Source of the DNA: Bacteroidales bacterium
Lineage (GTDB): Bacteria; Bacteroidota; Bacteroidia; Bacteroidales; JAAYJT01
DNA: 64,000 nucleotides
Direction of reading: 5' to 3'
Assembly: GCA_014860575.1 (NCBI GenBank)
Contig: JACZJK010000013.1
Location: 1 to 64,000 of the forward strand
The notes under the pieces are model-generated. The model ran no database searches and was not told the DNA's origin. It saw only the letters and a program-made list of their open reading frames with translations. A program made the position numbers and the translations under genes. This document shows positions 1-64,000 of this stretch, piece after piece; the stretch's first letter is position 1, and each line of letters begins with the position of its first letter.

Positions 1-2
1 GT

Positions 3-110
3 ATATCATTAACCGATAAAACGCATCTTCGTGACCTATTCCATAGAACTAAATTTCAAAATGACAAAGAACGATTTAGGCTTAATGAGCCAAATTTGTT
101 TAATTTTTAA
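3..110 (+). CDS. C-terminal tail of an unidentified protein (partial at window edge)
   Basis: An open frame enters from the left edge and runs 35 codons to a TAA at 108-110. It ends in a basic stretch followed by RFRLNEPNLFNF. I do not recognise it. The charged tail and the palindrome directly after the stop would fit the end of a transposase in an insertion sequence, but this is a guess. The start and body of the gene lie outside the window. Confidence 0.3.
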   Translation: MSLTDKTHLRDLFHRTKFQNDKERFRLNEPNLFNF

Positions 111-114
111 TAGC

Positions 115-133
115 GTCCCAATTTTAATGGGAC
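115..133. repeat. Short perfect inverted repeat after the partial ORF
   Basis: GTCCCA at 115-120 pairs with TGGGAC at 128-133 around a 7-nt AT loop. It lies 4 nt after the stop of the partial ORF. No T-run follows on either strand, so a simple intrinsic terminator is not supported. It could be an insertion-sequence end. Confidence 0.35.
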
Positions 134-242
134 ACTAGTGAAAGCTTATAATTTGTGAACATCTCTGTTATCAGGTTGATTAGGTGGATTGACGCAGCTG
201 TTATATCTGCAGTATCTCCAACCAGTACAACTAATTGTATGA

Positions 243-1550
243 TTACTTTTCTTTTAAATTTTTAAATCTTCTTTTTATGTCCTCAATATCCCGTTTTTCA
301 GAAAATGTTTTCTCAGAAGCTTTCAAGATCATTTTGGCATGTTGGAGGATGAATTCCCGTTGCTGTTTATTTCTTGCGAAGGTGCTTAAAGTTGTCATTG
401 CCTCCATGAGTCTTATCATAACTGAAGGACTACCTTCACCATATTGCCGGATTTGATTAAAAGCTGCATTAAGCATCCCGGAAAAAGAGTGATTAACGGC
501 AATTACCCTTAGTTTGCCCTTCAAGTCGTAACGGTAAGGAGAGGGAAACTCTACCCCGGTAAGATAGCACATCACAGAAGTCAAGTTATCAATACAGGCA
601 ATAGCGGTGTATGGGTCGTTCACTCCGGGAGATAATGCCCTTGCAGCAACTTCAACCATTTGATGAATTGAAAATTCAGCATCCTGCAAAGGAGTTCTGA
701 CTTTCCCGATAATGAAATGATCCTGTATCTCTTCCTGCATTTCTATATCAAATTCTTCATTGCAAAGAGCTTCGCAAAGTACCATGTCCTGAACCAAAAA
801 GTTGCCTGGGCGCTGATGCAAAATAATTATGCAGTCTTTGTCTTGTGCGAAATTTATCAGCCCTTGCCCGTCAACAGATTGCAAATAACCACTGCTTTTG
901 CACCGAACCTCCTTAATGAAATTATACGATTGTTTCAGAAAGCTGATATCGGGAGCCTGCTTCTCTTCTCCCTGGCCAATTCCTTCCGGAAAGAGCTTTT
1001 GGATGCTCTTTGACATAGCTGCAGAAATATCAGAGATCACTTTGTCGGACTGAATACTCATGGAAACATGATGAATAAATATAATGAGCAGGATAATTCC
1101 TGCAATAGCAGATGCAAGGGCAGCAAGAACTGAAATTGCCGGAACAAAATTAAAACTATCATTTTCCTTGAGAGAGCTCAATACGATCAGGCAGTACACA
1201 AAAGAAGAAACATAGGTTCCCAAAACCACCTGATTAAGTTTATCATACATAAAATTTCTTACCAGGCGGGAACCCAGCTGAGAAGATGCAAGCGTAAGCA
1301 CCACAAGCGTAATGGAGAAAACAGTACCCGCAACACCCATCATTGCCCCGGCTATGATGGTGAGTATGCTTTTTGCAGAATCAACACTTGCCGGTAACAG
1401 ATACCGTAAAACACCATCGTTAGGTAATTGGATCCGACTATCAAGGTAAATAAAACCAATGGCCGAGCCTATGGTAATTAATAGCATCAGTATGGGTATA
1501 AACCAAAAGCTTGCATTGAGTTTTTCCAATAAATATTGTGGTTTTCTCAT
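243..1550 (-). CDS. DUF2254 family membrane protein
   Basis: A 435-residue predicted inner-membrane protein of the DUF2254 family, whose biochemical role is unknown. Four hydrophobic segments are visible in the N-terminal 165 residues (about 17-37, 61-87, 108-130 and 138-160). The second contains the family's GxVFSITLVVLTLASSQ region. A soluble C-terminal half follows, with the conserved ALSPGVNDPYTA segment around residue 310. Length fits the family. It is the last gene of a minus-strand run and lies 79 nt beyond the SDR gene, so it may be transcribed separately. No catalytic motif is seen. Confidence 0.85.
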   Translation of the reverse strand: MRKPQYLLEKLNASFWFIPILMLLITIGSAIGFIYLDSRIQLPNDGVLRYLLPASVDSAKSILTIIAGAMMGVAGTVFSITLVVLTLASSQLGSRLVRNFMYDKLNQVVLGTYVSSFVYCLIVLSSLKENDSFNFVPAISVLAALASAIAGIILLIIFIHHVSMSIQSDKVISDISAAMSKSIQKLFPEGIGQGEEKQAPDISFLKQSYNFIKEVRCKSSGYLQSVDGQGLINFAQDKDCIIILHQRPGNFLVQDMVLCEALCNEEFDIEMQEEIQDHFIIGKVRTPLQDAEFSIHQMVEVAARALSPGVNDPYTAIACIDNLTSVMCYLTGVEFPSPYRYDLKGKLRVIAVNHSFSGMLNAAFNQIRQYGEGSPSVMIRLMEAMTTLSTFARNKQQREFILQHAKMILKASEKTFSEKRDIEDIKRRFKNLKEK

Positions 1551-1629
1551 CCTTTTCTGATTAAATTAAATTCCAAAATGCCTTGTGTAAAACATTATGG
1601 GCAATTGAGCACTAACAGAAATTATTTAT

Positions 1630-2391
1630 TTATGCAGTCATACCACCATCAATAGGATTTATGGTTCCGGTAATGAAACTGCTTTCATCGCAGGCCAGAA
1701 ATACTGCTAATTCTGCAATTTCGTCATTTGTGGCATAGCGCCCAAGTGGAATGGATTTCTCAAAATCTTCTTTCGCTGCCTTGGCTTCTCCCGGGGCAAA
1801 ACCTTCTTCCAGCGAGCGCATCATTCTGTTGTCCACAGGGGAGGGATTAATTGTATTTACCCTGATTTTATAAGGTGCACCCTCCAGTGCGGCCGAACGC
1901 ATCATACCTATAATGGCATGCTTACTTGTTACATACGGCAGCACATTTGCTGTTCCGGCCATTCCTGCAACCGAAGAGGTTATAATCACTGACCCACCCT
2001 TTTCCTTCATCAAAGGAAACATATGACGCAATCCATAATAAACGCCGTTTATATTCACCTCAATAATTTTATGATATACATCCAGGGGATATTCTTCCAG
2101 CGGTTTCACTTCACCTTCAATCCCGGCATTATTGAAAAATACATCAACATGTCCGAAAAGTTCCTTTGCCTTCTGGGCATAGTTCTTAACCTGGTTTTCA
2201 TCCGTAACATCGGCTGCGATGTAAAATAAATCAGCTGAATTTATTTCTTCTGAAACTATCTTCAGCGCTTCTTGATCCAGGTCGGTAATTAAAACCTTTG
2301 CCCCTTCTTTAATCATTTTTTTGGCGGTAGCCTTACCTATTCCACCTGCTCCTCCTGTTATTACTACCGATTTGTTTTCAAGTCGTTTCAT
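1630..2391 (-). CDS. SDR family NAD(P)-dependent oxidoreductase
   Basis: A classical short-chain dehydrogenase/reductase of 253 residues. The dinucleotide-binding TGGAGGIG lies at 12-19, an acidic residue after strand beta-2 (LITDLD) suggests NAD preference, and NNAG is at 87-90. The catalytic Ser (139/140), Tyr153 and Lys157 are all present, and the C-terminus has the usual ITGTINPIDGG motif. Substrate cannot be predicted. It lies 72 nt downstream of DUF1622 in the same direction, at the tail of the sulfur cassette, but nothing ties its activity to sulfur. Confidence 0.9.
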   Translation of the reverse strand: MKRLENKSVVITGGAGGIGKATAKKMIKEGAKVLITDLDQEALKIVSEEINSADLFYIAADVTDENQVKNYAQKAKELFGHVDVFFNNAGIEGEVKPLEEYPLDVYHKIIEVNINGVYYGLRHMFPLMKEKGGSVIITSSVAGMAGTANVLPYVTSKHAIIGMMRSAALEGAPYKIRVNTINPSPVDNRMMRSLEEGFAPGEAKAAKEDFEKSIPLGRYATNDEIAELAVFLACDESSFITGTINPIDGGMTA

Positions 2392-2463
2392 CGTTTTGCT
2401 TTTAAGTTTACAATATGTTAGTTAAACAGCAACCCTATTCAGGGATGCTTAAAGAATTTAAAA

Positions 2464-2826
2464 TTATTCCGGTGTCATTTTTTCGGATGTATTAAATTTC
2501 TCAATTTCTTTCTCCAGAAAGTAACTGACCACTGTTCTGATAGCCACGGTGCTGGCTAGAATTGCAATCTCCTCAAATTCTGGATGTATTACTGTTGCTA
2601 TAATATCAGCCGCAATCAGAAACTCCAACGCGAGTAACAGATAAGTAGCAAACTTATGGCGCATCGCTTCCCTCTCACGGTATATTGACTTCTGTTTCAC
2701 CCTGCTGAACTCCAGCTTCAACAACCTGTAAACGGTTAATACTACTCCCCATACAATTATTGCTACACCAAAGCTGCCAATGACAATGTACAGATACTCA
2801 AAAATTGTTTTAAGATGAGTTATCAT
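2464..2826 (-). CDS. DUF1622 family small membrane protein
   Basis: A 120-residue membrane protein with an N-terminal transmembrane helix (about 13-35), a basic cytoplasmic stretch and a second hydrophobic region (about 57-76). The pattern, with LLALEFLIAADIIATV and a C-terminal RTVVSYFLEKEI, is that of DUF1622. Function is unknown. It starts 8 nt beyond the stop of the YeeE/YedE gene upstream of it, so it is probably translated from the same transcript. Confidence 0.8.
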   Translation of the reverse strand: MITHLKTIFEYLYIVIGSFGVAIIVWGVVLTVYRLLKLEFSRVKQKSIYREREAMRHKFATYLLLALEFLIAADIIATVIHPEFEEIAILASTVAIRTVVSYFLEKEIEKFNTSEKMTPE

Positions 2827-2834
2827 AGTAAGTT

Positions 2835-3455
2835 TTAATAACCAGCTTTCTCAATCCAATACAGTAACAGCACTATAATGACAACTGCAGGCACAACCAC
2901 CACCCAATCGTTCACCTTTAACAGACGCGGAAGGGTAATATTGCCGAAATCTCCTTTTTTCAAGATACCATCTTTTAGTTTGGGGTACATAACAGCAAAA
3001 ATCCAGGTGCCCAGAATTATACCGGCCAGTCCACCAACTATGGCATCCAGATACCCGTTTCCAATGGCACCGGCAATAGTTCCGGGGCAATAGCCAAGCA
3101 CGGCAAAACCCACCCCAAAAATAAGGGCGCCAAGCACATTTTTGCCCACAGAGCCACTCTTCAGCGACAGCCTGATCCAGCCCAGCGATTTCATAAAATA
3201 TACCCCAATCATACCTACAACAACTGCCGAAAGCATAATTTGCAAAACTGTAAAGTCGGTGAGCAGCAATTGGCCTACAATCACATCGTATTTGGTAGCT
3301 CCGCCCTTATGCAGCAGAAAGCCGAACAGGATACCAAAACCTAAACCAAAGAATAAGGGTCTTCTATCTTCAACTTCTGCTATTTCCTTTGCCTCTTGGG
3401 TTGTTTCTGAAACTTGCATTTTTGAATTCATAATAACCTGGTTTGAGTTATGCAA
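2835..3455 (-). CDS. YeeE/YedE family transporter half (DUF6691 type)
   Basis: A 206-residue integral membrane protein of the YeeE/YedE superfamily, which includes the thiosulfate importer TsuA. After a hydrophilic N-terminus of about 33 residues there are about five hydrophobic segments. The conserved cysteine motif GYCPGT has Cys123 in the position thought to relay thiosulfate through the membrane. It overlaps the preceding half-transporter gene by 8 nt, so the two are probably co-translated and form one complex. The MBL/rhodanese gene is next upstream. A sulfur-anion transport role follows from family and context; the exact ion is not known. Confidence 0.85.
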   Translation of the reverse strand: MHNSNQVIMNSKMQVSETTQEAKEIAEVEDRRPLFFGLGFGILFGFLLHKGGATKYDVIVGQLLLTDFTVLQIMLSAVVVGMIGVYFMKSLGWIRLSLKSGSVGKNVLGALIFGVGFAVLGYCPGTIAGAIGNGYLDAIVGGLAGIILGTWIFAVMYPKLKDGILKKGDFGNITLPRLLKVNDWVVVVPAVVIIVLLLYWIEKAGY

Positions 3456-3981
3456 TTACATAATAAATGATATGGGCAGCGATAATTCCGCCTACAAAAA
3501 AGAAGATGGCCGAAACCCGACTCGAAACGGCAAGTTGGAGTGTGCCACTAATACCGTGCCCACTGGTGCATCCACCGGCAAAGCGCGCACCGAAGCCTAG
3601 AATAGCACCCCCGGCCACAGCAACAAGGACCCTTAGGACTGCGCTATCGCCAAAAGCAGAATCCCAGAGAGATGGCACCCACACACCCACCTGAAAATCG
3701 CCTGAGATGATGGCTGACAAGAATGACCCTAAAACAACCCCTATAACCAGCATCCACTGCCAGTTTAACTTGAGTTTAATCTTTTTATAGTAGGGCCTTT
3801 GATCTGCTTTTCCTCCTGTAATAATATTTTCAAGCATACCCCCGGTACGGGCAAAAGTGGTGGAAGTGGCAATGGGTTTGCCCGATATTAAAAAACTTAG
3901 CCAGCTCAAAATCCCAATGCCTGCGCCAACTACATAGGGCGACCAGTAGGTATCTGAAAGAACCGAAGTAAGTGTTTCCAT
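3448..3981 (-). CDS. YeeE/YedE family transporter half
   Basis: A 177-residue membrane protein that forms the other half of the two-gene YeeE/YedE transporter. It carries the family signature GGCTSGHG at 136-143, with Cys138 as the conserved thiol of the transport path, and four to five hydrophobic helices. The gene begins 3 nt after the stop of the MBL/rhodanese gene and overlaps the next half-transporter. This spacing implies strict co-expression of sulfur uptake and persulfide chemistry. Confidence 0.87.
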   Translation of the reverse strand: METLTSVLSDTYWSPYVVGAGIGILSWLSFLISGKPIATSTTFARTGGMLENIITGGKADQRPYYKKIKLKLNWQWMLVIGVVLGSFLSAIISGDFQVGVWVPSLWDSAFGDSAVLRVLVAVAGGAILGFGARFAGGCTSGHGISGTLQLAVSSRVSAIFFFVGGIIAAHIIYYVIA

Positions 3982-3984
3982 ATT

Positions 3985-5433
3985 TTATTGTTTGAAATGT
4001 GTTTTCACTTCATCTATCATTGAATAAAACCTTGAGCCGTGTGGAACCTGACAAACATTGCACTGTTTGGTATATCCGGCTGCGCTATATCCAGTCACGC
4101 CTCCCGCAACATTGTAAAGGTTGGTAAACCCGTGTTGCCCCAAAATACTCACTCCCAAGCTACTTCGATTCCCCGAACTGCAAATCAGAATAATGGCATC
4201 CTCCTTTTTTAGTTCAGTGTGCTTTTCACGCAAATCGGCCACAGGAATATTAATGGCACCTTCAATATGGCTGTCTTCAAACTCCTGTGAGGCTCTCACA
4301 TCGAGTAATACAAATTTTGACGAGCCATTCATTTTATCGTGCAAATCTTCCGCTGAAATTACGGTAATATGGTTGGTTATATATCCTTTTACTGCCCACC
4401 CAGCCATACCGCCATCCAGATAACCCACTACACGATCCTGACCAACATGCCTGAGCCAGACATTGGTTTCTTCAGCTTCTTCAAAACTGTCTGATACCAC
4501 CAGCAAGTCTTTTTTAAGTGGCAGAACCCATCCGGCAAATGTGGGCAGGTTACCATTGATGTCGAGGCTCCACGAACCGGGAATATGCTGGCTGCCAAAG
4601 GCAAGGTAGCTGCGGGTATCAACAATCGCAATTTTTTCTTTATCAATCATTTCTTTGAAGGCTTCCGCATTAAGCTCTTTCATGCGGGGTAGCTCTGAAA
4701 CCAGTACAGGCCCTCTTCTGTTAATTTCGCTGCAACGGCTGAAGTGGTCAGGGGCAACGGGCATATCTGTTGTAAGCGACCTGATGAACTCCTCCTTATC
4801 CCTGATTTGCAATACTTCGTTGTATTTTCTTTCATATCCGATGGTTGAGCGCCATTTAGCACCCATTGCCCTTCCGCAAAGGGACCCGGCACCATGAGCA
4901 GGCAGTACTTCGCAGAAGTCGGGAAGTTTTAAAATCTTATCAAACAGGCTGTGGTACAATTTACCGGCAAGTTCTTCGGCCATATCGGGGAAAAGGTCGG
5001 GACGCCCTACATCGCCAACAAACAGGGTGTCGCCCACAAAGGCACATACAGGGTCTTCGCCGCGAGTTGTATCTACCACCACAAAGCACAGATGCTCAGG
5101 CGTGTGGCCGGGAGTTTCCAGCACTTTAATAACGATGTCTTCTATCTCTATGGTGTCACCCTCGCTTAACGCCACATGATCAAAAGAGCATTTGGCCGAT
5201 TTGGCCACATAGATTTTAGCCCCTGTTTTCTCTGCGAGGTCCATATGCCCCGAAACAAAATCGGCGTGCAGATGGGTTTGCAGGATATGGGTGATTACTA
5301 CTCCCAGCGAACGCGCCTCATCTATGTAAACATCAATGTCGCGTTGTGGGTCAATAACTGCACAAACATCTGATCCGGCCAGAATGTATGAACTGTGCGC
5401 AATCTTGTTGATAAAAAAATGTTTAATCAGCAT
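3985..5433 (-). CDS. MBL-fold hydrolase with two rhodanese domains (persulfide dioxygenase-like)
   Basis: A cytoplasmic fusion of 482 residues. Residues 1 to about 240 are a metallo-beta-lactamase domain with the metal motif THLHADFVSGH starting at 53, plus the downstream FVGDTLFVGDVGRPDL and a late PAHGAGS histidine, as in ETHE1-type persulfide dioxygenases. Two rhodanese domains follow. The first (about 255-350) has no active-site cysteine and reads VVSDSFEEAEE where the loop should be. The second (about 365-465) keeps CSSGNRS. The protein probably oxidises or transfers persulfide sulfur. It sits between an SLC13 permease and two YeeE/YedE genes, all minus-strand and tightly spaced. Confidence 0.9.
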   Translation of the reverse strand: MLIKHFFINKIAHSSYILAGSDVCAVIDPQRDIDVYIDEARSLGVVITHILQTHLHADFVSGHMDLAEKTGAKIYVAKSAKCSFDHVALSEGDTIEIEDIVIKVLETPGHTPEHLCFVVVDTTRGEDPVCAFVGDTLFVGDVGRPDLFPDMAEELAGKLYHSLFDKILKLPDFCEVLPAHGAGSLCGRAMGAKWRSTIGYERKYNEVLQIRDKEEFIRSLTTDMPVAPDHFSRCSEINRRGPVLVSELPRMKELNAEAFKEMIDKEKIAIVDTRSYLAFGSQHIPGSWSLDINGNLPTFAGWVLPLKKDLLVVSDSFEEAEETNVWLRHVGQDRVVGYLDGGMAGWAVKGYITNHITVISAEDLHDKMNGSSKFVLLDVRASQEFEDSHIEGAINIPVADLREKHTELKKEDAIILICSSGNRSSLGVSILGQHGFTNLYNVAGGVTGYSAAGYTKQCNVCQVPHGSRFYSMIDEVKTHFKQ

Positions 5434-5472
5434 AGTATTTGTTTTTACAGGTTATTATAATATTTTGTTTGA

Positions 5473-7263
5473 TTAGATGATAAAAAAATAGAATAGTGAA
5501 ACTGTAATTGTCAGGAAAAGGATGGTCATTCCACTACCGGCTTTTAAATAATCAGCATTGCGATACCCACCCGACGACATGAGAAAAGCGTTCACCTGAT
5601 GTGTGGGCAGTATAAATGAGTTTGCTGCACAAACAGCTGCCATAAGTACAAGTGGTCTTGGGTCCATTTTAGCAATACCTGCCATACCTATAACCAGTGG
5701 CGCCAGCACTACGATTGCTCCTACATTCGACATAAACAATGAAAAAACAGTTGACAACACCCCAACCATCAGTACGATGAAAGCAGGGTGTAAATCAATA
5801 ACTACACTCATGATTGATTCGGCAAGGAACATGGCAGCGCCGGTTTTTTGCATGGCCACACCCAATGGAATTAATCCTGCCAGCAGAAACACCACTTTCC
5901 ATTCAATAGCCTCATAAGCTTCTCCGATTTTCAGTACACGTGTAAGAACCAAACAAAGTGCTCCGGTAAGAAAAGCCATTGAAATAGGAAAGCCAACCAT
6001 TGCAAGGGTAATGGCAAAAACAAAGCAGCCAACTGCCTGCCATGTCTTCGACTTATCCTTTTTATCCACATTAAAGCCGGTGAGCACAACAAAATCAGCA
6101 CTTTCTTTCATTTCTTTAATTTTGACCCAACTGCCGTAAACAATGAGGGTGTCGCCAGCACTGATTTCCACATCCGAAAAATCTCCTTCCACTCTTTCGC
6201 CATTGTTGAATAGTATAAGTGGCTCAACTGCGTAGCGCTTTCTTAAAGAATATTCTCTTATGCATTTCCCGGCGAGTTCTGAACCCGGAGGAATAATTAC
6301 TTCGGCAAAACCGCTAACATCGGGGTTCAAATCATCAGAGAAAAAGCGAGACGCTGAGAGATCTTCAAGCTGAAAGTCTTTTGAAAACTGCTCAATTTTC
6401 TCGTCAGAACCCAAAACAGCAAGCGTCTGCCCATTCTCAAATTTGGTTTCACGCCAGGGAGCGTAAACCACATCATCCCCCTTTCCTACACCTAACAGAT
6501 TGACATGATAGGTTTTCCAAACACCTGACTCCTCTGTTGTTTTTCCAGCAAGTGAGCTTCTACTCGTTATGCTTAGCAGCTTGATGTTGTGTGGTAGATC
6601 AAGTTTCTCAACCAGCTTTTCCTGCTCTGTTTTCTCTTTTTCGTCAACTTTTTTCTTAGGTAAAATTTTACTTCCGAACAGCAAAAAATAACCAATGCCT
6701 GAGAACAACAGTGCAATTCCAATAGGAGTTACGCTAAATAAGTTGTATGCTTCATGGCCTTCATTTCTTAACAGGTCATTTACCAAGATAAGCGGCCCCG
6801 AGCCAACCATGGTAAGTGTTCCACCTAGTATGGCTGCAAAACCAATCGGCATAATAAGCGATGATGCGGGAATCTTCGTACGCCGCGAAACTTGCATAAT
6901 TCCGGGCAGAAAGAGTGCAGCTGCGCCAATATTTTGAATTAAACCCGACAAAATACCCGCTGAGATAGAAAGCAAACCGACAAGGTTACGTTTGCGATTG
7001 CCGGCCTTGCTGATAATAAATTTTGAAAATTTGTCCATAATACCTGTGCGGGCAATGCCCCGTCCCAGAATCATCACGCTTAGCATGGCAATGACGGCAT
7101 TACTTGAAAACCCCGAAAACATTTCCTGCGGATTTAAAATTCCGGTCCACCCCAACGCCAGCATACAGCCAATGGCAACAATATCAATGCGGACTACATC
7201 TAGTACCAGCATTACTACTGTTACACTCAGGATGATCAAAACTATAATAATACCTGAATCCAT
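5473..7263 (-). CDS. SLC13 family permease with two TrkA-C (RCK_C) domains
   Basis: A 596-residue inner-membrane anion transporter of the SLC13/ArsB-like fold, with about 11-12 hydrophobic helices. The membrane part is split by a cytosolic insert (about 205-385) that holds two TrkA-C domains. This arrangement is typical of bacterial SLC13 proteins often annotated as sulfate or citrate permeases. The C-terminal half has the SNVGAIVVLAPL and ILPTHQVNAFLMS motifs of the family. It is the first gene of the sulfur cassette, 39 nt upstream of the MBL/rhodanese gene. I infer that it imports sulfate or a related sulfur oxyanion. Confidence 0.88.
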   Translation of the reverse strand: MDSGIIIVLIILSVTVVMLVLDVVRIDIVAIGCMLALGWTGILNPQEMFSGFSSNAVIAMLSVMILGRGIARTGIMDKFSKFIISKAGNRKRNLVGLLSISAGILSGLIQNIGAAALFLPGIMQVSRRTKIPASSLIMPIGFAAILGGTLTMVGSGPLILVNDLLRNEGHEAYNLFSVTPIGIALLFSGIGYFLLFGSKILPKKKVDEKEKTEQEKLVEKLDLPHNIKLLSITSRSSLAGKTTEESGVWKTYHVNLLGVGKGDDVVYAPWRETKFENGQTLAVLGSDEKIEQFSKDFQLEDLSASRFFSDDLNPDVSGFAEVIIPPGSELAGKCIREYSLRKRYAVEPLILFNNGERVEGDFSDVEISAGDTLIVYGSWVKIKEMKESADFVVLTGFNVDKKDKSKTWQAVGCFVFAITLAMVGFPISMAFLTGALCLVLTRVLKIGEAYEAIEWKVVFLLAGLIPLGVAMQKTGAAMFLAESIMSVVIDLHPAFIVLMVGVLSTVFSLFMSNVGAIVVLAPLVIGMAGIAKMDPRPLVLMAAVCAANSFILPTHQVNAFLMSSGGYRNADYLKAGSGMTILFLTITVSLFYFFII

Positions 7264-7421
7264 TATTTTTGTTAGTTCTGAGAATCAAATTAACTGCATT
7301 GCCCAGGCACGCGCCAGATAATTATGAAAATTACAATACTAGGTAAACAAGCACCGCCTAATTTTCAAAGCTCTTTAACCTGACAATAGCTCTCCATATA
7401 AATCGTTCACAAATGCTGTTT

Positions 7422-7697
7422 TCATTCAGGCTTTTTAAAATGCGCTTTAGCCTCTTCTTCCATTTTGGCAAGCCTGGTATAATAATCAGGAAACTCCTTT
7501 AAATGAGCCCATGCTATTTCTCCGGTCAATTTCCCGTCATTATTGGTGACATTGGTTTGCGGATCTTTTGATCCATGCTCAAGTTCAACATTTAGCCCTC
7601 TTGTAAACTCGCTCAGATTAATTTCCTTCCAGTTGACATGGAGATCTTTCCCTATTCGCTTAGCATCGTTTTGATTAAATGTTTTCATAGTATTCAA
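7422..7697 (-). CDS. DUF5661 family small protein
   Basis: A 91-residue soluble protein. It has the arrangement seen in DUF5661: an N-terminal 'A-RIG-LHVNW' helix, then EF-RGLNVELEHGSKDP and a C-terminal aromatic helix HLKEFPDYYTRL. Function is unknown. It stands alone, upstream of the SLC13 gene with a 158-nt gap, and no promoter could be fixed with confidence. Confidence 0.7.
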   Translation of the reverse strand: MNTMKTFNQNDAKRIGKDLHVNWKEINLSEFTRGLNVELEHGSKDPQTNVTNNDGKLTGEIAWAHLKEFPDYYTRLAKMEEEAKAHFKKPE

Positions 7698-8219
7698 ATT
7701 TGATAGTCAGATTATTTTTTCGTTCTGCTTTTTCGTTCAAAACCCGCTCTGTTGAAAGGATTGCAAAACTTTCACGGCAACCAATCCTGAGAAACGCCAG
7801 ATTTTATTTTTTTCAGGACTAATACGTTACAAAAATGATTATATCTGATCTGTAAAGCGTTACATAATTTTGAGCTTTATTTACATAATTCTTACATTTA
7901 TAATAAAATAGTTTTGGGATTTGCGTGCTACTTCCTATTAAGATTTACCGAATCTGTTGTATATCAGAATACAGGAATAACCATCAAAAACCCAATGTTG
8001 TGTACACGAAGTGAGTGATGCTTAACTTGTTCCGATAATCTGTAAGCACGCATAACAGGGATTAACCCGCCTGCAAAGGCATTAGCAACAATTGGGTGGA
8101 CAGGGAATTAAGATTTTCGAAGTTAGGAGGGCACTTCTGAAATCGCTGTTCGTTAACTTAGCGAAATGAGTGCGAATAAAAACAAAGAGAATTGTTGATG
8201 GGATAATATAATGAATGCT
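7698..8219. other. Gene-free stretch of 520 bp
   Basis: No ORF of coding quality is seen on either strand. A loose inverted pair, GGATTG near 7,758 and CAATCC near 7,783, is visible. Around 8,115-8,180 there is a phrase with ACTTAGCGAA and GTTCGTTAA that resembles degenerate words in the intergenic element at 19,885-19,935. Confidence 0.4.
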
Positions 8220-8846
8220 TTATTTGTAGTCAGGAATATTCTGACCTAAAACGATATCCCTGGTTCCAACCAAAACATCTCCTTTCTTGCTCCAAGTTAG
8301 CAGTCCTGATGTACCTCCTCTGGGTGAGTGGGGGTTAATTTCTTCGTTTGATAGCAGGCTATCTCCTTCAAAATAGTAATCACTGAGCCAGTAATATTTT
8401 CCATCCGGCTCAAGAATCGTAGCATGGATATGGGCAGGTTCAGACATGTCGGGGTATGGAACAGGTTTCAGGGTTTAAAACGCATAGTATCCATTTTCAT
8501 CCGTTTTGACCCAGCCCCTGTTATAACCGTGCCTTCTACACCAGCCTTTTGCATCTTCTTCCTGAGCATAATATCCTTCCAGATTTGTGTGATATGCATA
8601 AAGAATGACATTTTCAGCAGGAGTTTTTCCATCGTTCAGGTAAATTGTTCCTTCAACTTTTATTTTAATCCCTCGCTTGTGAAAGTCGGGTAAAGTATCT
8701 GTAGTTGTTAACTTCCTGTCACCATATTCAAAAATTGCTTCACAGCCCTCGCAGCCGCCAACCAGCCTACGGGCATCTTGATTTTGAGAATTCGCACACG
8801 AAGACATTAAAAACGTTACAAGTATTGCTGTTAATATTCGTTTCAT
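8220..8846 (-). pseudogene. Intradiol-dioxygenase-like lipoprotein interrupted by an in-frame stop
   Basis: The minus strand from 8846 encodes a lipoprotein signal (MKRILTAILVTFLMSSC, lipobox cysteine at 17). A segment typical of the intradiol ring-cleavage dioxygenase fold follows (VEGTIYLNDGKTPAENV, then WCRRHGYNRGWVKTDENGYYAF). A TAA at 8475-8477 stops translation there. The same frame continues without shift as TLKPVPYPDMSEPAHIHATILEP, the expected next segment with the PAHIH metal-ligand region, to a TAG-free run ending at 8220. So one codon is changed to stop and nothing else is lost. A point mutation (for example AAA to TAA), a base-calling error or readthrough could each explain it. 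Intact relatives are small secreted dioxygenase-like proteins of unknown substrate. Confidence 0.75.
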
Positions 8847-9048
8847 TTCTCTTAAATTTAATGCGTCGTTAATAAAACTAACTAATCTAATTTAAGTTCG
8901 ATTAACCAGGGAGAGTATGCTGGTGATATCTGATATCTCAGAAGGTTTGCCTTGAAACCATAATCAATGTGGAAAAAGTTTCCGGGCCAGGATGAACTAA
9001 ATGAGTATATTTCTCTACATCTTTCTTTCTATTGCCCAGTCACCAGGG

Positions 9049-9089
9049 AAAAAAAATGGATCACACGATATTAAATCATGCGATCCATT
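9049..9089 (-). terminator. Intrinsic terminator downstream of the DUF1328 gene
   Basis: Arms 9055-9069 and 9075-9089 pair with 13 of 15 matches (outer AATGGATC/GATCCATT). On the minus strand the hairpin runs directly into a run of eight T (complement of A 9049-9056). It lies about 40 nt after the stop of the DUF1328 gene on the same strand. Confidence 0.75.
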
Positions 9090-9127
9090 AATAGGCTCCG
9101 GATAGATATTTCTACAAAATTCTCTCT

Positions 9128-9295
9128 TTATTTAAATCCTCTCACTGCTCCAGCTATAATGCTGATAATGAGTAATGCAAGGAAGATAAAAAATAGAATT
9201 TTAGCAATTGATGCCGCTCCGGCGGCTATACCACCAAAACCGAATAATGCTGCAATCAATGCAATCACCAGAAAAGTTATAATCCATCGTAACAT
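9128..9295 (-). CDS. DUF1328 family small membrane protein
   Basis: A 55-residue protein starting [20 protein letters not shown] and ending AGAVRGFK. It has two transmembrane helices separated by a [12 protein letters not shown] turn, which is the DUF1328/YtjA pattern. The family is widespread, often stress-linked, and of unknown mechanism. It is too short for a usual length cut-off but well supported by sequence and by the terminator after it. The ATG at 9293-9295 is the only sensible start. Confidence 0.85.
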
Positions 9296-9311
9296 AATTC
9301 ATTGGTTTTAA

Positions 9312-9704
9312 GTTAAAAAAATGGTTTCATTCACCCAGCCTGAAGATTGTTTTCAGTTAAGCCGGGTAAATCACCTGAAATACAACATTTGAACCAAAAT
9401 GAAAATCTTAATTCCCGAAAGCTATGTTATAAACAGAGAATTATTATTAAAATTCTGACCCAACCTGATATCCGGATAAGAACAATTTCGTGATTTTCAT
9501 TGTGTTGTCTGTAATTACACATTACATATTTATTTGAACTTTCAGCTGAGGTCATTTTTGCCTTGAGAATGCATATAAATTGAAGTAACCTGAGACTGAC
9601 AGGTTCAGCACGAGCGCTTAATAGTGCCTCGTAATGTCGAGATGAATTGGTTCGGGCCATTGAATTACTGGCATCTTATTTGAATCTCCCGGCGAAAAGA
9701 TTGA
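9312..9704. other. Gene-free stretch before the first YihY gene
   Basis: About 390 bp upstream of the YihY gene at 9705 and divergent from DUF1328. A 77-codon minus-strand frame at 9427-9660 shows no recognisable features. No clear promoter, repeat or RNA is seen. Confidence 0.4.
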
Positions 9705-10616
9705 ATGGCTATGAAGGAAAATCTCAGGCAGGTGTTAAGATTATTAAAGCTTGCAGCAAGAAAATACAGGAAGGATAATCCGGTACAGCTGGCAGGTACT
9801 ACAGCGTTCTTTGCTGTTTTTGCAATGGCTCCTTTAATAATTATTATAGTGTCAGTTGCAGGGCTTTTACTCGGGCAGGAACAAATTCAGGCAAAACTTT
9901 TTGATGAAATAAATAGCTTTTTAGGGAATCAAAGCACTGAGTATATCCAGAGTATTGTTGAAAATTTCCAGAACAAACGAACTAATATTATTGCGACCAT
10001 TGTCGGATTTGTCATCTTCATTTTTATATCTACCACTTTTTTCACCGTGCTTCAAAAGTCGCTCAATGATATTTGGGGCATACGTGCAAAACCAAAACAC
10101 AATTTTCTAAAAACTCTCTACGACAGGCTTATATCTTTCGGGCTGATACTGAGCCTGGGTTTCATTATGCTGGTGTCGCTAATTATTGATGCGGCTTTAT
10201 CGCTGTTTCAGGATTTTATGCACGATCGCTTCCCCGACTTCACCATTTTGTTAATTGAGGCGGGTAATTTTATTCTGTCCTTTGGCATTATTTGGGTAAT
10301 TTTTGCGATGATCTATCGCTTTTTGCCTGATGTTCATATTAAATGGAGGGTAACCTGGATTGGGGCATTGATAACAACGTTTTTGTTTATAATTGGAAAG
10401 GCCCTGATCAGTTTCGGCATTGGTAGTACGAATATCAGTTCAATATATGGAGCCGCCGGATCATTGGTGGTGATTCTGTTATGGGTGTTTTATTCTTCGC
10501 TGATATTCTTCTTTGGTGCGGAAATTACCCAACAATATGCGGAAATGTATTCACATACTATAAAGCCTAAAGATTTTGCGGTCAGAGTTGAAATTAATGA
10601 GGTGAGCAGTGAATAA
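9705..10616 (+). CDS. YihY/BrkB family inner-membrane protein (copy 1)
   Basis: A 303-residue integral membrane protein of the YihY/virulence factor BrkB family (once mislabelled RNase BN), of uncertain function. It shows about six hydrophobic segments, the N-terminal KDNPVQLAGTTAFFAVFAMAPL motif, LNDIWGIRAKPK near 125, and the C-terminal GAAGSLVVILLWVFYSSLIFFFGAE block that defines the family. A second copy lies at 11383-12297 on the opposite strand. A second ATG two codons downstream (9711) is an equally possible start. Confidence 0.9.
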   Translation: MAMKENLRQVLRLLKLAARKYRKDNPVQLAGTTAFFAVFAMAPLIIIIVSVAGLLLGQEQIQAKLFDEINSFLGNQSTEYIQSIVENFQNKRTNIIATIVGFVIFIFISTTFFTVLQKSLNDIWGIRAKPKHNFLKTLYDRLISFGLILSLGFIMLVSLIIDAALSLFQDFMHDRFPDFTILLIEAGNFILSFGIIWVIFAMIYRFLPDVHIKWRVTWIGALITTFLFIIGKALISFGIGSTNISSIYGAAGSLVVILLWVFYSSLIFFFGAEITQQYAEMYSHTIKPKDFAVRVEINEVSSE

Positions 10617-10721
10617 AAGGCAAAGTGGATGGCGGTATCAATTCAGAAACAAAAAACTTTTGTATTACTAATCCGTTAATACATTACATTCAATTGGGTA
10701 AACATTTAAAAATAAATTATT

Positions 10722-10922
10722 ATGAGAATCGCAGGAATTATTATTCTGATTTTAGGAATTGTTGGAACTCTTGTTTTTGGTATTCAGGCCATTAATGATT
10801 CGGAGTCATTTAGCATCCTTGGTTTAGATATTGCTGTAAGTTCGGCAAACTGGACTCCTGTTATAATCAGTGTTATACTGTTAATTATTGGCCTGGTTAT
10901 GATGCGTTCAAAGAAGTCTTAG
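10722..10922 (+). CDS. Small two-helix membrane protein
   Basis: A 66-residue protein with a transmembrane helix at about 3-22, a short polar loop (residues 24-45) and a second helix at about 46-62 ending MRSKKS. It is an unrecognised conserved-looking hypothetical membrane protein. It lies 105 nt after YihY copy 1 in the same direction. Confidence 0.6.
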   Translation: MRIAGIIILILGIVGTLVFGIQAINDSESFSILGLDIAVSSANWTPVIISVILLIIGLVMMRSKKS

Positions 10923-10933
10923 TTACTCAAAGG

Positions 10934-11230
10934 CTAATCAATGATGGCCAGAACGACTTTTTCCTCAAAATCAAACGCTTCCGGTTTATCTTCCAGCTTA
11001 TACCTTTTCGGTGAAAATCGAATATTATCCAGGGCATCCAGCACCTCAGGATGTATATAGTATTTTTCGCAAACACTCACGGTGTTGTTTAAAACTCCAG
11101 CAACCTCTTTAACAATTGCCTTTCGAAGTTTCAGGCGGGGATTTTCTTCTACCCGCAATTTTGCATGTGGGAACCTCTTAATCGCTGTTACCGTACTTCC
11201 CCATGTCCTGAAGTTTTTGCTCGTAAACAT
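10934..11230 (-). pseudogene. C-terminal fragment of a type IB DNA topoisomerase
   Basis: The 98 codons match the extreme C-terminus of bacterial topoisomerase IB: FTSKNFRTWGSTVTAI, then KAIVKEVAGVLNNTVSVCEKYYIHPEVLDAL. The Tyr of the YYIHP motif is the residue that forms the DNA-3'-phosphotyrosyl link in that family. The roughly 230 residues expected before this point are missing. Upstream in the same frame a TAA lies three codons before the ATG, and no topoisomerase-like sequence continues in another frame. I read it as a deletion remnant. Expression as a stand-alone peptide is possible but unlikely to be active. Confidence 0.75.
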
Positions 11231-11382
11231 GTAATATTAAACTGCTTTTACATTGTTTCATTTTCTTAGTTTTTGTCTATTACATTGATCCACTCAACAT
11301 CATATTAAGTGCGGGAGAATAAACTAAAAATCCAGCATTTTCTGAACACATCAGAAGTCTCGCTAACATCATCAACGGCAAT

Positions 11383-12297
11383 TTATTGAGTGACGATAAC
11401 AGCGTGACTTTTGGGTCTCATTTTATAGCCATAGCGTTTGGTATATACCCATGTAAACTCGGCTCCAAAAAACAGGATCAGACAACTATACGTTACCCAC
11501 GACAAAATAATTATTACCGAACCAGCGGCTCCGTAAACATTTCCCGGACTTGAATACCCAAAATAAAAACTGAGTATTTCCTTGCCCATTGCAAACAGTA
11601 TCGCCGTAATAAATGCTCCAACCCATACGCTTCTCCAGGCTATTTTCATATCGGGCAAATACTTAAATATCAGGGCAAACAATACTGTGACTACAGCCAC
11701 GGAAATCAAGAATTCGCCAATTAACACAAAATATACAGCTACATCAGGAAGCCAGTTGGCCAGATAGCCTTGCATTGCTGTAAGGATAGAGGATATAACA
11801 AAACTTACAAGCAACAAAAATCCTATGATCAATACAAAGCCAAAACTTTTGGTTCGATCAATAAGGTATCTCAAAATTCCGCTTTTGGGATCAGATTTAA
11901 CATCCCAGATACGGTTAATGGAAATCTGAAGGTGATAAAAAACACCTGTTGCTCCAAATATAAGTCCGGCAATCCCAATAACTGCTGACAACCAATTTGT
12001 TTGGGACTCACTCGCCTTTTTAAAAATTCCCTCGATAGATTCTGCTGTAGAAGCCCCCATAGCCGATTCTATCTGGCCATACACTTCTCCTTCAACTATT
12101 TCGGCTCCCCAAAAATAGTTTAGCATGGTGAATATGATCACCAGAAGTCCGGGTAGTGACAACAGGGCGTAATATGCAACAACCGCACTCATACGAAAGG
12201 GATCATCTTTGTTCCAGTTAATTGCAGTTTCTTTTATCAGAGAAGGTAAGTGTTTAAACCGGAAACGAGATTTAGTAGTGTTTTTTTCAGTAGTCAT
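11383..12297 (-). CDS. YihY/BrkB family inner-membrane protein (copy 2)
   Basis: A 304-residue paralogue of the gene at 9705, with the same order of motifs: NKDDPFRMSAVVAYYALLSLPG at about 34-55, INRIWDVKSDPK near 130, and GAAGSVIIILSWVTYSCLILFFGAE near 260. The N-terminus is longer and basic. It points toward copy 1, with the topoisomerase stump between them, which suggests a duplication followed by divergence. Function is unknown; a role in envelope transport has been proposed for the family. Confidence 0.9.
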   Translation of the reverse strand: MTTEKNTTKSRFRFKHLPSLIKETAINWNKDDPFRMSAVVAYYALLSLPGLLVIIFTMLNYFWGAEIVEGEVYGQIESAMGASTAESIEGIFKKASESQTNWLSAVIGIAGLIFGATGVFYHLQISINRIWDVKSDPKSGILRYLIDRTKSFGFVLIIGFLLLVSFVISSILTAMQGYLANWLPDVAVYFVLIGEFLISVAVVTVLFALIFKYLPDMKIAWRSVWVGAFITAILFAMGKEILSFYFGYSSPGNVYGAAGSVIIILSWVTYSCLILFFGAEFTWVYTKRYGYKMRPKSHAVIVTQ

Positions 12298-13097
12298 AAA
12301 ATGCAGTTTATTTTATCAACTCCTAAAAGTGTTCCAAATGTAATCGTGCTTTTTTGCCTGAAAGGATTTTGTGTGCACAATGTGTTCTAAGTAATCAACG
12401 AACCGTTTCCTGTGCGATCACAAAAATTGATAATAACTAACAAAGTTAAGTCAGGGTAATTTGCTCAACTTGCATAATGCTAATTCATTAAAGAATAGAA
12501 AGAGTCACTATTGAACAGGATTCTCTGTAGTGGATTCAAATTCCATTTTATCGGGTCAACACCTGCACAATGCTATACCTATAGCAAAAACAACATAAGT
12601 ATCATCGGCGAGTACTCATTTCAAAAAAACAATGTTTTCTTGCACATTTGGATATTTGTCATCCGTACTTGGGGATTATTAGCCACAGTTGTATAGTAAA
12701 ATCACTACACCGGGAGAAGTTCAAAGTTCCATGTCTAAAGACGCTAGAAACTAGAAACAAGAGACAAGTGACTCGTTCTGAATTTGCTTTCCCAATTGTT
12801 AAACCAAATATTTTCCATGCTGTATTTTAATAAGCATTCTATTAACGTGGGGGTGATAAGCTTTGTTTCCAATTTTGGTTCTCATCACCAACCATTGAAA
12901 ACGCCATACAAACCCAAAACTGTTTCAACTACATCCTCTATCTAACCTGGTATTTATCTGTGGAATGAATAGGATGGATAGTTGTTAAACATTCTGATTA
13001 CAAATGTGTTCTGTCTAAAGTTATAGATGTTATATTCGACTTACTTCTTATCGGAAACCAGCATACTTACAGGCAGGCACAATAATTCCCTAAGTTT
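12298..13097. other. Gene-free stretch of 800 bp
   Basis: It lies between the divergent YihY copy 2 and TspO-like genes. A 61-codon plus-strand frame at 12511-12696 has no coding signature. Positions about 12,709-12,775 carry low-complexity words (AAGTTCAAAGTTCC, then AGAAACTAGAAACAAGAGAC) that belong to the intergenic repeat family also seen at 17,930 and 44,005. Nothing else is evident. Confidence 0.45.
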
Positions 13098-13883
13098 ATG
13101 ATGAAAAAACCCATTTCACTCCTATTATTAAACTCCCTATCACTGCTTTTTGCACTGATTATGAACGGCCTTTCAGGTGCTGCTGTTTTTGATGGAAAAA
13201 CCGTTGGAGCTGTTAGTAAGCAATACAACACGCTGATTGCGCCGGATGGTTATGCATTCGCCATCTGGGGTCTGATATATTTGTTCCTGATAATGTTTGT
13301 TTGTTATCAATGGTACAGCTACTACATATTAAAACAAGAATCAGAAATCAAACAAACTGGTCTCTGGCTCTCCGTTGCAAATATTGCCAATGGTTTATGG
13401 ATCGTAGCCTGGTTAAATGAAGCAATAGGAATTTCAGTGCTTTTGATTTTCATGTTGTTGGTTTCATTGATTGTATTGACCGTGCGTCTTCGTCTTGAAA
13501 TATGGGATGCACCTAAACGGACAATCATCTTCATCTGGTGGCCCGCTGCACTTTACCTGGGATGGATTATTGTGGCTTCTGTTTCCAATGTGGCTGCGTT
13601 TCTGGTAAGTTTAAACTGGCAGGGTGGTTTTCTGAGTGAAAGCATGTGGACGATCATTATGATTGGCATCGCATCCATAATTTATCTGTGGCTGGTGTTT
13701 TCACGAAACCTCAGGGAATCGGCCGTGGTAGGTATTTGGGCATTCATAGCCATTGCTGTCCGTCATTGGAATGTTTATTCGGATATAGCCATTGCAGCAC
13801 TTATTGGCGCAGGAATATTAATGTTGGTTGTTTTGTGGCATGCATTCAAAAACAGAAAGCACTCTCCGTTTTTACCATCTTGA
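13098..13883 (+). CDS. Tryptophan-rich sensory (TspO/MBR-like) membrane protein
   Basis: A 261-residue membrane protein with about seven hydrophobic helices and many tryptophans. The N-terminal LIAPDGYAFAIWGLIYLFL is the hallmark of the Bacteroidota TspO-like subfamily, which is longer than the five-helix classical TspO. Other landmarks are GLWIVAWLNE near 100 and WWPAALYLGWIIVASVSN near 155. TspO proteins bind porphyrins and steroids; the ligand here is unknown. Two ATGs stand in tandem at the start. Confidence 0.8.
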   Translation: MMKKPISLLLLNSLSLLFALIMNGLSGAAVFDGKTVGAVSKQYNTLIAPDGYAFAIWGLIYLFLIMFVCYQWYSYYILKQESEIKQTGLWLSVANIANGLWIVAWLNEAIGISVLLIFMLLVSLIVLTVRLRLEIWDAPKRTIIFIWWPAALYLGWIIVASVSNVAAFLVSLNWQGGFLSESMWTIIMIGIASIIYLWLVFSRNLRESAVVGIWAFIAIAVRHWNVYSDIAIAALIGAGILMLVVLWHAFKNRKHSPFLPS

Positions 13884-14085
13884 TATAAGTCTGTTTTTGC
13901 TTTCTGTTAAAAATTCGTGATTTAAGACAGATGCTTCAAATTCTGCCAAAATGAAATGGTTCAATCAATCGCCTTATCAGATTTGTTTAATAGATGATAA
14001 TATTGGTCAATGAAGAGATGCAATCTGAAACCAAATTGCAGGAATAGTATTTGAATTCTCTGAGGTGGGTTCTGAAATCGTGCGT

Positions 14086-14850
14086 ATGAAAAGTGAAATA
14101 GTAAATGAACGGAAAAGACTGCTCAGATCGGTAGAACAAGTTCTTGAAGGGCCGATGGTTCTCCTGGGATTTGTTTGGCTTGTGCTGCTTGTGGTTGAGT
14201 TGATCTGGGGAATCAACAAGATGCTTGAATATATAAGCTATGGTATCTGGGGTATCTTTATCATTGATTTCATTATAAAGATTTCACTAGCCCCTGAAAA
14301 ACGCTCATTTCTTAAAAAAAACTGGCTAACAGCCATTTCACTGTTTATTCCTGCATTGCGTGTATTTCGGGTTCTTCGCTTTGTCAGACTTTTACGCGGC
14401 CTGCGGGGGATAAGGCTTGTGCGGATCGTATCGTCGCTTAACAGAAGCCTGCGCAGCCTTGGCAAAACCATGCAGCGGCGTGCCTTTGGCTATGTCATGA
14501 TTACTACTTTGATTGTAATCCTTGCCGGAGCCGCCGGAATGTATGCTTTTGAAAATCCGACCCCTGGCTTTACCAATTATTGGCTTGCACTCTATTGGAC
14601 CGCAATGCGGGTGATAACGGCCGGCAACGAATTTAATCCCATAACGCCTGAAGGACGCGGATTAGGCTTTTTAATTGCCGTTTTCGGATTTAGCATTTTT
14701 GGATATTTCACTGCTACTTTTGCCACCTATTTCATCGGGCGTGATGCCGAGGAAAAAGACGCCCCGATTGCCGGATCGAAGGAAATAGAGGAATTGAAAT
14801 CAGAAATCATTGCTCTTCGTACAATCATTGAAAAACAGAGCAAAGATTAG
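14086..14850 (+). CDS. Voltage-gated-type ion channel
   Basis: A six-helix cation channel subunit of about 254 residues. S4 is evident as regularly spaced arginines (FRVLRFVRLLRGLRGIRLVR). S5, a pore loop (YWLALYWTAMRVITAGNEF) and S6 follow, then a short C-terminal coiled coil (EIEELKSEIIALRTIIEKQ) that could tetramerise. The filter reads ITAGNEFNPITPEGR, so the potassium signature GYG is absent and ion selectivity is uncertain. I chose the ATG at 14086; an in-frame GTG at 14065 would add seven residues. Confidence 0.85.
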   Translation: MKSEIVNERKRLLRSVEQVLEGPMVLLGFVWLVLLVVELIWGINKMLEYISYGIWGIFIIDFIIKISLAPEKRSFLKKNWLTAISLFIPALRVFRVLRFVRLLRGLRGIRLVRIVSSLNRSLRSLGKTMQRRAFGYVMITTLIVILAGAAGMYAFENPTPGFTNYWLALYWTAMRVITAGNEFNPITPEGRGLGFLIAVFGFSIFGYFTATFATYFIGRDAEEKDAPIAGSKEIEELKSEIIALRTIIEKQSKD

Positions 14851-14914
14851 GCGATTGGTAAGATTTGTTGATGTTACCACCGTATGGCAGTTATGTATTA
14901 TTCTTCAACGATTC

Positions 14915-15199
14915 TTATGAGCCTGTAAATGCTGTCCCGAATATTCCAACAGCCAGTTCAGCCCAAACTAGCAAAAAGGCAAGCAAAATTACTCCACAAA
15001 TCAGAACCCTGTGTTTAACGCGATGTACTTTTCTCATCACAAGTTCACAGAGCAAGCCGGTTCCGAACAACAGAACGCCCATGATTATAAAGTCATTAGC
15101 TTCCCAATTTACTTCGGTGGTAAATTGCATTGCAATGAATGGAATGAGCAACAGAATCGCTGCTACAGTCAGAATGATGATCAGTCTTTTGTTTTTCAC
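14915..15199 (-). CDS. Conserved small membrane protein (three helices)
   Basis: A 94-residue protein with three predicted transmembrane helices (about 5-24, 35-53 and 66-86), a polar turn TEVNWEANDF and a C-terminal AVGIFGTAFTGS. I know this as a conserved hypothetical type in Bacteroidota with no assigned function. It is convergent with the ion-channel gene and 64 nt from it. Confidence 0.75.
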   Translation of the reverse strand: MKNKRLIIILTVAAILLLIPFIAMQFTTEVNWEANDFIIMGVLLFGTGLLCELVMRKVHRVKHRVLICGVILLAFLLVWAELAVGIFGTAFTGS

Positions 15200-15409
15200 G
15201 GGCTTCAGGTTTACAGTATTAACTGTTTCAGAGGTCCTTTATTGCAGTTTAAAAGATAGGATTTATGGTAAGCTTATGCTCTCATATCAACCAAACGCTA
15301 AAGGGGCAGCCAACTCGATTGGCCACTTACATTTTGTCAGATCCCTAATGTGATCAGGTGTTTTACCTTCTGATAAGTCAAAGTGGCTATTATGCACTTT
15401 TTCAATTCC

Positions 15410-15763
15410 TCAATAGAGCTTTTGGTCTAACTGAAACACGAGAGCCCGGTTTCCCTCGTATTGAAATTTAGGGCCGAATACATTTCTAAACGTTTCAACC
15501 AGGCGGCTCGAACACTGGAAATACATTGCATATTGCTTCAGCGCTTTTTCTTTCCAGTCCATTCGCAGGTTACTTCCGTATTTGGTTACAAAACCGGGTT
15601 CGCCCCATTTCAATGTTTCTTCGAGTTGGTCAATGCTTTCTGTTTCCTCGGCCGTTTCTATCACCAATTCTATTAAAACTTGCATTTTACTGCGAACCGT
15701 GTCAGGATAGTTTGCAAGAACCGCATTGAATTTTGGATTTGTTTTCAATACTAAATTTCCCAT
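15410..15763 (-). CDS. DUF1801 domain protein
   Basis: A 117-residue soluble alpha/beta protein of the DUF1801 (YdhG-like) fold. Landmarks are the VLIELVIETA helix, ETLKWGEPGFVTKYGSNLRMDWK around residues 47-70 and YAMYFQCSSRLVETF. Biochemical role is unknown. It reads in the same direction as the VOC and AraC-MGMT genes but is spaced 122 nt from VOC, so co-transcription is only possible. Confidence 0.82.
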   Translation of the reverse strand: MGNLVLKTNPKFNAVLANYPDTVRSKMQVLIELVIETAEETESIDQLEETLKWGEPGFVTKYGSNLRMDWKEKALKQYAMYFQCSSRLVETFRNVFGPKFQYEGNRALVFQLDQKLY

Positions 15764-15885
15764 TGCCTACTCTTTTACAGCCAAATAAAAATCAACTTCT
15801 GCAGCCGGTTTTCTTCACCACTGAACCGCCACTTGCGGTTAGAGGCTGTGTTTACAATTTTGCTTTTCTCTATTGTTGTAGGCTG

Positions 15886-16278
15886 CTATTTCATTGAATG
15901 TAAGCCAATTGTATTGCCTTCTGAGTCCATAACAATGGAGCAAAATCCGTGCTCACCAATTTGAAATTTTTGTTGCAATACTTGTCCGCCGGCGTCCACA
16001 ACCCTTGAAGTCTCGGTCGCGCAATCTTCACAAGTAAAATACACCAGCGTTCCACCGGTTCCAGGTTTCATTTCCCTGGTTTTGCACAATGCTCCGCTGA
16101 TATTTGTTTCACCCTCAGCCCAGGGGAAACTCAACATTTCCAAATCATTAAATTCCCCAGGTGTTTGCATCGGAATCATTTTAATTTGTAGCACTGTTTC
16201 GTAGAATTTTTGGGCCCTGCTCATATCTTCTACATAAATTTCTACCCAGGTAAATGGGTTCTTTGATTGTGTTGTCAT
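15886..16278 (-). CDS. VOC family (glyoxalase-like) protein
   Basis: A 130-residue single VOC domain made of two beta-alpha-beta-beta-beta repeats. It begins FTWVEIYVEDMSRAQKFYETVL and ends CSIVMDSEGNTIGLHS, the usual start and finish for this class. It may bind a metal and act on a small-molecule substrate, or bind a drug; the substrate is unknown. It lies directly downstream of the AraC-MGMT gene (181-nt gap) on the same strand. Confidence 0.85.
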   Translation of the reverse strand: MTTQSKNPFTWVEIYVEDMSRAQKFYETVLQIKMIPMQTPGEFNDLEMLSFPWAEGETNISGALCKTREMKPGTGGTLVYFTCEDCATETSRVVDAGGQVLQQKFQIGEHGFCSIVMDSEGNTIGLHSMK

Positions 16279-16459
16279 ATTATAAATGTATTTATGTTTT
16301 GTTTTTGTGCTTCATCTGTTTCAGGGAATGCGAAACTCACTTTTGTAAACTGCTAAACAGTTTAAAAGTTCAAATTTTATAGTAAGTCCATGCCTGGAAA
16401 TACCAGGCCTCTGCGTTGAAAAGTCCTTCAATGGTGTTGAGCATTTTCCAGGTCAGATT

Positions 16460-17332
16460 CTATAAAGCATGCTGAAAAGGATTATCACTCAATTCCAATT
16501 CTGCCGCTTCCCACCAAATCATAATCTTTTTTCTGATTGGGTTCCACCGATATCCACCAATATTTCCGGATTGTTGAATCACCCTGTGGCATGGGATCAG
16601 GTAAGCTACAGGGTTGCTTCCAATGGCTGTTCCTACTGCCCTGGGCGCCTTTGGGCAATCAATCTTTTTGGAAAGATCCCCATAGGTTGTTAAGCTACCA
16701 TAAGGAATTGACAGCAAGGCTTGCCAGACCTTTAGCTGAAATGCTGTTCCTTTTAAATGCAATTTGATTTCATTAAGATTGCTCCAATCGTTCTGGAAAA
16801 TGCATAGCGTGCTTTGCTGGATTTTATCTGATTGTTGCCGGTATGTTGCATTTGGGAATTGAGACTGCAAATCCATTAATGCACTTTCACTCTCTTCAAC
16901 AAAATCCAGGTGACAAATTCCTTTTTCAGTAGAAGCCACGATTACATTTCCAAAAGGACTCTCCGTAAAGCTATAATTGATGCTCAGGTTTTCACCACCA
17001 TTTTTGTATTCACCGGGAGTCATTCCTTCCAATCTTATAAACAGATCGTGCAGCCTGCCTGTGCCTGATAAACCGGTTTGAAAAGCTGTATCAAACAAGT
17101 TTGTTTCTTTGCTTCTGAGCAGGCCCTTTGCGTAGTTTGCGCTGATAAACTGCAAATACTTCTTTGGGCTGATACCCACCCACTCTTTAAACAAGCGTTG
17201 AAAATGAAACGGGCTTAAGTGAATATGTTCTGCTATGGCATCCAATGATGGCTGCTCCCTGAAGTTTTCATCCAGATAAGTAATGGCCTCCGCCATTTTG
17301 TTGTAGTGATAGGTTTGGTTTGTTTCGGACAT
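16460..17332 (-). CDS. AraC-type HTH fused to methylated-DNA-protein cysteine methyltransferase (Ada-like)
   Basis: A 290-residue fusion. Residues about 12-108 are an AraC double HTH (LDAIAEHIHLSPFHFQRLFKEWVGISPKKY). Residues about 115-290 are an O6-alkylguanine-DNA alkyltransferase with the acceptor PCHRVI, Cys248 being the suicide nucleophile, preceded by the RAVGTAIGSNP helix-turn-helix. The zinc-bound N-terminal domain of full-length Ada, which repairs phosphotriesters, is absent. It repairs alkylated guanine and probably regulates alkylation-response genes. An AlkD-like gene lies 10 kb away. Confidence 0.92.
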   Translation of the reverse strand: MSETNQTYHYNKMAEAITYLDENFREQPSLDAIAEHIHLSPFHFQRLFKEWVGISPKKYLQFISANYAKGLLRSKETNLFDTAFQTGLSGTGRLHDLFIRLEGMTPGEYKNGGENLSINYSFTESPFGNVIVASTEKGICHLDFVEESESALMDLQSQFPNATYRQQSDKIQQSTLCIFQNDWSNLNEIKLHLKGTAFQLKVWQALLSIPYGSLTTYGDLSKKIDCPKAPRAVGTAIGSNPVAYLIPCHRVIQQSGNIGGYRWNPIRKKIMIWWEAAELELSDNPFQHAL

Positions 17333-17474
17333 TTTTATTAGCTATCATTTTTATTGCTGGCAAAGGTCTGAAAGTTTCTGTTGCTGGGAAACCCGAATCT
17401 TGCGGTTCTTAACAGGATGTATGCAAATGTATTGTCCTGAAATAGGTTGGCTAAAAATATCAATTAATTCTTCA

Positions 17475-17926
17475 TCAAGGTTGATTGGCTATAAGAAAAA
17501 AACTTGGGTCGCTGTTGCAGGCCAGGATGTAGGGCTCAGGTTTTGAATGTGGAATTAGTTCTGTTTCTTCCATCACAGATAAAAGAAGACTTCTTAGCGT
17601 GATTCCGAACCAGTGCAGATGAAATGCTATGGCCTGGTTCAGATCATCTACCGATTCATCTCCCTTTTCTTCGAGCATTATAAAAGAAATCGGGATGGTT
17701 TGGTCCAAATGACTGATCTCAAGCTTTGGGTCAGAAGTCAGATATTCCGGCATATTATGAATAATTGATCTATCCAGTATATAGGATTCATCCGCCGCAA
17801 TGTTCGACACACGATCTCTGATGAAGGAATCGTTGTAGCCATAAATTTGGGAACTAAAACATTAAAACCCATCAAATTGTGAAACGCCTCTAAGAGACTA
17901 TTAATAGGGGCGTAATAACTTATCAT
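17475..17926 (-). pseudogene. Possible frameshifted hypothetical gene
   Basis: Two overlapping minus-strand frames appear to be one gene. The first starts at 17926 (MISYYAPINSLLEAFHNLMG) and drifts into unlikely sequence after VLVPKF. The other frame takes over as IYGYNDSFIRDRVSNIAADESYILDRS and runs to a stop at 17475. Adding one A to the CCCAAATTT run would join them into a protein of about 150 residues. I do not recognise the product. A separate 111-residue ORF with a GTG start at 17810 is the alternative. Confidence 0.35.
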
Positions 17927-17929
17927 AGC

Positions 17930-17970
17930 CCACCCAACTTTGAACCTTGAACCCGGAACTTTAAACTTGG
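17930..17970. repeat. Low-complexity intergenic repeat, copy B
   Basis: A run of TTGAACC-like words abuts the stop codon of the phosphoesterase gene. Its 24-nt core at 17936-17959 is identical to 44167-44190, 26 kb away. It belongs to the dispersed family described in the findings. Confidence 0.7.
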
Positions 17971-19560
17971 TTACTCCTCTTCCACCGCTTCATATTTCCA
18001 ACTATCCTCATAGATCCGTCCCAATTTGTCTTTTACCCTGATGTGTATTGTGTTCGCACCGGCAGGCACGTTTGTGGGAATCCTTGCCTTCCAGAGATGG
18101 TAACAGTTCACCGGATTGGATGGCCTGCTTCCTTTTGGCAAAGTTTCGGCATGATCCCAGGTGTATCGCATGGCGCTGATATGCGGGTCCTGTTCAATGA
18201 CATATTGCATGGTTCGCCATTCGCCATCATTCACCTTGTACTGAACCGTATCTTTTTCGCTTCCCTGAAAGAAATTTACAAAGACTTCACCTTTGAAATA
18301 ACGTTGATTGCGGGGTACTTTTTTGGGTCCGTAAATACGCATTTTATAGTCTTCAGCCTGCGCGACTACTTTGTAATCATACGCGTATGAATTTCCTTTG
18401 AAATGCAGGATATTATAACCCTGCGGTGTTCCGTCGCGCATGGTGGCATCAGGTGTTCCGTTTTTACGGTATTCACCTGACCACCAGTCGCCCGATGTAG
18501 TGCCCACATTGTAATGGTGATGCGGATTTTCATTCTTCCAGCCATCGTCTTTATCAAAGTAATAGTGGCGTTGAATATGGGTGTGACCCGATAACGAGAG
18601 TGTGAATGGGTGGTTCCGTAGCAAATTAAAAAGCCTGTCTCTGTGAGAATTTAAAAAGGTTTCGCTCCAGGGCGCTTCGTTGAAGAGCGGAATATGCATG
18701 GCCAGTACAACAAGGTTTTCCTTTGGTACGAACCGCAGGCTGTTTTCGATAAACCGGAAGTGCTCTTCCCTTAACCCGCCAACATAAGAATGATCAGTAA
18801 TTTCATTGGGATAAATCACATCATCAAGTACGATGAAATGCACTTTGCCATGATTAAAGGCATACGTGGCAGGTCCGAAAACGCGCTCGAAAGTTTCGTC
18901 AGCATGTTGCTGGATTCCGGCATCAAAATTCATGTCATGGTTCCCAAAAACATGAAACCACGGCAAACCTATCCGTGAAGTTGCCCGGTTAATGGGTTCA
19001 TAAAAATCCAGGTTATCACCCACAATATCACCCAGCGTTATTCCGAACGCATGACCCTGAACAACAGCAAGTTCTTCAACAATGCCATTGTTATAATAGC
19101 GGATCTGTTCTTCGGTATAGGTTTGTGGATCAGAAAAAACAAGCATGCTGAATTCATCGGATTCGCTGCCAGTCACTAAACCGAAATCCACCGATGCAGG
19201 CAAAGGGCCGCTAGGGTCAACTCCCCGGTAATCCAGTTCAGGCGAACCTTTGGGTTTGTGTATGTAGTAAAACTGCGGGAGATTGTTCCCATTCACAAGG
19301 TAATTATAGTTGCCTGGTTTGATCACAAAGATGATGGCATCATCATTAACATCAAGTGTGTACTTACCGTTTTTTCCGGTCAGAACCACATCATTTCCAT
19401 TGGAAACCGCTACATCTGCAATGCCGGGTTCGCCATTGTCGCGGATGCCGTTTGCGTTTAAATCATGAAATACTGTTCCTGTTGCCGTAAGCCCAGTTTG
19501 GGCGCTGGCTGCTGTGAAAGCTATCAGCAGAATAATAATGGGAAAAATTGCTCGCTTCAT
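17971..19560 (-). CDS. Secreted calcineurin-like phosphoesterase (three-domain)
   Basis: A 529-residue exported protein. A signal peptide (MKRAIFPIIILLIAFTAASA) is followed by a beta-sandwich N-domain of the prealbumin/SdrD-B-like type (GTVFHDLNANGIRDNGEPGI). The metallophosphoesterase domain comes next: SDPQTY, GDIVGD, FGNHDMNFD, MHIPLF and LSGHTHIQRH, which supply all the two-metal ligands. A C-terminal beta domain follows, common in Bacteroidota phosphoesterases. It probably hydrolyses phosphoesters in the periplasm or outside the cell. I placed the start at 19560; a longer frame from 19626 would hide the signal peptide behind 22 residues. Confidence 0.92.
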   Translation of the reverse strand: MKRAIFPIIILLIAFTAASAQTGLTATGTVFHDLNANGIRDNGEPGIADVAVSNGNDVVLTGKNGKYTLDVNDDAIIFVIKPGNYNYLVNGNNLPQFYYIHKPKGSPELDYRGVDPSGPLPASVDFGLVTGSESDEFSMLVFSDPQTYTEEQIRYYNNGIVEELAVVQGHAFGITLGDIVGDNLDFYEPINRATSRIGLPWFHVFGNHDMNFDAGIQQHADETFERVFGPATYAFNHGKVHFIVLDDVIYPNEITDHSYVGGLREEHFRFIENSLRFVPKENLVVLAMHIPLFNEAPWSETFLNSHRDRLFNLLRNHPFTLSLSGHTHIQRHYYFDKDDGWKNENPHHHYNVGTTSGDWWSGEYRKNGTPDATMRDGTPQGYNILHFKGNSYAYDYKVVAQAEDYKMRIYGPKKVPRNQRYFKGEVFVNFFQGSEKDTVQYKVNDGEWRTMQYVIEQDPHISAMRYTWDHAETLPKGSRPSNPVNCYHLWKARIPTNVPAGANTIHIRVKDKLGRIYEDSWKYEAVEEE

Positions 19561-19742
19561 TTTTGTATTTTTTGTAAAACTAAACAGATTCCTGAACGCT
19601 TTGTTACGGCAACACAAGAAAATCATTCCGGATTAATTCATGTTTGAACGCCCACTCTGCTGAGCAGGCCTTTACAGCTTCAGATCAAAGCGATTATTAT
19701 CGTCTGCTAAGAACCAATCGGGGCTTTATCCATAAGAGCACC

Positions 19743-20029
19743 GGGAGCGATCGGACGGGGGCTCAGAAGCATAACTTAACCTTAAATTTTGAGTCCATTC
19801 TGAAAAGTCACAAATTGCTGGTTTTTATCGTTTTTAGCCCCTGACCCCTAAAGGGAAAACGATAAAAACCAGCAATTTGTGAAAATCCCCTTTAGGGAAC
19901 TTAGCGAAGCGATCTAACGAACGAAGTGAGTAATTTAGGGGCATATTGACCTTTCGGAGTGGACTCAATTTTGCTAAGAAGATTCAGTTCTTTATCCGTC
20001 AGACTGCTGGGAGCGATCGGACGGGGGCT
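19743..20029. repeat. MITE-like element bounded by 21-bp direct repeats
   Basis: An identical 21-bp sequence beginning GGGAGCGATCGGACGG stands at 19743-19763 and 20009-20029. Between them, TTGAGTCCATTC near 19,789 and GAGTGGACTCAA near 19,958 form an outer inverted pair around the long hairpin at 19808-19882 and an ACTTAGCGAAGCGATC phrase. No transposase is present. It could be a non-autonomous mobile element or a nested set of intergenic repeats. Confidence 0.55.
19808..19882. repeat. 27-bp perfect inverted repeat (long hairpin)
   Basis: Arms 19808-19834 and 19856-19882 are exact reverse complements around a 21-nt loop that itself holds CCCTAAAGGG. The arms begin TCACAAATTGCTGG. The stability and symmetry exceed that of a normal terminator. 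Confidence 0.85.
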
Positions 20030-20146
20030 GCAAATTTTTGCTGCTTGCATTGTGCTTCATACAATTTCGTCTTATGTTTGCATTCAGGAGTTTACAACCA
20101 TCGTTTTCTTCATTCGGATAGAATACAAATTAAATACTGCCTGCTT

Positions 20147-20914
20147 ATGAACACTGAAATCGTTTCGGTTAATCTGCAGAATCTGTCAGAGCATCCCGGG
20201 ATCATCTGCTTCATCAATCCCAAACATCCTTCTTACTCTCTCAAGATAGATTGGCTGAAAGAACGCTTTTCAGAGGGTTTGAAAATAAAGCTGCTCTATA
20301 TCGAGGGTCAGAAAAAGGCAGCCGGTTTTATTGAGTATGTTCCCGGAGAATTTGCCTGGCGTGCGGTTTCAGCAAAAAACTATATGTTTATTCATTGCCT
20401 GTATGTTTATCCTAACAACAACAAAAACCAGGGTCATGGTTCCCAATTAATTGACGAATGCCTGAAAGACGCTAAAGAGCAAAACCTGGCGGGTGCAGCA
20501 GCGATGGTCAGCCAGCATGCTTTTATGGCCGAAGCGGAGATATTCCTGAAAAACGGATTCAGCCAGGCCGATGGCGACAATCAGGGAAATATGCTATTGG
20601 TTAAGCAATTTAGCGAAGCAGCATTGCCATCTTTCAATAGAGTAAACGGCAATGCTAAAAATTACACAGGCCTGAATATTCTTTATTCACGGCAATGCCC
20701 CTGGGTAGCGCGTTTGATTGAGGAAATCAGGGAAGCAGGCATTGCAGAACAATTGGGGATCACTATTACTGAGATCAAATCGGCTGCCGAAGCGCAACAA
20801 GCCCCATCGTTTTATGGTGTCTTTAATTTTTTGCGTGATGGAAAAGTGTTGGCTGACCGTTATGTTTCGCTTACGCGGTTTAAGAATATTTTGAAGCAGG
20901 AGAAATTGGCCTGA
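20147..20914 (+). CDS. GNAT acetyltransferase fused to a YoaP-like domain
   Basis: A 255-residue protein. Residues about 1-150 are a GNAT fold, with the acetyl-CoA loop region NKNQGHGSQLIDECL near 100 and a preceding strand FIHCLYVYP. The C-terminal part (about 170-250) starts LNILYSRQCPWVARLIEEI, a thioredoxin-like YoaP domain that keeps a single Cys rather than CxxC. The substrate is unknown. The ATG at 20147 is preferred over a much longer frame from 19946, because the extra 67 residues come from repeat DNA. Confidence 0.85.
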   Translation: MNTEIVSVNLQNLSEHPGIICFINPKHPSYSLKIDWLKERFSEGLKIKLLYIEGQKKAAGFIEYVPGEFAWRAVSAKNYMFIHCLYVYPNNNKNQGHGSQLIDECLKDAKEQNLAGAAAMVSQHAFMAEAEIFLKNGFSQADGDNQGNMLLVKQFSEAALPSFNRVNGNAKNYTGLNILYSRQCPWVARLIEEIREAGIAEQLGITITEIKSAAEAQQAPSFYGVFNFLRDGKVLADRYVSLTRFKNILKQEKLA

Positions 20915-21220
20915 GCCAGGAATCCGGGAGGGAAGCAATCCGCCGCAGGGGGATGGATTTCCTCCCGCTGGTTGAATCGGGGACGCCATCCCCTCCCTGC
21001 GGTCGGGGTTTGCGTCCCGGCAAGCAGCCAGGGAACTGAAGCTGGCGGTTTAAAATTGAGTAAAAATAATTTTGGTTTTCGTCTGCTTTCGCACAGATTT
21101 ATATCCAACCTCAAAAAAGCGTTTTTCATTGACAATTTTCGCCATTTTACCGAAATGCATTTTCCTGTGACCATACACCTCTGCACTTTTGCTCCACAAT
21201 TAACTTAAAACGGGAAAACA
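20915..21220. other. Intergenic stretch with a GC-rich imperfect inverted repeat
   Basis: A sharply GC-rich block lies directly after the GNAT stop, followed by ordinary AT-rich DNA up to the methyltransferase start. No gene is seen. The block is described as a repeat. Confidence 0.5.
20924..21020. repeat. GC-rich imperfect inverted repeat
   Basis: The left arm (20924 to about 20956, CCGGGAGGG...GCAGGGGGATGG) pairs with the right arm (about 20986-21020, CCATCCCCTCCCTGCGG...TCCCGG) with a few mismatches and indels. A roughly 30-nt centre separates them. Base composition is far above its surroundings. It may be a REP-like element or a terminator of the GNAT gene. Confidence 0.55.
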
Positions 21221-21739
21221 ATGAAAACAACAATGACTTTAGGCGGAATAGGCCCGAGGCTCGCATTGATATGCCTGCCTTATATCGTGCTTTCTTTAAG
21301 CGTTATGTACCATTATCCTGAGTTTTTGAACCTCGTGTTTCTGGATTTGGCTTCAGTAAAGCTATTTGCTTACTTCTGGCTGTTCCTTGGAAGCAGTTTC
21401 TGGGCCTATAGCGCTATCACCTTCCTTCGGGGCTTCATGAAAGGGCGGCTCATTACCTGGGGGCCCTATGCTTTTTGCAGGAACCCGATTTATGCATCGG
21501 TGATTATTTTCATAATCCCTGCTTTCGCCTTGATTTTTCATTCGGGAATTCTATTCTCCGTTGCACTTGCTCTTTACATTGGGTTCAAACTTTCCATTCA
21601 CGGCGAACGGATCGTACTGTACAAAACTTTCGGAGAAGCATATGAGCAATATGAAAAATCGGTATACGAACTTTTTCCCGTTCCTGTGTTTTACTGGAAA
21701 AACAACAGCGTTCCCGGCAGGGTACTGAAATCTTCATAA
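21221..21739 (+). CDS. Isoprenylcysteine carboxyl methyltransferase-like (ICMT/PEMT family) membrane protein
   Basis: A 172-residue membrane methyltransferase with four to five helices. Diagnostic residues are GPYAFCRNPIYASVIIF around 84-100, where the R-x-P motif helps bind SAM, and GERIVLYKTFGEAYEQYEKSV around 127-147, the conserved E-x-x-L/F-x-Y tail. Likely substrates are lipids or small molecules; prenylated proteins are not expected in bacteria. It lies 31 nt upstream of OsmC in the same direction, probably in one operon. Confidence 0.85.
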   Translation: MKTTMTLGGIGPRLALICLPYIVLSLSVMYHYPEFLNLVFLDLASVKLFAYFWLFLGSSFWAYSAITFLRGFMKGRLITWGPYAFCRNPIYASVIIFIIPAFALIFHSGILFSVALALYIGFKLSIHGERIVLYKTFGEAYEQYEKSVYELFPVPVFYWKNNSVPGRVLKSS

Positions 21740-21770
21740 AATCCTATCATCTGTCTCAAAGCATTTACGT

Positions 21771-22214
21771 ATGAATACAACTGACAAATCGAAAGAACTT
21801 AACACTTCCATTGTATTGGTGAACCAGAAATTGAATTTTACCGGCAAGACTGATGGAAGCGAAACTTTATCCATTGACTACACAGCGCCCCTGGGTGATG
21901 GGCTTGGTTTCACCTCACTAGAATTACTCTTACTGAGCCTCTCTTCATGTGTGGGAAGCACTGTGCTGGTCTTTCTTCGCAGGAAGGAGAGAACCATAAC
22001 AGGATTTGGTATCAACGCAAAAGGAATCCGCAGAGAGGAGCATCCAACATGTTTCAGTAAGATTTTTCTTGAGATCAACCTGCAATCGCCTGATATTAAG
22101 GAAGCAGACCTCGACAAGGTCATAAAGCTATCTGAACAAACCTATTGCCCTGTTTGGGCTATGCTTATGGGGAATGTGGAGGTAGAGGTTCTGTACAACA
22201 TTACAGGGGTTTAG
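21771..22214 (+). CDS. OsmC family peroxiredoxin-like protein
   Basis: A 147-residue OsmC/Ohr-fold protein. The first catalytic cysteine lies in LSSCVGSTVLVFLRRK (Cys about 62) and the second in EQTYCPVWAML (Cys about 126), so the thiol pair used to reduce organic hydroperoxides is intact. It likely works as a homodimer in the cytoplasm. Length fits the family. Confidence 0.9.
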   Translation: MNTTDKSKELNTSIVLVNQKLNFTGKTDGSETLSIDYTAPLGDGLGFTSLELLLLSLSSCVGSTVLVFLRRKERTITGFGINAKGIRREEHPTCFSKIFLEINLQSPDIKEADLDKVIKLSEQTYCPVWAMLMGNVEVEVLYNITGV

Positions 22215-22424
22215 GCGCTTAACATACAAAGCTAACAACAGTAGGTAGAGGATCAAATATTTGTGATGCAGTAATGCAGTGTTGGAGTAATGGAGCGATG
22301 TATTTGATTGCCAGCTGCCTGGTACGAACTGCCAACCCACCTTCGGCGTGGCAGGCTTTTCCCTGAAGAGCTTTTCTTAGGAACTGGGAAACAAAGAAAA
22401 TTTGCAGTATATTGTAAAGAATAA

Positions 22425-22457
22425 ATTGAAAACAATCCTTCCATATCTCTACTTTTG
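22425..22457 (+). promoter_or_regulatory. Bacteroidota-type promoter for the DUF4386-like gene
   Basis: A perfect -7 box TACTTTTG at 22450-22457 is preceded by ATTG at 22425-22428 (21-nt spacer). The expected transcription start falls within a few bases of the ATG at 22462, so the transcript may be leaderless. Confidence 0.5.
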
Positions 22458-22461
22458 AACC

Positions 22462-23130
22462 ATGAAAACAAACAACTTCCTCATCATCAGCGGAATCATT
22501 TTTACCCTGATTCTGATTTTGTGGCCACTGCTGATGGCCATTTCGCAACCTTCTGGAACATTAATAGAGCAACTGAGATGGGTTGCGGAAAATACAAACC
22601 ACATGAAATGGCAATTCTTTCTTGCCTTTCTTATCAGTCCCGCTCTCATTTATCTGATGGCTGCACAGCTTACCATTGCGAATATTGCTGATAATGTATT
22701 GCTTCGGCTGGGCATGGTTTTCCTGGCCGTATATGTTGCGCTAAACTGTATTTCTTATGGTTCGCAGTTGGTGCTGGTTCCAAAATTGCTCGAAGCCGGA
22801 ATGTACGATCAGTTAGGGCTTTGGTATTTTGGATCAGAGGTTTCAATTGCTTATTTCCTGAACCAAATGGGTTATTTTTTCTGGGCGATTGGAACGCTGG
22901 TTTTGTTTTCTCGTTTTGTCCCGCAAAAAGGCGTGATCCGCTACATCAGCCTGCTGTATGTGGTTTCTGCATTTTTGTCCATTGTTGCATTCGTGGGGTT
23001 GATTTTGGACAATGCAACCTTGAATTCCATGACCTTTCCCAGCGGGCTGCTGCTTTTGCCGGTAGGAGTGATTACGGTGGTATGGGGTGTGAAGCGCAGA
23101 CGTAACAAATCAACATTGATTGAAAATTGA
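22462..23130 (+). CDS. DUF4386-like membrane protein
   Basis: A 222-residue membrane protein with six hydrophobic helices, two of them at the N-terminus flanking SQPSGTLIEQLRWV. The C-terminal helices end with VWGVKRRRNKS. The helix spacing and size resemble DUF4386 proteins, but I see no diagnostic motif and the family call is tentative. Role is unknown. Confidence 0.65.
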   Translation: MKTNNFLIISGIIFTLILILWPLLMAISQPSGTLIEQLRWVAENTNHMKWQFFLAFLISPALIYLMAAQLTIANIADNVLLRLGMVFLAVYVALNCISYGSQLVLVPKLLEAGMYDQLGLWYFGSEVSIAYFLNQMGYFFWAIGTLVLFSRFVPQKGVIRYISLLYVVSAFLSIVAFVGLILDNATLNSMTFPSGLLLLPVGVITVVWGVKRRRNKSTLIEN

Positions 23131-23228
23131 AGTTATGCTTTCAAAAATAAACTCAATATGTGCAGCCCCTTTTACCGGATTTGTGTAATGTTAGTCTTTT
23201 TGGATCAACAAAATAAATTATTTGCAGT

Positions 23229-23717
23229 ATGGAAGTAATTAATAAAATTGAAAAGCACATGACGCTTATGCATGAAATAGACGTAAATGCCTCTCCGGAA
23301 AAAATCTGGGAGTTTCTCCTCAATATCGAAACAAACTATAAGGCATGGCACCCTGATGACCATATTTTGTTTCAATGGACCAAAGGAGCACCCTTTGAAA
23401 TGGGATCAACTTTCTATGCTGAACAAATGATGATGGGCGAAAAAATAAAATACAAAGGGAAAATTACAGAGTGTAATGCCGGAAAGAAAATAACCATGAA
23501 ATTTTCTTTTTCGCTATCCCTGATTACTGAAGAAATCGAGATGATCATAGAAGACCACGGTTCCCATTCTACATTTAAGCATATTACATACCTGAGGTTC
23601 AAACTACTTTCGCGTACGCTATTTAAAAACAGGAATATCAGAATGTTAAATGATATGGATGTGCATGTGCAGATAGAGGGAGGCAATATGAAGAAAATAC
23701 TTGAGCGGTCTGTGTAA
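23229..23717 (+). CDS. SRPBCC family protein
   Basis: A 162-residue START/Bet v1-like helix-grip domain. The N-terminal strand MHEIDVNASPEKIWEFLLNIE, the central GSTFYAEQMMMGEKIKYKGKI and a long C-terminal helix (MLNDMDVHVQIEGGNMKKILE) match the fold. The family binds hydrophobic ligands, and some members act as cyclases or aromatases. No ligand can be named here. It is monocistronic by spacing. Confidence 0.82.
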   Translation: MEVINKIEKHMTLMHEIDVNASPEKIWEFLLNIETNYKAWHPDDHILFQWTKGAPFEMGSTFYAEQMMMGEKIKYKGKITECNAGKKITMKFSFSLSLITEEIEMIIEDHGSHSTFKHITYLRFKLLSRTLFKNRNIRMLNDMDVHVQIEGGNMKKILERSV

Positions 23718-23827
23718 ATGTTTACCGCCTCATTCCATAACCACTGTATTAAATTCTGCTTTAGTATGTCCGGCTAGCAGAATTGTTTATTCTGTCTTTT
23801 CCTGCTGTTAATAAGTTGTTCAAGATA

Positions 23828-23849
23828 AATGACAAATATATTTGTCATT
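23828..23849. promoter_or_regulatory. 22-bp perfect palindrome, probable operator
   Basis: AATGACAAATA at 23828-23838 is followed by its exact reverse complement to 23849. It overlaps the -33 element of the promoter of the membrane protein/XRE operon. This is the position expected for autorepression by the XRE protein encoded two genes on. Confidence 0.7.
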
Positions 23850-23871
23850 ATGTAAAACATAATTACTTTTG
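23841..23871 (+). promoter_or_regulatory. Bacteroidota-type promoter of the membrane protein/XRE operon
   Basis: TTTG at 23841-23844, a 19-nt spacer and TACTTTTG at 23864-23871 match the -33/-7 consensus exactly. An unusually strong Shine-Dalgarno AAGGAGGTAA lies at 23911-23920, just before the ATG at 23923. Confidence 0.7.
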
Positions 23872-23922
23872 CGTCGTTAATTATTGACACAGTGTAATAC
23901 ATAACAGACAAAGGAGGTAATT

Positions 23923-24369
23923 ATGGACGTTAAAGAAAAAAGAATACTCATTTCGCTGGTCAGCTCAGTACTGATCATGGTATTTTATGCCTGGTACGTT
24001 TACAGCAGGTATATTGCCGGAAATCCTGATATTTTAAACGATTTCAGCTTCTGGGGCAAATCATTCCTTATCCTCATTCCGGTGGCCATTGGAACCCAAA
24101 TCATCATTCAGATTGTGTTTGCTATTTATATCCACACCACCAGCAAAGATGAAATTGATCCGATTGAAGATGAACGCGACAAACTCATTGAACTGAAAGC
24201 CATCAAAATTTCTCATTACATCTTTATCGTCGGATTCATGCTTGCGATGGGCAGCCTGTCGTTGGGCTGGCAACCCTGGATGATGTTTGTTGTACTCATT
24301 TCCTCAGGGTTTATTGCAAGCGTTGTGAATGAGATCGCCAGGCTTTATTTTTACAGGAAAGGAGTGTAA
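23923..24369 (+). CDS. Four-helix membrane protein paired with an XRE regulator
   Basis: A 148-residue membrane protein with helices at about 8-27, 44-70, 92-112 and 115-137, and a conserved-looking acidic loop [18 protein letters not shown] between helices 2 and 3. Its function is unknown. Similar proteins are encoded next to small XRE repressors in many Bacteroidota and Firmicutes. The HTH gene starts 1 nt after its stop. Its canonical ribosome binding site is rare for this phylum and suggests strong expression when derepressed. Confidence 0.8.
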
Positions 24370-24370
24370 C

Positions 24371-24616
24371 ATGACAAAAGCCCTGATAAACAACAATATT
24401 CGGAAATTACGCTTTTTTGCCGATGAAATGACACAACAGGATCTTGCCGACAAAACAGGAGTTTCGAGGCAAACCATCGTAGCCATTGAAAACGGCAAAT
24501 ACTTCCCAACCCTGGAACTTGCCTTTCGAATCGCACACACATTCAATGTTCCGCTTGATGAAGTCTTTACTTTTGAATTTATTCCCGAGCCTGAAAAGAA
24601 ATCACCAAAGAAATAA
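24371..24616 (+). CDS. XRE family helix-turn-helix regulator (YozG-like)
   Basis: An 81-residue single HTH domain. [41 protein letters not shown] covers the five-helix fold, and [12 protein letters not shown] follows. It is a small Cro/CI-type repressor that lacks a ligand domain. The start at 24371 overlaps nothing and follows the membrane gene by 1 nt. A longer frame from 24329 is inside the upstream gene. The probable operator is the palindrome at 23828-23849. Confidence 0.9.
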
Positions 24617-24624
24617 TCTCAAAA

Positions 24625-26634
24625 ATGAAAACCACTACAATCACAAAAGAATTTGCCGCCGAAACGGGCAACAACACAACAAAGGCTCAACACCAAACCG
24701 AAAATATAAAAATTGTTAATGCATACATGGAACTCGAAGATTCTATGTATACCGCACTTGAAACCTACTCGAATGTGCACCGGGGAAGCGGGCATTTCTC
24801 AAAAGTCAGCACACATTTGTATGATAAATCCAGAGAGATTGTACTTGATTTCATGGGTTTGAATAGGCGCAGCTATATGCTGGTTTTTTGTACGGCACGG
24901 CGCGCACCGACTTTAATGAAATCGTTGAAACAGGGAAGTTATAAAACGCTGCGAAGCAATGATTTCGGATTACAACTGGGTGTGACCGCTGTGGCGATCA
25001 GAAAAAATGCAATGCCTGCTGGAAGCCCGATTGAGACCGGTGGAGGAACCACAAAACTTTACGGTGAAGATTGGGCCATGTGGGCCAACGCTCCCGACAG
25101 GTTCGAAGCCGGAACCCCCGCCATTATCAACATTATTGCATTTGCCAAAGCCTTGCTGATGATGAAGAAGTGGGGCAAGGATATTTTCAGGCAAATATAC
25201 TTTGAAGAAATGGATGCAGAAAAAATCTTGTATGATGACGAATTAAAGCCCTACAACGGGATCGGATTGCTCCATGAACTTCGCAAAAAGCTTATTGGGT
25301 GCAATGTGTTGGTTCCGACCACAAAGGGTTTGCAGGCTTTTATCAATTTCGACAACAGCGCCAGCACACCGACCTTTACACCGGTTTGGGATGCTTTCAG
25401 ACAAACGGTTCGTCAACCGGAAAACACCAGGAAGGCCATCATTGATAAAGTCAGGCAAATTAGTGCGGAGAAGCTGGGCGCGCCATTATCAGATTATGAT
25501 ATTCTGTTTACCTCAAACGCCACGGAATCCATAAACCTGGCAGCTCAAAGCCTTTCCAATGAAACCAATGCTGGCATTCAGCCGGTAATTTTAACTACCA
25601 TACTTGAACATTCGTCAAACGATCTGCCTTGGCGAACGGTTGCCGGACATAAACTTATAAGGTTGCCTGTAAGCAATGATGGTTTGTTTGACCTGAGTGA
25701 ACTGGAAAACATGCTGCGTTCTTATAATTCAGAATTCCAGCATGGTTCAGAAAGAATAAAATTGCTTGCTGTGAGCGGTGCTTCAAATGTGCTGGGAACC
25801 TGCAACAAGCTTCCGGCAATCGGTGAACTGGCGCAGCGTTACGGTGCACATCTTATTGTAGATGCCGCCCAGTTGGTAGCCCACCGAAAAATTGACATGC
25901 AGGCATCCGGTATTGATTATCTTGCTTTCTCAGCCCACAAGGTGTATGCTCCGTTTGGAACCGGTGTGCTGATTGCCCGTAAAGGATTGCTGCACTTTGG
26001 CGATGAAGAATTGAAACTTATCAATGCCTCGGCTGAAGAAAACCCTGGTGGAATTGCAGCTTTAGGCAAAGCACTGCTTTTGCTGAACCGCATCGGATAC
26101 GATCACATCGAAGAGCACGAGAAAAAAATGACATCCAGGGCTATGTTGGAAATGGCCGGCATTCCCGGATTGAAATTGCATGGTTCTTTGCCTTACAGGT
26201 CAAATTTTCCTGCACATAAAATCGGGGTTATCGGTTTTGATCTGAAAGACAAAATGTCGTCAAAAGTAGCCGGTAAACTTGCCCGGCGCGGAGGAATCGG
26301 TGTACGTTACGGTTGTCTTTGCGCCCACCTCATCATCAAACAACTGGCCGGGTTCACACCATTTCAGGAGAAAATGCAACGCTTCGTATTAAAGGTGGTA
26401 CCCATTCTCAACTTACAGGGAATTACCAGGCTAAGCTTCGGAATCCAGAATACTGAGAAAGAAGTTGATACATTGATCACTGAATTAAAGATAATTGCAG
26501 GTGTTTCCGGTAATGAAGCTTCAGGAACTTTTGCGGTTCGAACCAAGGATGAAATATCTGCAGTTCCTGAAAAAATCGTAAAACAACAAATCATTGAATT
26601 TGTGAAGGAAAGGGAGCATTTGGTTTTTGGATAA
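24625..26634 (+). CDS. Large class V aminotransferase-fold PLP enzyme with an extra N-terminal half
   Basis: A 669-residue protein. The C-terminal 430 residues are a class V aminotransferase/cysteine-desulfurase-like fold: INFDNSASTPTFTPV, SNATESINLAAQ, VDAAQLVAHRKIDM and the PLP lysine in SAHKVYAPFG (residue about 436). The N-terminal about 235 residues hold what look like the first and last pieces of a second such domain (NVHRGSGHFSKVSTHLYDKSR, then TGGGTTKLYGEDWAMWANAPDRFEAGTP) without a PLP lysine. A late RYGCLCAHL offers cysteines. Substrate is unknown. It starts 8 nt after the XRE gene. Confidence 0.85.
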   Translation: MKTTTITKEFAAETGNNTTKAQHQTENIKIVNAYMELEDSMYTALETYSNVHRGSGHFSKVSTHLYDKSREIVLDFMGLNRRSYMLVFCTARRAPTLMKSLKQGSYKTLRSNDFGLQLGVTAVAIRKNAMPAGSPIETGGGTTKLYGEDWAMWANAPDRFEAGTPAIINIIAFAKALLMMKKWGKDIFRQIYFEEMDAEKILYDDELKPYNGIGLLHELRKKLIGCNVLVPTTKGLQAFINFDNSASTPTFTPVWDAFRQTVRQPENTRKAIIDKVRQISAEKLGAPLSDYDILFTSNATESINLAAQSLSNETNAGIQPVILTTILEHSSNDLPWRTVAGHKLIRLPVSNDGLFDLSELENMLRSYNSEFQHGSERIKLLAVSGASNVLGTCNKLPAIGELAQRYGAHLIVDAAQLVAHRKIDMQASGIDYLAFSAHKVYAPFGTGVLIARKGLLHFGDEELKLINASAEENPGGIAALGKALLLLNRIGYDHIEEHEKKMTSRAMLEMAGIPGLKLHGSLPYRSNFPAHKIGVIGFDLKDKMSSKVAGKLARRGGIGVRYGCLCAHLIIKQLAGFTPFQEKMQRFVLKVVPILNLQGITRLSFGIQNTEKEVDTLITELKIIAGVSGNEASGTFAVRTKDEISAVPEKIVKQQIIEFVKEREHLVFG

Positions 26635-26662
26635 GGTTGTACATTTATCGGTTTAATCAAAA

Positions 26663-27598
26663 ATGAAAAACAACCCTATCATCAACTGGCTACTCGAAGG
26701 TGATGTAGCCATTCAATACCAGGTTTACCGCGATTTACTGGGCACAGAAAGGCCCGATCTACAAAAGCGCATTGCACAGGAAGGCTGGGGCGCTCAGTTA
26801 TTGAAAGCCCGCAAACCAGATGGCTATTGGAGCGAAAGATATTATCAACCAAAATGGATCTCAGCCCATTATACCCTGCTGGATTTAAAGAACCTGAACA
26901 TTGCCCCTGACAATTTGCTCATTCAGCAAACACTTCAAAGGGCCTTTAAAGAAGAAAAAAGCGAAGATGGCGGCATCAATCCGGCCAACAGCATTGCGCA
27001 AAGCGATGTTTGTGTGAATGGAATGGCGCTTAATTTTGCCGCTTATTTCAAAATTGATGAAGAAAATCTGAAATCGGTGATTGATTTCCTGCTTTCGCAA
27101 CGAATGGCCGATGGCGGTTTCAATTGCCGTTCGAACCGCAGCGGGGCCAAACACAGTTCCATGCACACCACACTTTCGGTGCTGGAAGGTTTGTTTGAGT
27201 ACGAACGCAATGGCTACATTTACCGGTTGGATGAAGTCCGGCAGGCAAAGGCTGAAGCTCAGGAATTTTTATTGATGCACAGGCTTTTTAAGTCAGATAA
27301 AACAGGCAGTGTTATCCAGGAGAGGTTTCTGAAATTCCCTTATCCCTGTCGCTGGTATTATGATATTCTTAGGGTCATGGATTACTTTCAGTTTTCAGGT
27401 CTTAAATATGATCCGCGTATGGATGAGGTAGTGGAGATCATCTTGAGCAAACGAACGGTTGAAGGCAAATGGAAACTTTCAGCCGCTTATTCCGGCCAGG
27501 TTCACTTTACAATGGAACAGGCTGGAAAGCCCAGTCGTTGGAATACTTTGCGGGTGCTGAGGGTGCTGCGGTATGCAGGGAAAAATGACTTTGTTTGA
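26663..27598 (+). CDS. Alpha/alpha-toroid (squalene-cyclase/prenyltransferase-like) protein
   Basis: A 311-residue protein built of repeated helix pairs. EDGGINPANS, ADGGFNCRSNRSGAKHSSMHTTLSVLEGL and RWNTLRVLRVLRYAGK are typical of the terpene-cyclase/prenyltransferase toroid. It lacks the DxDD motif of squalene-hopene cyclase and is much shorter, so cyclase activity is not supported. It probably binds or modifies a ligand not identified here. It follows the aminotransferase by 28 nt and may be co-transcribed. Confidence 0.72.
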   Translation: MKNNPIINWLLEGDVAIQYQVYRDLLGTERPDLQKRIAQEGWGAQLLKARKPDGYWSERYYQPKWISAHYTLLDLKNLNIAPDNLLIQQTLQRAFKEEKSEDGGINPANSIAQSDVCVNGMALNFAAYFKIDEENLKSVIDFLLSQRMADGGFNCRSNRSGAKHSSMHTTLSVLEGLFEYERNGYIYRLDEVRQAKAEAQEFLLMHRLFKSDKTGSVIQERFLKFPYPCRWYYDILRVMDYFQFSGLKYDPRMDEVVEIILSKRTVEGKWKLSAAYSGQVHFTMEQAGKPSRWNTLRVLRVLRYAGKNDFV

Positions 27599-27911
27599 GG
27601 TTGCCATGTTGTATTTTTGTCAAAATTGCAACATGGGTCTTACAAAAAGTGATTGAAATTGCAAAGTCTGTTTTGCAATTTTTGATCTATTTTGCAAAAT
27701 CAGAGTCGACGGAAAAACAAAAACCAAAAACAGATTTCTGGTATTCCCGATTCCTTTATCGCTGCCGACAACATTGAGTATGCACATTGAAATAAAATCC
27801 CACTGTGGTTGTTCGGGTTTTTGTATTAATAGATGCAGGGGTGTTAGGCTGGCTTTTTATCTCGCAATCAAAATACTTTCAATTACTTTGCAACACTAAA
27901 AGCGACAATCC
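27599..27911. other. Gene-free stretch of 310 bp
   Basis: CCATGTTG at 27604-27611 pairs with CAACATGG at 27629-27636 just after the toroid gene's stop and may form part of a transcription end, though no T-run follows. The remainder is AT-rich with no evident gene. Confidence 0.4.
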
Positions 27912-28670
27912 ATGGCAAAGAAATTCAAAGATTATTACGACCTCGAATGTGCTCAATTAATTGCAGGTAAAATTGCAGCTGTGTGGCCGGAGTTTAATGC
28001 TGATGGCTTTGTGAGGAAATTAGATGCAGAAATTCATGACAAGGAATTTTTGCAAAGGCAGGATGCTTTTGCTACAGCATTGGAAGAGTTTCTGACCGGC
28101 GACTATGTGCAGGATATCGCCATTTTCCATCAAATACTCGGCCCTGAACTTCAAACTACCGAAGGCATGTTCGTCTACGGTTGGTGGTTGTGGCCCGTTG
28201 GCCGTTACGTTGAAAGAAACGGAACTAAGGATTTCCCGATCTCCATGGACTTTATTTATCAACTCACCAAGCGGTTCACAGGAGAATTTGCAATCAGGCC
28301 GCTGATTGAGAAATATCCAAAACAATCCCTTGAGATCATCATAAAATGGAGCCTTGATGAAAATGTTCACGTAAGGCGTCTTGCCAGCGAAGGGGTAAGA
28401 ATTCGTTTGCCCTGGGCAAAAAAATCGTTGGTTGCTATCAGAGAATTCGAAACTTACTCACGGATTCTTACAAACCTGAATAATGACCCTGAAAAATTTG
28501 TTCAGAAAAGCGTAGGCAACAACCTCAACGACCTCATGAAGGATGCTCCGGAATTGGCCATGCAAATTATCACAGCATGGCAGGCCGACAATCCCGGCAA
28601 AGCAACTCAATGGATTATCAGGCATGGTTTGCGTTCGCAAAGGAAAAAGAACGGAAACCCTGTGTCGTAA
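27912..28670 (+). CDS. DNA alkylation repair protein (AlkD-like HEAT-repeat glycosylase)
   Basis: A 252-residue all-helical protein of the DNA alkylation repair family. Internal HEAT-like repeats are seen in the region LEIIIKWSLDENVHVRRLASEGVRIRLPWAK (about 140-170) and in KFVQKSVGNNLNDLMKDAPELAMQII (about 196-222). AlkC/AlkD glycosylases remove 3- and 7-alkylpurines. The family assignment is firm, the exact lesion is not. It stands alone. Confidence 0.88.
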   Translation: MAKKFKDYYDLECAQLIAGKIAAVWPEFNADGFVRKLDAEIHDKEFLQRQDAFATALEEFLTGDYVQDIAIFHQILGPELQTTEGMFVYGWWLWPVGRYVERNGTKDFPISMDFIYQLTKRFTGEFAIRPLIEKYPKQSLEIIIKWSLDENVHVRRLASEGVRIRLPWAKKSLVAIREFETYSRILTNLNNDPEKFVQKSVGNNLNDLMKDAPELAMQIITAWQADNPGKATQWIIRHGLRSQRKKNGNPVS

Positions 28671-28744
28671 TTATAAATGCATTTATCTATCACTTAGCCG
28701 TTTTCCGCACTCATCCCTTCTTTTTCCCCGTTCATCACCTTTCA

Positions 28745-28776
28745 TTTGAGCTGTTGTTTGGTCCATGATACTTTTG
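28745..28776 (+). promoter_or_regulatory. Bacteroidota-type promoter for the TonB-dependent receptor
   Basis: TTTG at 28745-28748, a 20-nt spacer and TACTTTTG at 28769-28776 match the consensus fully. The predicted transcription start near 28,783 lies after the in-frame ATG at 28765, which decides the gene start in favour of 28801. Confidence 0.75.
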
Positions 28777-28800
28777 CCGCAAATCAAAACACAAGGCAAA

Positions 28801-31179
28801 ATGAAAAATCTGGTACTTACAACTGTTTTATTTATTTCAGGTCTGGCCCTCATTGCAGAAACTCCCATTAATCATTCCCAAACCATTCGTGGAAAGGTTA
28901 TGGACGCTGTAACCGGCTTTCCTCTTCCCGGCGCTCATGTGATCCTGCAAGGCAGCGATCCGCTGATTGCTGTCTCAACCGATCTGAATGGTCAGTTCAC
29001 GCTTGCTTCTGTTCCGGTAGGGCGGCAAAATCTCGAAATAAGCTATGTGGGGTATTTGAAAAGGGTTTACAACAATGTTCTGCTCAATAGCGGCAAAGAG
29101 GTTTTTCTCGAAGTATTTCTTGAAGAAGCTGTTGTTAACTTAAGTGAAATTACGGTTGTTTCAACGGTTCGTAAGGAAGAAGCCATTAACGAAATGGCAT
29201 TGGTTAGCGCCCGCACTTTTTCAGTGGAAGAAACCGAGCGTTATGCCGGCAGCCTGGGCGATCCGGCACGCATGGTAGCCAATTTTGCCGGTGTAATGAC
29301 CCAGAACGATTCACGCAACGACATCATCATCCGTGGCAATTCACCTACTGGTGTGCTGTGGCGGCTCGAAGGTATTGAAATTCCAAACCCTAATCATTTT
29401 GGTGCGATGGGAACCACAGGCGGTCCGGTGAGTATGGTGAACAACAACCTGCTAGGTAATTCCGATTTCCTTACGGGCGCTTTCCCGGCAGAGTTCGGCA
29501 ATGCCACAGCAGGCGTGTTTGATCTCAACCTCCGTAGCGGAAACGCCAATGTGAGGGAATTCACCGGGCAGGTTGGTTTTAACGGTTTTGAGCTTGGAGC
29601 TGAAGGCCCGGCATTCAGGTTTGAGAATGGACAAAACGCATCATACCTTGCCAATTTCCGCTACTCTACGCTGGAAGTGATGGATAAACTCGGATTCAAT
29701 ATGGGTACTGGAGCAGCTATTCCCCAATACAAGGATTTTACTTTCCTGGCCGATGTTCCGGGTACAAAATCAGGAAGGTTCAAGGTGTTTGGCTTATGGG
29801 GTAAAAGTTTCATTGATCTGGGCCGCAACCTTGTTGATACAACTGAAAACCAATATAATTTGCGTGGCACAGCCACTGATTTCGGTTCTGACCTGGCGGT
29901 GATAGGAACCTCACATACTTACTTCTTTAATGAGAACACCAGGATAAAAAGTACTTTGTCGTGGCAGCAAACATCTTCAAGCGCTGTGGTGGATTCAATT
30001 GGTAGCGAGGTATTTATTCCTGTATACCGTGGGAACCAAACTGAGCAGAAATGGTCGCTGAGCAGCCAGTTACGACGCAAAGTGAGTGCAAATGCCAACT
30101 ATGTGATAGGAGTTATTATAGATCGCTATTCGGTGGATTATATTGACAGTGTACTTCATATTGATTACGGGCATTTTGTCACAAACACCGATGCCACCGG
30201 CGATTTATTGCTTTATCGTGCTTATGGACAGTGGCAGCAAAAGTTCGGTACACAAATAACAGCATACGCCGGATCACACCTTCAGTATGTTGGCTTCAAT
30301 GATGAGTTTGCGTTCGAACCACGACTTGGAATGCGCTGGCAATTTGCCCCGCGAAGTTCGCTGAATGCCGGGTTTGGTGTTCACAGCATGATGCAGCCCC
30401 GCGAAATTTATTTTTACCAGGGTTACGATCCCAATACTGACAGCTATTCACGCACCAACGAAGACCTGAAAATGACACGCAGCAATCAGTTTGTGCTTGG
30501 TTATCAGTATTTGCTTAACAGTCATTTTCGTATCAAGGCCGAAACCTATTATCAGCAGCTTTACAATGTTCCTGTGAAGGAAAGTTTTCCGGAATTTTCA
30601 CAGATCAATACCGGCGATATGTTTGGAGTTCCGAAACAAGACAGCCTTTTAAACAAGGGCAAAGGCCGAAACTATGGGCTTGAACTCACGGTTGAGAGAT
30701 TCCTTAACAAAGGATGGTATTTCCTTCTCACTGCTTCGCTGTTCGATTCAAAATACACTGGTTATGATGGCGTATGGCGCAACACGGCTTTCAATGGAAA
30801 TTATGTGTTTAACCTGCTGGGTGGCTATGAATTTAAAGTTGGTAAAAATGCCACACTTACTGTTGATCTGAAAACCGTGCTGGCCGGTGGCAAACGTTTT
30901 ATCCCGGTTGATTTTGAAGAATCGCTGGCAAAAGGTAAACAAATTCATGATTGGAGCCGGAGTTATGAAAACCGCTTCGACGATTACTTCCGTACCGATC
31001 TGCGTTTTGGTATTCGCATCAACCGCAGCAAATTCAGTCACGAATGGGGCATTGATCTGCAAAACATCAGTGGTTACCAGAGTATATTTATGGAAAGTTA
31101 CGATGCCCGTAAAAACGAAGTCTACCAGATTTACCAGCAAGGTTTTGTGCCGATGTTTTTATACCGGATACAGTTTTAG
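28801..31179 (+). CDS. TonB-dependent outer-membrane receptor with carboxypeptidase-regulatory-like domain
   Basis: A 792-residue outer-membrane protein. A signal peptide (about 1-20) is followed by a CarboxypepD_reg-like beta domain (IRGKVMDAVTGFPLPGAHVIL). The plug domain contains ARTFSVEETERYAGSLGDPARM and DIIIRGNSPTGVLWRLEGIEIPNPNHF, and a 22-strand-type barrel ends in an aromatic residue (YRIQF). Uptake is powered by TonB; the substrate is unknown. No SusD-like partner lies beside it, so this is not a polysaccharide utilisation pair. A LytS/LytTR system follows. Confidence 0.92.
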   Translation: MKNLVLTTVLFISGLALIAETPINHSQTIRGKVMDAVTGFPLPGAHVILQGSDPLIAVSTDLNGQFTLASVPVGRQNLEISYVGYLKRVYNNVLLNSGKEVFLEVFLEEAVVNLSEITVVSTVRKEEAINEMALVSARTFSVEETERYAGSLGDPARMVANFAGVMTQNDSRNDIIIRGNSPTGVLWRLEGIEIPNPNHFGAMGTTGGPVSMVNNNLLGNSDFLTGAFPAEFGNATAGVFDLNLRSGNANVREFTGQVGFNGFELGAEGPAFRFENGQNASYLANFRYSTLEVMDKLGFNMGTGAAIPQYKDFTFLADVPGTKSGRFKVFGLWGKSFIDLGRNLVDTTENQYNLRGTATDFGSDLAVIGTSHTYFFNENTRIKSTLSWQQTSSSAVVDSIGSEVFIPVYRGNQTEQKWSLSSQLRRKVSANANYVIGVIIDRYSVDYIDSVLHIDYGHFVTNTDATGDLLLYRAYGQWQQKFGTQITAYAGSHLQYVGFNDEFAFEPRLGMRWQFAPRSSLNAGFGVHSMMQPREIYFYQGYDPNTDSYSRTNEDLKMTRSNQFVLGYQYLLNSHFRIKAETYYQQLYNVPVKESFPEFSQINTGDMFGVPKQDSLLNKGKGRNYGLELTVERFLNKGWYFLLTASLFDSKYTGYDGVWRNTAFNGNYVFNLLGGYEFKVGKNATLTVDLKTVLAGGKRFIPVDFEESLAKGKQIHDWSRSYENRFDDYFRTDLRFGIRINRSKFSHEWGIDLQNISGYQSIFMESYDARKNEVYQIYQQGFVPMFLYRIQF

Positions 31180-31190
31180 TAGTGAAGTAG

Positions 31191-31345
31191 CTCCACGCCC
31201 CACGCCCCAAGCTTAAAATCCAAAGCCCAAAATCTAAAATCAAAAAAACGGATAGGTGACAAATGTAGTTTTACGAATCTTGAATCTGGAATTTTGAATC
31301 AATAATTCAATTACTCCACGCCCTCTGCCCCATGCCCTGCAAAAA
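31191..31345. repeat. Low-complexity intergenic repeat, copy C
   Basis: Words such as CTCCACGCCCCACGCCCC, CAAAGCCCAAAATC and TTGAATCTGGAATTTTGAATC fill the gap between the receptor and the kinase, with CTCCACGCCC recurring near 31,315. No gene is present. Confidence 0.6.
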
Positions 31346-31412
31346 AATAAATCCACCAACCTTCCACATTTGACATCCCGAACCAAAATTCCCCTAAATT
31401 AGCCCCATCGTT

Positions 31413-32426
31413 ATGGCAACCTTTAATTACCTAAATAATAGACTTTTCGTGCTGATTCCCCTGGTGGGCTTACTTATTTTCAGCATGTTTATGCTCAGCT
31501 ACGGGTTCAGTGAAGTTGACCTGGCCGTAAAGCAGGTAATACTAAGCATCCTGAACACTGCAACTATCTGGCTTGGATGCATGGTGATTGTTCAGTTCCT
31601 GTGGTGGCGCTATCCCTGGGAGCAGAATCCCGTAAAGCATCTGATCATTGAGATTGTCGCAATACTGGTTTATACGCTATCTGTTAGCGGTTTGTTATAC
31701 CTGCTTGCAACACGTTTCTGGAATATGGAAATCGTGAATGACCTTGGCCCGTCAATTCTCATTACATTGCTGATCACTTTCCTTATCACAGCCATACATG
31801 AGGGAGTTTTCTTTTATAATCAATGGAAATTTAATTTCTCAAAATCGGTTCGCCTCGAACGCGATAATATTGAAGCACGATACGAGGCTTTGCGTTCGCA
31901 GATAAACCCGCATTTTTTGTTCAACAGTCTGAATAGCCTGGTTAGCCTGGTTGAAGACAACAAAGAAGCCGTAGGATATATCCGGAATTTATCTGAACTC
32001 CTGCGTTATATGCTCAAGAGCAATGAAAAAGAACTCGTTTTGCTGCGCGATGAAATTGCTGTTTTAAATAATTATCTGACCCTGCAAAAAATGCGTTTCG
32101 GTGAGAACCTGTTAATTGTCAATAAGGTTACTGAAAGTAATTTCCATCATGCATTGCCGCCGCTAGCATTTCAGATGCTGGTTGAGAACGCCATCAAACA
32201 CAATGTGATCACAAAAGAGAAACCATTGAAAATATCAATGTGGGTCGAAAAAGACATCTTATTTGTTGAGAACACCCTGCAAAAGAAGGAAGTGATGGGG
32301 TCAACCAAGCAAGGGCTTAAAAACATCAATGGACGCTATCGCTTGTTTACCTCACGCACAGTAAAAATTGATGAAGCAAACGGATGTTTTAAGGTCGGGC
32401 TTCCATTATTACAGGTAGAATTATGA
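31413..32426 (+). CDS. LytS/YehU-type sensor histidine kinase
   Basis: A 337-residue membrane kinase with four hydrophobic helices (about 12-30, 44-65, 78-100 and 112-130). A His_kinase domain follows with the phosphoacceptor in SQINPHFLFNSLNSL (His167). The HATPase_c N-box is LVENAIKHN near 255. There is no extracellular sensing domain beyond short loops, so the signal is probably membrane-related. It overlaps the response regulator by 4 nt, indicating translational coupling. Confidence 0.92.
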   Translation: MATFNYLNNRLFVLIPLVGLLIFSMFMLSYGFSEVDLAVKQVILSILNTATIWLGCMVIVQFLWWRYPWEQNPVKHLIIEIVAILVYTLSVSGLLYLLATRFWNMEIVNDLGPSILITLLITFLITAIHEGVFFYNQWKFNFSKSVRLERDNIEARYEALRSQINPHFLFNSLNSLVSLVEDNKEAVGYIRNLSELLRYMLKSNEKELVLLRDEIAVLNNYLTLQKMRFGENLLIVNKVTESNFHHALPPLAFQMLVENAIKHNVITKEKPLKISMWVEKDILFVENTLQKKEVMGSTKQGLKNINGRYRLFTSRTVKIDEANGCFKVGLPLLQVEL

Positions 32427-33181
32427 TACGAACCCTGATCATTGAAGACGAAGAAACCGCCGCTACCAGGCTTGAGAATCTGCTCCAACGGATTGAACCC
32501 GAAATCAATATCGTGGGGCGGCTGGACAGCGTTGAAGCTTCGGTGAAATGGCTGCAGAGCAATCCTGCCCCTGATTTACTTATGCTTGATATTCAGTTGG
32601 GCGATGGACTGAGTTTTGAAATCTTCCGCAAGGTAAAAGTGGATAGTTTTGTGATCTTTACCACTGCTTATGACGAATATGCTATCAAGGCTTTTGGATT
32701 GAACAGCATAGATTATTTGCTGAAACCGGTTGAAGAGGCAAAACTCAAACTAAGCCTTGAGAAGTTCAACAAGTTACGGTCCACATCAACCAGCATTGAC
32801 ATTGAGAAAATTGTGGGAATGATTGAAAGCCGCAAATCGCAGTTCAAAAAGCGTTTTGTTGTGAACATTGCCGACAAGATCAAAATGGTTGAAACCCGCG
32901 AAGTAGCCTATTTTTACACAATGGAAAAGTTTAGCTTTTTATGCACTCTCGATAACTTTCATTTCCCGCTTGAATTTTCTCTCGATCATCTAGAAAGCCT
33001 GCTCGATCCCGAATTCTTTTATCGTGTGAACCGGCAGTACATCATTAACTTTTCATCCATTAGCAAAATTCTTCTGCTCTCAAAAAGCCGTATAAAAATT
33101 GAAGTGCAACCACCCATCAAAGACGGCCTGATGGTGAGCAGCGCCCGAACGCCGGAATTCCGGAAATGGCTTGACAGATAA
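32423..33181 (+). CDS. LytTR response regulator
   Basis: A 252-residue regulator. The receiver domain has the acidic pair EDE at 8-10, phosphoacceptor Asp56 in LMLDIQ, Thr80/81 and Lys101 (KP). A LytTR DNA-binding domain fills residues about 145-250, including the typical EFFYRVNRQYIINFSSI. Its cognate kinase is the overlapping upstream gene. The target is unknown; the 137-residue membrane gene 29 nt downstream is a possible regulated partner. Confidence 0.93.
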   Translation: MIRTLIIEDEETAATRLENLLQRIEPEINIVGRLDSVEASVKWLQSNPAPDLLMLDIQLGDGLSFEIFRKVKVDSFVIFTTAYDEYAIKAFGLNSIDYLLKPVEEAKLKLSLEKFNKLRSTSTSIDIEKIVGMIESRKSQFKKRFVVNIADKIKMVETREVAYFYTMEKFSFLCTLDNFHFPLEFSLDHLESLLDPEFFYRVNRQYIINFSSISKILLLSKSRIKIEVQPPIKDGLMVSSARTPEFRKWLDR

Positions 33182-33210
33182 TAATTTAATACGATCAACC
33201 CCCATTAGAA

Positions 33211-33624
33211 ATGAAAACAACACTTAAAATCCTGATTTCAGTATTATTGCTGTTCAACAGTGCCGGCGCTTTTTATGGCGGTTGGAACCTGATGATTCAG
33301 CCCGATGGCAGCACCATGCAAATGTCGCTGGATTGGTTGCAGTATTCACCATTCCCAGATTACCTGATCCCGGGAATTATCCTGTTTATCGTTAATGGTT
33401 TGTTCGGATTATTTGTGTTCGGAACCATACTGCTACGGCACAAATTGTATCCCTGGTTTGTGATCGCACAAGGCCTGATCCTAACCGGCTGGATTGTTAT
33501 ACAAATGTTGATGGTGCGCAGTGTAGTGGGAATTCAGGTGCTTTTTGGAAGCATAGGGTTGTTGCTGATTTTGCTGGGATGGGCGTTAATCAGAACAAAT
33601 AAGGTTCGCAAAGTAAGTGCATAA
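33211..33624 (+). CDS. Four-helix hypothetical membrane protein
   Basis: A 137-residue membrane protein with helices at about 5-27, 50-75, 80-101 and 108-128. No known domain is recognised. It starts 29 nt after the LytTR gene and is probably in its operon, which suggests a link to what the two-component system senses. Confidence 0.75.
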   Translation: MKTTLKILISVLLLFNSAGAFYGGWNLMIQPDGSTMQMSLDWLQYSPFPDYLIPGIILFIVNGLFGLFVFGTILLRHKLYPWFVIAQGLILTGWIVIQMLMVRSVVGIQVLFGSIGLLLILLGWALIRTNKVRKVSA

Positions 33625-33749
33625 TTAGTGATCCCTTTTTTTGCTTTCATTTTCTTCATTCATTTTGTTTTGAACCATTTGAGTTCTGAGAAACAATCCG
33701 GTGTTGCAGTTGTTATCAGGTATTATTTTACGAACACAAAACCAACAAC

Positions 33750-34790
33750 ATGTCAAGAAATTATTCTTTAAATACATACGGCTATAAATCAAAGCTCAAT
33801 CTCTTGGAAACTGAAAAAGGAATCAAGCTGATCAAAGATAACTTTGAACGTAAACTAGCTAAAAGACTCAAGCTACAAAGAGTTTCTGCTCCCAGGTTTC
33901 TTGCAACAGGCAACGGCCTGCAGGATGAACTCGACGGCTCACAGGTTCCTGTAGGTTTCAAAACAAGGTTTTCTGACAATACAATTGAAATCGTTCATAG
34001 CCTGGCTAAATGGAAACGCAAGGCCATGAAGGAATACGGCTTCAACAATGGGCTGGGGCTTTATACCGATATGGATGCGATCCGCAAAGATGAAGCAGTA
34101 AGTGATATTCACAGCATTTATGTTGACCAGTGGGATTGGGAACTGATCATTTCAAAAGAAGACAGAAATATTGAATTCCTTAAAAAGGTTTTGACGAATA
34201 TTTATAAGGCAATCCGAAAGACGGAGAAAGTAGTTGAAAAAGAATTTCCTGCACTTAAAAGCCGGCTTCCTAAAAATATTCATTTTGTTCACGCCGAAGA
34301 ACTTGAAGTCAGGTTTCCTGACCTTACATCAAAGGAACGGGAAAACATGATTGCCAAAGAGCATGGAGCTGTATTCATTATCGGCATAGGACACGCCTTG
34401 TCATCAGGCATTCCGCATGATGCCAGGGCCGCTGACTATGATGACTGGTCAACCAGCACCGGCGAAAACACCCGTGGCCTAAACGGAGACATCATTGTTT
34501 GGGACAGTGTTAAGAATAGCGCGCTTGAACTTTCGTCAATGGGAATACGAGTGAATAACGAATCTTTGGTAGACCAACTACAGCTTTTGGGTCAAACTGA
34601 AAAAAGCGCGCTTGAATACCACCAGGATATTATCAACGAAAGGCTGCCGCAGACCATTGGTGGAGGAATCGGGCAATCGAGGCTTTGCATGTTCCTGTTG
34701 CAAAAGTTCCATATCGGCGAAGTGCAGGCAAGCGTATGGCCCGATGATATGGCAGGTTTCTGCCGTGAAAACGGAATACGGCTGCTTTAA
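33750..34790 (+). CDS. asnA: Aspartate-ammonia ligase
   Basis: A 346-residue ammonia-dependent asparagine synthetase, which makes asparagine from aspartate, ammonia and ATP. It is related to class II aminoacyl-tRNA synthetases. Class II core features are visible: VPVGFKTRFSDNTIEIVHSLAKWKR (about 71-95), SIYVDQWDWE near 125, DARAADYDDWSTSTGENTRGLNGDI near 230, and motif 3 as QTIGGGIGQSRLCMFLL near 310. Length fits the family. It stands alone. Confidence 0.95.
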   Translation: MSRNYSLNTYGYKSKLNLLETEKGIKLIKDNFERKLAKRLKLQRVSAPRFLATGNGLQDELDGSQVPVGFKTRFSDNTIEIVHSLAKWKRKAMKEYGFNNGLGLYTDMDAIRKDEAVSDIHSIYVDQWDWELIISKEDRNIEFLKKVLTNIYKAIRKTEKVVEKEFPALKSRLPKNIHFVHAEELEVRFPDLTSKERENMIAKEHGAVFIIGIGHALSSGIPHDARAADYDDWSTSTGENTRGLNGDIIVWDSVKNSALELSSMGIRVNNESLVDQLQLLGQTEKSALEYHQDIINERLPQTIGGGIGQSRLCMFLLQKFHIGEVQASVWPDDMAGFCRENGIRLL

Positions 34791-34815
34791 TATTTCTGAG
34801 AACATTTAAGAATTG

Positions 34816-34879
34816 CCGGCGGCTTCAGCCGCCGGATCTGTAAGAGTTAATCAATGAGGCTTTAGCCACATTGAATTAA
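34816..34879. terminator. Tandem hairpins downstream of asnA
   Basis: CCGGCGGC at 34816-34823 pairs with GCCGCCGG at 34828-34835 around TTCA. A second hairpin (TCAATG-GGC / GCC-CATTGA, 34847-34879) follows with loop TTTA. Neither has a long T-run, so these may be REP-type elements or a transcript-end stabiliser rather than a simple terminator. Confidence 0.5.
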
Positions 34880-35018
34880 TTTGATATGGCTTTAATTTTT
34901 GAATTTGACACACGTGAGTTGAGACATCCGAGAGTTGATGCACCTCGCCACAATCTTCACCCGGCAATTTCCATGCTTCAATCCCCTTTATCCGGCAATC
35001 ACGGAATAATTTTCTTAG

Positions 35019-35044
35019 TTGGCTAAAGGCTTGCTCTATATTTG
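35019..35044 (+). promoter_or_regulatory. Probable promoter of the repeat-rich surface protein
   Basis: TATATTTG at 35037-35044 is a perfect -7 box. The upstream TTGG at 35019 is somewhat close for a -33 element. The leader to the ATG at 35077 would be about 27 nt. Confidence 0.5.
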
Positions 35045-35076
35045 CACGAAAATTATTTCAATTAAAATTTCACGTT

Positions 35077-36354
35077 ATGAAAACCAGAAACTTCTTCGTG
35101 CTTTTCCTCATCCTTGCTTTTTTGTTTCCAGCAATAAGCTTCGCACAAGTACCCAACGAAAAACCACTCCGCGATTTTCAGCTAAGCATCATACCATATT
35201 TTGGCACTGAAGGCAGGGATGCTGCCAATTACCGCTACAATTTTAGTTTAAATTTGTTTGCCGGGGTTACTGGCGGTCTTGAAGGTTTTGAAGCCGGTGG
35301 ATTTATGAACATCAATACCGGTTCGGCCAAAGGAGCGCAGTTTGCCGGATTCGGTAATCTGGTACATGGTGACATGGAGGGCTTCCAGGGCTCAGGTTTT
35401 ATGAACCTTGTTCATGGGAACACCAGGGCTTTTCAGGGCGCAGGCTTCATTAACTTTATTTCAGGATCAACTGAGGGCTTTCATGGAGCTGGATTTATCA
35501 ATGTTTTTGGTGGAAATAGCCGGAGTTTTACCGGCGCCGGGTTCGCCAATGTAACAGGTGGACATTTTGAAGGATTTTTAGGATCGGGATTTGCCAACGT
35601 TACAGGGGGCAATGTAAAAGGTTTTCAGGGAGCGGGTTTTGCTAATGTTACCGGTGGCCGGTTTGAAGGATTCCAGGGTGCAGGCTTCGCCAATGTAACC
35701 GGTAATGAAGCCAAAGGGCTTCAGGCGGCTGGGTTTATGAATATTAACCGTGATTTTAAAGGAGCGCAGATTGCAGGCTTTTTAAATGCAGCCCGCAAGG
35801 TAGAAGGCGTACAAATTGGTTTCCTGAATATTGCTGATACAGTGGATGGTGTACCCATAGGCTTTTTGAGTATTGTTAAAAAAGGCGCCTACAGGCAAAT
35901 TGAAGTTTCCGGATCGGATGTGATACACCTGGGCGCTTCATTCCGTATTGGTGTTCCGGCATTCTATAATATTTTCTCCTATGGTATCAGGCCATTTGCC
36001 AGCGAAAAAGTCCATGGTTTTGGCTATGGAATTGGAACTTCTATCAGTTTCTCTCAGAATACCGGGATGCAGATTGAAGGTCACTCATCTCAACTCCGGC
36101 AGGATTGGAAGTGGGACGACGAACACCTCGACATGCTGAATGAACTCAGGATTACTATGGGAACCAGGCTTGCAGGTAGAATAGAACTTTTTGCCGGGCC
36201 GGTACTTTTCAACCATATCTACAAATACCAACCAGAAAATGGAATCTACGGATCTGATCTCGCATCATATACCCTGGATGAAAAACGTTGGGATGATTAT
36301 GTGTCAAAATGGTGGATAGGGGCAAGGGGAGGCCTACGGGTAAAACTTGATTGA
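35077..36354 (+). CDS. Exported protein with about 19-residue Gly-Phe repeats
   Basis: A 425-residue protein with a signal peptide (MKTRNFFVLFLILAFLFPAISFA). Residues about 65-245 are a run of imperfect repeats with period about 19, consensus EGFQGAGFANVTGGN, which suggests a beta-solenoid. The C-terminal 150 residues are beta-rich and look like outer-membrane strands (VKLD end). It resembles surface-repeat proteins sometimes labelled LA_2272-like, but that link is loose. Its role is unknown; adhesion or surface layering is plausible. Confidence 0.8.
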   Translation: MKTRNFFVLFLILAFLFPAISFAQVPNEKPLRDFQLSIIPYFGTEGRDAANYRYNFSLNLFAGVTGGLEGFEAGGFMNINTGSAKGAQFAGFGNLVHGDMEGFQGSGFMNLVHGNTRAFQGAGFINFISGSTEGFHGAGFINVFGGNSRSFTGAGFANVTGGHFEGFLGSGFANVTGGNVKGFQGAGFANVTGGRFEGFQGAGFANVTGNEAKGLQAAGFMNINRDFKGAQIAGFLNAARKVEGVQIGFLNIADTVDGVPIGFLSIVKKGAYRQIEVSGSDVIHLGASFRIGVPAFYNIFSYGIRPFASEKVHGFGYGIGTSISFSQNTGMQIEGHSSQLRQDWKWDDEHLDMLNELRITMGTRLAGRIELFAGPVLFNHIYKYQPENGIYGSDLASYTLDEKRWDDYVSKWWIGARGGLRVKLD

Positions 36355-36384
36355 AAAATGTAAATGTCAATTACCAAATGAATT

Positions 36385-36412
36385 TCCGGGGCAAGTCCCC
36401 GGATTTTTATTT
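36385..36412 (+). terminator. Rho-independent terminator
   Basis: TCCGGGG at 36385-36391 pairs with CCCCGGA at 36397-36403 around CAAGT, followed by a T-rich run to about 36415. It lies 31 nt after the stop of the repeat-rich protein gene. Confidence 0.85.
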
Positions 36413-36457
36413 TTTAAAAGCGATATTTGCCGCCTCACCCATCATTCTTTTAACCGT

Positions 36458-37405
36458 ATGAAACCTTTGAATCAACAACTCATAGAGCGGGAATACAAAT
36501 CCCGAATCAACAAGACCTTCGATTATATTGAGAAAAATCTGGAATCGCAGTTTACGCTTGAGGAAATCGCCGATGTGGCCGGGTTCTCAAAATACCATTT
36601 TAACCGGATATTTTATAGCTGCGTGGGCGAAACTCCTTTCCAGTTCATACAGCGCCTGAGGCTCGAACGAGCTGCTTCACTCATTGTTTCCAAGCCGCAT
36701 CTCAGCATCACAGAAATTGCATTTTCATACGGCTTTAATGATCTGGCGGTGTTTTCAAGAAACTTTAAAACCCATTTTGGCAAAACAGCAACGGAATGGC
36801 GCAACCAGAAACATACCCTTAGCAATATCAGTCAAACGGATAGCAAAAAGCAACAAAGCGAAGATGGGGTTCTCCAATACTTTTGTCAGCGTTCAAAAAC
36901 AATTAAATGGAGGACCAATATGAAACTTAACAAAAGTGTGGAAGTGAAAGAACTTCCCAACATGACAGTAGCATACGTACGCTACACCGGGCCTTACAAA
37001 GGCAACGAAAAACTATTTGAAGAACTGTGGATGAAACTCTTTTCATGGGCAGGGCCACGTGGATTAACCGCTCAAGCCGATTTGAAGAGCCTGATCATTT
37101 ATCATGATGATCCAAACATTACGGCTGAAGACAAGCTTCGTATGAGTGTTTGTATTTCTGTGCCGCCAAATACAAAAACAGATGGCGAAGTGGGTAAAAT
37201 GGAAGTGGAAGGCGGGCAGTATGTGATTGCACGGTTCGAACTCAATGGGGAGCAGTTCCAGCAGGCTTGGGAATGGGTTTATGGCGAATGGTTCCCGAAA
37301 AGCGGCTACCAGCCCGACGACAAGCCCTGCTTTGAAATGTATCCGGAAGAACCGAAAAACGGCAAATTTACCGTGGATATCTGTGTTCCTGTAAAGCCAT
37401 TGTAA
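36458..37405 (+). CDS. AraC family regulator with GyrI-like effector-binding domain
   Basis: A 315-residue transcription factor. An N-terminal AraC double HTH (FTLEEIADVAGFSKYHFNRIFYSCVGETPFQFIQRLR) is followed by a linker and a C-terminal GyrI-like ligand-binding domain (VKELPNMTVAYVRYTGPYKGNE to FTVDICVPV), as in Rob-type regulators that bind hydrophobic compounds. I put the start at the ATG at 36458, just downstream of the terminator at 36385; the longer frame from 36347 would read through that terminator. Confidence 0.9.
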   Translation: MKPLNQQLIEREYKSRINKTFDYIEKNLESQFTLEEIADVAGFSKYHFNRIFYSCVGETPFQFIQRLRLERAASLIVSKPHLSITEIAFSYGFNDLAVFSRNFKTHFGKTATEWRNQKHTLSNISQTDSKKQQSEDGVLQYFCQRSKTIKWRTNMKLNKSVEVKELPNMTVAYVRYTGPYKGNEKLFEELWMKLFSWAGPRGLTAQADLKSLIIYHDDPNITAEDKLRMSVCISVPPNTKTDGEVGKMEVEGGQYVIARFELNGEQFQQAWEWVYGEWFPKSGYQPDDKPCFEMYPEEPKNGKFTVDICVPVKPL

Positions 37406-37422
37406 GTATTGGTTTCACAAGG

Positions 37423-37466
37423 ATGCCATACCTGTATCGAATACAAGTATGGCATTTTTCTTTATT
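37423..37466 (+). terminator. Strong Rho-independent terminator
   Basis: Arms 37423-37437 and 37441-37455 pair with a single mismatch (outer ATGCCATAC/GTATGGCAT), loop CGA, followed by TTTTTCTTTATT. It lies 18 nt after the AraC gene's stop. Confidence 0.9.
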
Positions 37467-37822
37467 CAAATCCCTGCTCGAGCCAATCACATTGTGGCCA
37501 TGGCCAAATTAGATCACGAAATAGTCATTCAAGTTGAATTCATGTCTACTTCCAGGTAGATTATATTGTAGCTGCTATTCCCGGCTTTGCTGAATATATA
37601 TAGGTGCAAGCTACGCTTTATTTGCAATGCCACTGAGCAGGGAATCATAACTGTTAAATATCCGGTTTTTTTTCATTGATTTCAGGATTCCTGATACATA
37701 AAAATGTATTTTTGTTTATTGTCACCCCAATCATTTGGCAAATTGTACAACTAACAATTTGTTTGCGAGAAATAGCAGAGTCTAAACCGAATACAAACAT
37801 TAATCACTTCAACCACAACACC
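37467..37822. other. Gene-free stretch upstream of the GLUG-repeat protein
   Basis: TATTTTTG at 37707-37714 matches the -7 consensus with no good -33. CAAATTGT at 37739-37746 and ACAATTTG at 37754-37761 form an inverted pair inside the presumed leader. No gene is seen. Confidence 0.4.
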
Positions 37823-39382
37823 ATGAGAAAACGCATCGGGGCACTAGTGTTGCTCCAAATCAGCATTTGTTTTTTTACAAATATTCTTTTCGCCCAATTT
37901 GCAGGTGGTACTGGGGAAGCTGCAGATCCTTATCAAATTGTAACACACATTCATTTAAACAATGTGAGAAATTATTTGAATAATTCCAATGTGCATTTCG
38001 TTCTAATGAATGATATTGACCTATCAGATGAATGTAATGTTGGGGGTGCTTTTTATAACGATGGACAGCGATGGCTTCCGATTGGAGACAATGCTGCCAA
38101 TTTTAAAGGTAAATTTAATGGAAACGGCCATGTAATAAACGGACTTATAATTTTCAGACCCGACTATGGCGATTTGGGGTTGTTTGGCCGAACCAATGGA
38201 TCCGTGATTTCTAATCTGGGTGTTACCAATGTTGATATTACCGGTGGAGTTTGGTCCGTTGGGGGTTTGGTGGGATACAATGTAGGCCATATTGAAAATT
38301 GCTTCAGTACCGGAACTGTAACTGCTACAATTTTAACTGCTTCACGAACCGGCGGTTTGGTTGGATATCATGGACCTGCCTTTACCATAATGAATTGTTA
38401 CAGTTCAGTGAATGTTGCAGGTTATGACAGGGTTGGCGGTTTAATTGGAAAGGTAGGCGGTGGTATGTTTTCTTCCGACTATGTCATGAACTCCTACAGC
38501 ACCGGTAACGTAACTGGAACCAGCAGGGTTGGCGGCTTGATTGGAAGGGTACATTCCTATGTGGAAATAACAAATTGCTACAGCACCGGAAATGTAGGCG
38601 GAACTTCAGATGTTGGTGGATTAATTGGCTTAAACTGGGGAGATACATATAACTGCTATTGGAATACTCAAACATCAGGCCAGAATTTCAGCGATGGAGG
38701 TAACGGAAGATCTACATTAGAAATGACCTACCCTTATGCATCGAACACCTATCAAAACTGGGATTTTAATCAGATATGGATGTCTGATGCTAACTCAAAC
38801 ATGAATAATGGCTATCCATACTTGTTTTGGCAGTCGCCTTCTATACCGGCCACCTTAAGCTTGAATGACATCACAATGGCTTTTTCCGATACCGAATGTT
38901 TTGCCGCCACCGAATCCATTATTGCAAGCAACTTTGTTGTTCAAAATGGTGGTTCTGCGTACCTTGTCTCCCAGGGAAATGTTATTTTAGGCGAAGGGAC
39001 CAGCGTTGAAGCAGGTGGTTACTTACATGCCTGGATTGACGACAACGCCACTTACTGTGATTTCACCATTGTTGTGCTTGCATCACAGGTTGAAGACTTT
39101 GTAAACAGTGAGAAAATGGCTTTCATCAACAAAGATGATTTTACTTTCAAGGTGTATCCCAATCCCTCGTCAGGCTGCTTCACCATTGAGTTTATCAATG
39201 CAGATGAAGATGAAATCATTTATGTTGAGGTTTTTGACATGACAGGTGAATGCGTTCTGCATCGCGAACTCTCAGGAGCCAGTTCCTCTGATTTCGATCT
39301 TTCATCTATGCCAGGAGGTATTTACCTTCTACGCATATTACAGGGAAGCACAATAACGAATGGAAAAATTATCAGGCAGTAA
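37823..39382 (+). CDS. Secreted GLUG-repeat protein with T9SS type A sorting domain
   Basis: A 519-residue exported protein. The signal peptide ends near FAQ. A beta-helix-like region (about 20-290) carries five or so GLUG motifs (GGLVGYNVGHIENCFSTGTV, RVGGLIGRV, DVGGLIGLN), separated by aromatic strands ending NCYWNT. A C-terminal domain of about 80 residues (FKVYPNPSSGCFTIEF to GIYLLRILQ, ending KIIRQ) is a type IX secretion signal, so the mature protein is exported and probably anchored to the cell surface. Such proteins often act in adhesion. An upstream frame to 37676 is not needed. Confidence 0.92.
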   Translation: MRKRIGALVLLQISICFFTNILFAQFAGGTGEAADPYQIVTHIHLNNVRNYLNNSNVHFVLMNDIDLSDECNVGGAFYNDGQRWLPIGDNAANFKGKFNGNGHVINGLIIFRPDYGDLGLFGRTNGSVISNLGVTNVDITGGVWSVGGLVGYNVGHIENCFSTGTVTATILTASRTGGLVGYHGPAFTIMNCYSSVNVAGYDRVGGLIGKVGGGMFSSDYVMNSYSTGNVTGTSRVGGLIGRVHSYVEITNCYSTGNVGGTSDVGGLIGLNWGDTYNCYWNTQTSGQNFSDGGNGRSTLEMTYPYASNTYQNWDFNQIWMSDANSNMNNGYPYLFWQSPSIPATLSLNDITMAFSDTECFAATESIIASNFVVQNGGSAYLVSQGNVILGEGTSVEAGGYLHAWIDDNATYCDFTIVVLASQVEDFVNSEKMAFINKDDFTFKVYPNPSSGCFTIEFINADEDEIIYVEVFDMTGECVLHRELSGASSSDFDLSSMPGGIYLLRILQGSTITNGKIIRQ

Positions 39383-39835
39383 GCACATTGGTTGATTTAA
39401 TTTTTCACTTGTAAATAAGCATTATGGTTCGTCTGTAATACCTCTCACAAAGAAAAACGGATTGTTTTTGTAGACTACAAAATATTCAAAGAATTATAAA
39501 GCTGGCTTAATTCGCAGCCTTACTTTAGCGTAAGCCTAGCATTCAAATGTTAAGGAATGACATTAACAAATTTTTAACATTCCTTAATTCCAGCACCTAA
39601 AAGTAAGCAAACCAAAGCTATAAGTACGCGTTTACGCCTGGTTTAATCGCGACCCATACGGGCACCACCCGTTAATTCAAAAAGTTTTAGTATCATTGTA
39701 AGCGTTGGCCAGGCCAAATACTACCTTTCTTCATCATTTCCAGAGGTTTAACTCATTATTCCCTATCTCCACAGAAACCTGCACGCTAAAAGGAATTCTG
39801 GCGGTAGCCATTGTGTACACTAAAACTATTATGCT
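39383..39835. other. Gene-free stretch of 450 bp
   Basis: TAAGGAATG at 39551-39559 pairs with CATTCCTTA at 39578-39586, a likely hairpin. On the minus strand near 39,640-39,690 a short open frame reads LTGGARMGRD before a TAA; I could not identify it. No gene or RNA is supported. Confidence 0.4.
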
Positions 39836-41116
39836 ATGAGATTTATCACCTATAATGCAAAGAATTTCCGGGAGATCGAATACATGCGCTACCTGCCGGA
39901 AGAAGTGAAGAAGGAAATTGATATAGTTTCGCGGGTCATACCTTTTAAAACCAATAATTATGTGGTTGATTATGTGATAGATTGGGAGAATTACAAGGAT
40001 GATCCCATTTACATCCTTAACTTCCCCAATAAGGAAATGCTCACCAAGAGCCAGTACCAAAGGCTGGTGAAGGTGTTGAACGATTCCGGATCAAACGGCG
40101 CGGTGAATAAAGTGATTTATGATATCCGCATGGAAATGAATCCGCACCCAGCCCAGCAAATGACTAACGTACCCACCCTGAATGGCGAGGAACTCAAAGG
40201 TCTGCAGCACAAGTACAAAGATATCGTTCTGTTTTTCCCGAGCCAGGGACAGACCTGCCATGCGCACTGCACATTTTGCTTTCGCTGGCCACAATTTGTA
40301 AAAGAGCTCGACCTCAAGTTTTCAATGCGTGAAATTGAAAAGGTGATTGCATACATACGGCAGGAAGAAAGCATCAACGAGATACTGTTTACCGGTGGCG
40401 ATCCTATGGTAATGGATCCTGCTACCCTTTCGAAATACATAGAGGCGCTGATAGATGCGAAGATTCCAAACTTGCAGAATATCAGGTTCGGAACCAAATC
40501 GCTGAGCTATTGGCCATTTACGTTTATTCCACGATACAATGAAGAAGGGCAGCAAATGCTTGATATTTTGAAACGCATCAGCGACAGCGGCCTGCATCTT
40601 TCCATTATGGCCCACTTCAATCATCCGAACGAGCTGGAAACCGCAGTCATACAGGAAGCCATTCATAACGGACGGCAAACCGGCGCCGAAATTCGCACAC
40701 AAGCTCCGGTGCTAAACCACATCAACAACGACAGCGATGCATGGGCTCGCATGTGGAAAAAACAGGTGCAATTGGGCATGATTCCTTATTACATGTTTAT
40801 CGAACGCGAAACCGGGCCTTACGAATATTTCAGCGTCCCGCTCGCCGAAGTTTACCGGATGTATCAGCATGCCATCCGCGAAACAGGAAGTTTTTCCAAA
40901 ACCGTTACCGGGCCGGTAATGTCGGCTGCAAAAGGCAAGGTTCAGATCATGGGTGTTGTTGACAATCCTGTGAATGGCAATCAATACTTCATGATGCAAT
41001 ACGTGCGGCATCGCGATTATCGTAAAACTTTCAAGCCATTTTTCATGGAGTTTGACCCGGAAGCCACCTGGGTTGACCAGTTGAACGAGGTGCCTGCTTT
41101 TTCGATTGCAGGCTGA
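39836..41116 (+). CDS. KamA family radical SAM protein
   Basis: A 426-residue radical SAM enzyme related to lysine 2,3-aminomutase. The [4Fe-4S] cluster motif is CHAHCTFC (Cys141, 145 and 148), followed by FTGGDPMVM as the SAM-binding GGE-like segment. N- and C-terminal regions match the KamA subfamily that begins with an FKTNNYVVDYVIDW segment. The glycine-rich PGGGGK that carries the PLP lysine in true aminomutases is not seen; the region reads GPVMSAAKGKVQIMG. The reaction is therefore uncertain. A diflavin reductase starts 36 nt downstream and could supply electrons. Confidence 0.88.
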   Translation: MRFITYNAKNFREIEYMRYLPEEVKKEIDIVSRVIPFKTNNYVVDYVIDWENYKDDPIYILNFPNKEMLTKSQYQRLVKVLNDSGSNGAVNKVIYDIRMEMNPHPAQQMTNVPTLNGEELKGLQHKYKDIVLFFPSQGQTCHAHCTFCFRWPQFVKELDLKFSMREIEKVIAYIRQEESINEILFTGGDPMVMDPATLSKYIEALIDAKIPNLQNIRFGTKSLSYWPFTFIPRYNEEGQQMLDILKRISDSGLHLSIMAHFNHPNELETAVIQEAIHNGRQTGAEIRTQAPVLNHINNDSDAWARMWKKQVQLGMIPYYMFIERETGPYEYFSVPLAEVYRMYQHAIRETGSFSKTVTGPVMSAAKGKVQIMGVVDNPVNGNQYFMMQYVRHRDYRKTFKPFFMEFDPEATWVDQLNEVPAFSIAG

Positions 41117-41151
41117 TTTATTAATCTGAAACCAAATATATTTTTCCTGAT

Positions 41152-42828
41152 ATGACAGAACAAGCAATGTTGATAAAAGAAACAGCCGCTGAGACTAGCG
41201 TTGAAAACAGCGAAGCAGCTTTGCATATTATTTATGGGAGCCGTTCCGGCAATTCAATGGCCGCAGCAATACTTGCCCATGAATTTGCGATCCATCTTGG
41301 CATCCAGTCTTATTTACATGATATGAGCACGATTGATCCGGCAACAATCGCGTCAATGAAAAATATTTTGCTTGCCGTAAGCACACATGGCGAAGGCGAT
41401 CCGCCTGCCGTGGTGGAAGATTTTTATGCATACCTGCATTCCTCAGAAGTGCCGGCGATGAAGGGAAGTAGTTTCAGCATACTGGCGCTGGGCGATAGCA
41501 GCTATACAGATTATTGCAAAACCGGTCATGATTTCCGCTTACGTTTGCTTGCGTTGGGAAGCGAGGAAATCTCGCCCCTCATGGAATGCGATATTGATTA
41601 TGAAGAAAACGCGAAAGCATGGGTTCGCCAATCTGTTGCAGCATTTGAAGCCAGGTTGCCTAAAACTTTGAAACCCACTGAGAAGGAGTTTGCCTTTGAA
41701 ATCAACAAACCCGAAACGGATGATGACAAATTGTTTTATGCCAAAGTCGTTGAGTTAAAAATGCTCACCCAGCCCGGATTTGAGAAGCGAACCATGCACA
41801 AGGTTTTGTCTATGGATAAATTTGGCACATCATTCCAGCCGGGAGATTCATTTGGTGTGTATGCCCATAACTCCCGCCTGCTCGTTGATAAATTGCTGAA
41901 AACCCTTGCATTTGATGGAACCCATGCAGTGGAAGTAGGTAACAAATCCAAACTGTTAAAAGAAGCATTGATCCACGATTTTGAGATCACTTTGATTACA
42001 CCGTTGGTGGTGGAGAAATATGCTGAGATAGCGCAAAACACTCAATTACGCGAATTCATAAAAGATACATCGCATCTTGAGCGGTATTGCCTTGTTTGCG
42101 ATGTGCTGGACCTGGTCACTGATTTCCCTTCACAAATTTCACCCGAAGAGTTTACAGGCATCCTCAGGAAGCTGGCGCCCCGATTGTACTCAGTGGCTAA
42201 CAGTCCGCTGGTTTTTCCTGATGAGGTTCATTTCACAATAGGTTTGATGGAATATTCCGTTAAGAACCGTCGCCATACAGGGGTTTGTTCCACCTATTTT
42301 GCCGACAGGGTAGAGGTGGGGGATTCAGTTCCGGTTTACCTTGAACCCAATGAGAAATTCAGGATACCGGATGATGATACCAGGCCAATGATTATGATTG
42401 CTACCGGAACCGGCATTGCACCTTTCAGGGGATTTCTGCAACAGCGGGAGCATAGCAAGGCAACAGGTGAGAACTGGCTCTTTTTCGGTGATCGTCATGC
42501 TGAAAGTGATTTCCTTTACGAAAACGAGCTTGAAGAGTTCAGAAAAAAAGGGGTTTTATCAAAGCTCAACACTGCCTTTTCGAGGGATCAGAAGCATAAA
42601 ATTTATGTGCAACACCACATGCTTGAAAATAGTAAGGACCTTTTTGACTGGATTCATAACCGTGATGCTGTTATTTATATTTGCGGCAACAAACGAACTA
42701 TGGGAAAAGATGTAAAGGCTACGCTTGAGAAAATCATTTCTTCAGAAGGGAAAATGACCGCTGAACAAACAAATGCCTACATTCAAAAACTCAGAACCCG
42801 GAAAAGACTGCAAACAGACTTGTACTGA
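41152..42828 (+). CDS. Diflavin reductase (CysJ/cytochrome P450 reductase type)
   Basis: A 558-residue soluble flavoprotein with three parts: a flavodoxin-like FMN domain (about 22-170, starting LHIIYGSRSGNSMAAA), an FAD-binding domain with RLYSVANSPLV near 345, and an NAD(P)-binding domain with IMIATGTGIAPFRGFL (about 415) and YICGNKRTMGKDV near 505. The C-terminus lacks the Tyr/Trp stacking residue arrangement of strict CysJ but fits the group. It transfers electrons from NADPH to a partner. No CysI is nearby; the radical SAM enzyme upstream is the candidate partner. Confidence 0.87.
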   Translation: MTEQAMLIKETAAETSVENSEAALHIIYGSRSGNSMAAAILAHEFAIHLGIQSYLHDMSTIDPATIASMKNILLAVSTHGEGDPPAVVEDFYAYLHSSEVPAMKGSSFSILALGDSSYTDYCKTGHDFRLRLLALGSEEISPLMECDIDYEENAKAWVRQSVAAFEARLPKTLKPTEKEFAFEINKPETDDDKLFYAKVVELKMLTQPGFEKRTMHKVLSMDKFGTSFQPGDSFGVYAHNSRLLVDKLLKTLAFDGTHAVEVGNKSKLLKEALIHDFEITLITPLVVEKYAEIAQNTQLREFIKDTSHLERYCLVCDVLDLVTDFPSQISPEEFTGILRKLAPRLYSVANSPLVFPDEVHFTIGLMEYSVKNRRHTGVCSTYFADRVEVGDSVPVYLEPNEKFRIPDDDTRPMIMIATGTGIAPFRGFLQQREHSKATGENWLFFGDRHAESDFLYENELEEFRKKGVLSKLNTAFSRDQKHKIYVQHHMLENSKDLFDWIHNRDAVIYICGNKRTMGKDVKATLEKIISSEGKMTAEQTNAYIQKLRTRKRLQTDLY

Positions 42829-42838
42829 TAGGATAAAC

Positions 42839-42864
42839 CTGACAGTGTTTTTCCAACCTGTCAG
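42839..42864. terminator. Convergent palindromic terminator-like repeat
   Basis: CTGACAG at 42839-42845 and CTGTCAG at 42858-42864 flank a T-rich centre, in the gap between the convergent diflavin reductase and EEP genes. AACCTGACAG-type palindromes are common intergenic repeats in this phylum. Confidence 0.55.
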
Positions 42865-43943
42865 CGTTTCATTTCAATTCTCACAATATCTGTAAACACC
42901 GGTAAATGATCGCTAAAGCCGCCATGGTATTGCATGCCGATAAAGGTACGGTTCAGGCGTTTGCCGGTATGTGTGTGATCGTCTTCGAGTAAAAAATCCG
43001 CCTCGAAAATAACTGCGCCGCGTGGATGGATACCAAGCCCACCCTTGCCTTTCAGCAGACTCTCTGAAACAATATGGTGATCAATCGTGCTCCAGGTTTG
43101 CTGGTATTTCTGGGTGCCGCGGGTTGGGTCACCAAACTGATTGCTCATCAGGTTATATAATTCGCCAGGCTTTAAATCAATAGAATCGAGTTTTGCGCCA
43201 AGCGAGTGTTGAACGCTGTATTCATCGGGCGGATCGTTCAGGTCGCCCATGATCAGAATGTTGGCTTGCTGATCGTAAAGGAAAATTGAATCAACGCGGG
43301 TTCTGAGCAGCGCACCCGTGAATTCCCGCAAATGTTTGGTGGCCATATAACCTCCGTAGCGTGAAGGCCAGTGGTTCACAAACAAGTGCAAAGTGTCAGC
43401 ATCCAGTGCAATGCCTTTCACATAAAGAATATCGCGCGTACTTCGTGCATCTGGGCCCGGGAAAACCACTGCAATGGGTTCGGAATGAAGAAGAGTAAAT
43501 TTTTCAGGGCGGTACATCAGGGCAACATCAATGCCACGGGAATCTGGCGAATCGTAATGCACAATGCGGTAATTCAAACGGCCCATGGCGCTGTGTTCAA
43601 GCAGTTTTCGCAGCACAAAATGATTCTCAACTTCGCATAAACCAATAATTTCAGGCGCTTCCCAACCTCCGGTGGCAACCAGCACTTTGCCTAGGGCCTG
43701 GCATTTCTTTACGAACTTGCTGTAACTCCAGGCTCTGATTCCAGCCGGTGTGAATTCCTCGTCGTTGATCAGGCTATCCCTGAATGAATCAAAAAAGTTT
43801 TCTGTATTGTAGAAAACGACGCGCATGGCATCACTGCCCCTGCGTTCATCATTGCCCTGAGGCCTGCTTCCCGTTGCGATGAACCAAAGTGTCAGCACCA
43901 CGAAACTGGTAAGCATATAATTTAGAATGATTCTGTATTGCAT
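42861..43943 (-). CDS. Endonuclease/exonuclease/phosphatase (EEP) family protein
   Basis: A 360-residue EEP-fold hydrolase with an N-terminal membrane anchor or signal (about 8-25). Active-site segments are VVFYNTENFFDS (Asn ligand), IIGLCEVENHFVLRKLL (Glu metal ligand), FVNHWPSRYGG, ILIMGDLNDPPDEYSV (catalytic Asp and Asn) and the final SDHLPVF (Asp-His). The family includes DNases, sphingomyelinases and inositol phosphatases. Export suggests an extracellular nuclease or phosphodiesterase role; the substrate is not defined. Confidence 0.9.
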   Translation of the reverse strand: MQYRIILNYMLTSFVVLTLWFIATGSRPQGNDERRGSDAMRVVFYNTENFFDSFRDSLINDEEFTPAGIRAWSYSKFVKKCQALGKVLVATGGWEAPEIIGLCEVENHFVLRKLLEHSAMGRLNYRIVHYDSPDSRGIDVALMYRPEKFTLLHSEPIAVVFPGPDARSTRDILYVKGIALDADTLHLFVNHWPSRYGGYMATKHLREFTGALLRTRVDSIFLYDQQANILIMGDLNDPPDEYSVQHSLGAKLDSIDLKPGELYNLMSNQFGDPTRGTQKYQQTWSTIDHHIVSESLLKGKGGLGIHPRGAVIFEADFLLEDDHTHTGKRLNRTFIGMQYHGGFSDHLPVFTDIVRIEMKR

Positions 43944-44004
43944 TGTGACCCAGATTATTTGCCGTAAAAATAGTGTTTTATTGATATTTTTGCGCAGTTT
44001 TAGG

Positions 44005-44205
44005 ATTAAAGTTCAAAGTTCGGGGTTCAAAGTCCCAAAGCCCCAAGCTTAAAGAGACAAGAATCAAGACACAAGAATCAAGAGACAAGGAACCAGCAAC
44101 CAGTAACAAGAAACCAGCAACAAGGAACAAGGAACAAGAAACAAGTATCCCGAACCCGGAACCTTGAACTTTGAACCTTGAACCCGGAACGCCCAACTAA
44201 AAACG
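44005..44205. repeat. Low-complexity intergenic repeat, copy D (longest)
   Basis: About 200 bp composed almost only of short words. GTTCAAAGTTCGGGGTTC gives way to CAAGAATCAAGACACAAG, then AACAAGGAACAAGGAACAAG, then TTGAACTTTGAACCTTG and GGAAC. The 24-nt core at 44167-44190 is identical to 17936-17959. It fills the gap between divergent genes, so it must contain or neighbour both promoters. Confidence 0.75.
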
Positions 44206-44212
44206 AACCATC

Positions 44213-46129
44213 ATGACAAGAAAACGAAACAAAAGAACCAACTACTACCGCCTCTCGCTGCAATGGATCATCCTTGGTCTGCTGGGTTATATGGTCATCA
44301 GGCTGTTTGTTGATAAATCCTACACCCCTGATTTTGAAGCCTATTGCCCATTTGGTGGGATGCAGGCCTTGGGAAGTTACCTGAACACTAACTCGTTGGC
44401 ATGTGCCATGTCCACCACGCAGATTTTTATGGGTATTGCCCTCGTGATTGGTGTGCTTTTACTCAGTAAGTTGTTTTGCAGCTATATCTGTCCTATCGGT
44501 ACTTTCACCGAATGGCTGGGAAGAGTAGGGGATCGCTTTAAACTGCGTTTCACAATCACAGGTTTGGCTGATAAGCTGCTCAGGTCTTTGAAATACGTTT
44601 TATTGTTTATCACTTTCTATTTCACTGTAAGTTCCAGCGAACTTTTCTGTAAACAATACGACCCGTATTATGCCATTTTCTCAGGTTTTGATGGCGACGT
44701 TACGCTGCTTTATGCCGTGATCGCTATTCTGATCACTATTCTGGGATCATTCTTTATCAGACAATTCTGGTGCAAATATTTATGTCCGCTGGGCGCTGCC
44801 GCCAACATCTTTGCGTTCGCACCGGTATTTTTAATTTTGACCCTGGCCTATTGGCTGATTATAAGCGTGATTGGCTGGCCCTTACATTGGGCATGGTACC
44901 TGGGCGCTGTTTGTGTTGCAGGGCTTTTACTTGAAATATCCCGCCGTCAGGGATTGTATTTTCCTCTGATGAGGATCACCCGCCACGATGACATTTGCAC
45001 CAACTGCAAGATATGCGACAAGGTTTGCCCTTATGCCATCAAGGTTTCCGAAGTCAAGACCGTAAAACACATTGATTGTCACATGTGCGTGGATTGCGTT
45101 GTGAAATGCCCTGAAAAAGGTGCCCTTACCATCAACCGTAAACTGTTGCGTTGGCTACCCGCCGCGTCGGTGGTCATATTGGTAACAGCCGGAATATTCA
45201 TTTCTGCTCAATGGGAATTGCCTACCATTGATATGCGCTGGGGAAGTGACGAACAGTTTAAGAACGCAGAAGTCTACCAGCAATCAGGGTTGAAAAGTGT
45301 AAAATGCTTTGGCAGTTCTAAGGCTTTTGCCACGCAAATGGAGCAGGTTGAAGGTGTGTTGGGAGTTCAGACTTTTGTGAAGGGTTTTCGGGTGAAAATC
45401 TTTTACGATCCCAATGTTGTAGATGAACTCCGCATCCGCGAAGGAATTTTTAATCCGGTTAGCTGGGTATTGCTTGAGCCACCTGCCGGTTTGCAGCAAC
45501 TCCATGTGGTTGATATGGGCATTGATCGCTTTTTCGATACCAAAGATGCATTTCTGGTTAGCGAGATGCTCAAGCTAAATACAGGTGTGTTCGGCATGGA
45601 GACTTATTTTGGCGAACCGGTTCACGCGAAAATCTATTATGACCCCGCACTTGCTGATCCAACCGGATTGAAGTCATTGATTGAAGCCGGAAGCATTACG
45701 TATGCTGAAGGCGAGCAGATGATTACTGAGCGAACTTCGTTTGAAGTGTCATACATCACTCCGGAAATTGCTGTTATAGATACCCGTGAATATTTGCAAA
45801 AAACCTTCAGGCCATTCGATCGCAGCACCGGCGATATTGAAAACTATGAAGAAAGCCAGCTAAGCGTATATGAAATGCCGTTTGCTGAAGCCATCCGACA
45901 GGATAAACAGCGCTGGTTTATCTTCCTGTTCAGTCATTTGACAGCCGATGAGGGCGTGGTTCGCATGAGTGTGCAATGGGCAAATGATTCGCCTGTGCTA
46001 AGCATTCACTATGTTACGGATCTTACCAACTCCGAAAACATAAAGGCAATGCTTACAAAGCCTAATCTCACGGTAACCTATGCTGACGGCACTTCAAAGG
46101 ATTTCCCGAATCCGTATTCGTTTGAGTAG
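44213..46129 (+). CDS. NapH/CcoG-like 4Fe-4S membrane protein with HMA-like tail
   Basis: A 638-residue membrane redox protein. About six helices in the first 260 residues carry NapH-type cysteines (AYCPFGG and CSYICPIGTF, then WCKYLCPLG). Two classical ferredoxin clusters follow (CTNCKICDKVCP and CHMCVDCVVKCP, about 262-300), then another membrane helix. The C-terminal 300 residues hold two ferredoxin-like folds resembling heavy-metal-associated domains (VKCFGSSKAFATQMEQVEGVLGVQTF and MLKLNTGVFGMETYFGEPVHAKIYYDP) without CxxC. It probably moves electrons across or along the membrane. The exact partner is unknown. Confidence 0.85.
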   Translation: MTRKRNKRTNYYRLSLQWIILGLLGYMVIRLFVDKSYTPDFEAYCPFGGMQALGSYLNTNSLACAMSTTQIFMGIALVIGVLLLSKLFCSYICPIGTFTEWLGRVGDRFKLRFTITGLADKLLRSLKYVLLFITFYFTVSSSELFCKQYDPYYAIFSGFDGDVTLLYAVIAILITILGSFFIRQFWCKYLCPLGAAANIFAFAPVFLILTLAYWLIISVIGWPLHWAWYLGAVCVAGLLLEISRRQGLYFPLMRITRHDDICTNCKICDKVCPYAIKVSEVKTVKHIDCHMCVDCVVKCPEKGALTINRKLLRWLPAASVVILVTAGIFISAQWELPTIDMRWGSDEQFKNAEVYQQSGLKSVKCFGSSKAFATQMEQVEGVLGVQTFVKGFRVKIFYDPNVVDELRIREGIFNPVSWVLLEPPAGLQQLHVVDMGIDRFFDTKDAFLVSEMLKLNTGVFGMETYFGEPVHAKIYYDPALADPTGLKSLIEAGSITYAEGEQMITERTSFEVSYITPEIAVIDTREYLQKTFRPFDRSTGDIENYEESQLSVYEMPFAEAIRQDKQRWFIFLFSHLTADEGVVRMSVQWANDSPVLSIHYVTDLTNSENIKAMLTKPNLTVTYADGTSKDFPNPYSFE

Positions 46130-46133
46130 GTTT

Positions 46134-46285
46134 ATTGTGATGCAGTTATACAGTTGCTAATTCAACATTCCAGATTCAAAATTCAAGATTCGAGAACCTA
46201 CAAACGATAGCATTCTTGAATTTTGAATATTGATTTCTGAATATGGAATATGAAATATGGAATTTTGAATTTAAACTAATGAGTG
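46134..46285. repeat. Low-complexity intergenic repeat, copy E
   Basis: Words ATTCAAAATTCAAGATTC, TTGAATTTTGAATATTG and ATATGGAATATGAAATATGG follow the ferredoxin gene, before the convergent D-lactate dehydrogenase. A GTGATGCAGT phrase at the start also occurs near 22,262. Confidence 0.6.
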
Positions 46286-46307
46286 GACTGAAGCTCTGGC
46301 ACTGAGA

Positions 46308-47315
46308 TTAATTGTCTTTGATCAGTTCACTGTTTACTTCGTTAACTGACTCATTACCATCTTCAAAATCATCTAAGTTTTTCAGTGTGATCCTGGCGAT
46401 TTCATCCATGCTTTCCCTGGTAAAGAAGCCCTGGTGAGCTGTGATCAGAACATTAGGGAAGATCATCAACTGGGCAATCTGCTCATCGGGTATGATATAA
46501 TCAGACAAATCCCTGAAAAACAGTTTTTCCTCTTCTTCATACACATCAATCGCCAGTGAACCCAGATGTTCCTTCTTTAGCGAATCAATTACTGCTGCTG
46601 TGTTTACAAGTTTTCCACGGCCTGTATTTACAAGCATTGCGCCTTTCTTCATTTTACCTAAGGTGCTTTCATTGATCAGATGCTTTGTTTCAAGAGTGAG
46701 CGGACAGTGCAGGCTGAGAATATCGCTTACTTCAAGTACCTCGTCGAAGTCGAGGTATTCAACGCCTTTTTCTTTCATCTCATCCGAAGGATATTTATCG
46801 TATGCCACAATACGGCAACCAAAACCGAGCATGATGTTGCAGAAAGACCTTCCTATTTGCCCGGTTCCGATAATTCCTATGGTTCTGTTTTTTAGTGTGA
46901 ACCCCATAAGTTTATCGAGCGAGAAATTGCCATCCCTTACCCTGTTATAGGCTTTGTGCGTTTTCCTGGCCAGTGTTAATATCAATGCAACAGCGTGTTC
47001 TGCAACAGCCTCGGGCGAATATGCCGGAACGCGCATCACGCGGATTCCGGCTTTTTCGGCGGCTTCTAAATCCACATGGTTAAACCCCGCGCTTCGTAAG
47101 GCTACCAGTTTTACGCCATTATCTGCCAAGGCCTGAAGAACATCGGCATCAAGGCGGTCGGTTACAAAAACACATACGCCGTTGTATCCTTTGGAGAGGT
47201 CAACCGTTCTTCGTTTCAAACGGCTCTCGAAAAAATCAATTTGATGGCGATCGGTTTTGTTTTCAAAAAACTGCCGATCGTATGCTTGTGTTGAAAAAAA
47301 TGCAATTTTTGCCAT
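46308..47315 (-). CDS. D-2-hydroxyacid (D-lactate) dehydrogenase
   Basis: A 335-residue NAD-dependent dehydrogenase of the LdhA type. The dinucleotide fold GIIGTGQIGRSFCNIMLGFG lies near 148-167. Substrate-binding Arg/Asn in LRSAGFNHVD, catalytic Glu (within EEEEKLFFRDLSDY) and His in ITAHQGFFTRESM are present. It interconverts D-lactate and pyruvate. The divergent lactate permease next to it supports a lactate role. Confidence 0.92.
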   Translation of the reverse strand: MAKIAFFSTQAYDRQFFENKTDRHQIDFFESRLKRRTVDLSKGYNGVCVFVTDRLDADVLQALADNGVKLVALRSAGFNHVDLEAAEKAGIRVMRVPAYSPEAVAEHAVALILTLARKTHKAYNRVRDGNFSLDKLMGFTLKNRTIGIIGTGQIGRSFCNIMLGFGCRIVAYDKYPSDEMKEKGVEYLDFDEVLEVSDILSLHCPLTLETKHLINESTLGKMKKGAMLVNTGRGKLVNTAAVIDSLKKEHLGSLAIDVYEEEEKLFFRDLSDYIIPDEQIAQLMIFPNVLITAHQGFFTRESMDEIARITLKNLDDFEDGNESVNEVNSELIKDN

Positions 47316-47453
47316 ATTTAATTAAGTTTACTTAGTAGTGTTTAAACAATGAAGATAGGGCATTGTTTAAGCTGATAGACGTTGGAAACGCTATGTAAGC
47401 CAGATAATTTGAAAGGTTTAGTATATCAGTTACATGTAATAGGATTTAATATT

Positions 47454-49136
47454 ATGCCTGAAGGTCTCTATTCATTGTTTGCCTTTTTGCCTATAGCGCT
47501 CATCTTTGTACTCATGGCGGTTTTTCGCTGGCCAGCCACCAGGGCAATGCCACTTGCATTTGTTATCACTCTTTTACTAGTGCTTGCAGTCTGGCAAACA
47601 CCAATAAGTATCATTGCAGCATCGTGGGTAAATGGTCTGGTGATTTCAGTGGAAATTGTCCTGATTGTTTTTGGTGCGCTCACCTTGTTATTTGCTCTTC
47701 AGGAAAGTGGAGCCATCGCCACCATCAACCGGGGATTTAGCAGCATTTCGCCCGACAAGCGGGTTCAGGCCATCATAATTACCTGGCTTTTTGGTAGTTT
47801 TATTGAAGGTGCGGCTGGTTTTGGAACTCCGGCAGCCCTCACAGCGCCATTACTTCTTGCGCTTGGATTTCCTGCCCTTGCCGCCGTGATGGTTGCGCTT
47901 ATTGCGAACACTACCGCTGTTTCATTTGGCGCTATCGGCACTCCAACGCTTATCGGCATCAAAACATCTCTTGATTTGCCTGAAATCCATCAAACGCTGG
48001 ATCTGGCCGGAATGGGCTTCGAAGAATTTATAAGGCAAACAGGAATCTGGACTGCATGTCTGCATGTATTGCCCGGAATCCTGGTTCCATTGCTCATTGT
48101 TGTTTTACTGACCCGTTTCTTTGGCGAAAGAAAAAGCTTTCTCGAAGGTTTCGCCATCTGGTCTTATGCTGTGTTTGCAGGTTTATGCTTTGTTGTTCCC
48201 TACCTTTTGGTTGCTCTTTTTCTGGGACCCGAGTTTCCTTCAATTCTAGGCGGTTTAGCAGGAATGCTTATTCTGATCCCGGCTACAAGGGTGGGCTTTC
48301 TGACCCCAAAAAAGCACTGGGATTTCCCTGATGAATCAAGCTGGAAACCTGAATGGAAAGGCTCATTGACATTGCAATCTAACATCACTGCAAAACACAT
48401 GTCGCTGCCCAAAGCCTGGCTGCCGTATATTTTGATCGGTGCAATATTGGTTCTGACGAGAATGAGATTTTTACCATTCAACGATTGGCTCAGAGAAGCA
48501 GAAATCAAGATCGCTAATCTGTTTGGAACAGAAATCTCCGCTGGTTTTGCCCCCTTGTATAATCCCGGGATCATTCCGTTTCTGCTCGTTACAATACTTT
48601 GCATTTTTATTTTTGGGATGAATAAAACTCAGGTTTCAGGAACCCTTACAAACACTTACCAGAAAGTGAAAGGCCCATTTATCGCTTTGATATTTGCAGT
48701 TCCGATGGTGCGTTTGATGATGCAATCGGGAAATAACCCCGGCGATATACCCGGCATGCCGATAGCAATGGCATTGTATGCTGCTGACGTTTTCAGCGGT
48801 ATCTGGCCTCTGATAAGCCCCTTGATCGGGGCGTTAGGATCATTTATGTCGGGTTCGGCTACCGTCTCAAATATGTTGTTTTCGTTATTTCAATTTAAGG
48901 TTGCCCAGGAAACAGAGATTTCTATTCTTGTGGTTCTCAGCCTGCAGAATGTAGGAGCTGCAATGGGCAATATGATTGGTGTTTACAATATCATTGCCGC
49001 CTGTGCAACAGTTGGTTTGAGCGGTATGGAAGGCGAATTGCTGAAAAAGAATTTACTGCCTGCCATACTACTTTGCTTGCTAGCCGGAATAATTGCAATG
49101 ATAGTTATGGGGTTTTCAGGCGGAGTGGTGGTTTGA
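47454..49136 (+). CDS. L-lactate permease
   Basis: A 560-residue integral membrane transporter of the LctP/LldP family, with about 12 helices. Signature segments are [21 protein letters not shown] near 120 and [21 protein letters not shown] near 460. It imports lactate or glycolate with protons. It is divergent from the D-lactate dehydrogenase gene, with a 138-nt shared promoter region. The ATG at 47454 is preferred over an upstream TTG at 47382. Confidence 0.92.
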
Positions 49137-49227
49137 ATTGCCCTGCCAAGCAGAATAAAACCGTTGCAGTACTAACCAATGCTGCGGACTAAATCGAGTG
49201 AAATATAGTGGAATGCGTTACAAGATG

Positions 49228-49271
49228 TGAGATATACTGGATTCGAACCAGTGACCTCTTGCCTGTCAAGC
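49228..49271 (-). other. attL: 3' part of a tRNA gene, probably tRNA-Val(GAC)
   Basis: Read on the minus strand, this piece runs from the anticodon loop (GCTTGACAGGCAAG) through the variable loop AGGTC, a perfect T-arm (ACTGG-TTCGAAT-CCAGT) and the 3' acceptor strand ATATCTC plus discriminator A. The loop TTGACAG gives anticodon GAC. The 5' half is missing: upstream sequence cannot pair with the acceptor or the anticodon stem. This is what integration into the 3' end of a tRNA gene leaves on the side away from the restored gene. Confidence 0.7.
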
Positions 49272-49348
49272 GTCAGACGACACTATAAGTATACTACCTC
49301 TTTCATTATAGATATTTGACTATCAAATAGTTAAAATATTTAATACTT

Positions 49349-49378
49349 ATCGATATTAATCGATGTCAATCGATATTT
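49349..49378. repeat. Three phased 10-bp direct repeats
   Basis: ATCGATATTA, ATCGATGTCA and ATCGATATTT follow head to tail, about one helical turn apart. Their place between att and the integrase suggests arm-type or excisionase binding sites. Confidence 0.65.
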
Positions 49379-49387
49379 TGCAGAAAA

Positions 49388-49409
49388 GTATGCAAATTGT
49401 ATGCAAATT
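49388..49409. repeat. Two perfect 11-bp direct repeats
   Basis: GTATGCAAATT occurs twice in tandem at 49388-49398 and 49399-49409, 26 bp before the integrase start. They may be recombinase arm sites or an autoregulation site. Confidence 0.65.
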
Positions 49410-49435
49410 TATAATTTAGCCAAAACTTTTCAATT

Positions 49436-50668
49436 ATGGATAAGAACGTTACCATCTCCATTTACCTGGACAAAAGAAGGGCCAGGAAGGATGGAAAGTA
49501 TCCGGTAAAGATACGTGTTTTTAGGAATAAGCCCCGGATGCAAAAGCTCTACAAAACAAAATATGCTTATTCGGAAGAGGATTTTGAAAAGATATGGGTT
49601 GATAAGAGAAAACCTAAAGCTTACAATACTGAGCGCTTAAAGCTCACTGCTATTGAGAATGAAGCAAGTGATGTTGCAGATAATCTGTCCAGATTCTCAT
49701 TTGAGGCTTTCGAGCGGGAATTGTTTTCTTCGCAACCCAAGGAAGGTGATGTTAATACTTACTACAAAAGGGCGATAGACAACTTCAAACAAAACAACCA
49801 GATATCAACTTCCAAACTCTATGAATACAGCCTTGATTCATTACTGGAATATCATGGTAAAGACAAGCTAACATTCCAGACCATCACAACCAACTGGCTG
49901 AAAGGCTATGAAAGGCACATGGTTGAGGAAAATGGCAAGAGTAAAACAACGCTGAGCATGTATGTGAGAACTCTTCAGGCAGTTTTCAATAATGCGATTG
50001 AAGATGGAGTGATTGTGAAAGATGAGTACCCATTTGGTAAACGCAAATATAGTGTTCCAAAGCCCAAAGGGATTAAAAAGGCTTTGACAGCGGATCAGCT
50101 AAAGAAACTGTATGAAGCAATCCCAGAAAATGATCTCCAGCAGAAGGCCAAGGATTTCTGGTTTTTCTCTTACAGCTGCAACGGGATGAATTTTAAGGAT
50201 ATCGCCTATTTAAGGTATAAAAATCTTTCAGATGACACATTGAAGTTCTCCAGGGCGAAAACTGCAACAACTGATGCTGACCAAGCTCCAGTGGTTGTTT
50301 ATTTAACAGATTTTTCCAAGGGTGTAATTGAAAAGTATGGCCAGCCAGACAAATCACCTAACAAATTAATCTTCTCAATCGTTGACCTCATGGATTCACC
50401 TGATGAGCAATACCGCAAACTAAAGCTTTTCGTCAGGTTTGTAAACCAGCATTTTCTTAAATTTGCCAAAAGTGCGGGAATAGATGAAAAGATAAGCACC
50501 TACTGGGCAAGACATTCATTCGCAACAACTGCGATTCGTAGCGGGGCCAGCATGGAATATGTAAGTGAAGCCCTTAGTCACAGCAGTATGGACACAACAA
50601 GGGGCTACTTCGCTGGATTTGAGGATGAGAAGAAAAAAGAAATTGCCCGGAAACTGATGGAGTTTTAA
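49436..50668 (+). CDS. Tyrosine recombinase (integrase) of the Bacteroidota SAM-like type
   Basis: A 410-residue site-specific recombinase. An N-terminal AP2-like arm-binding part (YLDKRRARKDGKYPVKIRVFR) and a SAM-like core-binding domain (about 110-200) precede the catalytic domain. Box II residues are Arg359-His360 (YWARHSF) and His382 (LSHSS), and the nucleophile is Tyr391 (RGYF). The first catalytic Arg of box I is replaced: the region reads CNGMNFKD with Asn252. This occurs in related Bacteroidota integrases. It integrates and excises the element at the adjacent tRNA site. Confidence 0.93.
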   Translation: MDKNVTISIYLDKRRARKDGKYPVKIRVFRNKPRMQKLYKTKYAYSEEDFEKIWVDKRKPKAYNTERLKLTAIENEASDVADNLSRFSFEAFERELFSSQPKEGDVNTYYKRAIDNFKQNNQISTSKLYEYSLDSLLEYHGKDKLTFQTITTNWLKGYERHMVEENGKSKTTLSMYVRTLQAVFNNAIEDGVIVKDEYPFGKRKYSVPKPKGIKKALTADQLKKLYEAIPENDLQQKAKDFWFFSYSCNGMNFKDIAYLRYKNLSDDTLKFSRAKTATTDADQAPVVVYLTDFSKGVIEKYGQPDKSPNKLIFSIVDLMDSPDEQYRKLKLFVRFVNQHFLKFAKSAGIDEKISTYWARHSFATTAIRSGASMEYVSEALSHSSMDTTRGYFAGFEDEKKKEIARKLMEF

Positions 50669-50686
50669 TCCTTTATTACATCTGTT

Positions 50687-52792
50687 ATGAAAGTACCAGA
50701 AGAATTTGAAGATACCGGATATCATGATATGTTTATCTCTTTGATAAACTCCTCTGATTTAATCATACGGGCAACCTTGACACCAGAAAGCAAGTCCGAG
50801 GAAATTGAATTTAACGGTTATCAAAGCTTTAAGTCTTTCAGTGCAGACAATAAACTGTTTTTTGAACGTGGCAAGAAAGATATTATCACAATCATAAACC
50901 ATAAACCTTCCAAGTTTGAAAAACTTGTCTTTATAAGCTCAAAGCTCAATGAAGCAAAACAAGCTCTCAATAGATTAACACAATCAGACGGCAAATATAA
51001 ACATGAAGGATTCCGCTTCATGAATCTTATGGAACAGGAAGCTGAAGCGAAAACTCTCACTGAGAATGATATTCAGGAATATTATCAACTAATGCACAAG
51101 TCAGGATCGGAATTTATTAACTACCTGACCACTATACAAGCCTCTATACAAAATTCATCAGATGGTGATTTCTCTTCACCAGACCCATTATCTGGAAGCC
51201 CGCCACGATCAAGTAAAAATGATCCGCTGGCCTTTTTCGAGTTTTACTTTGTATTGGCAGGCATTTCTGACCTTTACGAATTAATAGTGATCGAACCCTA
51301 TGAACCCGATCAACAAATTACAAATGAGAATGACCAAAGTCAGGAAATTTCGGATTCAAGTCACGATACTTCCCCCGATTTATTTGATGAACCTTTCGAG
51401 AAAATTCTTCAAGCAAGGATTAATGAAGAGTTTTACAAGACTTTGAAATATATTGATGAACGTGTTGATCGTAGCGCAAATGAAGCCGAAATCACGCTAT
51501 TTCTAAAGAAGTTATTGTTTCGCATCAAATTCATAAACAACAATTTACATAGGGATTTAGATGAGGATGAAAAAGAAATCTGTGGAAATGCTTTAAAAGC
51601 AATAATCAGGTATATTTTTAAGAAACATGAACCCTTTACGCAAGAATTCCGAACCGAAAGCTTTTTCAGTAAAATAGTTGGCGTCACTCAGCAACTGCCC
51701 ATGATTGAAAAGCCAGAGAGACTTGATAATTTCGAGTCTAAAGCAGATGATTACTCCATCATTAACTTGACTCCAAGGATTACTCAGGAAATTCCTAAGA
51801 AAATAGTGGAAATGTATTATAAACAGTATAATCCAGAGGATTACATTGTGGTAGATTTAACATCCAACTTTGAAAGAAAACATTCTGAGGAGATTAAACG
51901 TACAGCTCCTGAGCCGCCTCGCCTATTTTATGATATCTATGGATTGGTCGAAGATGATAATATGATAGGATTGATGATGATGCCAATGCCTGCAAAGCTG
52001 TCTATTTCGCAGACTCAGCTAACTCTTTTTAATAATTTGCTCACAGATAAAGGATTTGAACACATTGATTTCAGCAAGAGAACATTTCAAACAATCTCTT
52101 TTGAATACTTTAATTATGATTATATACCTGAAGTACTTCACAAAGGAGTTATGCCCTTTTTATATTATTATCGTAAGGGCTTTTTCACCGGTTACAAATT
52201 ATTAAGGGCTAACAAACAAGAAGAGAATTCTAAGAGGAATCTAAGATATATCAACGAAGTAACATCTCCACCTCCAATTTCAGACTTTAAAGATTCTGCA
52301 ATCTATGTTTATTGGAGGGACATGGGATTAAAGCAAGGTAGGTTATATTCCATCTGGCAAACAATCCTTGAAAACCCAGATGAGTTTGCGGGTCTGATCA
52401 AGAATGAAAAGATAAGGCAAGAACAACCTTCTGATCGCAGAACTATAAGTGCAACGAGAAAAATAATCGAGGATTCATTCGATGAAATGGGCAGTAAAGG
52501 TCAAAAAGGTTGGCAATATGCTTTCAGAACAGAAAATGATTTTAAAAAATTTGTCAGCCTGTTAGAGAAATATTTCATGCTGGAGTCTTATGAATTGCCA
52601 GAAGAAACGTTACTGACACGACCAAAAACAAAAACCCAGATAGCTCAAGCTATTCATCGCATATACAAAGAGTTAGGTGAAGAGCTCAAAAGCGATACAG
52701 AATTTTTTAAAATTATCAGATATTTAAAGGTCTTTAATGAATCAGAGGATGCTGAAATTTATAAATCCATTACCCGGAGTAGTGGATTTTAG
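50687..52792 (+). CDS. Unrecognised 701-residue element protein
   Basis: A long soluble protein that I do not recognise. The first 130 residues are mixed alpha/beta. An acidic low-complexity linker (about 160-245, SSPDPLSGSPPRSS, then NENDQSQEISDSSHD) follows. The central 250-500 is helical, with a KFINNNLHRDLDEDEKEICGNALKAII stretch. The C-terminus (about 590-700) has repeated helices, including a KTKTQIAQAIHRIYKEL segment that could be a DNA-binding helix-turn-helix. It begins 18 nt after the integrase gene in the same direction, so it is likely in its operon. A role in mobilisation, replication control or exclusion is possible but not shown. Confidence 0.75.
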   Translation: MKVPEEFEDTGYHDMFISLINSSDLIIRATLTPESKSEEIEFNGYQSFKSFSADNKLFFERGKKDIITIINHKPSKFEKLVFISSKLNEAKQALNRLTQSDGKYKHEGFRFMNLMEQEAEAKTLTENDIQEYYQLMHKSGSEFINYLTTIQASIQNSSDGDFSSPDPLSGSPPRSSKNDPLAFFEFYFVLAGISDLYELIVIEPYEPDQQITNENDQSQEISDSSHDTSPDLFDEPFEKILQARINEEFYKTLKYIDERVDRSANEAEITLFLKKLLFRIKFINNNLHRDLDEDEKEICGNALKAIIRYIFKKHEPFTQEFRTESFFSKIVGVTQQLPMIEKPERLDNFESKADDYSIINLTPRITQEIPKKIVEMYYKQYNPEDYIVVDLTSNFERKHSEEIKRTAPEPPRLFYDIYGLVEDDNMIGLMMMPMPAKLSISQTQLTLFNNLLTDKGFEHIDFSKRTFQTISFEYFNYDYIPEVLHKGVMPFLYYYRKGFFTGYKLLRANKQEENSKRNLRYINEVTSPPPISDFKDSAIYVYWRDMGLKQGRLYSIWQTILENPDEFAGLIKNEKIRQEQPSDRRTISATRKIIEDSFDEMGSKGQKGWQYAFRTENDFKKFVSLLEKYFMLESYELPEETLLTRPKTKTQIAQAIHRIYKELGEELKSDTEFFKIIRYLKVFNESEDAEIYKSITRSSGF

Positions 52793-52819
52793 CATCGTCT
52801 AATATGCACATTATCAATC

Positions 52820-52846
52820 AACCCCATTAACCCCAATAACCCTCCA
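52820..52846. repeat. Three 9-bp iteron-like repeats
   Basis: AACCCCATT, AACCCCAAT and AACCCTCCA stand head to tail upstream of the HTH and primase genes. They could bind the HTH protein or act in element replication. Confidence 0.45.
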
Positions 52847-52905
52847 AAGAAGCCCGAAAACCCTGCTATACTCTTGCTTCATGTTTCATTTAAACTTATA
52901 AAAAC

Positions 52906-53247
52906 ATGAAGACAATAAGCTTTAACAACCTTCCCGAAGCGGTGGGGTTACTTATCGAAAAAATTGACAGGCTCGAAAGAATCCTGTCAGAGCAAACGAC
53001 TCAAAGTCCAAGTGTAGCGCAACCAGAACTGATGACAGTTCCACAGGCTGCCAAATTCCTGAACCTGGCTGTGCCGACAGTTTACTCGATGGTCAGCAGA
53101 GGAGAATTTCCTTACATGAAAAGATCAAAACGCTTGTACTTTTCAAAAGATGACCTGATGAACTATGTACGTGAAGGTCGCCAACAAACCAATGCTGAAA
53201 TCATGGACAGTGCCATTGATGGTTTAACTAAATCAAGGAGGGCATAG
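52906..53247 (+). CDS. Excisionase-like helix-turn-helix protein
   Basis: A 113-residue DNA-binding protein with a MerR/excisionase HTH_17 domain (LMTVPQAAKFLNLAVPTVYSMVSRGEFPYMKRSKRLYFSKDDL, about 41-84), an N-terminal coiled segment (AVGLLIEKIDRLERILSEQ) and a polar tail. Small proteins of this kind steer the direction of recombination in integrative elements. It ends 2 nt before the primase-helicase gene, so the two are coupled. Confidence 0.88.
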   Translation: MKTISFNNLPEAVGLLIEKIDRLERILSEQTTQSPSVAQPELMTVPQAAKFLNLAVPTVYSMVSRGEFPYMKRSKRLYFSKDDLMNYVREGRQQTNAEIMDSAIDGLTKSRRA

Positions 53248-53249
53248 TC

Positions 53250-54884
53250 ATGGAAAAGATGCAATTTGTTGAAGCAATAGGTATAAGTAAAGCCGACTTT
53301 ATTATACCTGAAGTTAGCACTGCACAAACGCAAGCAGCGCAATCCATTGGAATGTGGAGTCAGATCGAAAACAAGATTGTTCCACTTGAGAAGAAATCCA
53401 TTGCACGTGGAATTTTCATCTACACGGTCAACGATCAAAGTGTTCAGCTTGATAAGCTATATAATGCCGGTATTCTGAGCTTCCTTAGATCCAGAGGATT
53501 TTGCAAGAGATATATTGATGACTGTACTTATCTGTTGATCCGGCAAGAGGAAAATAAAATTTATGAGGTTGAAATTGCAAATATTCGTGATGAAATCAAT
53601 ATCTACCTCAAAAGCTTGTCCAGAGGAATTGTCTTTGAATACGCAGGGAAAACAGTAAGGGTTAGTTATGAAAACATGGAAGAGCTTTTCTTAAGGCAAA
53701 TTCATTTGATTCTAAACTACAGTACACTGGGATTCCTTGAAAATCACGACACTCCAATTTTAGCAGATACCAAAACTGAAATGTTTTTCCCATTCCGTAA
53801 TTGCGTAGTAAAGGTGATTCAAGGAAGAGAGGGTATCGTGCCAATGAATTATAGTGAACTGGATAATCTTTGCATCTGGAAAAACCAAATAATAGATCAT
53901 GACTATAGTCTTGATTCCAATGATCCTATATTCAAGTCATTTGTAGGAAATGTTGCGAATGATGCTTCTGATGATCCAGGTCAACCCAGATTCAAGGGAT
54001 TTAAATCTGCGATTGGGTATTTATTACATTACTATCAGCATAACAGTCTTGGACGTGCGGTCGTAGCTTATGATGCTGAACTGACAGAACGGGATAGGCC
54101 CCAGGGTGGTACAGGAAAAGGAATAATTGCACAGGCTATTCGGCAATTAAGAAACTCAGCAACAATAGATGGTAAAAAATTTAACCCAGCACAAAGGTTT
54201 TGCTTCCAGGGTGTTGATAAAGAAACTCAGGTTATCTACCTGGATGATGTGAAACCCGATTTTGATTTCTTGAGATTCAACAGCGTTTTAACTGAAGGGA
54301 TTGAAGTTGAGCAAAAATACAAAGCATCGTATAAGATTGAAATAGATATAAGCCCCAAAATCTATATCACTTCTAACGTCATACTGAATGCTGAGGGAAA
54401 CACTGCTCAACGCAGAATGTATATCTTGGAGTTCTCTTCTTTCTATTCGGATAAACAGAGGTCTGATCCAATGAAAAATCCTATTGATACTGTACATGGC
54501 GGAATATTTTTCGATAAACAGGTTTGGAATCAAACAGAATGGAACCGCTTTTTCACATTTATGTTTGAATGCTGCAATTTTTATCTAACCAATGGATTGC
54601 ATCCCTATGGATTGAGATCGGTTAACCAGAACCGCTTGATTCAATTCACAAGCCGGGAATTTTACGATTGGATACTACAAAGTGAGATAGAACCAAACCT
54701 GGAGTATGATCAGGCTGAATTGTTTGATGAATTCAAATCTCAGTTTTATAGTGGAGAAGATGAGCTTTTCTCCCAAACTTTTTCCAAATGGTTGAAAATA
54801 TTTGCTGAAACCAATGGACTAGTTAAATCTGGTAGAAAAAGTTCCGGAAAAATATTCATTAAGTTTACTCCCAGCAGGCAATAG
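53250..54884 (+). CDS. Primase/SF3-helicase-like replication protein (DUF5906 type)
   Basis: A 544-residue protein. The C-terminal half is a superfamily 3-like helicase: Walker A GGTGKG at 286-291, Walker B VIYLDDVKPDF near 330, and an Asn sensor in KIYITSNVIL. The N-terminal half has no clear primase motif. Such proteins replicate excised elements in Bacteroidota. It follows the HTH gene by 2 nt. It probably acts on a circular form of the island. Confidence 0.82.
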   Translation: MEKMQFVEAIGISKADFIIPEVSTAQTQAAQSIGMWSQIENKIVPLEKKSIARGIFIYTVNDQSVQLDKLYNAGILSFLRSRGFCKRYIDDCTYLLIRQEENKIYEVEIANIRDEINIYLKSLSRGIVFEYAGKTVRVSYENMEELFLRQIHLILNYSTLGFLENHDTPILADTKTEMFFPFRNCVVKVIQGREGIVPMNYSELDNLCIWKNQIIDHDYSLDSNDPIFKSFVGNVANDASDDPGQPRFKGFKSAIGYLLHYYQHNSLGRAVVAYDAELTERDRPQGGTGKGIIAQAIRQLRNSATIDGKKFNPAQRFCFQGVDKETQVIYLDDVKPDFDFLRFNSVLTEGIEVEQKYKASYKIEIDISPKIYITSNVILNAEGNTAQRRMYILEFSSFYSDKQRSDPMKNPIDTVHGGIFFDKQVWNQTEWNRFFTFMFECCNFYLTNGLHPYGLRSVNQNRLIQFTSREFYDWILQSEIEPNLEYDQAELFDEFKSQFYSGEDELFSQTFSKWLKIFAETNGLVKSGRKSSGKIFIKFTPSRQ

Positions 54885-55282
54885 ATATAAGGCTTATGCG
54901 ATCATGAGTGACAGAGTGATACAATTTCATATATTCGAGGGTGTCTCAAGCTAGTTGTTTTTACTGGCCTTATTATCATACACCCTGATTAAAAAGAAAT
55001 AGCGTCACTCAGTCACTATTTTAATATATTTGCCAAACAGCAAAACCTTTGACTTTAACCCCTACAGAACATTTGAAAAGGCGGTTTATAAATTGAAGGA
55101 TCGGAAGATTAAGAAATTATTGGTACGGGTTGAGGTTATTGATTGAGGGATTAAATGAATTGATAATGAATAATAATATACCAAAAAACAAAAAGAGCCT
55201 ATTTTTTATCCCTTCCGCTGTAGAAATATGAGAAGAATTTCATATATTGGTCAAATAATGACAAGTCATAATATAACAGGTC
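54885..55282. other. Gene-free stretch before the restriction cargo
   Basis: About 400 bp, very AT-rich after 55,020. It holds the inverted-repeat structure at 54907-55017. The rest shows no gene. The cargo block begins with the broken XRE gene at 55,283. Confidence 0.5.
54907..55017. repeat. Nested inverted repeats downstream of the primase gene
   Basis: The outer arms AGTGACAGAGTGAT (54907-54920) and GTCACTCAGTCACT (55004-55017) pair at 12 of 14 positions. An inner pair AGGGTGT (54938-54944) / ACACCCT (54980-54986) is perfect. It may be an origin, transfer site or structured RNA. Confidence 0.5.
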
Positions 55283-55557
55283 ATGCATTTTGGTGAACGT
55301 ATTAGAGAGCTGCATGAAAGTAAAGAGCTTTTGCAACGCCAGTTAGCCGCCAGTAAAGAAATAGACCCCCATGTTTAGCAAAATTGAACGTGAAGAACTA
55401 GTGCTTCAACTTACAGAAATGTTAGACGCTAATGTAAGACCAACTAACTCTGTGGTTAGCTGATCAGGTGTATGACCTTCTTAAAGATGAAGAAATGGTA
55501 ACAAAAGCATTGAAAGTGGCTGAACAAGAAGTTAAAAACAAATCGAAAAATAGTTAA
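55283..55557 (+). pseudogene. Decayed XRE-type controller of the restriction system
   Basis: The start MHFGERIRELHESKELLQRQ reads as the first helices of an XRE HTH protein but stops at TAG 55376-55378. The next frame continues as PMFSKIERE...LTEMLDANV, and a third frame gives LTLWLADQVYDLLKDEEMV to a TAA at 55555-55557, 1 nt before the Mod ATG. So at least two frameshifts and a short deletion have broken one gene of about 100 codons. Intact copies of such a gene sit upstream of restriction-modification operons. The loss probably leaves Mod/Res without this repressor. Confidence 0.8.
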
Positions 55558-55558
55558 G

Positions 55559-57250
55559 ATGCCCACATTACAGTTCAAAGGCAAAAATAGCATATGGAAT
55601 CATCATTTAAGTGTTCCTTATCATTCTCTTGAAGAAGTTGAAGAACTTCATTTTCAACCTGAAAAAAGTGAAGGCAACTTCATTGTTGAAGGTGATAACC
55701 TGTTAGCTCTTAAAGCCTTGTTGCCAAAATATGCAGGCAGAATTAAATTCATATATATTGATCCTCCATATAATACGGGTAAAGAAGACTGGGTATATTC
55801 TGACAAGGTTAATAGCCCTTTAATTAGAGAATGGTTAAATAAGGTTGTATCAAAGGATGACTTAACTAAGCATGACAAATGGTTATGTATGATGTCACCA
55901 AGAATAAAGATGTTACATGACTTGCTTGATGAAGGTGGTTTAATTTTTATTTCTTGCGATAATAATGAAGTTCATCATCTTACAATGATTATGGATGAAA
56001 TTTTTCAAGATTCAAATCATTTAGGTAATATTATTTGGAAAAATGCAACTGACAATAATCCAACCAACATTGCAACTGAACATGAATACATATTATGTTA
56101 TGCCAAGAACAAGGAATTTATAGATAGTGAATGGAAATCTCCCCTTTCAGATGCAAAAGATGAATTAATCAAAATAGGCGCTGATTTAACAAAAAAACAT
56201 TCAGACGAAGAAGATCTTATCGATGCTTATAAGGAGTGGTTTAGAGAAAACAAGAAATTCCTAGGTAAGCTTGACCGTTACAAATATATAGATAAAGGTG
56301 GTGTTTACACTGGGAGTCAAAGTGTACACAACCCTGGAAAAGAAGGTTACAGATATGATATAATACATCCAGATACTAAAAAGCCCTGTAAAGAACCTTT
56401 AATGGGGTATAGATTTCCTGAATCCACAATGAAGGAACTAATTGAAAATGAGAAAATAATATTTGGAGATGATGAAGATAAAATAGTTGAACTTAAAGTT
56501 TATGCTCATGAGTATGTAGATAAGCTTCCAAGCTGGATTGATATAGACGGTCGTTTAGGTGCATATGATTTGCGTGAATTATTTGGCAATGTCCCATTAA
56601 AAAACCCAAAACCAGTTCAATTAATAGAACACATACTTCCTTTTGTTACTAAATCTAATGATATTATTCTTGATTCTTTTGCAGGCTCAGGAACAACAAT
56701 GCATGCAATTCATGCTTTAAATCAGCTTGATGGTGGAAATCGCAAGTGTGTACTTGTTCAAATGACCGAATCTTCAGAAAAAGAACCTGACAAAAATATT
56801 TGCAGGGATATTACGAGAGAAAGGGTGAAAAGGGCAATAGAGATGTTTGGGTATGATGCCGGCTTCAAGTATCTCCGTGTAGGTTCTCCTATCGACCCTG
56901 AAACCATGTTAGACGGAGACCTGCCCACTTATCAACAGTTTGCTGAGTATGTGTACTACCTAGCAACAGGCGGACATTTGGCTGATAAAAGTAAAGTAGA
57001 TGCTTCACAGCACTTTGTAGGCATGGAAAGCGGACAAGCCGTTTACTTAATCTACGAGCAGGACATGGATAAGCTTACTCGTTTGGCACTCACTCTTCAA
57101 ATCGCAGAATCAATTGTAAAGCATAGCCCCGGTAAGCGCAGGGTTGTATTTGCCCCTTCATGCTTTTTGGATGAAGAGTACATGAATGCCATGCAAATTG
57201 ATTTTGTCTCAGTTCCCTACAATCTGTTTGAACGCAAAAATAATAGATAA
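55559..57250 (+). CDS. mod: Type III restriction-modification methyltransferase (Mod), N6-adenine
   Basis: A 563-residue DNA methyltransferase. Catalytic motif IV is DPPYNTG at 68-74, which precedes the SAM-binding motif FAGSGTT at 374-380, giving the beta class order typical of type III Mod. The segment between (about 170-340) would be the target recognition domain and has the least familiar sequence. It transfers a methyl group to adenine on one strand of the recognition site and is needed for cleavage by Res. It lies 2 nt from res and directly after the broken XRE gene. Confidence 0.93.
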   Translation: MPTLQFKGKNSIWNHHLSVPYHSLEEVEELHFQPEKSEGNFIVEGDNLLALKALLPKYAGRIKFIYIDPPYNTGKEDWVYSDKVNSPLIREWLNKVVSKDDLTKHDKWLCMMSPRIKMLHDLLDEGGLIFISCDNNEVHHLTMIMDEIFQDSNHLGNIIWKNATDNNPTNIATEHEYILCYAKNKEFIDSEWKSPLSDAKDELIKIGADLTKKHSDEEDLIDAYKEWFRENKKFLGKLDRYKYIDKGGVYTGSQSVHNPGKEGYRYDIIHPDTKKPCKEPLMGYRFPESTMKELIENEKIIFGDDEDKIVELKVYAHEYVDKLPSWIDIDGRLGAYDLRELFGNVPLKNPKPVQLIEHILPFVTKSNDIILDSFAGSGTTMHAIHALNQLDGGNRKCVLVQMTESSEKEPDKNICRDITRERVKRAIEMFGYDAGFKYLRVGSPIDPETMLDGDLPTYQQFAEYVYYLATGGHLADKSKVDASQHFVGMESGQAVYLIYEQDMDKLTRLALTLQIAESIVKHSPGKRRVVFAPSCFLDEEYMNAMQIDFVSVPYNLFERKNNR

Positions 57251-57252
57251 GC

Positions 57253-59778
57253 ATGTATTTAAAAAAATATCAAATACGGGTTGTAAATGAGCTGAAACAC
57301 TTTTTCCAAACGGCTAAGACTCAGAAAACAGCCTTTGAAACCGCAGCAAAGGTTTTGCCTGAGAACATACGTAACAATCTGAACTATGTGCAGTCCACAT
57401 TTGATACAATTGGCAAACCCTACATAGATAATTGCCGCAATGGATTGGGTCAATATTATCCACGTACTTCACTTAAAGTTCCAACAGGTGGCGGTAAAAC
57501 CATTTTGGCGGTAGAAGCAATAAGAGAGTATCAGACCCTTTTTGCAGAGCGAAAAACTGGCTTAGTCGTCTGGATTGTTCCTAAGGAAACAATCTACACG
57601 CAAACAGTTGATAGGCTAAGGGATAAAAGTCACCCTTATCGGCAATTATTAGACCAGGCAAGTGGTGGCAAAACAATCATTAAGGAGAAAGGTCAAAAAC
57701 TATCACTTCAAGACATTGAAGAAAACTTGGTGGTTCTCTTCATTATGATTCAATCCATCAGTAGGGCTAATAATTCAGAAGCCCTTAAAGTATTTCAGGA
57801 TAGTGGTGGATATGACAGTTTCTTTCCTCAGGACAACAGGCATGACCTACATGGACAATGGTTGAAAGAAGTACCTAATTTGGATACAATGTGGGTGAAT
57901 GGTGAACAGGCACAATTAGTTACAAGTCTTGGTAATGCTGTTAGAGTCTCAAAGCCCCTTATTATCATTGATGAAATTCACAGAGTATTCACCCCAACCG
58001 CAAAAGCAACCATTGACAACCTAAACCCTGAAATTGTTTTAGGGCTATCAGCCACACCAAAAGAAAGCATGAATTTGCTTTCTACTGTCACAGGTCTTGA
58101 ATTGAAGGATGAAGAAATGGTAAAACTTGATTTGCATATTCGTCCTCCTGCCAGTGGCTCAGGTAATGACTGGAAAGGAATGATTAGTCAAATCAAGGAA
58201 CACCGTGAACAACTAGAAAACAAGGCAATAGAATACCGTTGGAACACGGGTGAGTACATTCGTCCAATCGCACTAATTCAAGTAGAGCGTACAGGCAAAG
58301 ACCAGCGTGGTAAAGGTTTTGTACATAGTGAAGATGTCAAGGAACACTTAATTGAAATGGGTGTAAATCCTGATGAAGTGGCTATAAAATCGAGTGCTCA
58401 AAACGACATAGAAAACATGGACCTTTTCGCTCCTGAATGCCCAGTTAGGTTCCTAGTGACCAAAGAAGCCTTATCCGAGGGTTGGGATTGTTCTTTTGCC
58501 TATACCTTGGGTATTATTCCTAATACTGCCTCAAACACAGGGGTTACACAGCTCATAGGCCGAATTTTACGGCAACCACGAGCTAAAAAGACAGGCATTC
58601 CATTGCTGGATGAAAGTTACGTGTACTACTGCAAAGGTGACACGAGAAGCCTATTGGATAGAGTAATTACAGGATTCAAGGAAGAAGGTCTTGGTGATCT
58701 AGTTTCAAAAATGAAAGTCCAGGGGCAAGAACATGTTAATCCTACAAAGAATGTTACAATAAAGGATGAGTTCAAAAAATACGAATACGCTTTCTACCTT
58801 CCAGTTTGGCTGATTTTTAACAAAGAAAAGGACTCAAAGAGGAGATTTAGCTACGATTTTGACATAAGACCCTTCATTGACTTTCAATCTTATAAAATCT
58901 CCGAAGAACTATTAACCCGAATTACATTCTCTCTCAGTGAAGAAAACAAAGAGAAAAAGGCTTTTAGAGTAACAATAAATGAAGAAAGCCAGGCCGCAAT
59001 CGCAGAAGAATCCATTGAATCAAGATTTAAAGGTTTTATTTCGAGGGGCTATATGACAAGACGTTTCTCTGAAGTGATAGACAATTCATTTTTGGCAAGA
59101 AGAATCTGTAATGAGGCTATAGATGTACTAATGGACAAAATTGGTGAGCAAAAGTTTTCAGAACATTTCTCATACATAACTTCGCTGATAACGAAAGACC
59201 TTAAAGAAAACCGCCAGAAACAGGAAGAAGAAATCTTTTTAAACCACCTGAAAAACAACAGCCTAGAACTTACTGTGAGTGATGACAAATCAATTGGTTA
59301 TAAAGTTCCAAGCACAGACACAATCACCATTACAAGTATTCCGAACACATACACTAAAAACCTTTACTCAGATGTTGAAGTAACAACTATGAATAGCCTC
59401 GAAAAATCTGTTGCTTCCATACTCGAAAATCAAACAAAGCTTCTTTGGTGGTTCAGGAATCGAGTTGGTAAAAATTGGTATGCCATTCAAGGTTGGCATG
59501 AACATAAAATCAGACCTGATTTTGTGGCAGCCAAAAAGAAAGATGATGACACCATTGAGGTCGTTTATATCATAGAGAGCAAGGGCGAACACTTAGCAGC
59601 AAATCCGGACACTCTTTATAAGAAGAAAGTCATGGATGAAATGACACGTCTCAAAAAGAAAGGTAAAATGATTGCTTATCAGACTAAATTTAAAATTGGA
59701 ACACTCAATGAATCAGTAGAAGCGTACTTAATCGAAGAGAAACAGGAAGAAGAAGAATTGAAAAAATTAATGAAATAA
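57253..59778 (+). CDS. res: Type III restriction enzyme helicase/nuclease subunit (Res)
   Basis: An 841-residue SF2 motor with a nuclease. Walker A PTGGGKT is at 77-83, DEIH at 240-243, LSATPKE near 257 and motif VI QLIGRILRQPRAKKTG near 434. The C-terminal PD-(D/E)XK nuclease shows RPDF (Asp756) and IIESKG (Glu775, Lys777), so both activities look intact. It forms Mod2Res1-2 complexes that cut DNA near unmethylated sites. It starts 2 nt after mod. Confidence 0.93.
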   Translation: MYLKKYQIRVVNELKHFFQTAKTQKTAFETAAKVLPENIRNNLNYVQSTFDTIGKPYIDNCRNGLGQYYPRTSLKVPTGGGKTILAVEAIREYQTLFAERKTGLVVWIVPKETIYTQTVDRLRDKSHPYRQLLDQASGGKTIIKEKGQKLSLQDIEENLVVLFIMIQSISRANNSEALKVFQDSGGYDSFFPQDNRHDLHGQWLKEVPNLDTMWVNGEQAQLVTSLGNAVRVSKPLIIIDEIHRVFTPTAKATIDNLNPEIVLGLSATPKESMNLLSTVTGLELKDEEMVKLDLHIRPPASGSGNDWKGMISQIKEHREQLENKAIEYRWNTGEYIRPIALIQVERTGKDQRGKGFVHSEDVKEHLIEMGVNPDEVAIKSSAQNDIENMDLFAPECPVRFLVTKEALSEGWDCSFAYTLGIIPNTASNTGVTQLIGRILRQPRAKKTGIPLLDESYVYYCKGDTRSLLDRVITGFKEEGLGDLVSKMKVQGQEHVNPTKNVTIKDEFKKYEYAFYLPVWLIFNKEKDSKRRFSYDFDIRPFIDFQSYKISEELLTRITFSLSEENKEKKAFRVTINEESQAAIAEESIESRFKGFISRGYMTRRFSEVIDNSFLARRICNEAIDVLMDKIGEQKFSEHFSYITSLITKDLKENRQKQEEEIFLNHLKNNSLELTVSDDKSIGYKVPSTDTITITSIPNTYTKNLYSDVEVTTMNSLEKSVASILENQTKLLWWFRNRVGKNWYAIQGWHEHKIRPDFVAAKKKDDDTIEVVYIIESKGEHLAANPDTLYKKKVMDEMTRLKKKGKMIAYQTKFKIGTLNESVEAYLIEEKQEEEELKKLMK

Positions 59779-59912
59779 TTCCAACTCCTCACAGCCTTAC
59801 ACATTACAAAGCCGCATAATTTTATTAATAAAAAAAATGAACAATTAGCCAAAATTCGCAGATTAGGACTTAACATAAAGGCAATTACATCTGTAAATCA
59901 TTATCATCTTAT

Positions 59913-60815
59913 ATGAAAACAACGTCCAGAAGCACCAAAATCGCTCAAAAAACAATTTACGCAGCCTTCATTATTCTCAAAGAAGCTGGTGGTGAAATGC
60001 GGGGAAAAGAAGTAGTGGACAAAATAAGAGAAACTGTCGAGTTTGATGACTATGAAATCCATGTTTATGAAAAAACAGGGTATATAAGATGGGAAAGCGT
60101 CTTCCATTTTTACACCATTGATTGTATGAAAGCCGGTTACTTGAGAAAGCAGAAAGGTGTTTGGTACTTAACTGATGAAGGTGAGAAGGCAATTCAGCTC
60201 GGCCCGGAGAAGCTTCTTGAGACAGCCACAGAGAAATATCGAGAATGGGATACAAAGAATAAAAAGAAGAAGGTAGACTCGCCTGATGAAATTGAGGGTG
60301 CTGGAGAAAAGGCACAAAAACAAATAGCACTACTTGATCAATATGAATCTCGTGCTTTAGACGGTATTCGTGAATACATAATTGACAAGAACCCTTATGA
60401 GTTCCAGGATATGGTTTCTGCTTTACTCAAAGCAATGGGATATTACATAGCTTTTATCGCACCTAAAGGTCGGGATGGTGGAATTGATATTATCGCTTAT
60501 ACCGATCCACTTGGTGTTAAATCTCCTCGAATTATAGTCCAGGTAAAGCATCGTCCCGATACCAGCATTTCCTCTGATGACATTCAACGGTTATCAGGTA
60601 CAATGAAGCGCAGCAGTGATTTTGGGCTTTTTGTTACCTCTGGTTCCTTTAGCTCACCTGCTTTTATTGAGGCAAGGTCTGCTGACAAACATATTGAACT
60701 CATTGACTTTACCAAGTTTGTTAATCTATGGCAGGAATACTACACTAAAATGCCTGATGATGACAAAAACCTACTTCCCTTACAACCGATCTACTTTTTA
60801 GGAAGCAATGAATAG
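59913..60815 (+). CDS. Mrr-like restriction endonuclease with N-terminal winged helix
   Basis: A 300-residue protein. The N-terminal about 95 residues are an Mrr_N-type winged helix (KTIYAAFIILKEAGGEMRGKEVVDKI). After a charged linker, residues about 165-285 form an Mrr catalytic domain: LLKAMGYYIAFIAPKGRDGGIDIIAY, then IIVQVKHR, giving Asp192 and Gln210-x-Lys212 of the D-QxK nuclease centre. Mrr enzymes cut modified or foreign DNA. It lies 134 nt after res in the same direction, so it may cut incoming methylated DNA that escapes Res. Confidence 0.9.
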   Translation: MKTTSRSTKIAQKTIYAAFIILKEAGGEMRGKEVVDKIRETVEFDDYEIHVYEKTGYIRWESVFHFYTIDCMKAGYLRKQKGVWYLTDEGEKAIQLGPEKLLETATEKYREWDTKNKKKKVDSPDEIEGAGEKAQKQIALLDQYESRALDGIREYIIDKNPYEFQDMVSALLKAMGYYIAFIAPKGRDGGIDIIAYTDPLGVKSPRIIVQVKHRPDTSISSDDIQRLSGTMKRSSDFGLFVTSGSFSSPAFIEARSADKHIELIDFTKFVNLWQEYYTKMPDDDKNLLPLQPIYFLGSNE

Positions 60816-60862
60816 ATAGGATTAATAATTTTTTCATCACCACTTTAACAAAACAAGATCAT

Positions 60863-61858
60863 ATGGCCACTGAGATTAAAACGTGGGAAATTGTTGACGG
60901 GAATTTAACTCAGATCAATACTACCCTTGCCGAGAATCAACGAAGAGAAAAAGAGGATTTGGAACAATGGATCAAAACAAACCCTCAAATCATAGGCGAA
61001 GATATCCAGATAATTGGCGAGCAGGTTCAAACCAAGTCAGGATATCTTGATTTTCTTGGAATTGATAACAGCGGCAACACCGTAATAATTGAACTCAAGC
61101 GTAATAAGTTGCCCAGAGAAGCAATTGCCCAGGCCATTGATTATGCATCTGATGTTGCCACATGGAATATTGACAAGCTGAGTGAGATATGCCAATCCAA
61201 CATGAAACAAGGCTTAGAAGATTATTTAAGCGAAAAATTTGATGAGTTTAATATTGAGGAAGTTGTGATCAACAACAGCCAGCGTCTTTTACTTGTCGGG
61301 TTCGGAATAGAAGAGGCAACAAACCGCATGATTGAATGGCTTTCTAATAATTTCAATTTAAGCATAAATGCCGTAATGCTGAACTATTCCAAAACATCAT
61401 CAGGTAACGAAATTTTATCCCGCACTGTTATTATTCCCGAAGAAATTGAAATTCAAAAAGCAAATAAAAGAAAATTCACAATTGCTCGATCTGATGAAGC
61501 CGGAACTTATGATGCCGATAAATTAAAAGACCTGTTAAAGAAATATCTGAATAAGAACCTGCATTCTGCCCGTAGGTTGAGAGAAATCATGTTGCCAGCG
61601 TTATTAACAGGCAAAACACTAACTCGCAGCCAATTATTAAAAGAGTTTGTCAAATCTGGCGAAGCAAAAGATGAAAGTCAGGCTGGCTATTTCATGTCAT
61701 TAATATCTGGTCAGTTAGGCCATGAATGGAAGGATTATTTAAGGCAAATCATTGAGTATAGCTATCCGAGTTATTCCTGGGAAAAAGACAACTTTAAAAT
61801 CAGGGAACAATACCTCACCTTGATCAAGGACCTGTTGAATGAAATTAACCAGCAGTAA
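60863..61858 (+). CDS. DUF91/NucS-like nuclease domain protein
   Basis: A 331-residue protein. The N-terminal half (about 1-200) matches the DUF91 (EndoMS/NucS C-terminal-like) nuclease fold: GYLDFLGI with Asp63, VIIELKR with Glu77 and Lys79, and a following AIAQAIDYASDV helix. The C-terminal part (about 205-331) is a helical region starting DADKLKDLLKKYLNK that I do not recognise; it may bind DNA or a partner. It follows the Mrr gene by 47 nt. Co-transcription with the restriction genes is likely. Confidence 0.85.
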   Translation: MATEIKTWEIVDGNLTQINTTLAENQRREKEDLEQWIKTNPQIIGEDIQIIGEQVQTKSGYLDFLGIDNSGNTVIIELKRNKLPREAIAQAIDYASDVATWNIDKLSEICQSNMKQGLEDYLSEKFDEFNIEEVVINNSQRLLLVGFGIEEATNRMIEWLSNNFNLSINAVMLNYSKTSSGNEILSRTVIIPEEIEIQKANKRKFTIARSDEAGTYDADKLKDLLKKYLNKNLHSARRLREIMLPALLTGKTLTRSQLLKEFVKSGEAKDESQAGYFMSLISGQLGHEWKDYLRQIIEYSYPSYSWEKDNFKIREQYLTLIKDLLNEINQQ

Positions 61859-61952
61859 GATTAAGATATTTGTCGATGGATCTTTTTAAACTGAACATTT
61901 CTAAATAAATATGGCCGACTATTCCTAAGTAATTACCGACAACTTATTTTTA

Positions 61953-62957
61953 ATGAATGACTTAATCAAATACTACCTCAAATCCTTACAGTCATCCACG
62001 TTGTCTTTGAAAAAGAAGACTCTATTGGTTGATAAGCCCTGGGCGATGATTGATGAGGACGGAGAAATTCAAAAGCTGATTTTCAAACGGGATAAAGGTC
62101 TGATACTGTCAAAGAATGGTAAGGTAACTCTTGGATCATGGGATTATTTCCCCGAATCAAAATCACTTTACATTGACAGGTCTGTTGATAAATTACTTTT
62201 AAACGAGCAGTTTATTGATGAAAACGTGCTCATTCTAAAAAAAGATGGTACTGATAACCAGCTCTACGCTTTAGCAAATGAGAACACCATACCTGATTAT
62301 AACGTTGCCGGGTATCTCGAAACCCTTAGATTTGAAAAGTTGAAGATCACGGAAGTTGCACTTTACACCGGAGAGATTATTCAGATACATAATACTGATA
62401 AAAAATCTCCATTACAAATAGCTAATCATGCAGTAGAAACATTTGATGCTAATAAAGAACCTGCAAAATTACCCGATGGAATCTATGTTTCGCAATGTAA
62501 AAAATTCACCTATATTATCCAAAACGGGAGAATTCAGCGAGTCGCTACTAATTATTCATTAAAATCAAACGAGGGAATAACATACGAAATTGCTGATGGT
62601 GAATTAAACATAGAAAATAATTTAGGCAATATAATCACTTTGAACGGGAGACTTATAGACTCAAAAAAAATATATACTAATCTGGAGAATCCACTAGGCT
62701 ATGGCTATGCAATTATGATTGACAGCAGTCATATTAGTAGAATTACTTTTACTAAAAAAATTACTCTTAAAGAAGGCTATACTGTTATAATTGAGCAACA
62801 GTCCGCTCATAAAATCAGCAAAGGAGATAAAATTATTTTTTCTGAGCCCATTTCCCCACTGCCTGATGGTAAATATAGAATCAGTGACTGGTGGGGAACA
62901 AATGTATGGGAGAGTTGGTGGGGGACACTTAGAGTAAAGGATTTAACAGTAATATAG
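61953..62957 (+). CDS. Unrecognised beta-rich protein of the defence cluster
   Basis: A 334-residue protein of unknown family. The N-terminus (MNDLIKYYLKSLQSSTLSLKKKTLLVDKPWAMIDEDGE) precedes a body dominated by short beta strands with turns such as FPESKSLYIDRSVDKLLLN. Two similar motifs, KLPDGIYVSQCKKFTYI near 172 and PLPDGKYRISDWWG near 304, suggest repeated small beta domains. There is no signal peptide or membrane segment, and no catalytic motif is evident. It is co-directional with the nuclease genes, 94 nt after DUF91, which suggests a sensor or effector role, but this is only context. Confidence 0.7.
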   Translation: MNDLIKYYLKSLQSSTLSLKKKTLLVDKPWAMIDEDGEIQKLIFKRDKGLILSKNGKVTLGSWDYFPESKSLYIDRSVDKLLLNEQFIDENVLILKKDGTDNQLYALANENTIPDYNVAGYLETLRFEKLKITEVALYTGEIIQIHNTDKKSPLQIANHAVETFDANKEPAKLPDGIYVSQCKKFTYIIQNGRIQRVATNYSLKSNEGITYEIADGELNIENNLGNIITLNGRLIDSKKIYTNLENPLGYGYAIMIDSSHISRITFTKKITLKEGYTVIIEQQSAHKISKGDKIIFSEPISPLPDGKYRISDWWGTNVWESWWGTLRVKDLTVI

Positions 62958-63010
62958 AGGTGGCGTATTTTTTGAGTCCCTTTTTAGCTTTATTCATATT
63001 TCTTCCTAAA

Positions 63011-63034
63011 TTGTAATCCCAACTTTGATTACAA
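63011..63034. promoter_or_regulatory. Inverted repeat operator upstream of the SRAP-like gene
   Basis: TTGTAATC at 63011-63018 and GATTACAA at 63027-63034 are exact reverse complements, 8 nt apart and 7 nt before the ATG. CAACTTTG at 63020-63027 in the spacer resembles a -7 box, so a bound dimer would block transcription. Confidence 0.55.
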
Positions 63035-63041
63035 TCTAATC

Positions 63042-63842
63042 ATGCCACAAAAATACGTCCTTGCCAGCAACACAAGCAGTATTAACAAACACTTCAATCT
63101 TGAGTCTTCACATCAAGATTTTAAGAACAACCTGATTATCACACCTGGGAACCAATCATTGATCATTACCCAGGAGAACCCGCATAAACTTACCGTCAGC
63201 ACTTTTGGATTAACACCTTCCTGGTCAAAACAACCAATGCAGATCATCAATGCCCGGGCTGAAGGTGATAAAAATCCTGAAAACAATCCAAACTACTCAG
63301 GCTCCAAAGCAATCTTTCTAAAGAAATCATTCCGGAATCCGCTTTTCAATAAAAGGTGCATTGTAATTGCTGATGCCTTCATTTCCTATTGTAGCGATCA
63401 ACCCTTCCTTGTTTATCTGAAAGGTAAGAAACGACCTTTCGGGATGGCAGGAATATATGATATCTGGACTGATCCGGCAACAGGTGAGAAGCTGCATTCC
63501 TATGCTATTATCACTGTACCAGCCAACAATCTCCTGCAAAAAATCCCTGTATCAAGAATGCCTGTAATATTGCCATATGGAGCTGAAACAAGCTGGCTAA
63601 AGGCATCAAATCACCTGCATGATATACTGGCTAAAATTATTCAATACCCCTCAAAAGCGATGAATGCGCATCAAATTAGCAAAGAAGTTGATACCACCGC
63701 TACCACTGAAATGTTAAGGCCCATCGGTGAAAAGCTTGCCAGTGAGGTTAGGAAAATATCATTTCCTAGCTCACATTATGTTTCAAAGAAGAAACCTACG
63801 GAGCCTGGGAAGTTATGGTTTGATAACTCACCGAAATCGTAA
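63042..63842 (+). CDS. SRAP (HMCES/YedK)-fold protein lacking catalytic residues
   Basis: A 266-residue protein with the SRAP fold. The landmarks INARAE (Asn70, Arg72, which bind the DNA backbone), ADAF at 110-113 and a conserved SRMPVIL segment near 169 are present. In active SRAP proteins Cys2 crosslinks to abasic sites, helped by a Glu in the GFYEW region and a His in IHDRMP. Here the start reads MPQKY (no Cys2), the Glu position is Ser115 in AFISY, and the His position reads IPVSRMP. So DNA binding is plausible, covalent capture is not. It is co-directional with the defence genes, after an operator-like repeat. Confidence 0.85.
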   Translation: MPQKYVLASNTSSINKHFNLESSHQDFKNNLIITPGNQSLIITQENPHKLTVSTFGLTPSWSKQPMQIINARAEGDKNPENNPNYSGSKAIFLKKSFRNPLFNKRCIVIADAFISYCSDQPFLVYLKGKKRPFGMAGIYDIWTDPATGEKLHSYAIITVPANNLLQKIPVSRMPVILPYGAETSWLKASNHLHDILAKIIQYPSKAMNAHQISKEVDTTATTEMLRPIGEKLASEVRKISFPSSHYVSKKKPTEPGKLWFDNSPKS

Positions 63843-63860
63843 GCGAGTGGCTGATCCTGG

Positions 63861-64000
63861 TTACTTTATTGCGATAATTTTGTAAGCATGTAAATAAGAA
63901 CCATTTCTCTTGATTTTACACTCCTTCACATCGAAAACTGATTTTATGTCAGTTGCTTTTGCAGTTCTCCTAATCCCAAGGTCATCATATACTTCCTGAA
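63861..64000 (-). CDS. C-terminal part of an unidentified protein (cut by the window edge)
   Basis: The minus strand is open from the right edge to a TAA at 63861-63863. The last 45 residues read QEVYDDLGIRRTAKATDIKS...CKIKRNGSYLHAYKIIAIK. The RTAKATDI segment and basic end recall the C-termini of primase-type replication proteins in Bacteroidota elements, but that is only a resemblance. It converges on the SRAP gene with an 18-nt gap. Confidence 0.5.
   Translation of the reverse strand, partial: QEVYDDLGIRRTAKATDIKSVFDVKECKIKRNGSYLHAYKIIAIK

Follow-up and report, generated by a model that had tools for sequence, protein, structure and literature searches.

Features at the left end

The window, that is, the whole stretch of 64,000 nucleotides analysed here, lies on contig C13 of assembly G000 (4.4 Mb, 66 contigs, 95% complete). 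Its right-hand part holds a piece of a tRNA gene on the minus strand, followed by a tyrosine recombinase gene and further genes on the plus strand. These features are listed below with the far-end tRNA found on a second contig, C37.

49226 to 49271, minus strand: attL, the host's original 3' half of tRNA-Val(GAC) (from sequence; native allele by comparison with genome G002)
49258 to 49271, no strand: putative crossover interval, from the allele-marking base 49257 to the end of identity
49388 to 49408, plus strand: two direct repeats GTATGCAAA with 11-bp spacing (from sequence; role putative)
49436 to 50668, plus strand: tyrosine recombinase (integrase), 410 aa, IntCTnDOT-like (Pfam and family comparison)
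50687 to 52792, plus strand: 701-aa protein with no family match, directly after the integrase
52906 to 53247, plus strand: AlpA/excisionase-type helix-turn-helix protein (HTH_17 4.6e-14; TIGR01764 excise)
53250 to 54884, plus strand: DUF5906 primase/helicase-like protein (PF19263 4e-6; phrog_28855 2e-43)
55559 to 57250, plus strand: type III restriction-modification methyltransferase, Mod (MTase_III 7.9e-154)
57253 to 59778, plus strand: type III restriction enzyme, Res (REase_III 8.4e-134)
59913 to 60815, plus strand: Mrr-type restriction endonuclease (Mrr_cat 8.2e-23)
60863 to 61858, plus strand: NucS-like nuclease / PDC-S11 candidate defence protein (family match)
61953 to 62957, plus strand: 334-aa protein with no family match
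63042 to 63842, plus strand: SRAP (SOS-response-associated peptidase) family protein (PF02586 5e-35)
C37:22577 to 22652, minus strand: intact tRNA-Val(GAC) (second-copy search and tRNA call)

Read from the letters, the minus strand of 49228-49271 is GC-TTGACAG-GCAAG-AGGTC-ACTGGTTCGAATCCAGT-ATATCTC-A. It comprises the anticodon loop (GAC), the 3' strand of the anticodon stem, the variable loop, a perfect 5-bp T-arm, the 3' acceptor strand and the discriminator A; of the 5' anticodon stem no more than two bases remain, the gene being broken immediately 5' of the anticodon loop. Within the window this sequence is found a single time, where shuffles predict 0.00 occurrences. No complete tRNA was called by ARAGORN and Rfam in the 64,000 nt, as only half a gene is present. 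The recombinase gene starts 164 bp from this remnant, and the G+C content falls at the junction from 0.42-0.45 to 0.34-0.40. The preliminary description of this DNA had reported a 44-nt minus-strand tRNA piece without a 5' half, followed by a tyrosine recombinase. This is borne out by the parts read above and by the Pfam domains of the recombinase. An intact tRNA upstream of 49,228, which that description said would refute its reading, is absent from the tRNA calls.

An intact tRNA-Val(GAC) at the far end

Contig C13 ends at 66,131 bp, so the far end of the region cannot be reached by reading to the right of 64,000. We therefore rely on the assembly as a whole, in which the remnant sequence has exactly two copies at no more than three mismatches, the remnant included. 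The second copy (C37:22578-22619, one mismatch) is the 3' half of the intact tRNA-Val(GAC), the only gene for this tRNA detected in the host. Remnant and second copy align over 46 nt (49226-49271), with the single mismatch at 49257. The preliminary description had predicted an exact second copy on the same contig to the right of 64,000, at the end of an intact minus-strand tRNA-Val(GAC). The intact gene and a copy within a plausible element length were found, but the copy differs by one base and lies on C37, not on C13. Beyond the intact tRNA, translations named by eye include a dipeptidyl peptidase, XerC, EF-Tu and ribosomal proteins, together with tRNAs, and the DNA on this side of C37 reads as ordinary chromosome.

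The last 118 bases of C13 are repeated exactly at the ends of C8 and C58, and bases 25-141 of C37 at the end of C9. C13 and C37 stop within opposite ends of a single repeated IS-like sequence (TGGATAAACC...GGTATATGCA), and it is this repeat that broke the assembly. The 7 bp GGAAACC precede the IS on C13 and follow it on C37, a target duplication that makes the two contigs neighbours; the other resolvable pair, C58/C9, has the duplication TTTAAAG. We infer the order C13-IS-C37 from the IS ends and the target duplication rather than from read-through. The IS body is absent from G000. Its ends may resemble those of the IS21 type; a PF01695 search of the host's own genome found no convincing IS21-type gene to go with these ends. 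The element thus delimited runs to C13:66013, through the IS, and along C37:142-22577, that is, 16.8 kb on C13 and 22.5 kb on C37, or about 39.2 kb plus the IS. This agrees with the earlier proposal that one mobile element extends from the remnant past 64,000. Both ends of an uncharacterised element of some 40 kb are fixed in this way, and their orientation can be read directly.

A decayed second tRNA-Val lies at about C37:22668-22735 (L002:1591-1658), some 15 bp past the intact gene. It retains the 5' part and some of the T-arm, has lost the 3' acceptor end, has CCGCCGCGGCGG where the anticodon-stem/D-arm region would be and carries the native T allele (see below). It may be a tandem duplicate or the trace of an older event; its presence beside the intact gene shows that the history of the site is more complex.

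Allele assignment and the crossover interval

In genome G002, from the same genus, the tRNA-Val(GAC) next to the same dipeptidyl-peptidase gene is intact, and the element is absent. At the mismatched position G002 and the remnant have T, and the intact tRNA on C37 has C. The shared T identifies the remnant as the host's original 3' half, as expected from the earlier proposal that it is the footprint at the end opposite the restored tRNA, and the C allele means that the functional tRNA ends in the element's half. On this assignment the crossover must have lain to the right of 49257 and not beyond 49271. This one-base difference alone, without experiment, narrows it to 14 bp, over the 7-bp anticodon loop at 49263-49269.

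The pairing of tRNA and dipeptidyl peptidase is also present in G014; G001 has the dipeptidyl peptidase without a tRNA-Val beside it. The left flank of the element is a lactate permease gene, which was not found in either same-genus genome (G001 or G002), so only the right flank can be compared; the left flank of G002 is different. More distant genomes have the permease at 65-72% DNA identity, with one short match at 85%, and in none of the relatives does an empty tRNA join lactate permease and dipeptidyl peptidase. The contrast between occupied and empty site is seen, through G002, on the right side only, the left flank not being conserved.

The integrase and its family

The integrase matches Phage_int_SAM_5 (1e-18) and Phage_integrase (3.1e-11); the arm-binding match is weak (Arm-DNA-bind_5, 7.7e-4, slightly below the cut-off), and so are the matches to solved structures (XerA, XerD). 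Contigs of viral origin searched with the integrase contained no relatives. The position of the first catalytic Arg (252) is occupied by Asn in 27 of 28 family integrases, including that of the window, while R273, two residues before the invariant catalytic Lys, is invariant (28/28). In the IntCTnDOT subgroup the first catalytic Arg is in one of two alternative positions (PMC8138268), and from its place relative to the Lys, R273 probably corresponds to the alternative Arg of CTnDOT. The integrase shares with this subgroup (CTnDOT, NBU1; PMC8138268) its occurrence in Bacteroidota, SAM-like core-binding and catalytic domains with an arm-binding match below the cut-off, and the replaced first Arg with an invariant downstream one. 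CTnDOT differs in having a conjugation module, none being seen in the window's element. A GTATGCAAA pair matching that of the left end is found next to the tRNA of the far end (about C37:22508-22528), and the two pairs are likely arm-type integrase sites.

Scanning one genome per species gave 19 relatives of the integrase (32-56% identity), and whole-genome searches added more. Because the Rfam scan misses half tRNAs, these were recognised instead by an explicit test for a T-arm, run alongside controls. Among the 28 family integrases that have upstream sequence, all from Bacteroidota and counting that of the window, 27 are preceded, mostly 164-282 bp upstream of the start, by a tRNA 3' half that lies on the opposite strand and breaks off at the anticodon loop. 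The controls gave about 1% in shuffled sequence, 0/28 on the other strand and 1/82 in windows further upstream. Five relatives with enough contig have an intact tRNA on the side predicted, at a distance of about 5-33 kb: Gln-CTG in Maribellus, Met-CAT in Aquimarina, Arg-TCT in Pukyongia, Val-TAC in 2_bin.22 and Asn-GTT in UTBCD1. In these five, remnant and intact tRNA share 45-47 identical bases; a sixth relative, L050, is left out of the count, as the stretch comes from a different contig. The survey suggests a rule for Bacteroidota islands, namely a tRNA 3' half about 200 bp upstream of an IntCTnDOT-like integrase and, beyond, its intact partner.

The tRNA targets comprise nine isoacceptors over the 27 family integrases, and the target changes 17 times on the integrase tree, against 18.0 for shuffled labels. 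The closest pair of integrases (L051/L053, 79.6% identical, from the same bog_950 MAG) has Met(CAT) versus Val(TAC). It is possible, though we put it forward only tentatively, that in this clade the anticodon-loop cut is fixed and the choice of tRNA almost free, the enzyme perhaps reading a generic anticodon stem-loop dyad while the attP-borne tRNA half mainly sets the target. If so, the integrase would be retargetable by a change of attP.

Cargo

All DNA of the window from 49,272 onwards is foreign, so that the restriction, Mrr, SEFIR/TIR and GmrSD genes of the element are mobile cargo and not core genes. The 701-aa protein after the integrase had no match in Pfam, PHROGs, NCBIfam or PADLOC, nor by tblastn in the related loci examined; a protein of the AlpA/excisionase type occurs near related integrases in 15 relative loci. 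Between the SRAP gene and the IS lies a gene for a 616-aa protein with no family assigned. After the IS follow, in order, an unassigned protein, a methyltransferase, a histidine phosphatase, bSEFIR, LRR-TIR, a trypsin-like protease and GmrSD (HEC-06/Orf5-like), and then unassigned proteins, ArdC, an SbcC-like protein, RecT, a metal hydrolase, DUF4120 and small genes. The bSEFIR-type (PADLOC 8.7e-112), LRR-TIR fusion and trypsin-like protease genes are consecutive on the minus strand of the element (L004:2910-7857). The element likely carries many anti-virus genes. This cargo, the IS, the one-base allele difference and the family-wide pattern go beyond the preliminary description.

Nature of the element and alternative explanations

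We conclude with high confidence that the region is an integrative element of about 39 kb, with an IS inserted later, which integrated site-specifically into the host's only detected tRNA-Val(GAC). As in tRNA-integrated islands, the integrase (49436-50668) adjoins a displaced tRNA fragment (49226-49271), and an intact tRNA in the same orientation stands at the other end (C37:22577-22652). The recombinase would have acted on the tRNA gene of the chromosome (attB) and a 3' half carried by the element (attP), exchanging their strands over the anticodon loop. The dead fragment at the left junction (49226-49271) would be what remains of the host's own 3' half, while at the right junction the host's 5' half would have received a 3' half from the element, so that the tRNA stayed functional. 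Excision may be carried out by the integrase together with the HTH excisionase-like protein. No relaxase, conjugation or virion gene turned up among the scanned proteins, and movement between cells would therefore probably depend on a helper.

The join through a repeated IS that is not itself assembled leaves room for a different arrangement, in which C13 and C37 carry separate elements in tandem at tRNA-Val, or are not adjacent at all, the remnant then belonging to an older, partly lost element. The decayed tRNA-Val next to the intact gene would fit such a history. However, the 7-bp duplication pairs C13 with C37, while C58 and C9 pair separately, GTATGCAAA pairs stand at both ends, and a tandem array would need a third copy of the 3' half, of which there is none at three or fewer mismatches. 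We regard this arrangement as very improbable. Still less credible, to the point of being practically negligible, is that the 44-nt piece arose by decay of a tRNA gene or resembles one by chance, with no connection to the recombinase. Partial tRNA genes do arise in other ways, and the decayed tRNA-Val on C37 is one at hand, but here the tRNA is interrupted precisely at the anticodon loop, the same layout recurs at 27 of 28 integrase loci against about 1% in controls, and a matching far-end intact tRNA is present in this genome and in five relatives.

What kind of element has integrated is a separate matter from how it did so. The RecT, SbcC-like and metal-dependent hydrolase proteins match phage families, and a DUF5906 primase-like gene lies downstream of the integrase; satellites typically have an integrase followed by a primase-like gene. 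It is nevertheless unlikely that the element is a prophage or phage satellite instead of a genomic island or mobilizable element. No virion structural or packaging gene (capsid, terminase, portal or tail) was found by Pfam in 30 element proteins, ten of which were also compared with PHROGs, the viral contigs searched held no relative of the integrase, and the element carries ArdC, which is typical of elements that enter by conjugation. The same Pfam scan of 30 proteins, a set without small ORFs and the IS gap, also found no relaxase, conjugation or secretion gene, neither the relaxase of an ICE or IME nor the T4SS of an ICE.

Relation to known islands

It is already established that integration into tRNA genes occurs at a small number of fixed sublocations, of which the anticodon loop is one (PMC4383910, PMC8371274). 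In Islander, 3,760 islands are recorded as having a 3' tDNA fragment, and anticodon-centred sites are recorded for 2,083 (PMC4383910). Its class A has an intact tRNA at one end, a displaced 3' fragment at the other, a tyrosine integrase by the fragment and an anticodon-loop crossover, and does not differ in principle from the element described here, whose ends lie on two contigs because the IS broke the assembly. The element is thus a member, not yet characterised, of a well-known insertion class. In Bacteroidota, the 10K genomic island of Riemerella anatipestifer likewise has a tyrosine integrase adjoining a tRNA (Arg), and its integration and excision have been demonstrated experimentally (PMC6764341). 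It differs in its size and in the 53-bp repeat described downstream of the Arg-tRNA.

Additional tRNA-like sequences at related loci

A second integrase of the family is encoded in G000 (C32:96192-97430, L084; 34% identical to that of the window), and 311 bp upstream of it lies the 3' half of a Gln-type tRNA. The locus probably represents another island of this kind, truncated where the contig stops. In relative G019 (L030:887-963 and 1238-1308) a complete tRNA-like gene (37.9 bits), whose anticodon loop is odd, stands at a distance of about 275 bp from the integrase-side Met(CAT) 3' half, and the two have the T-arm and acceptor end in common.
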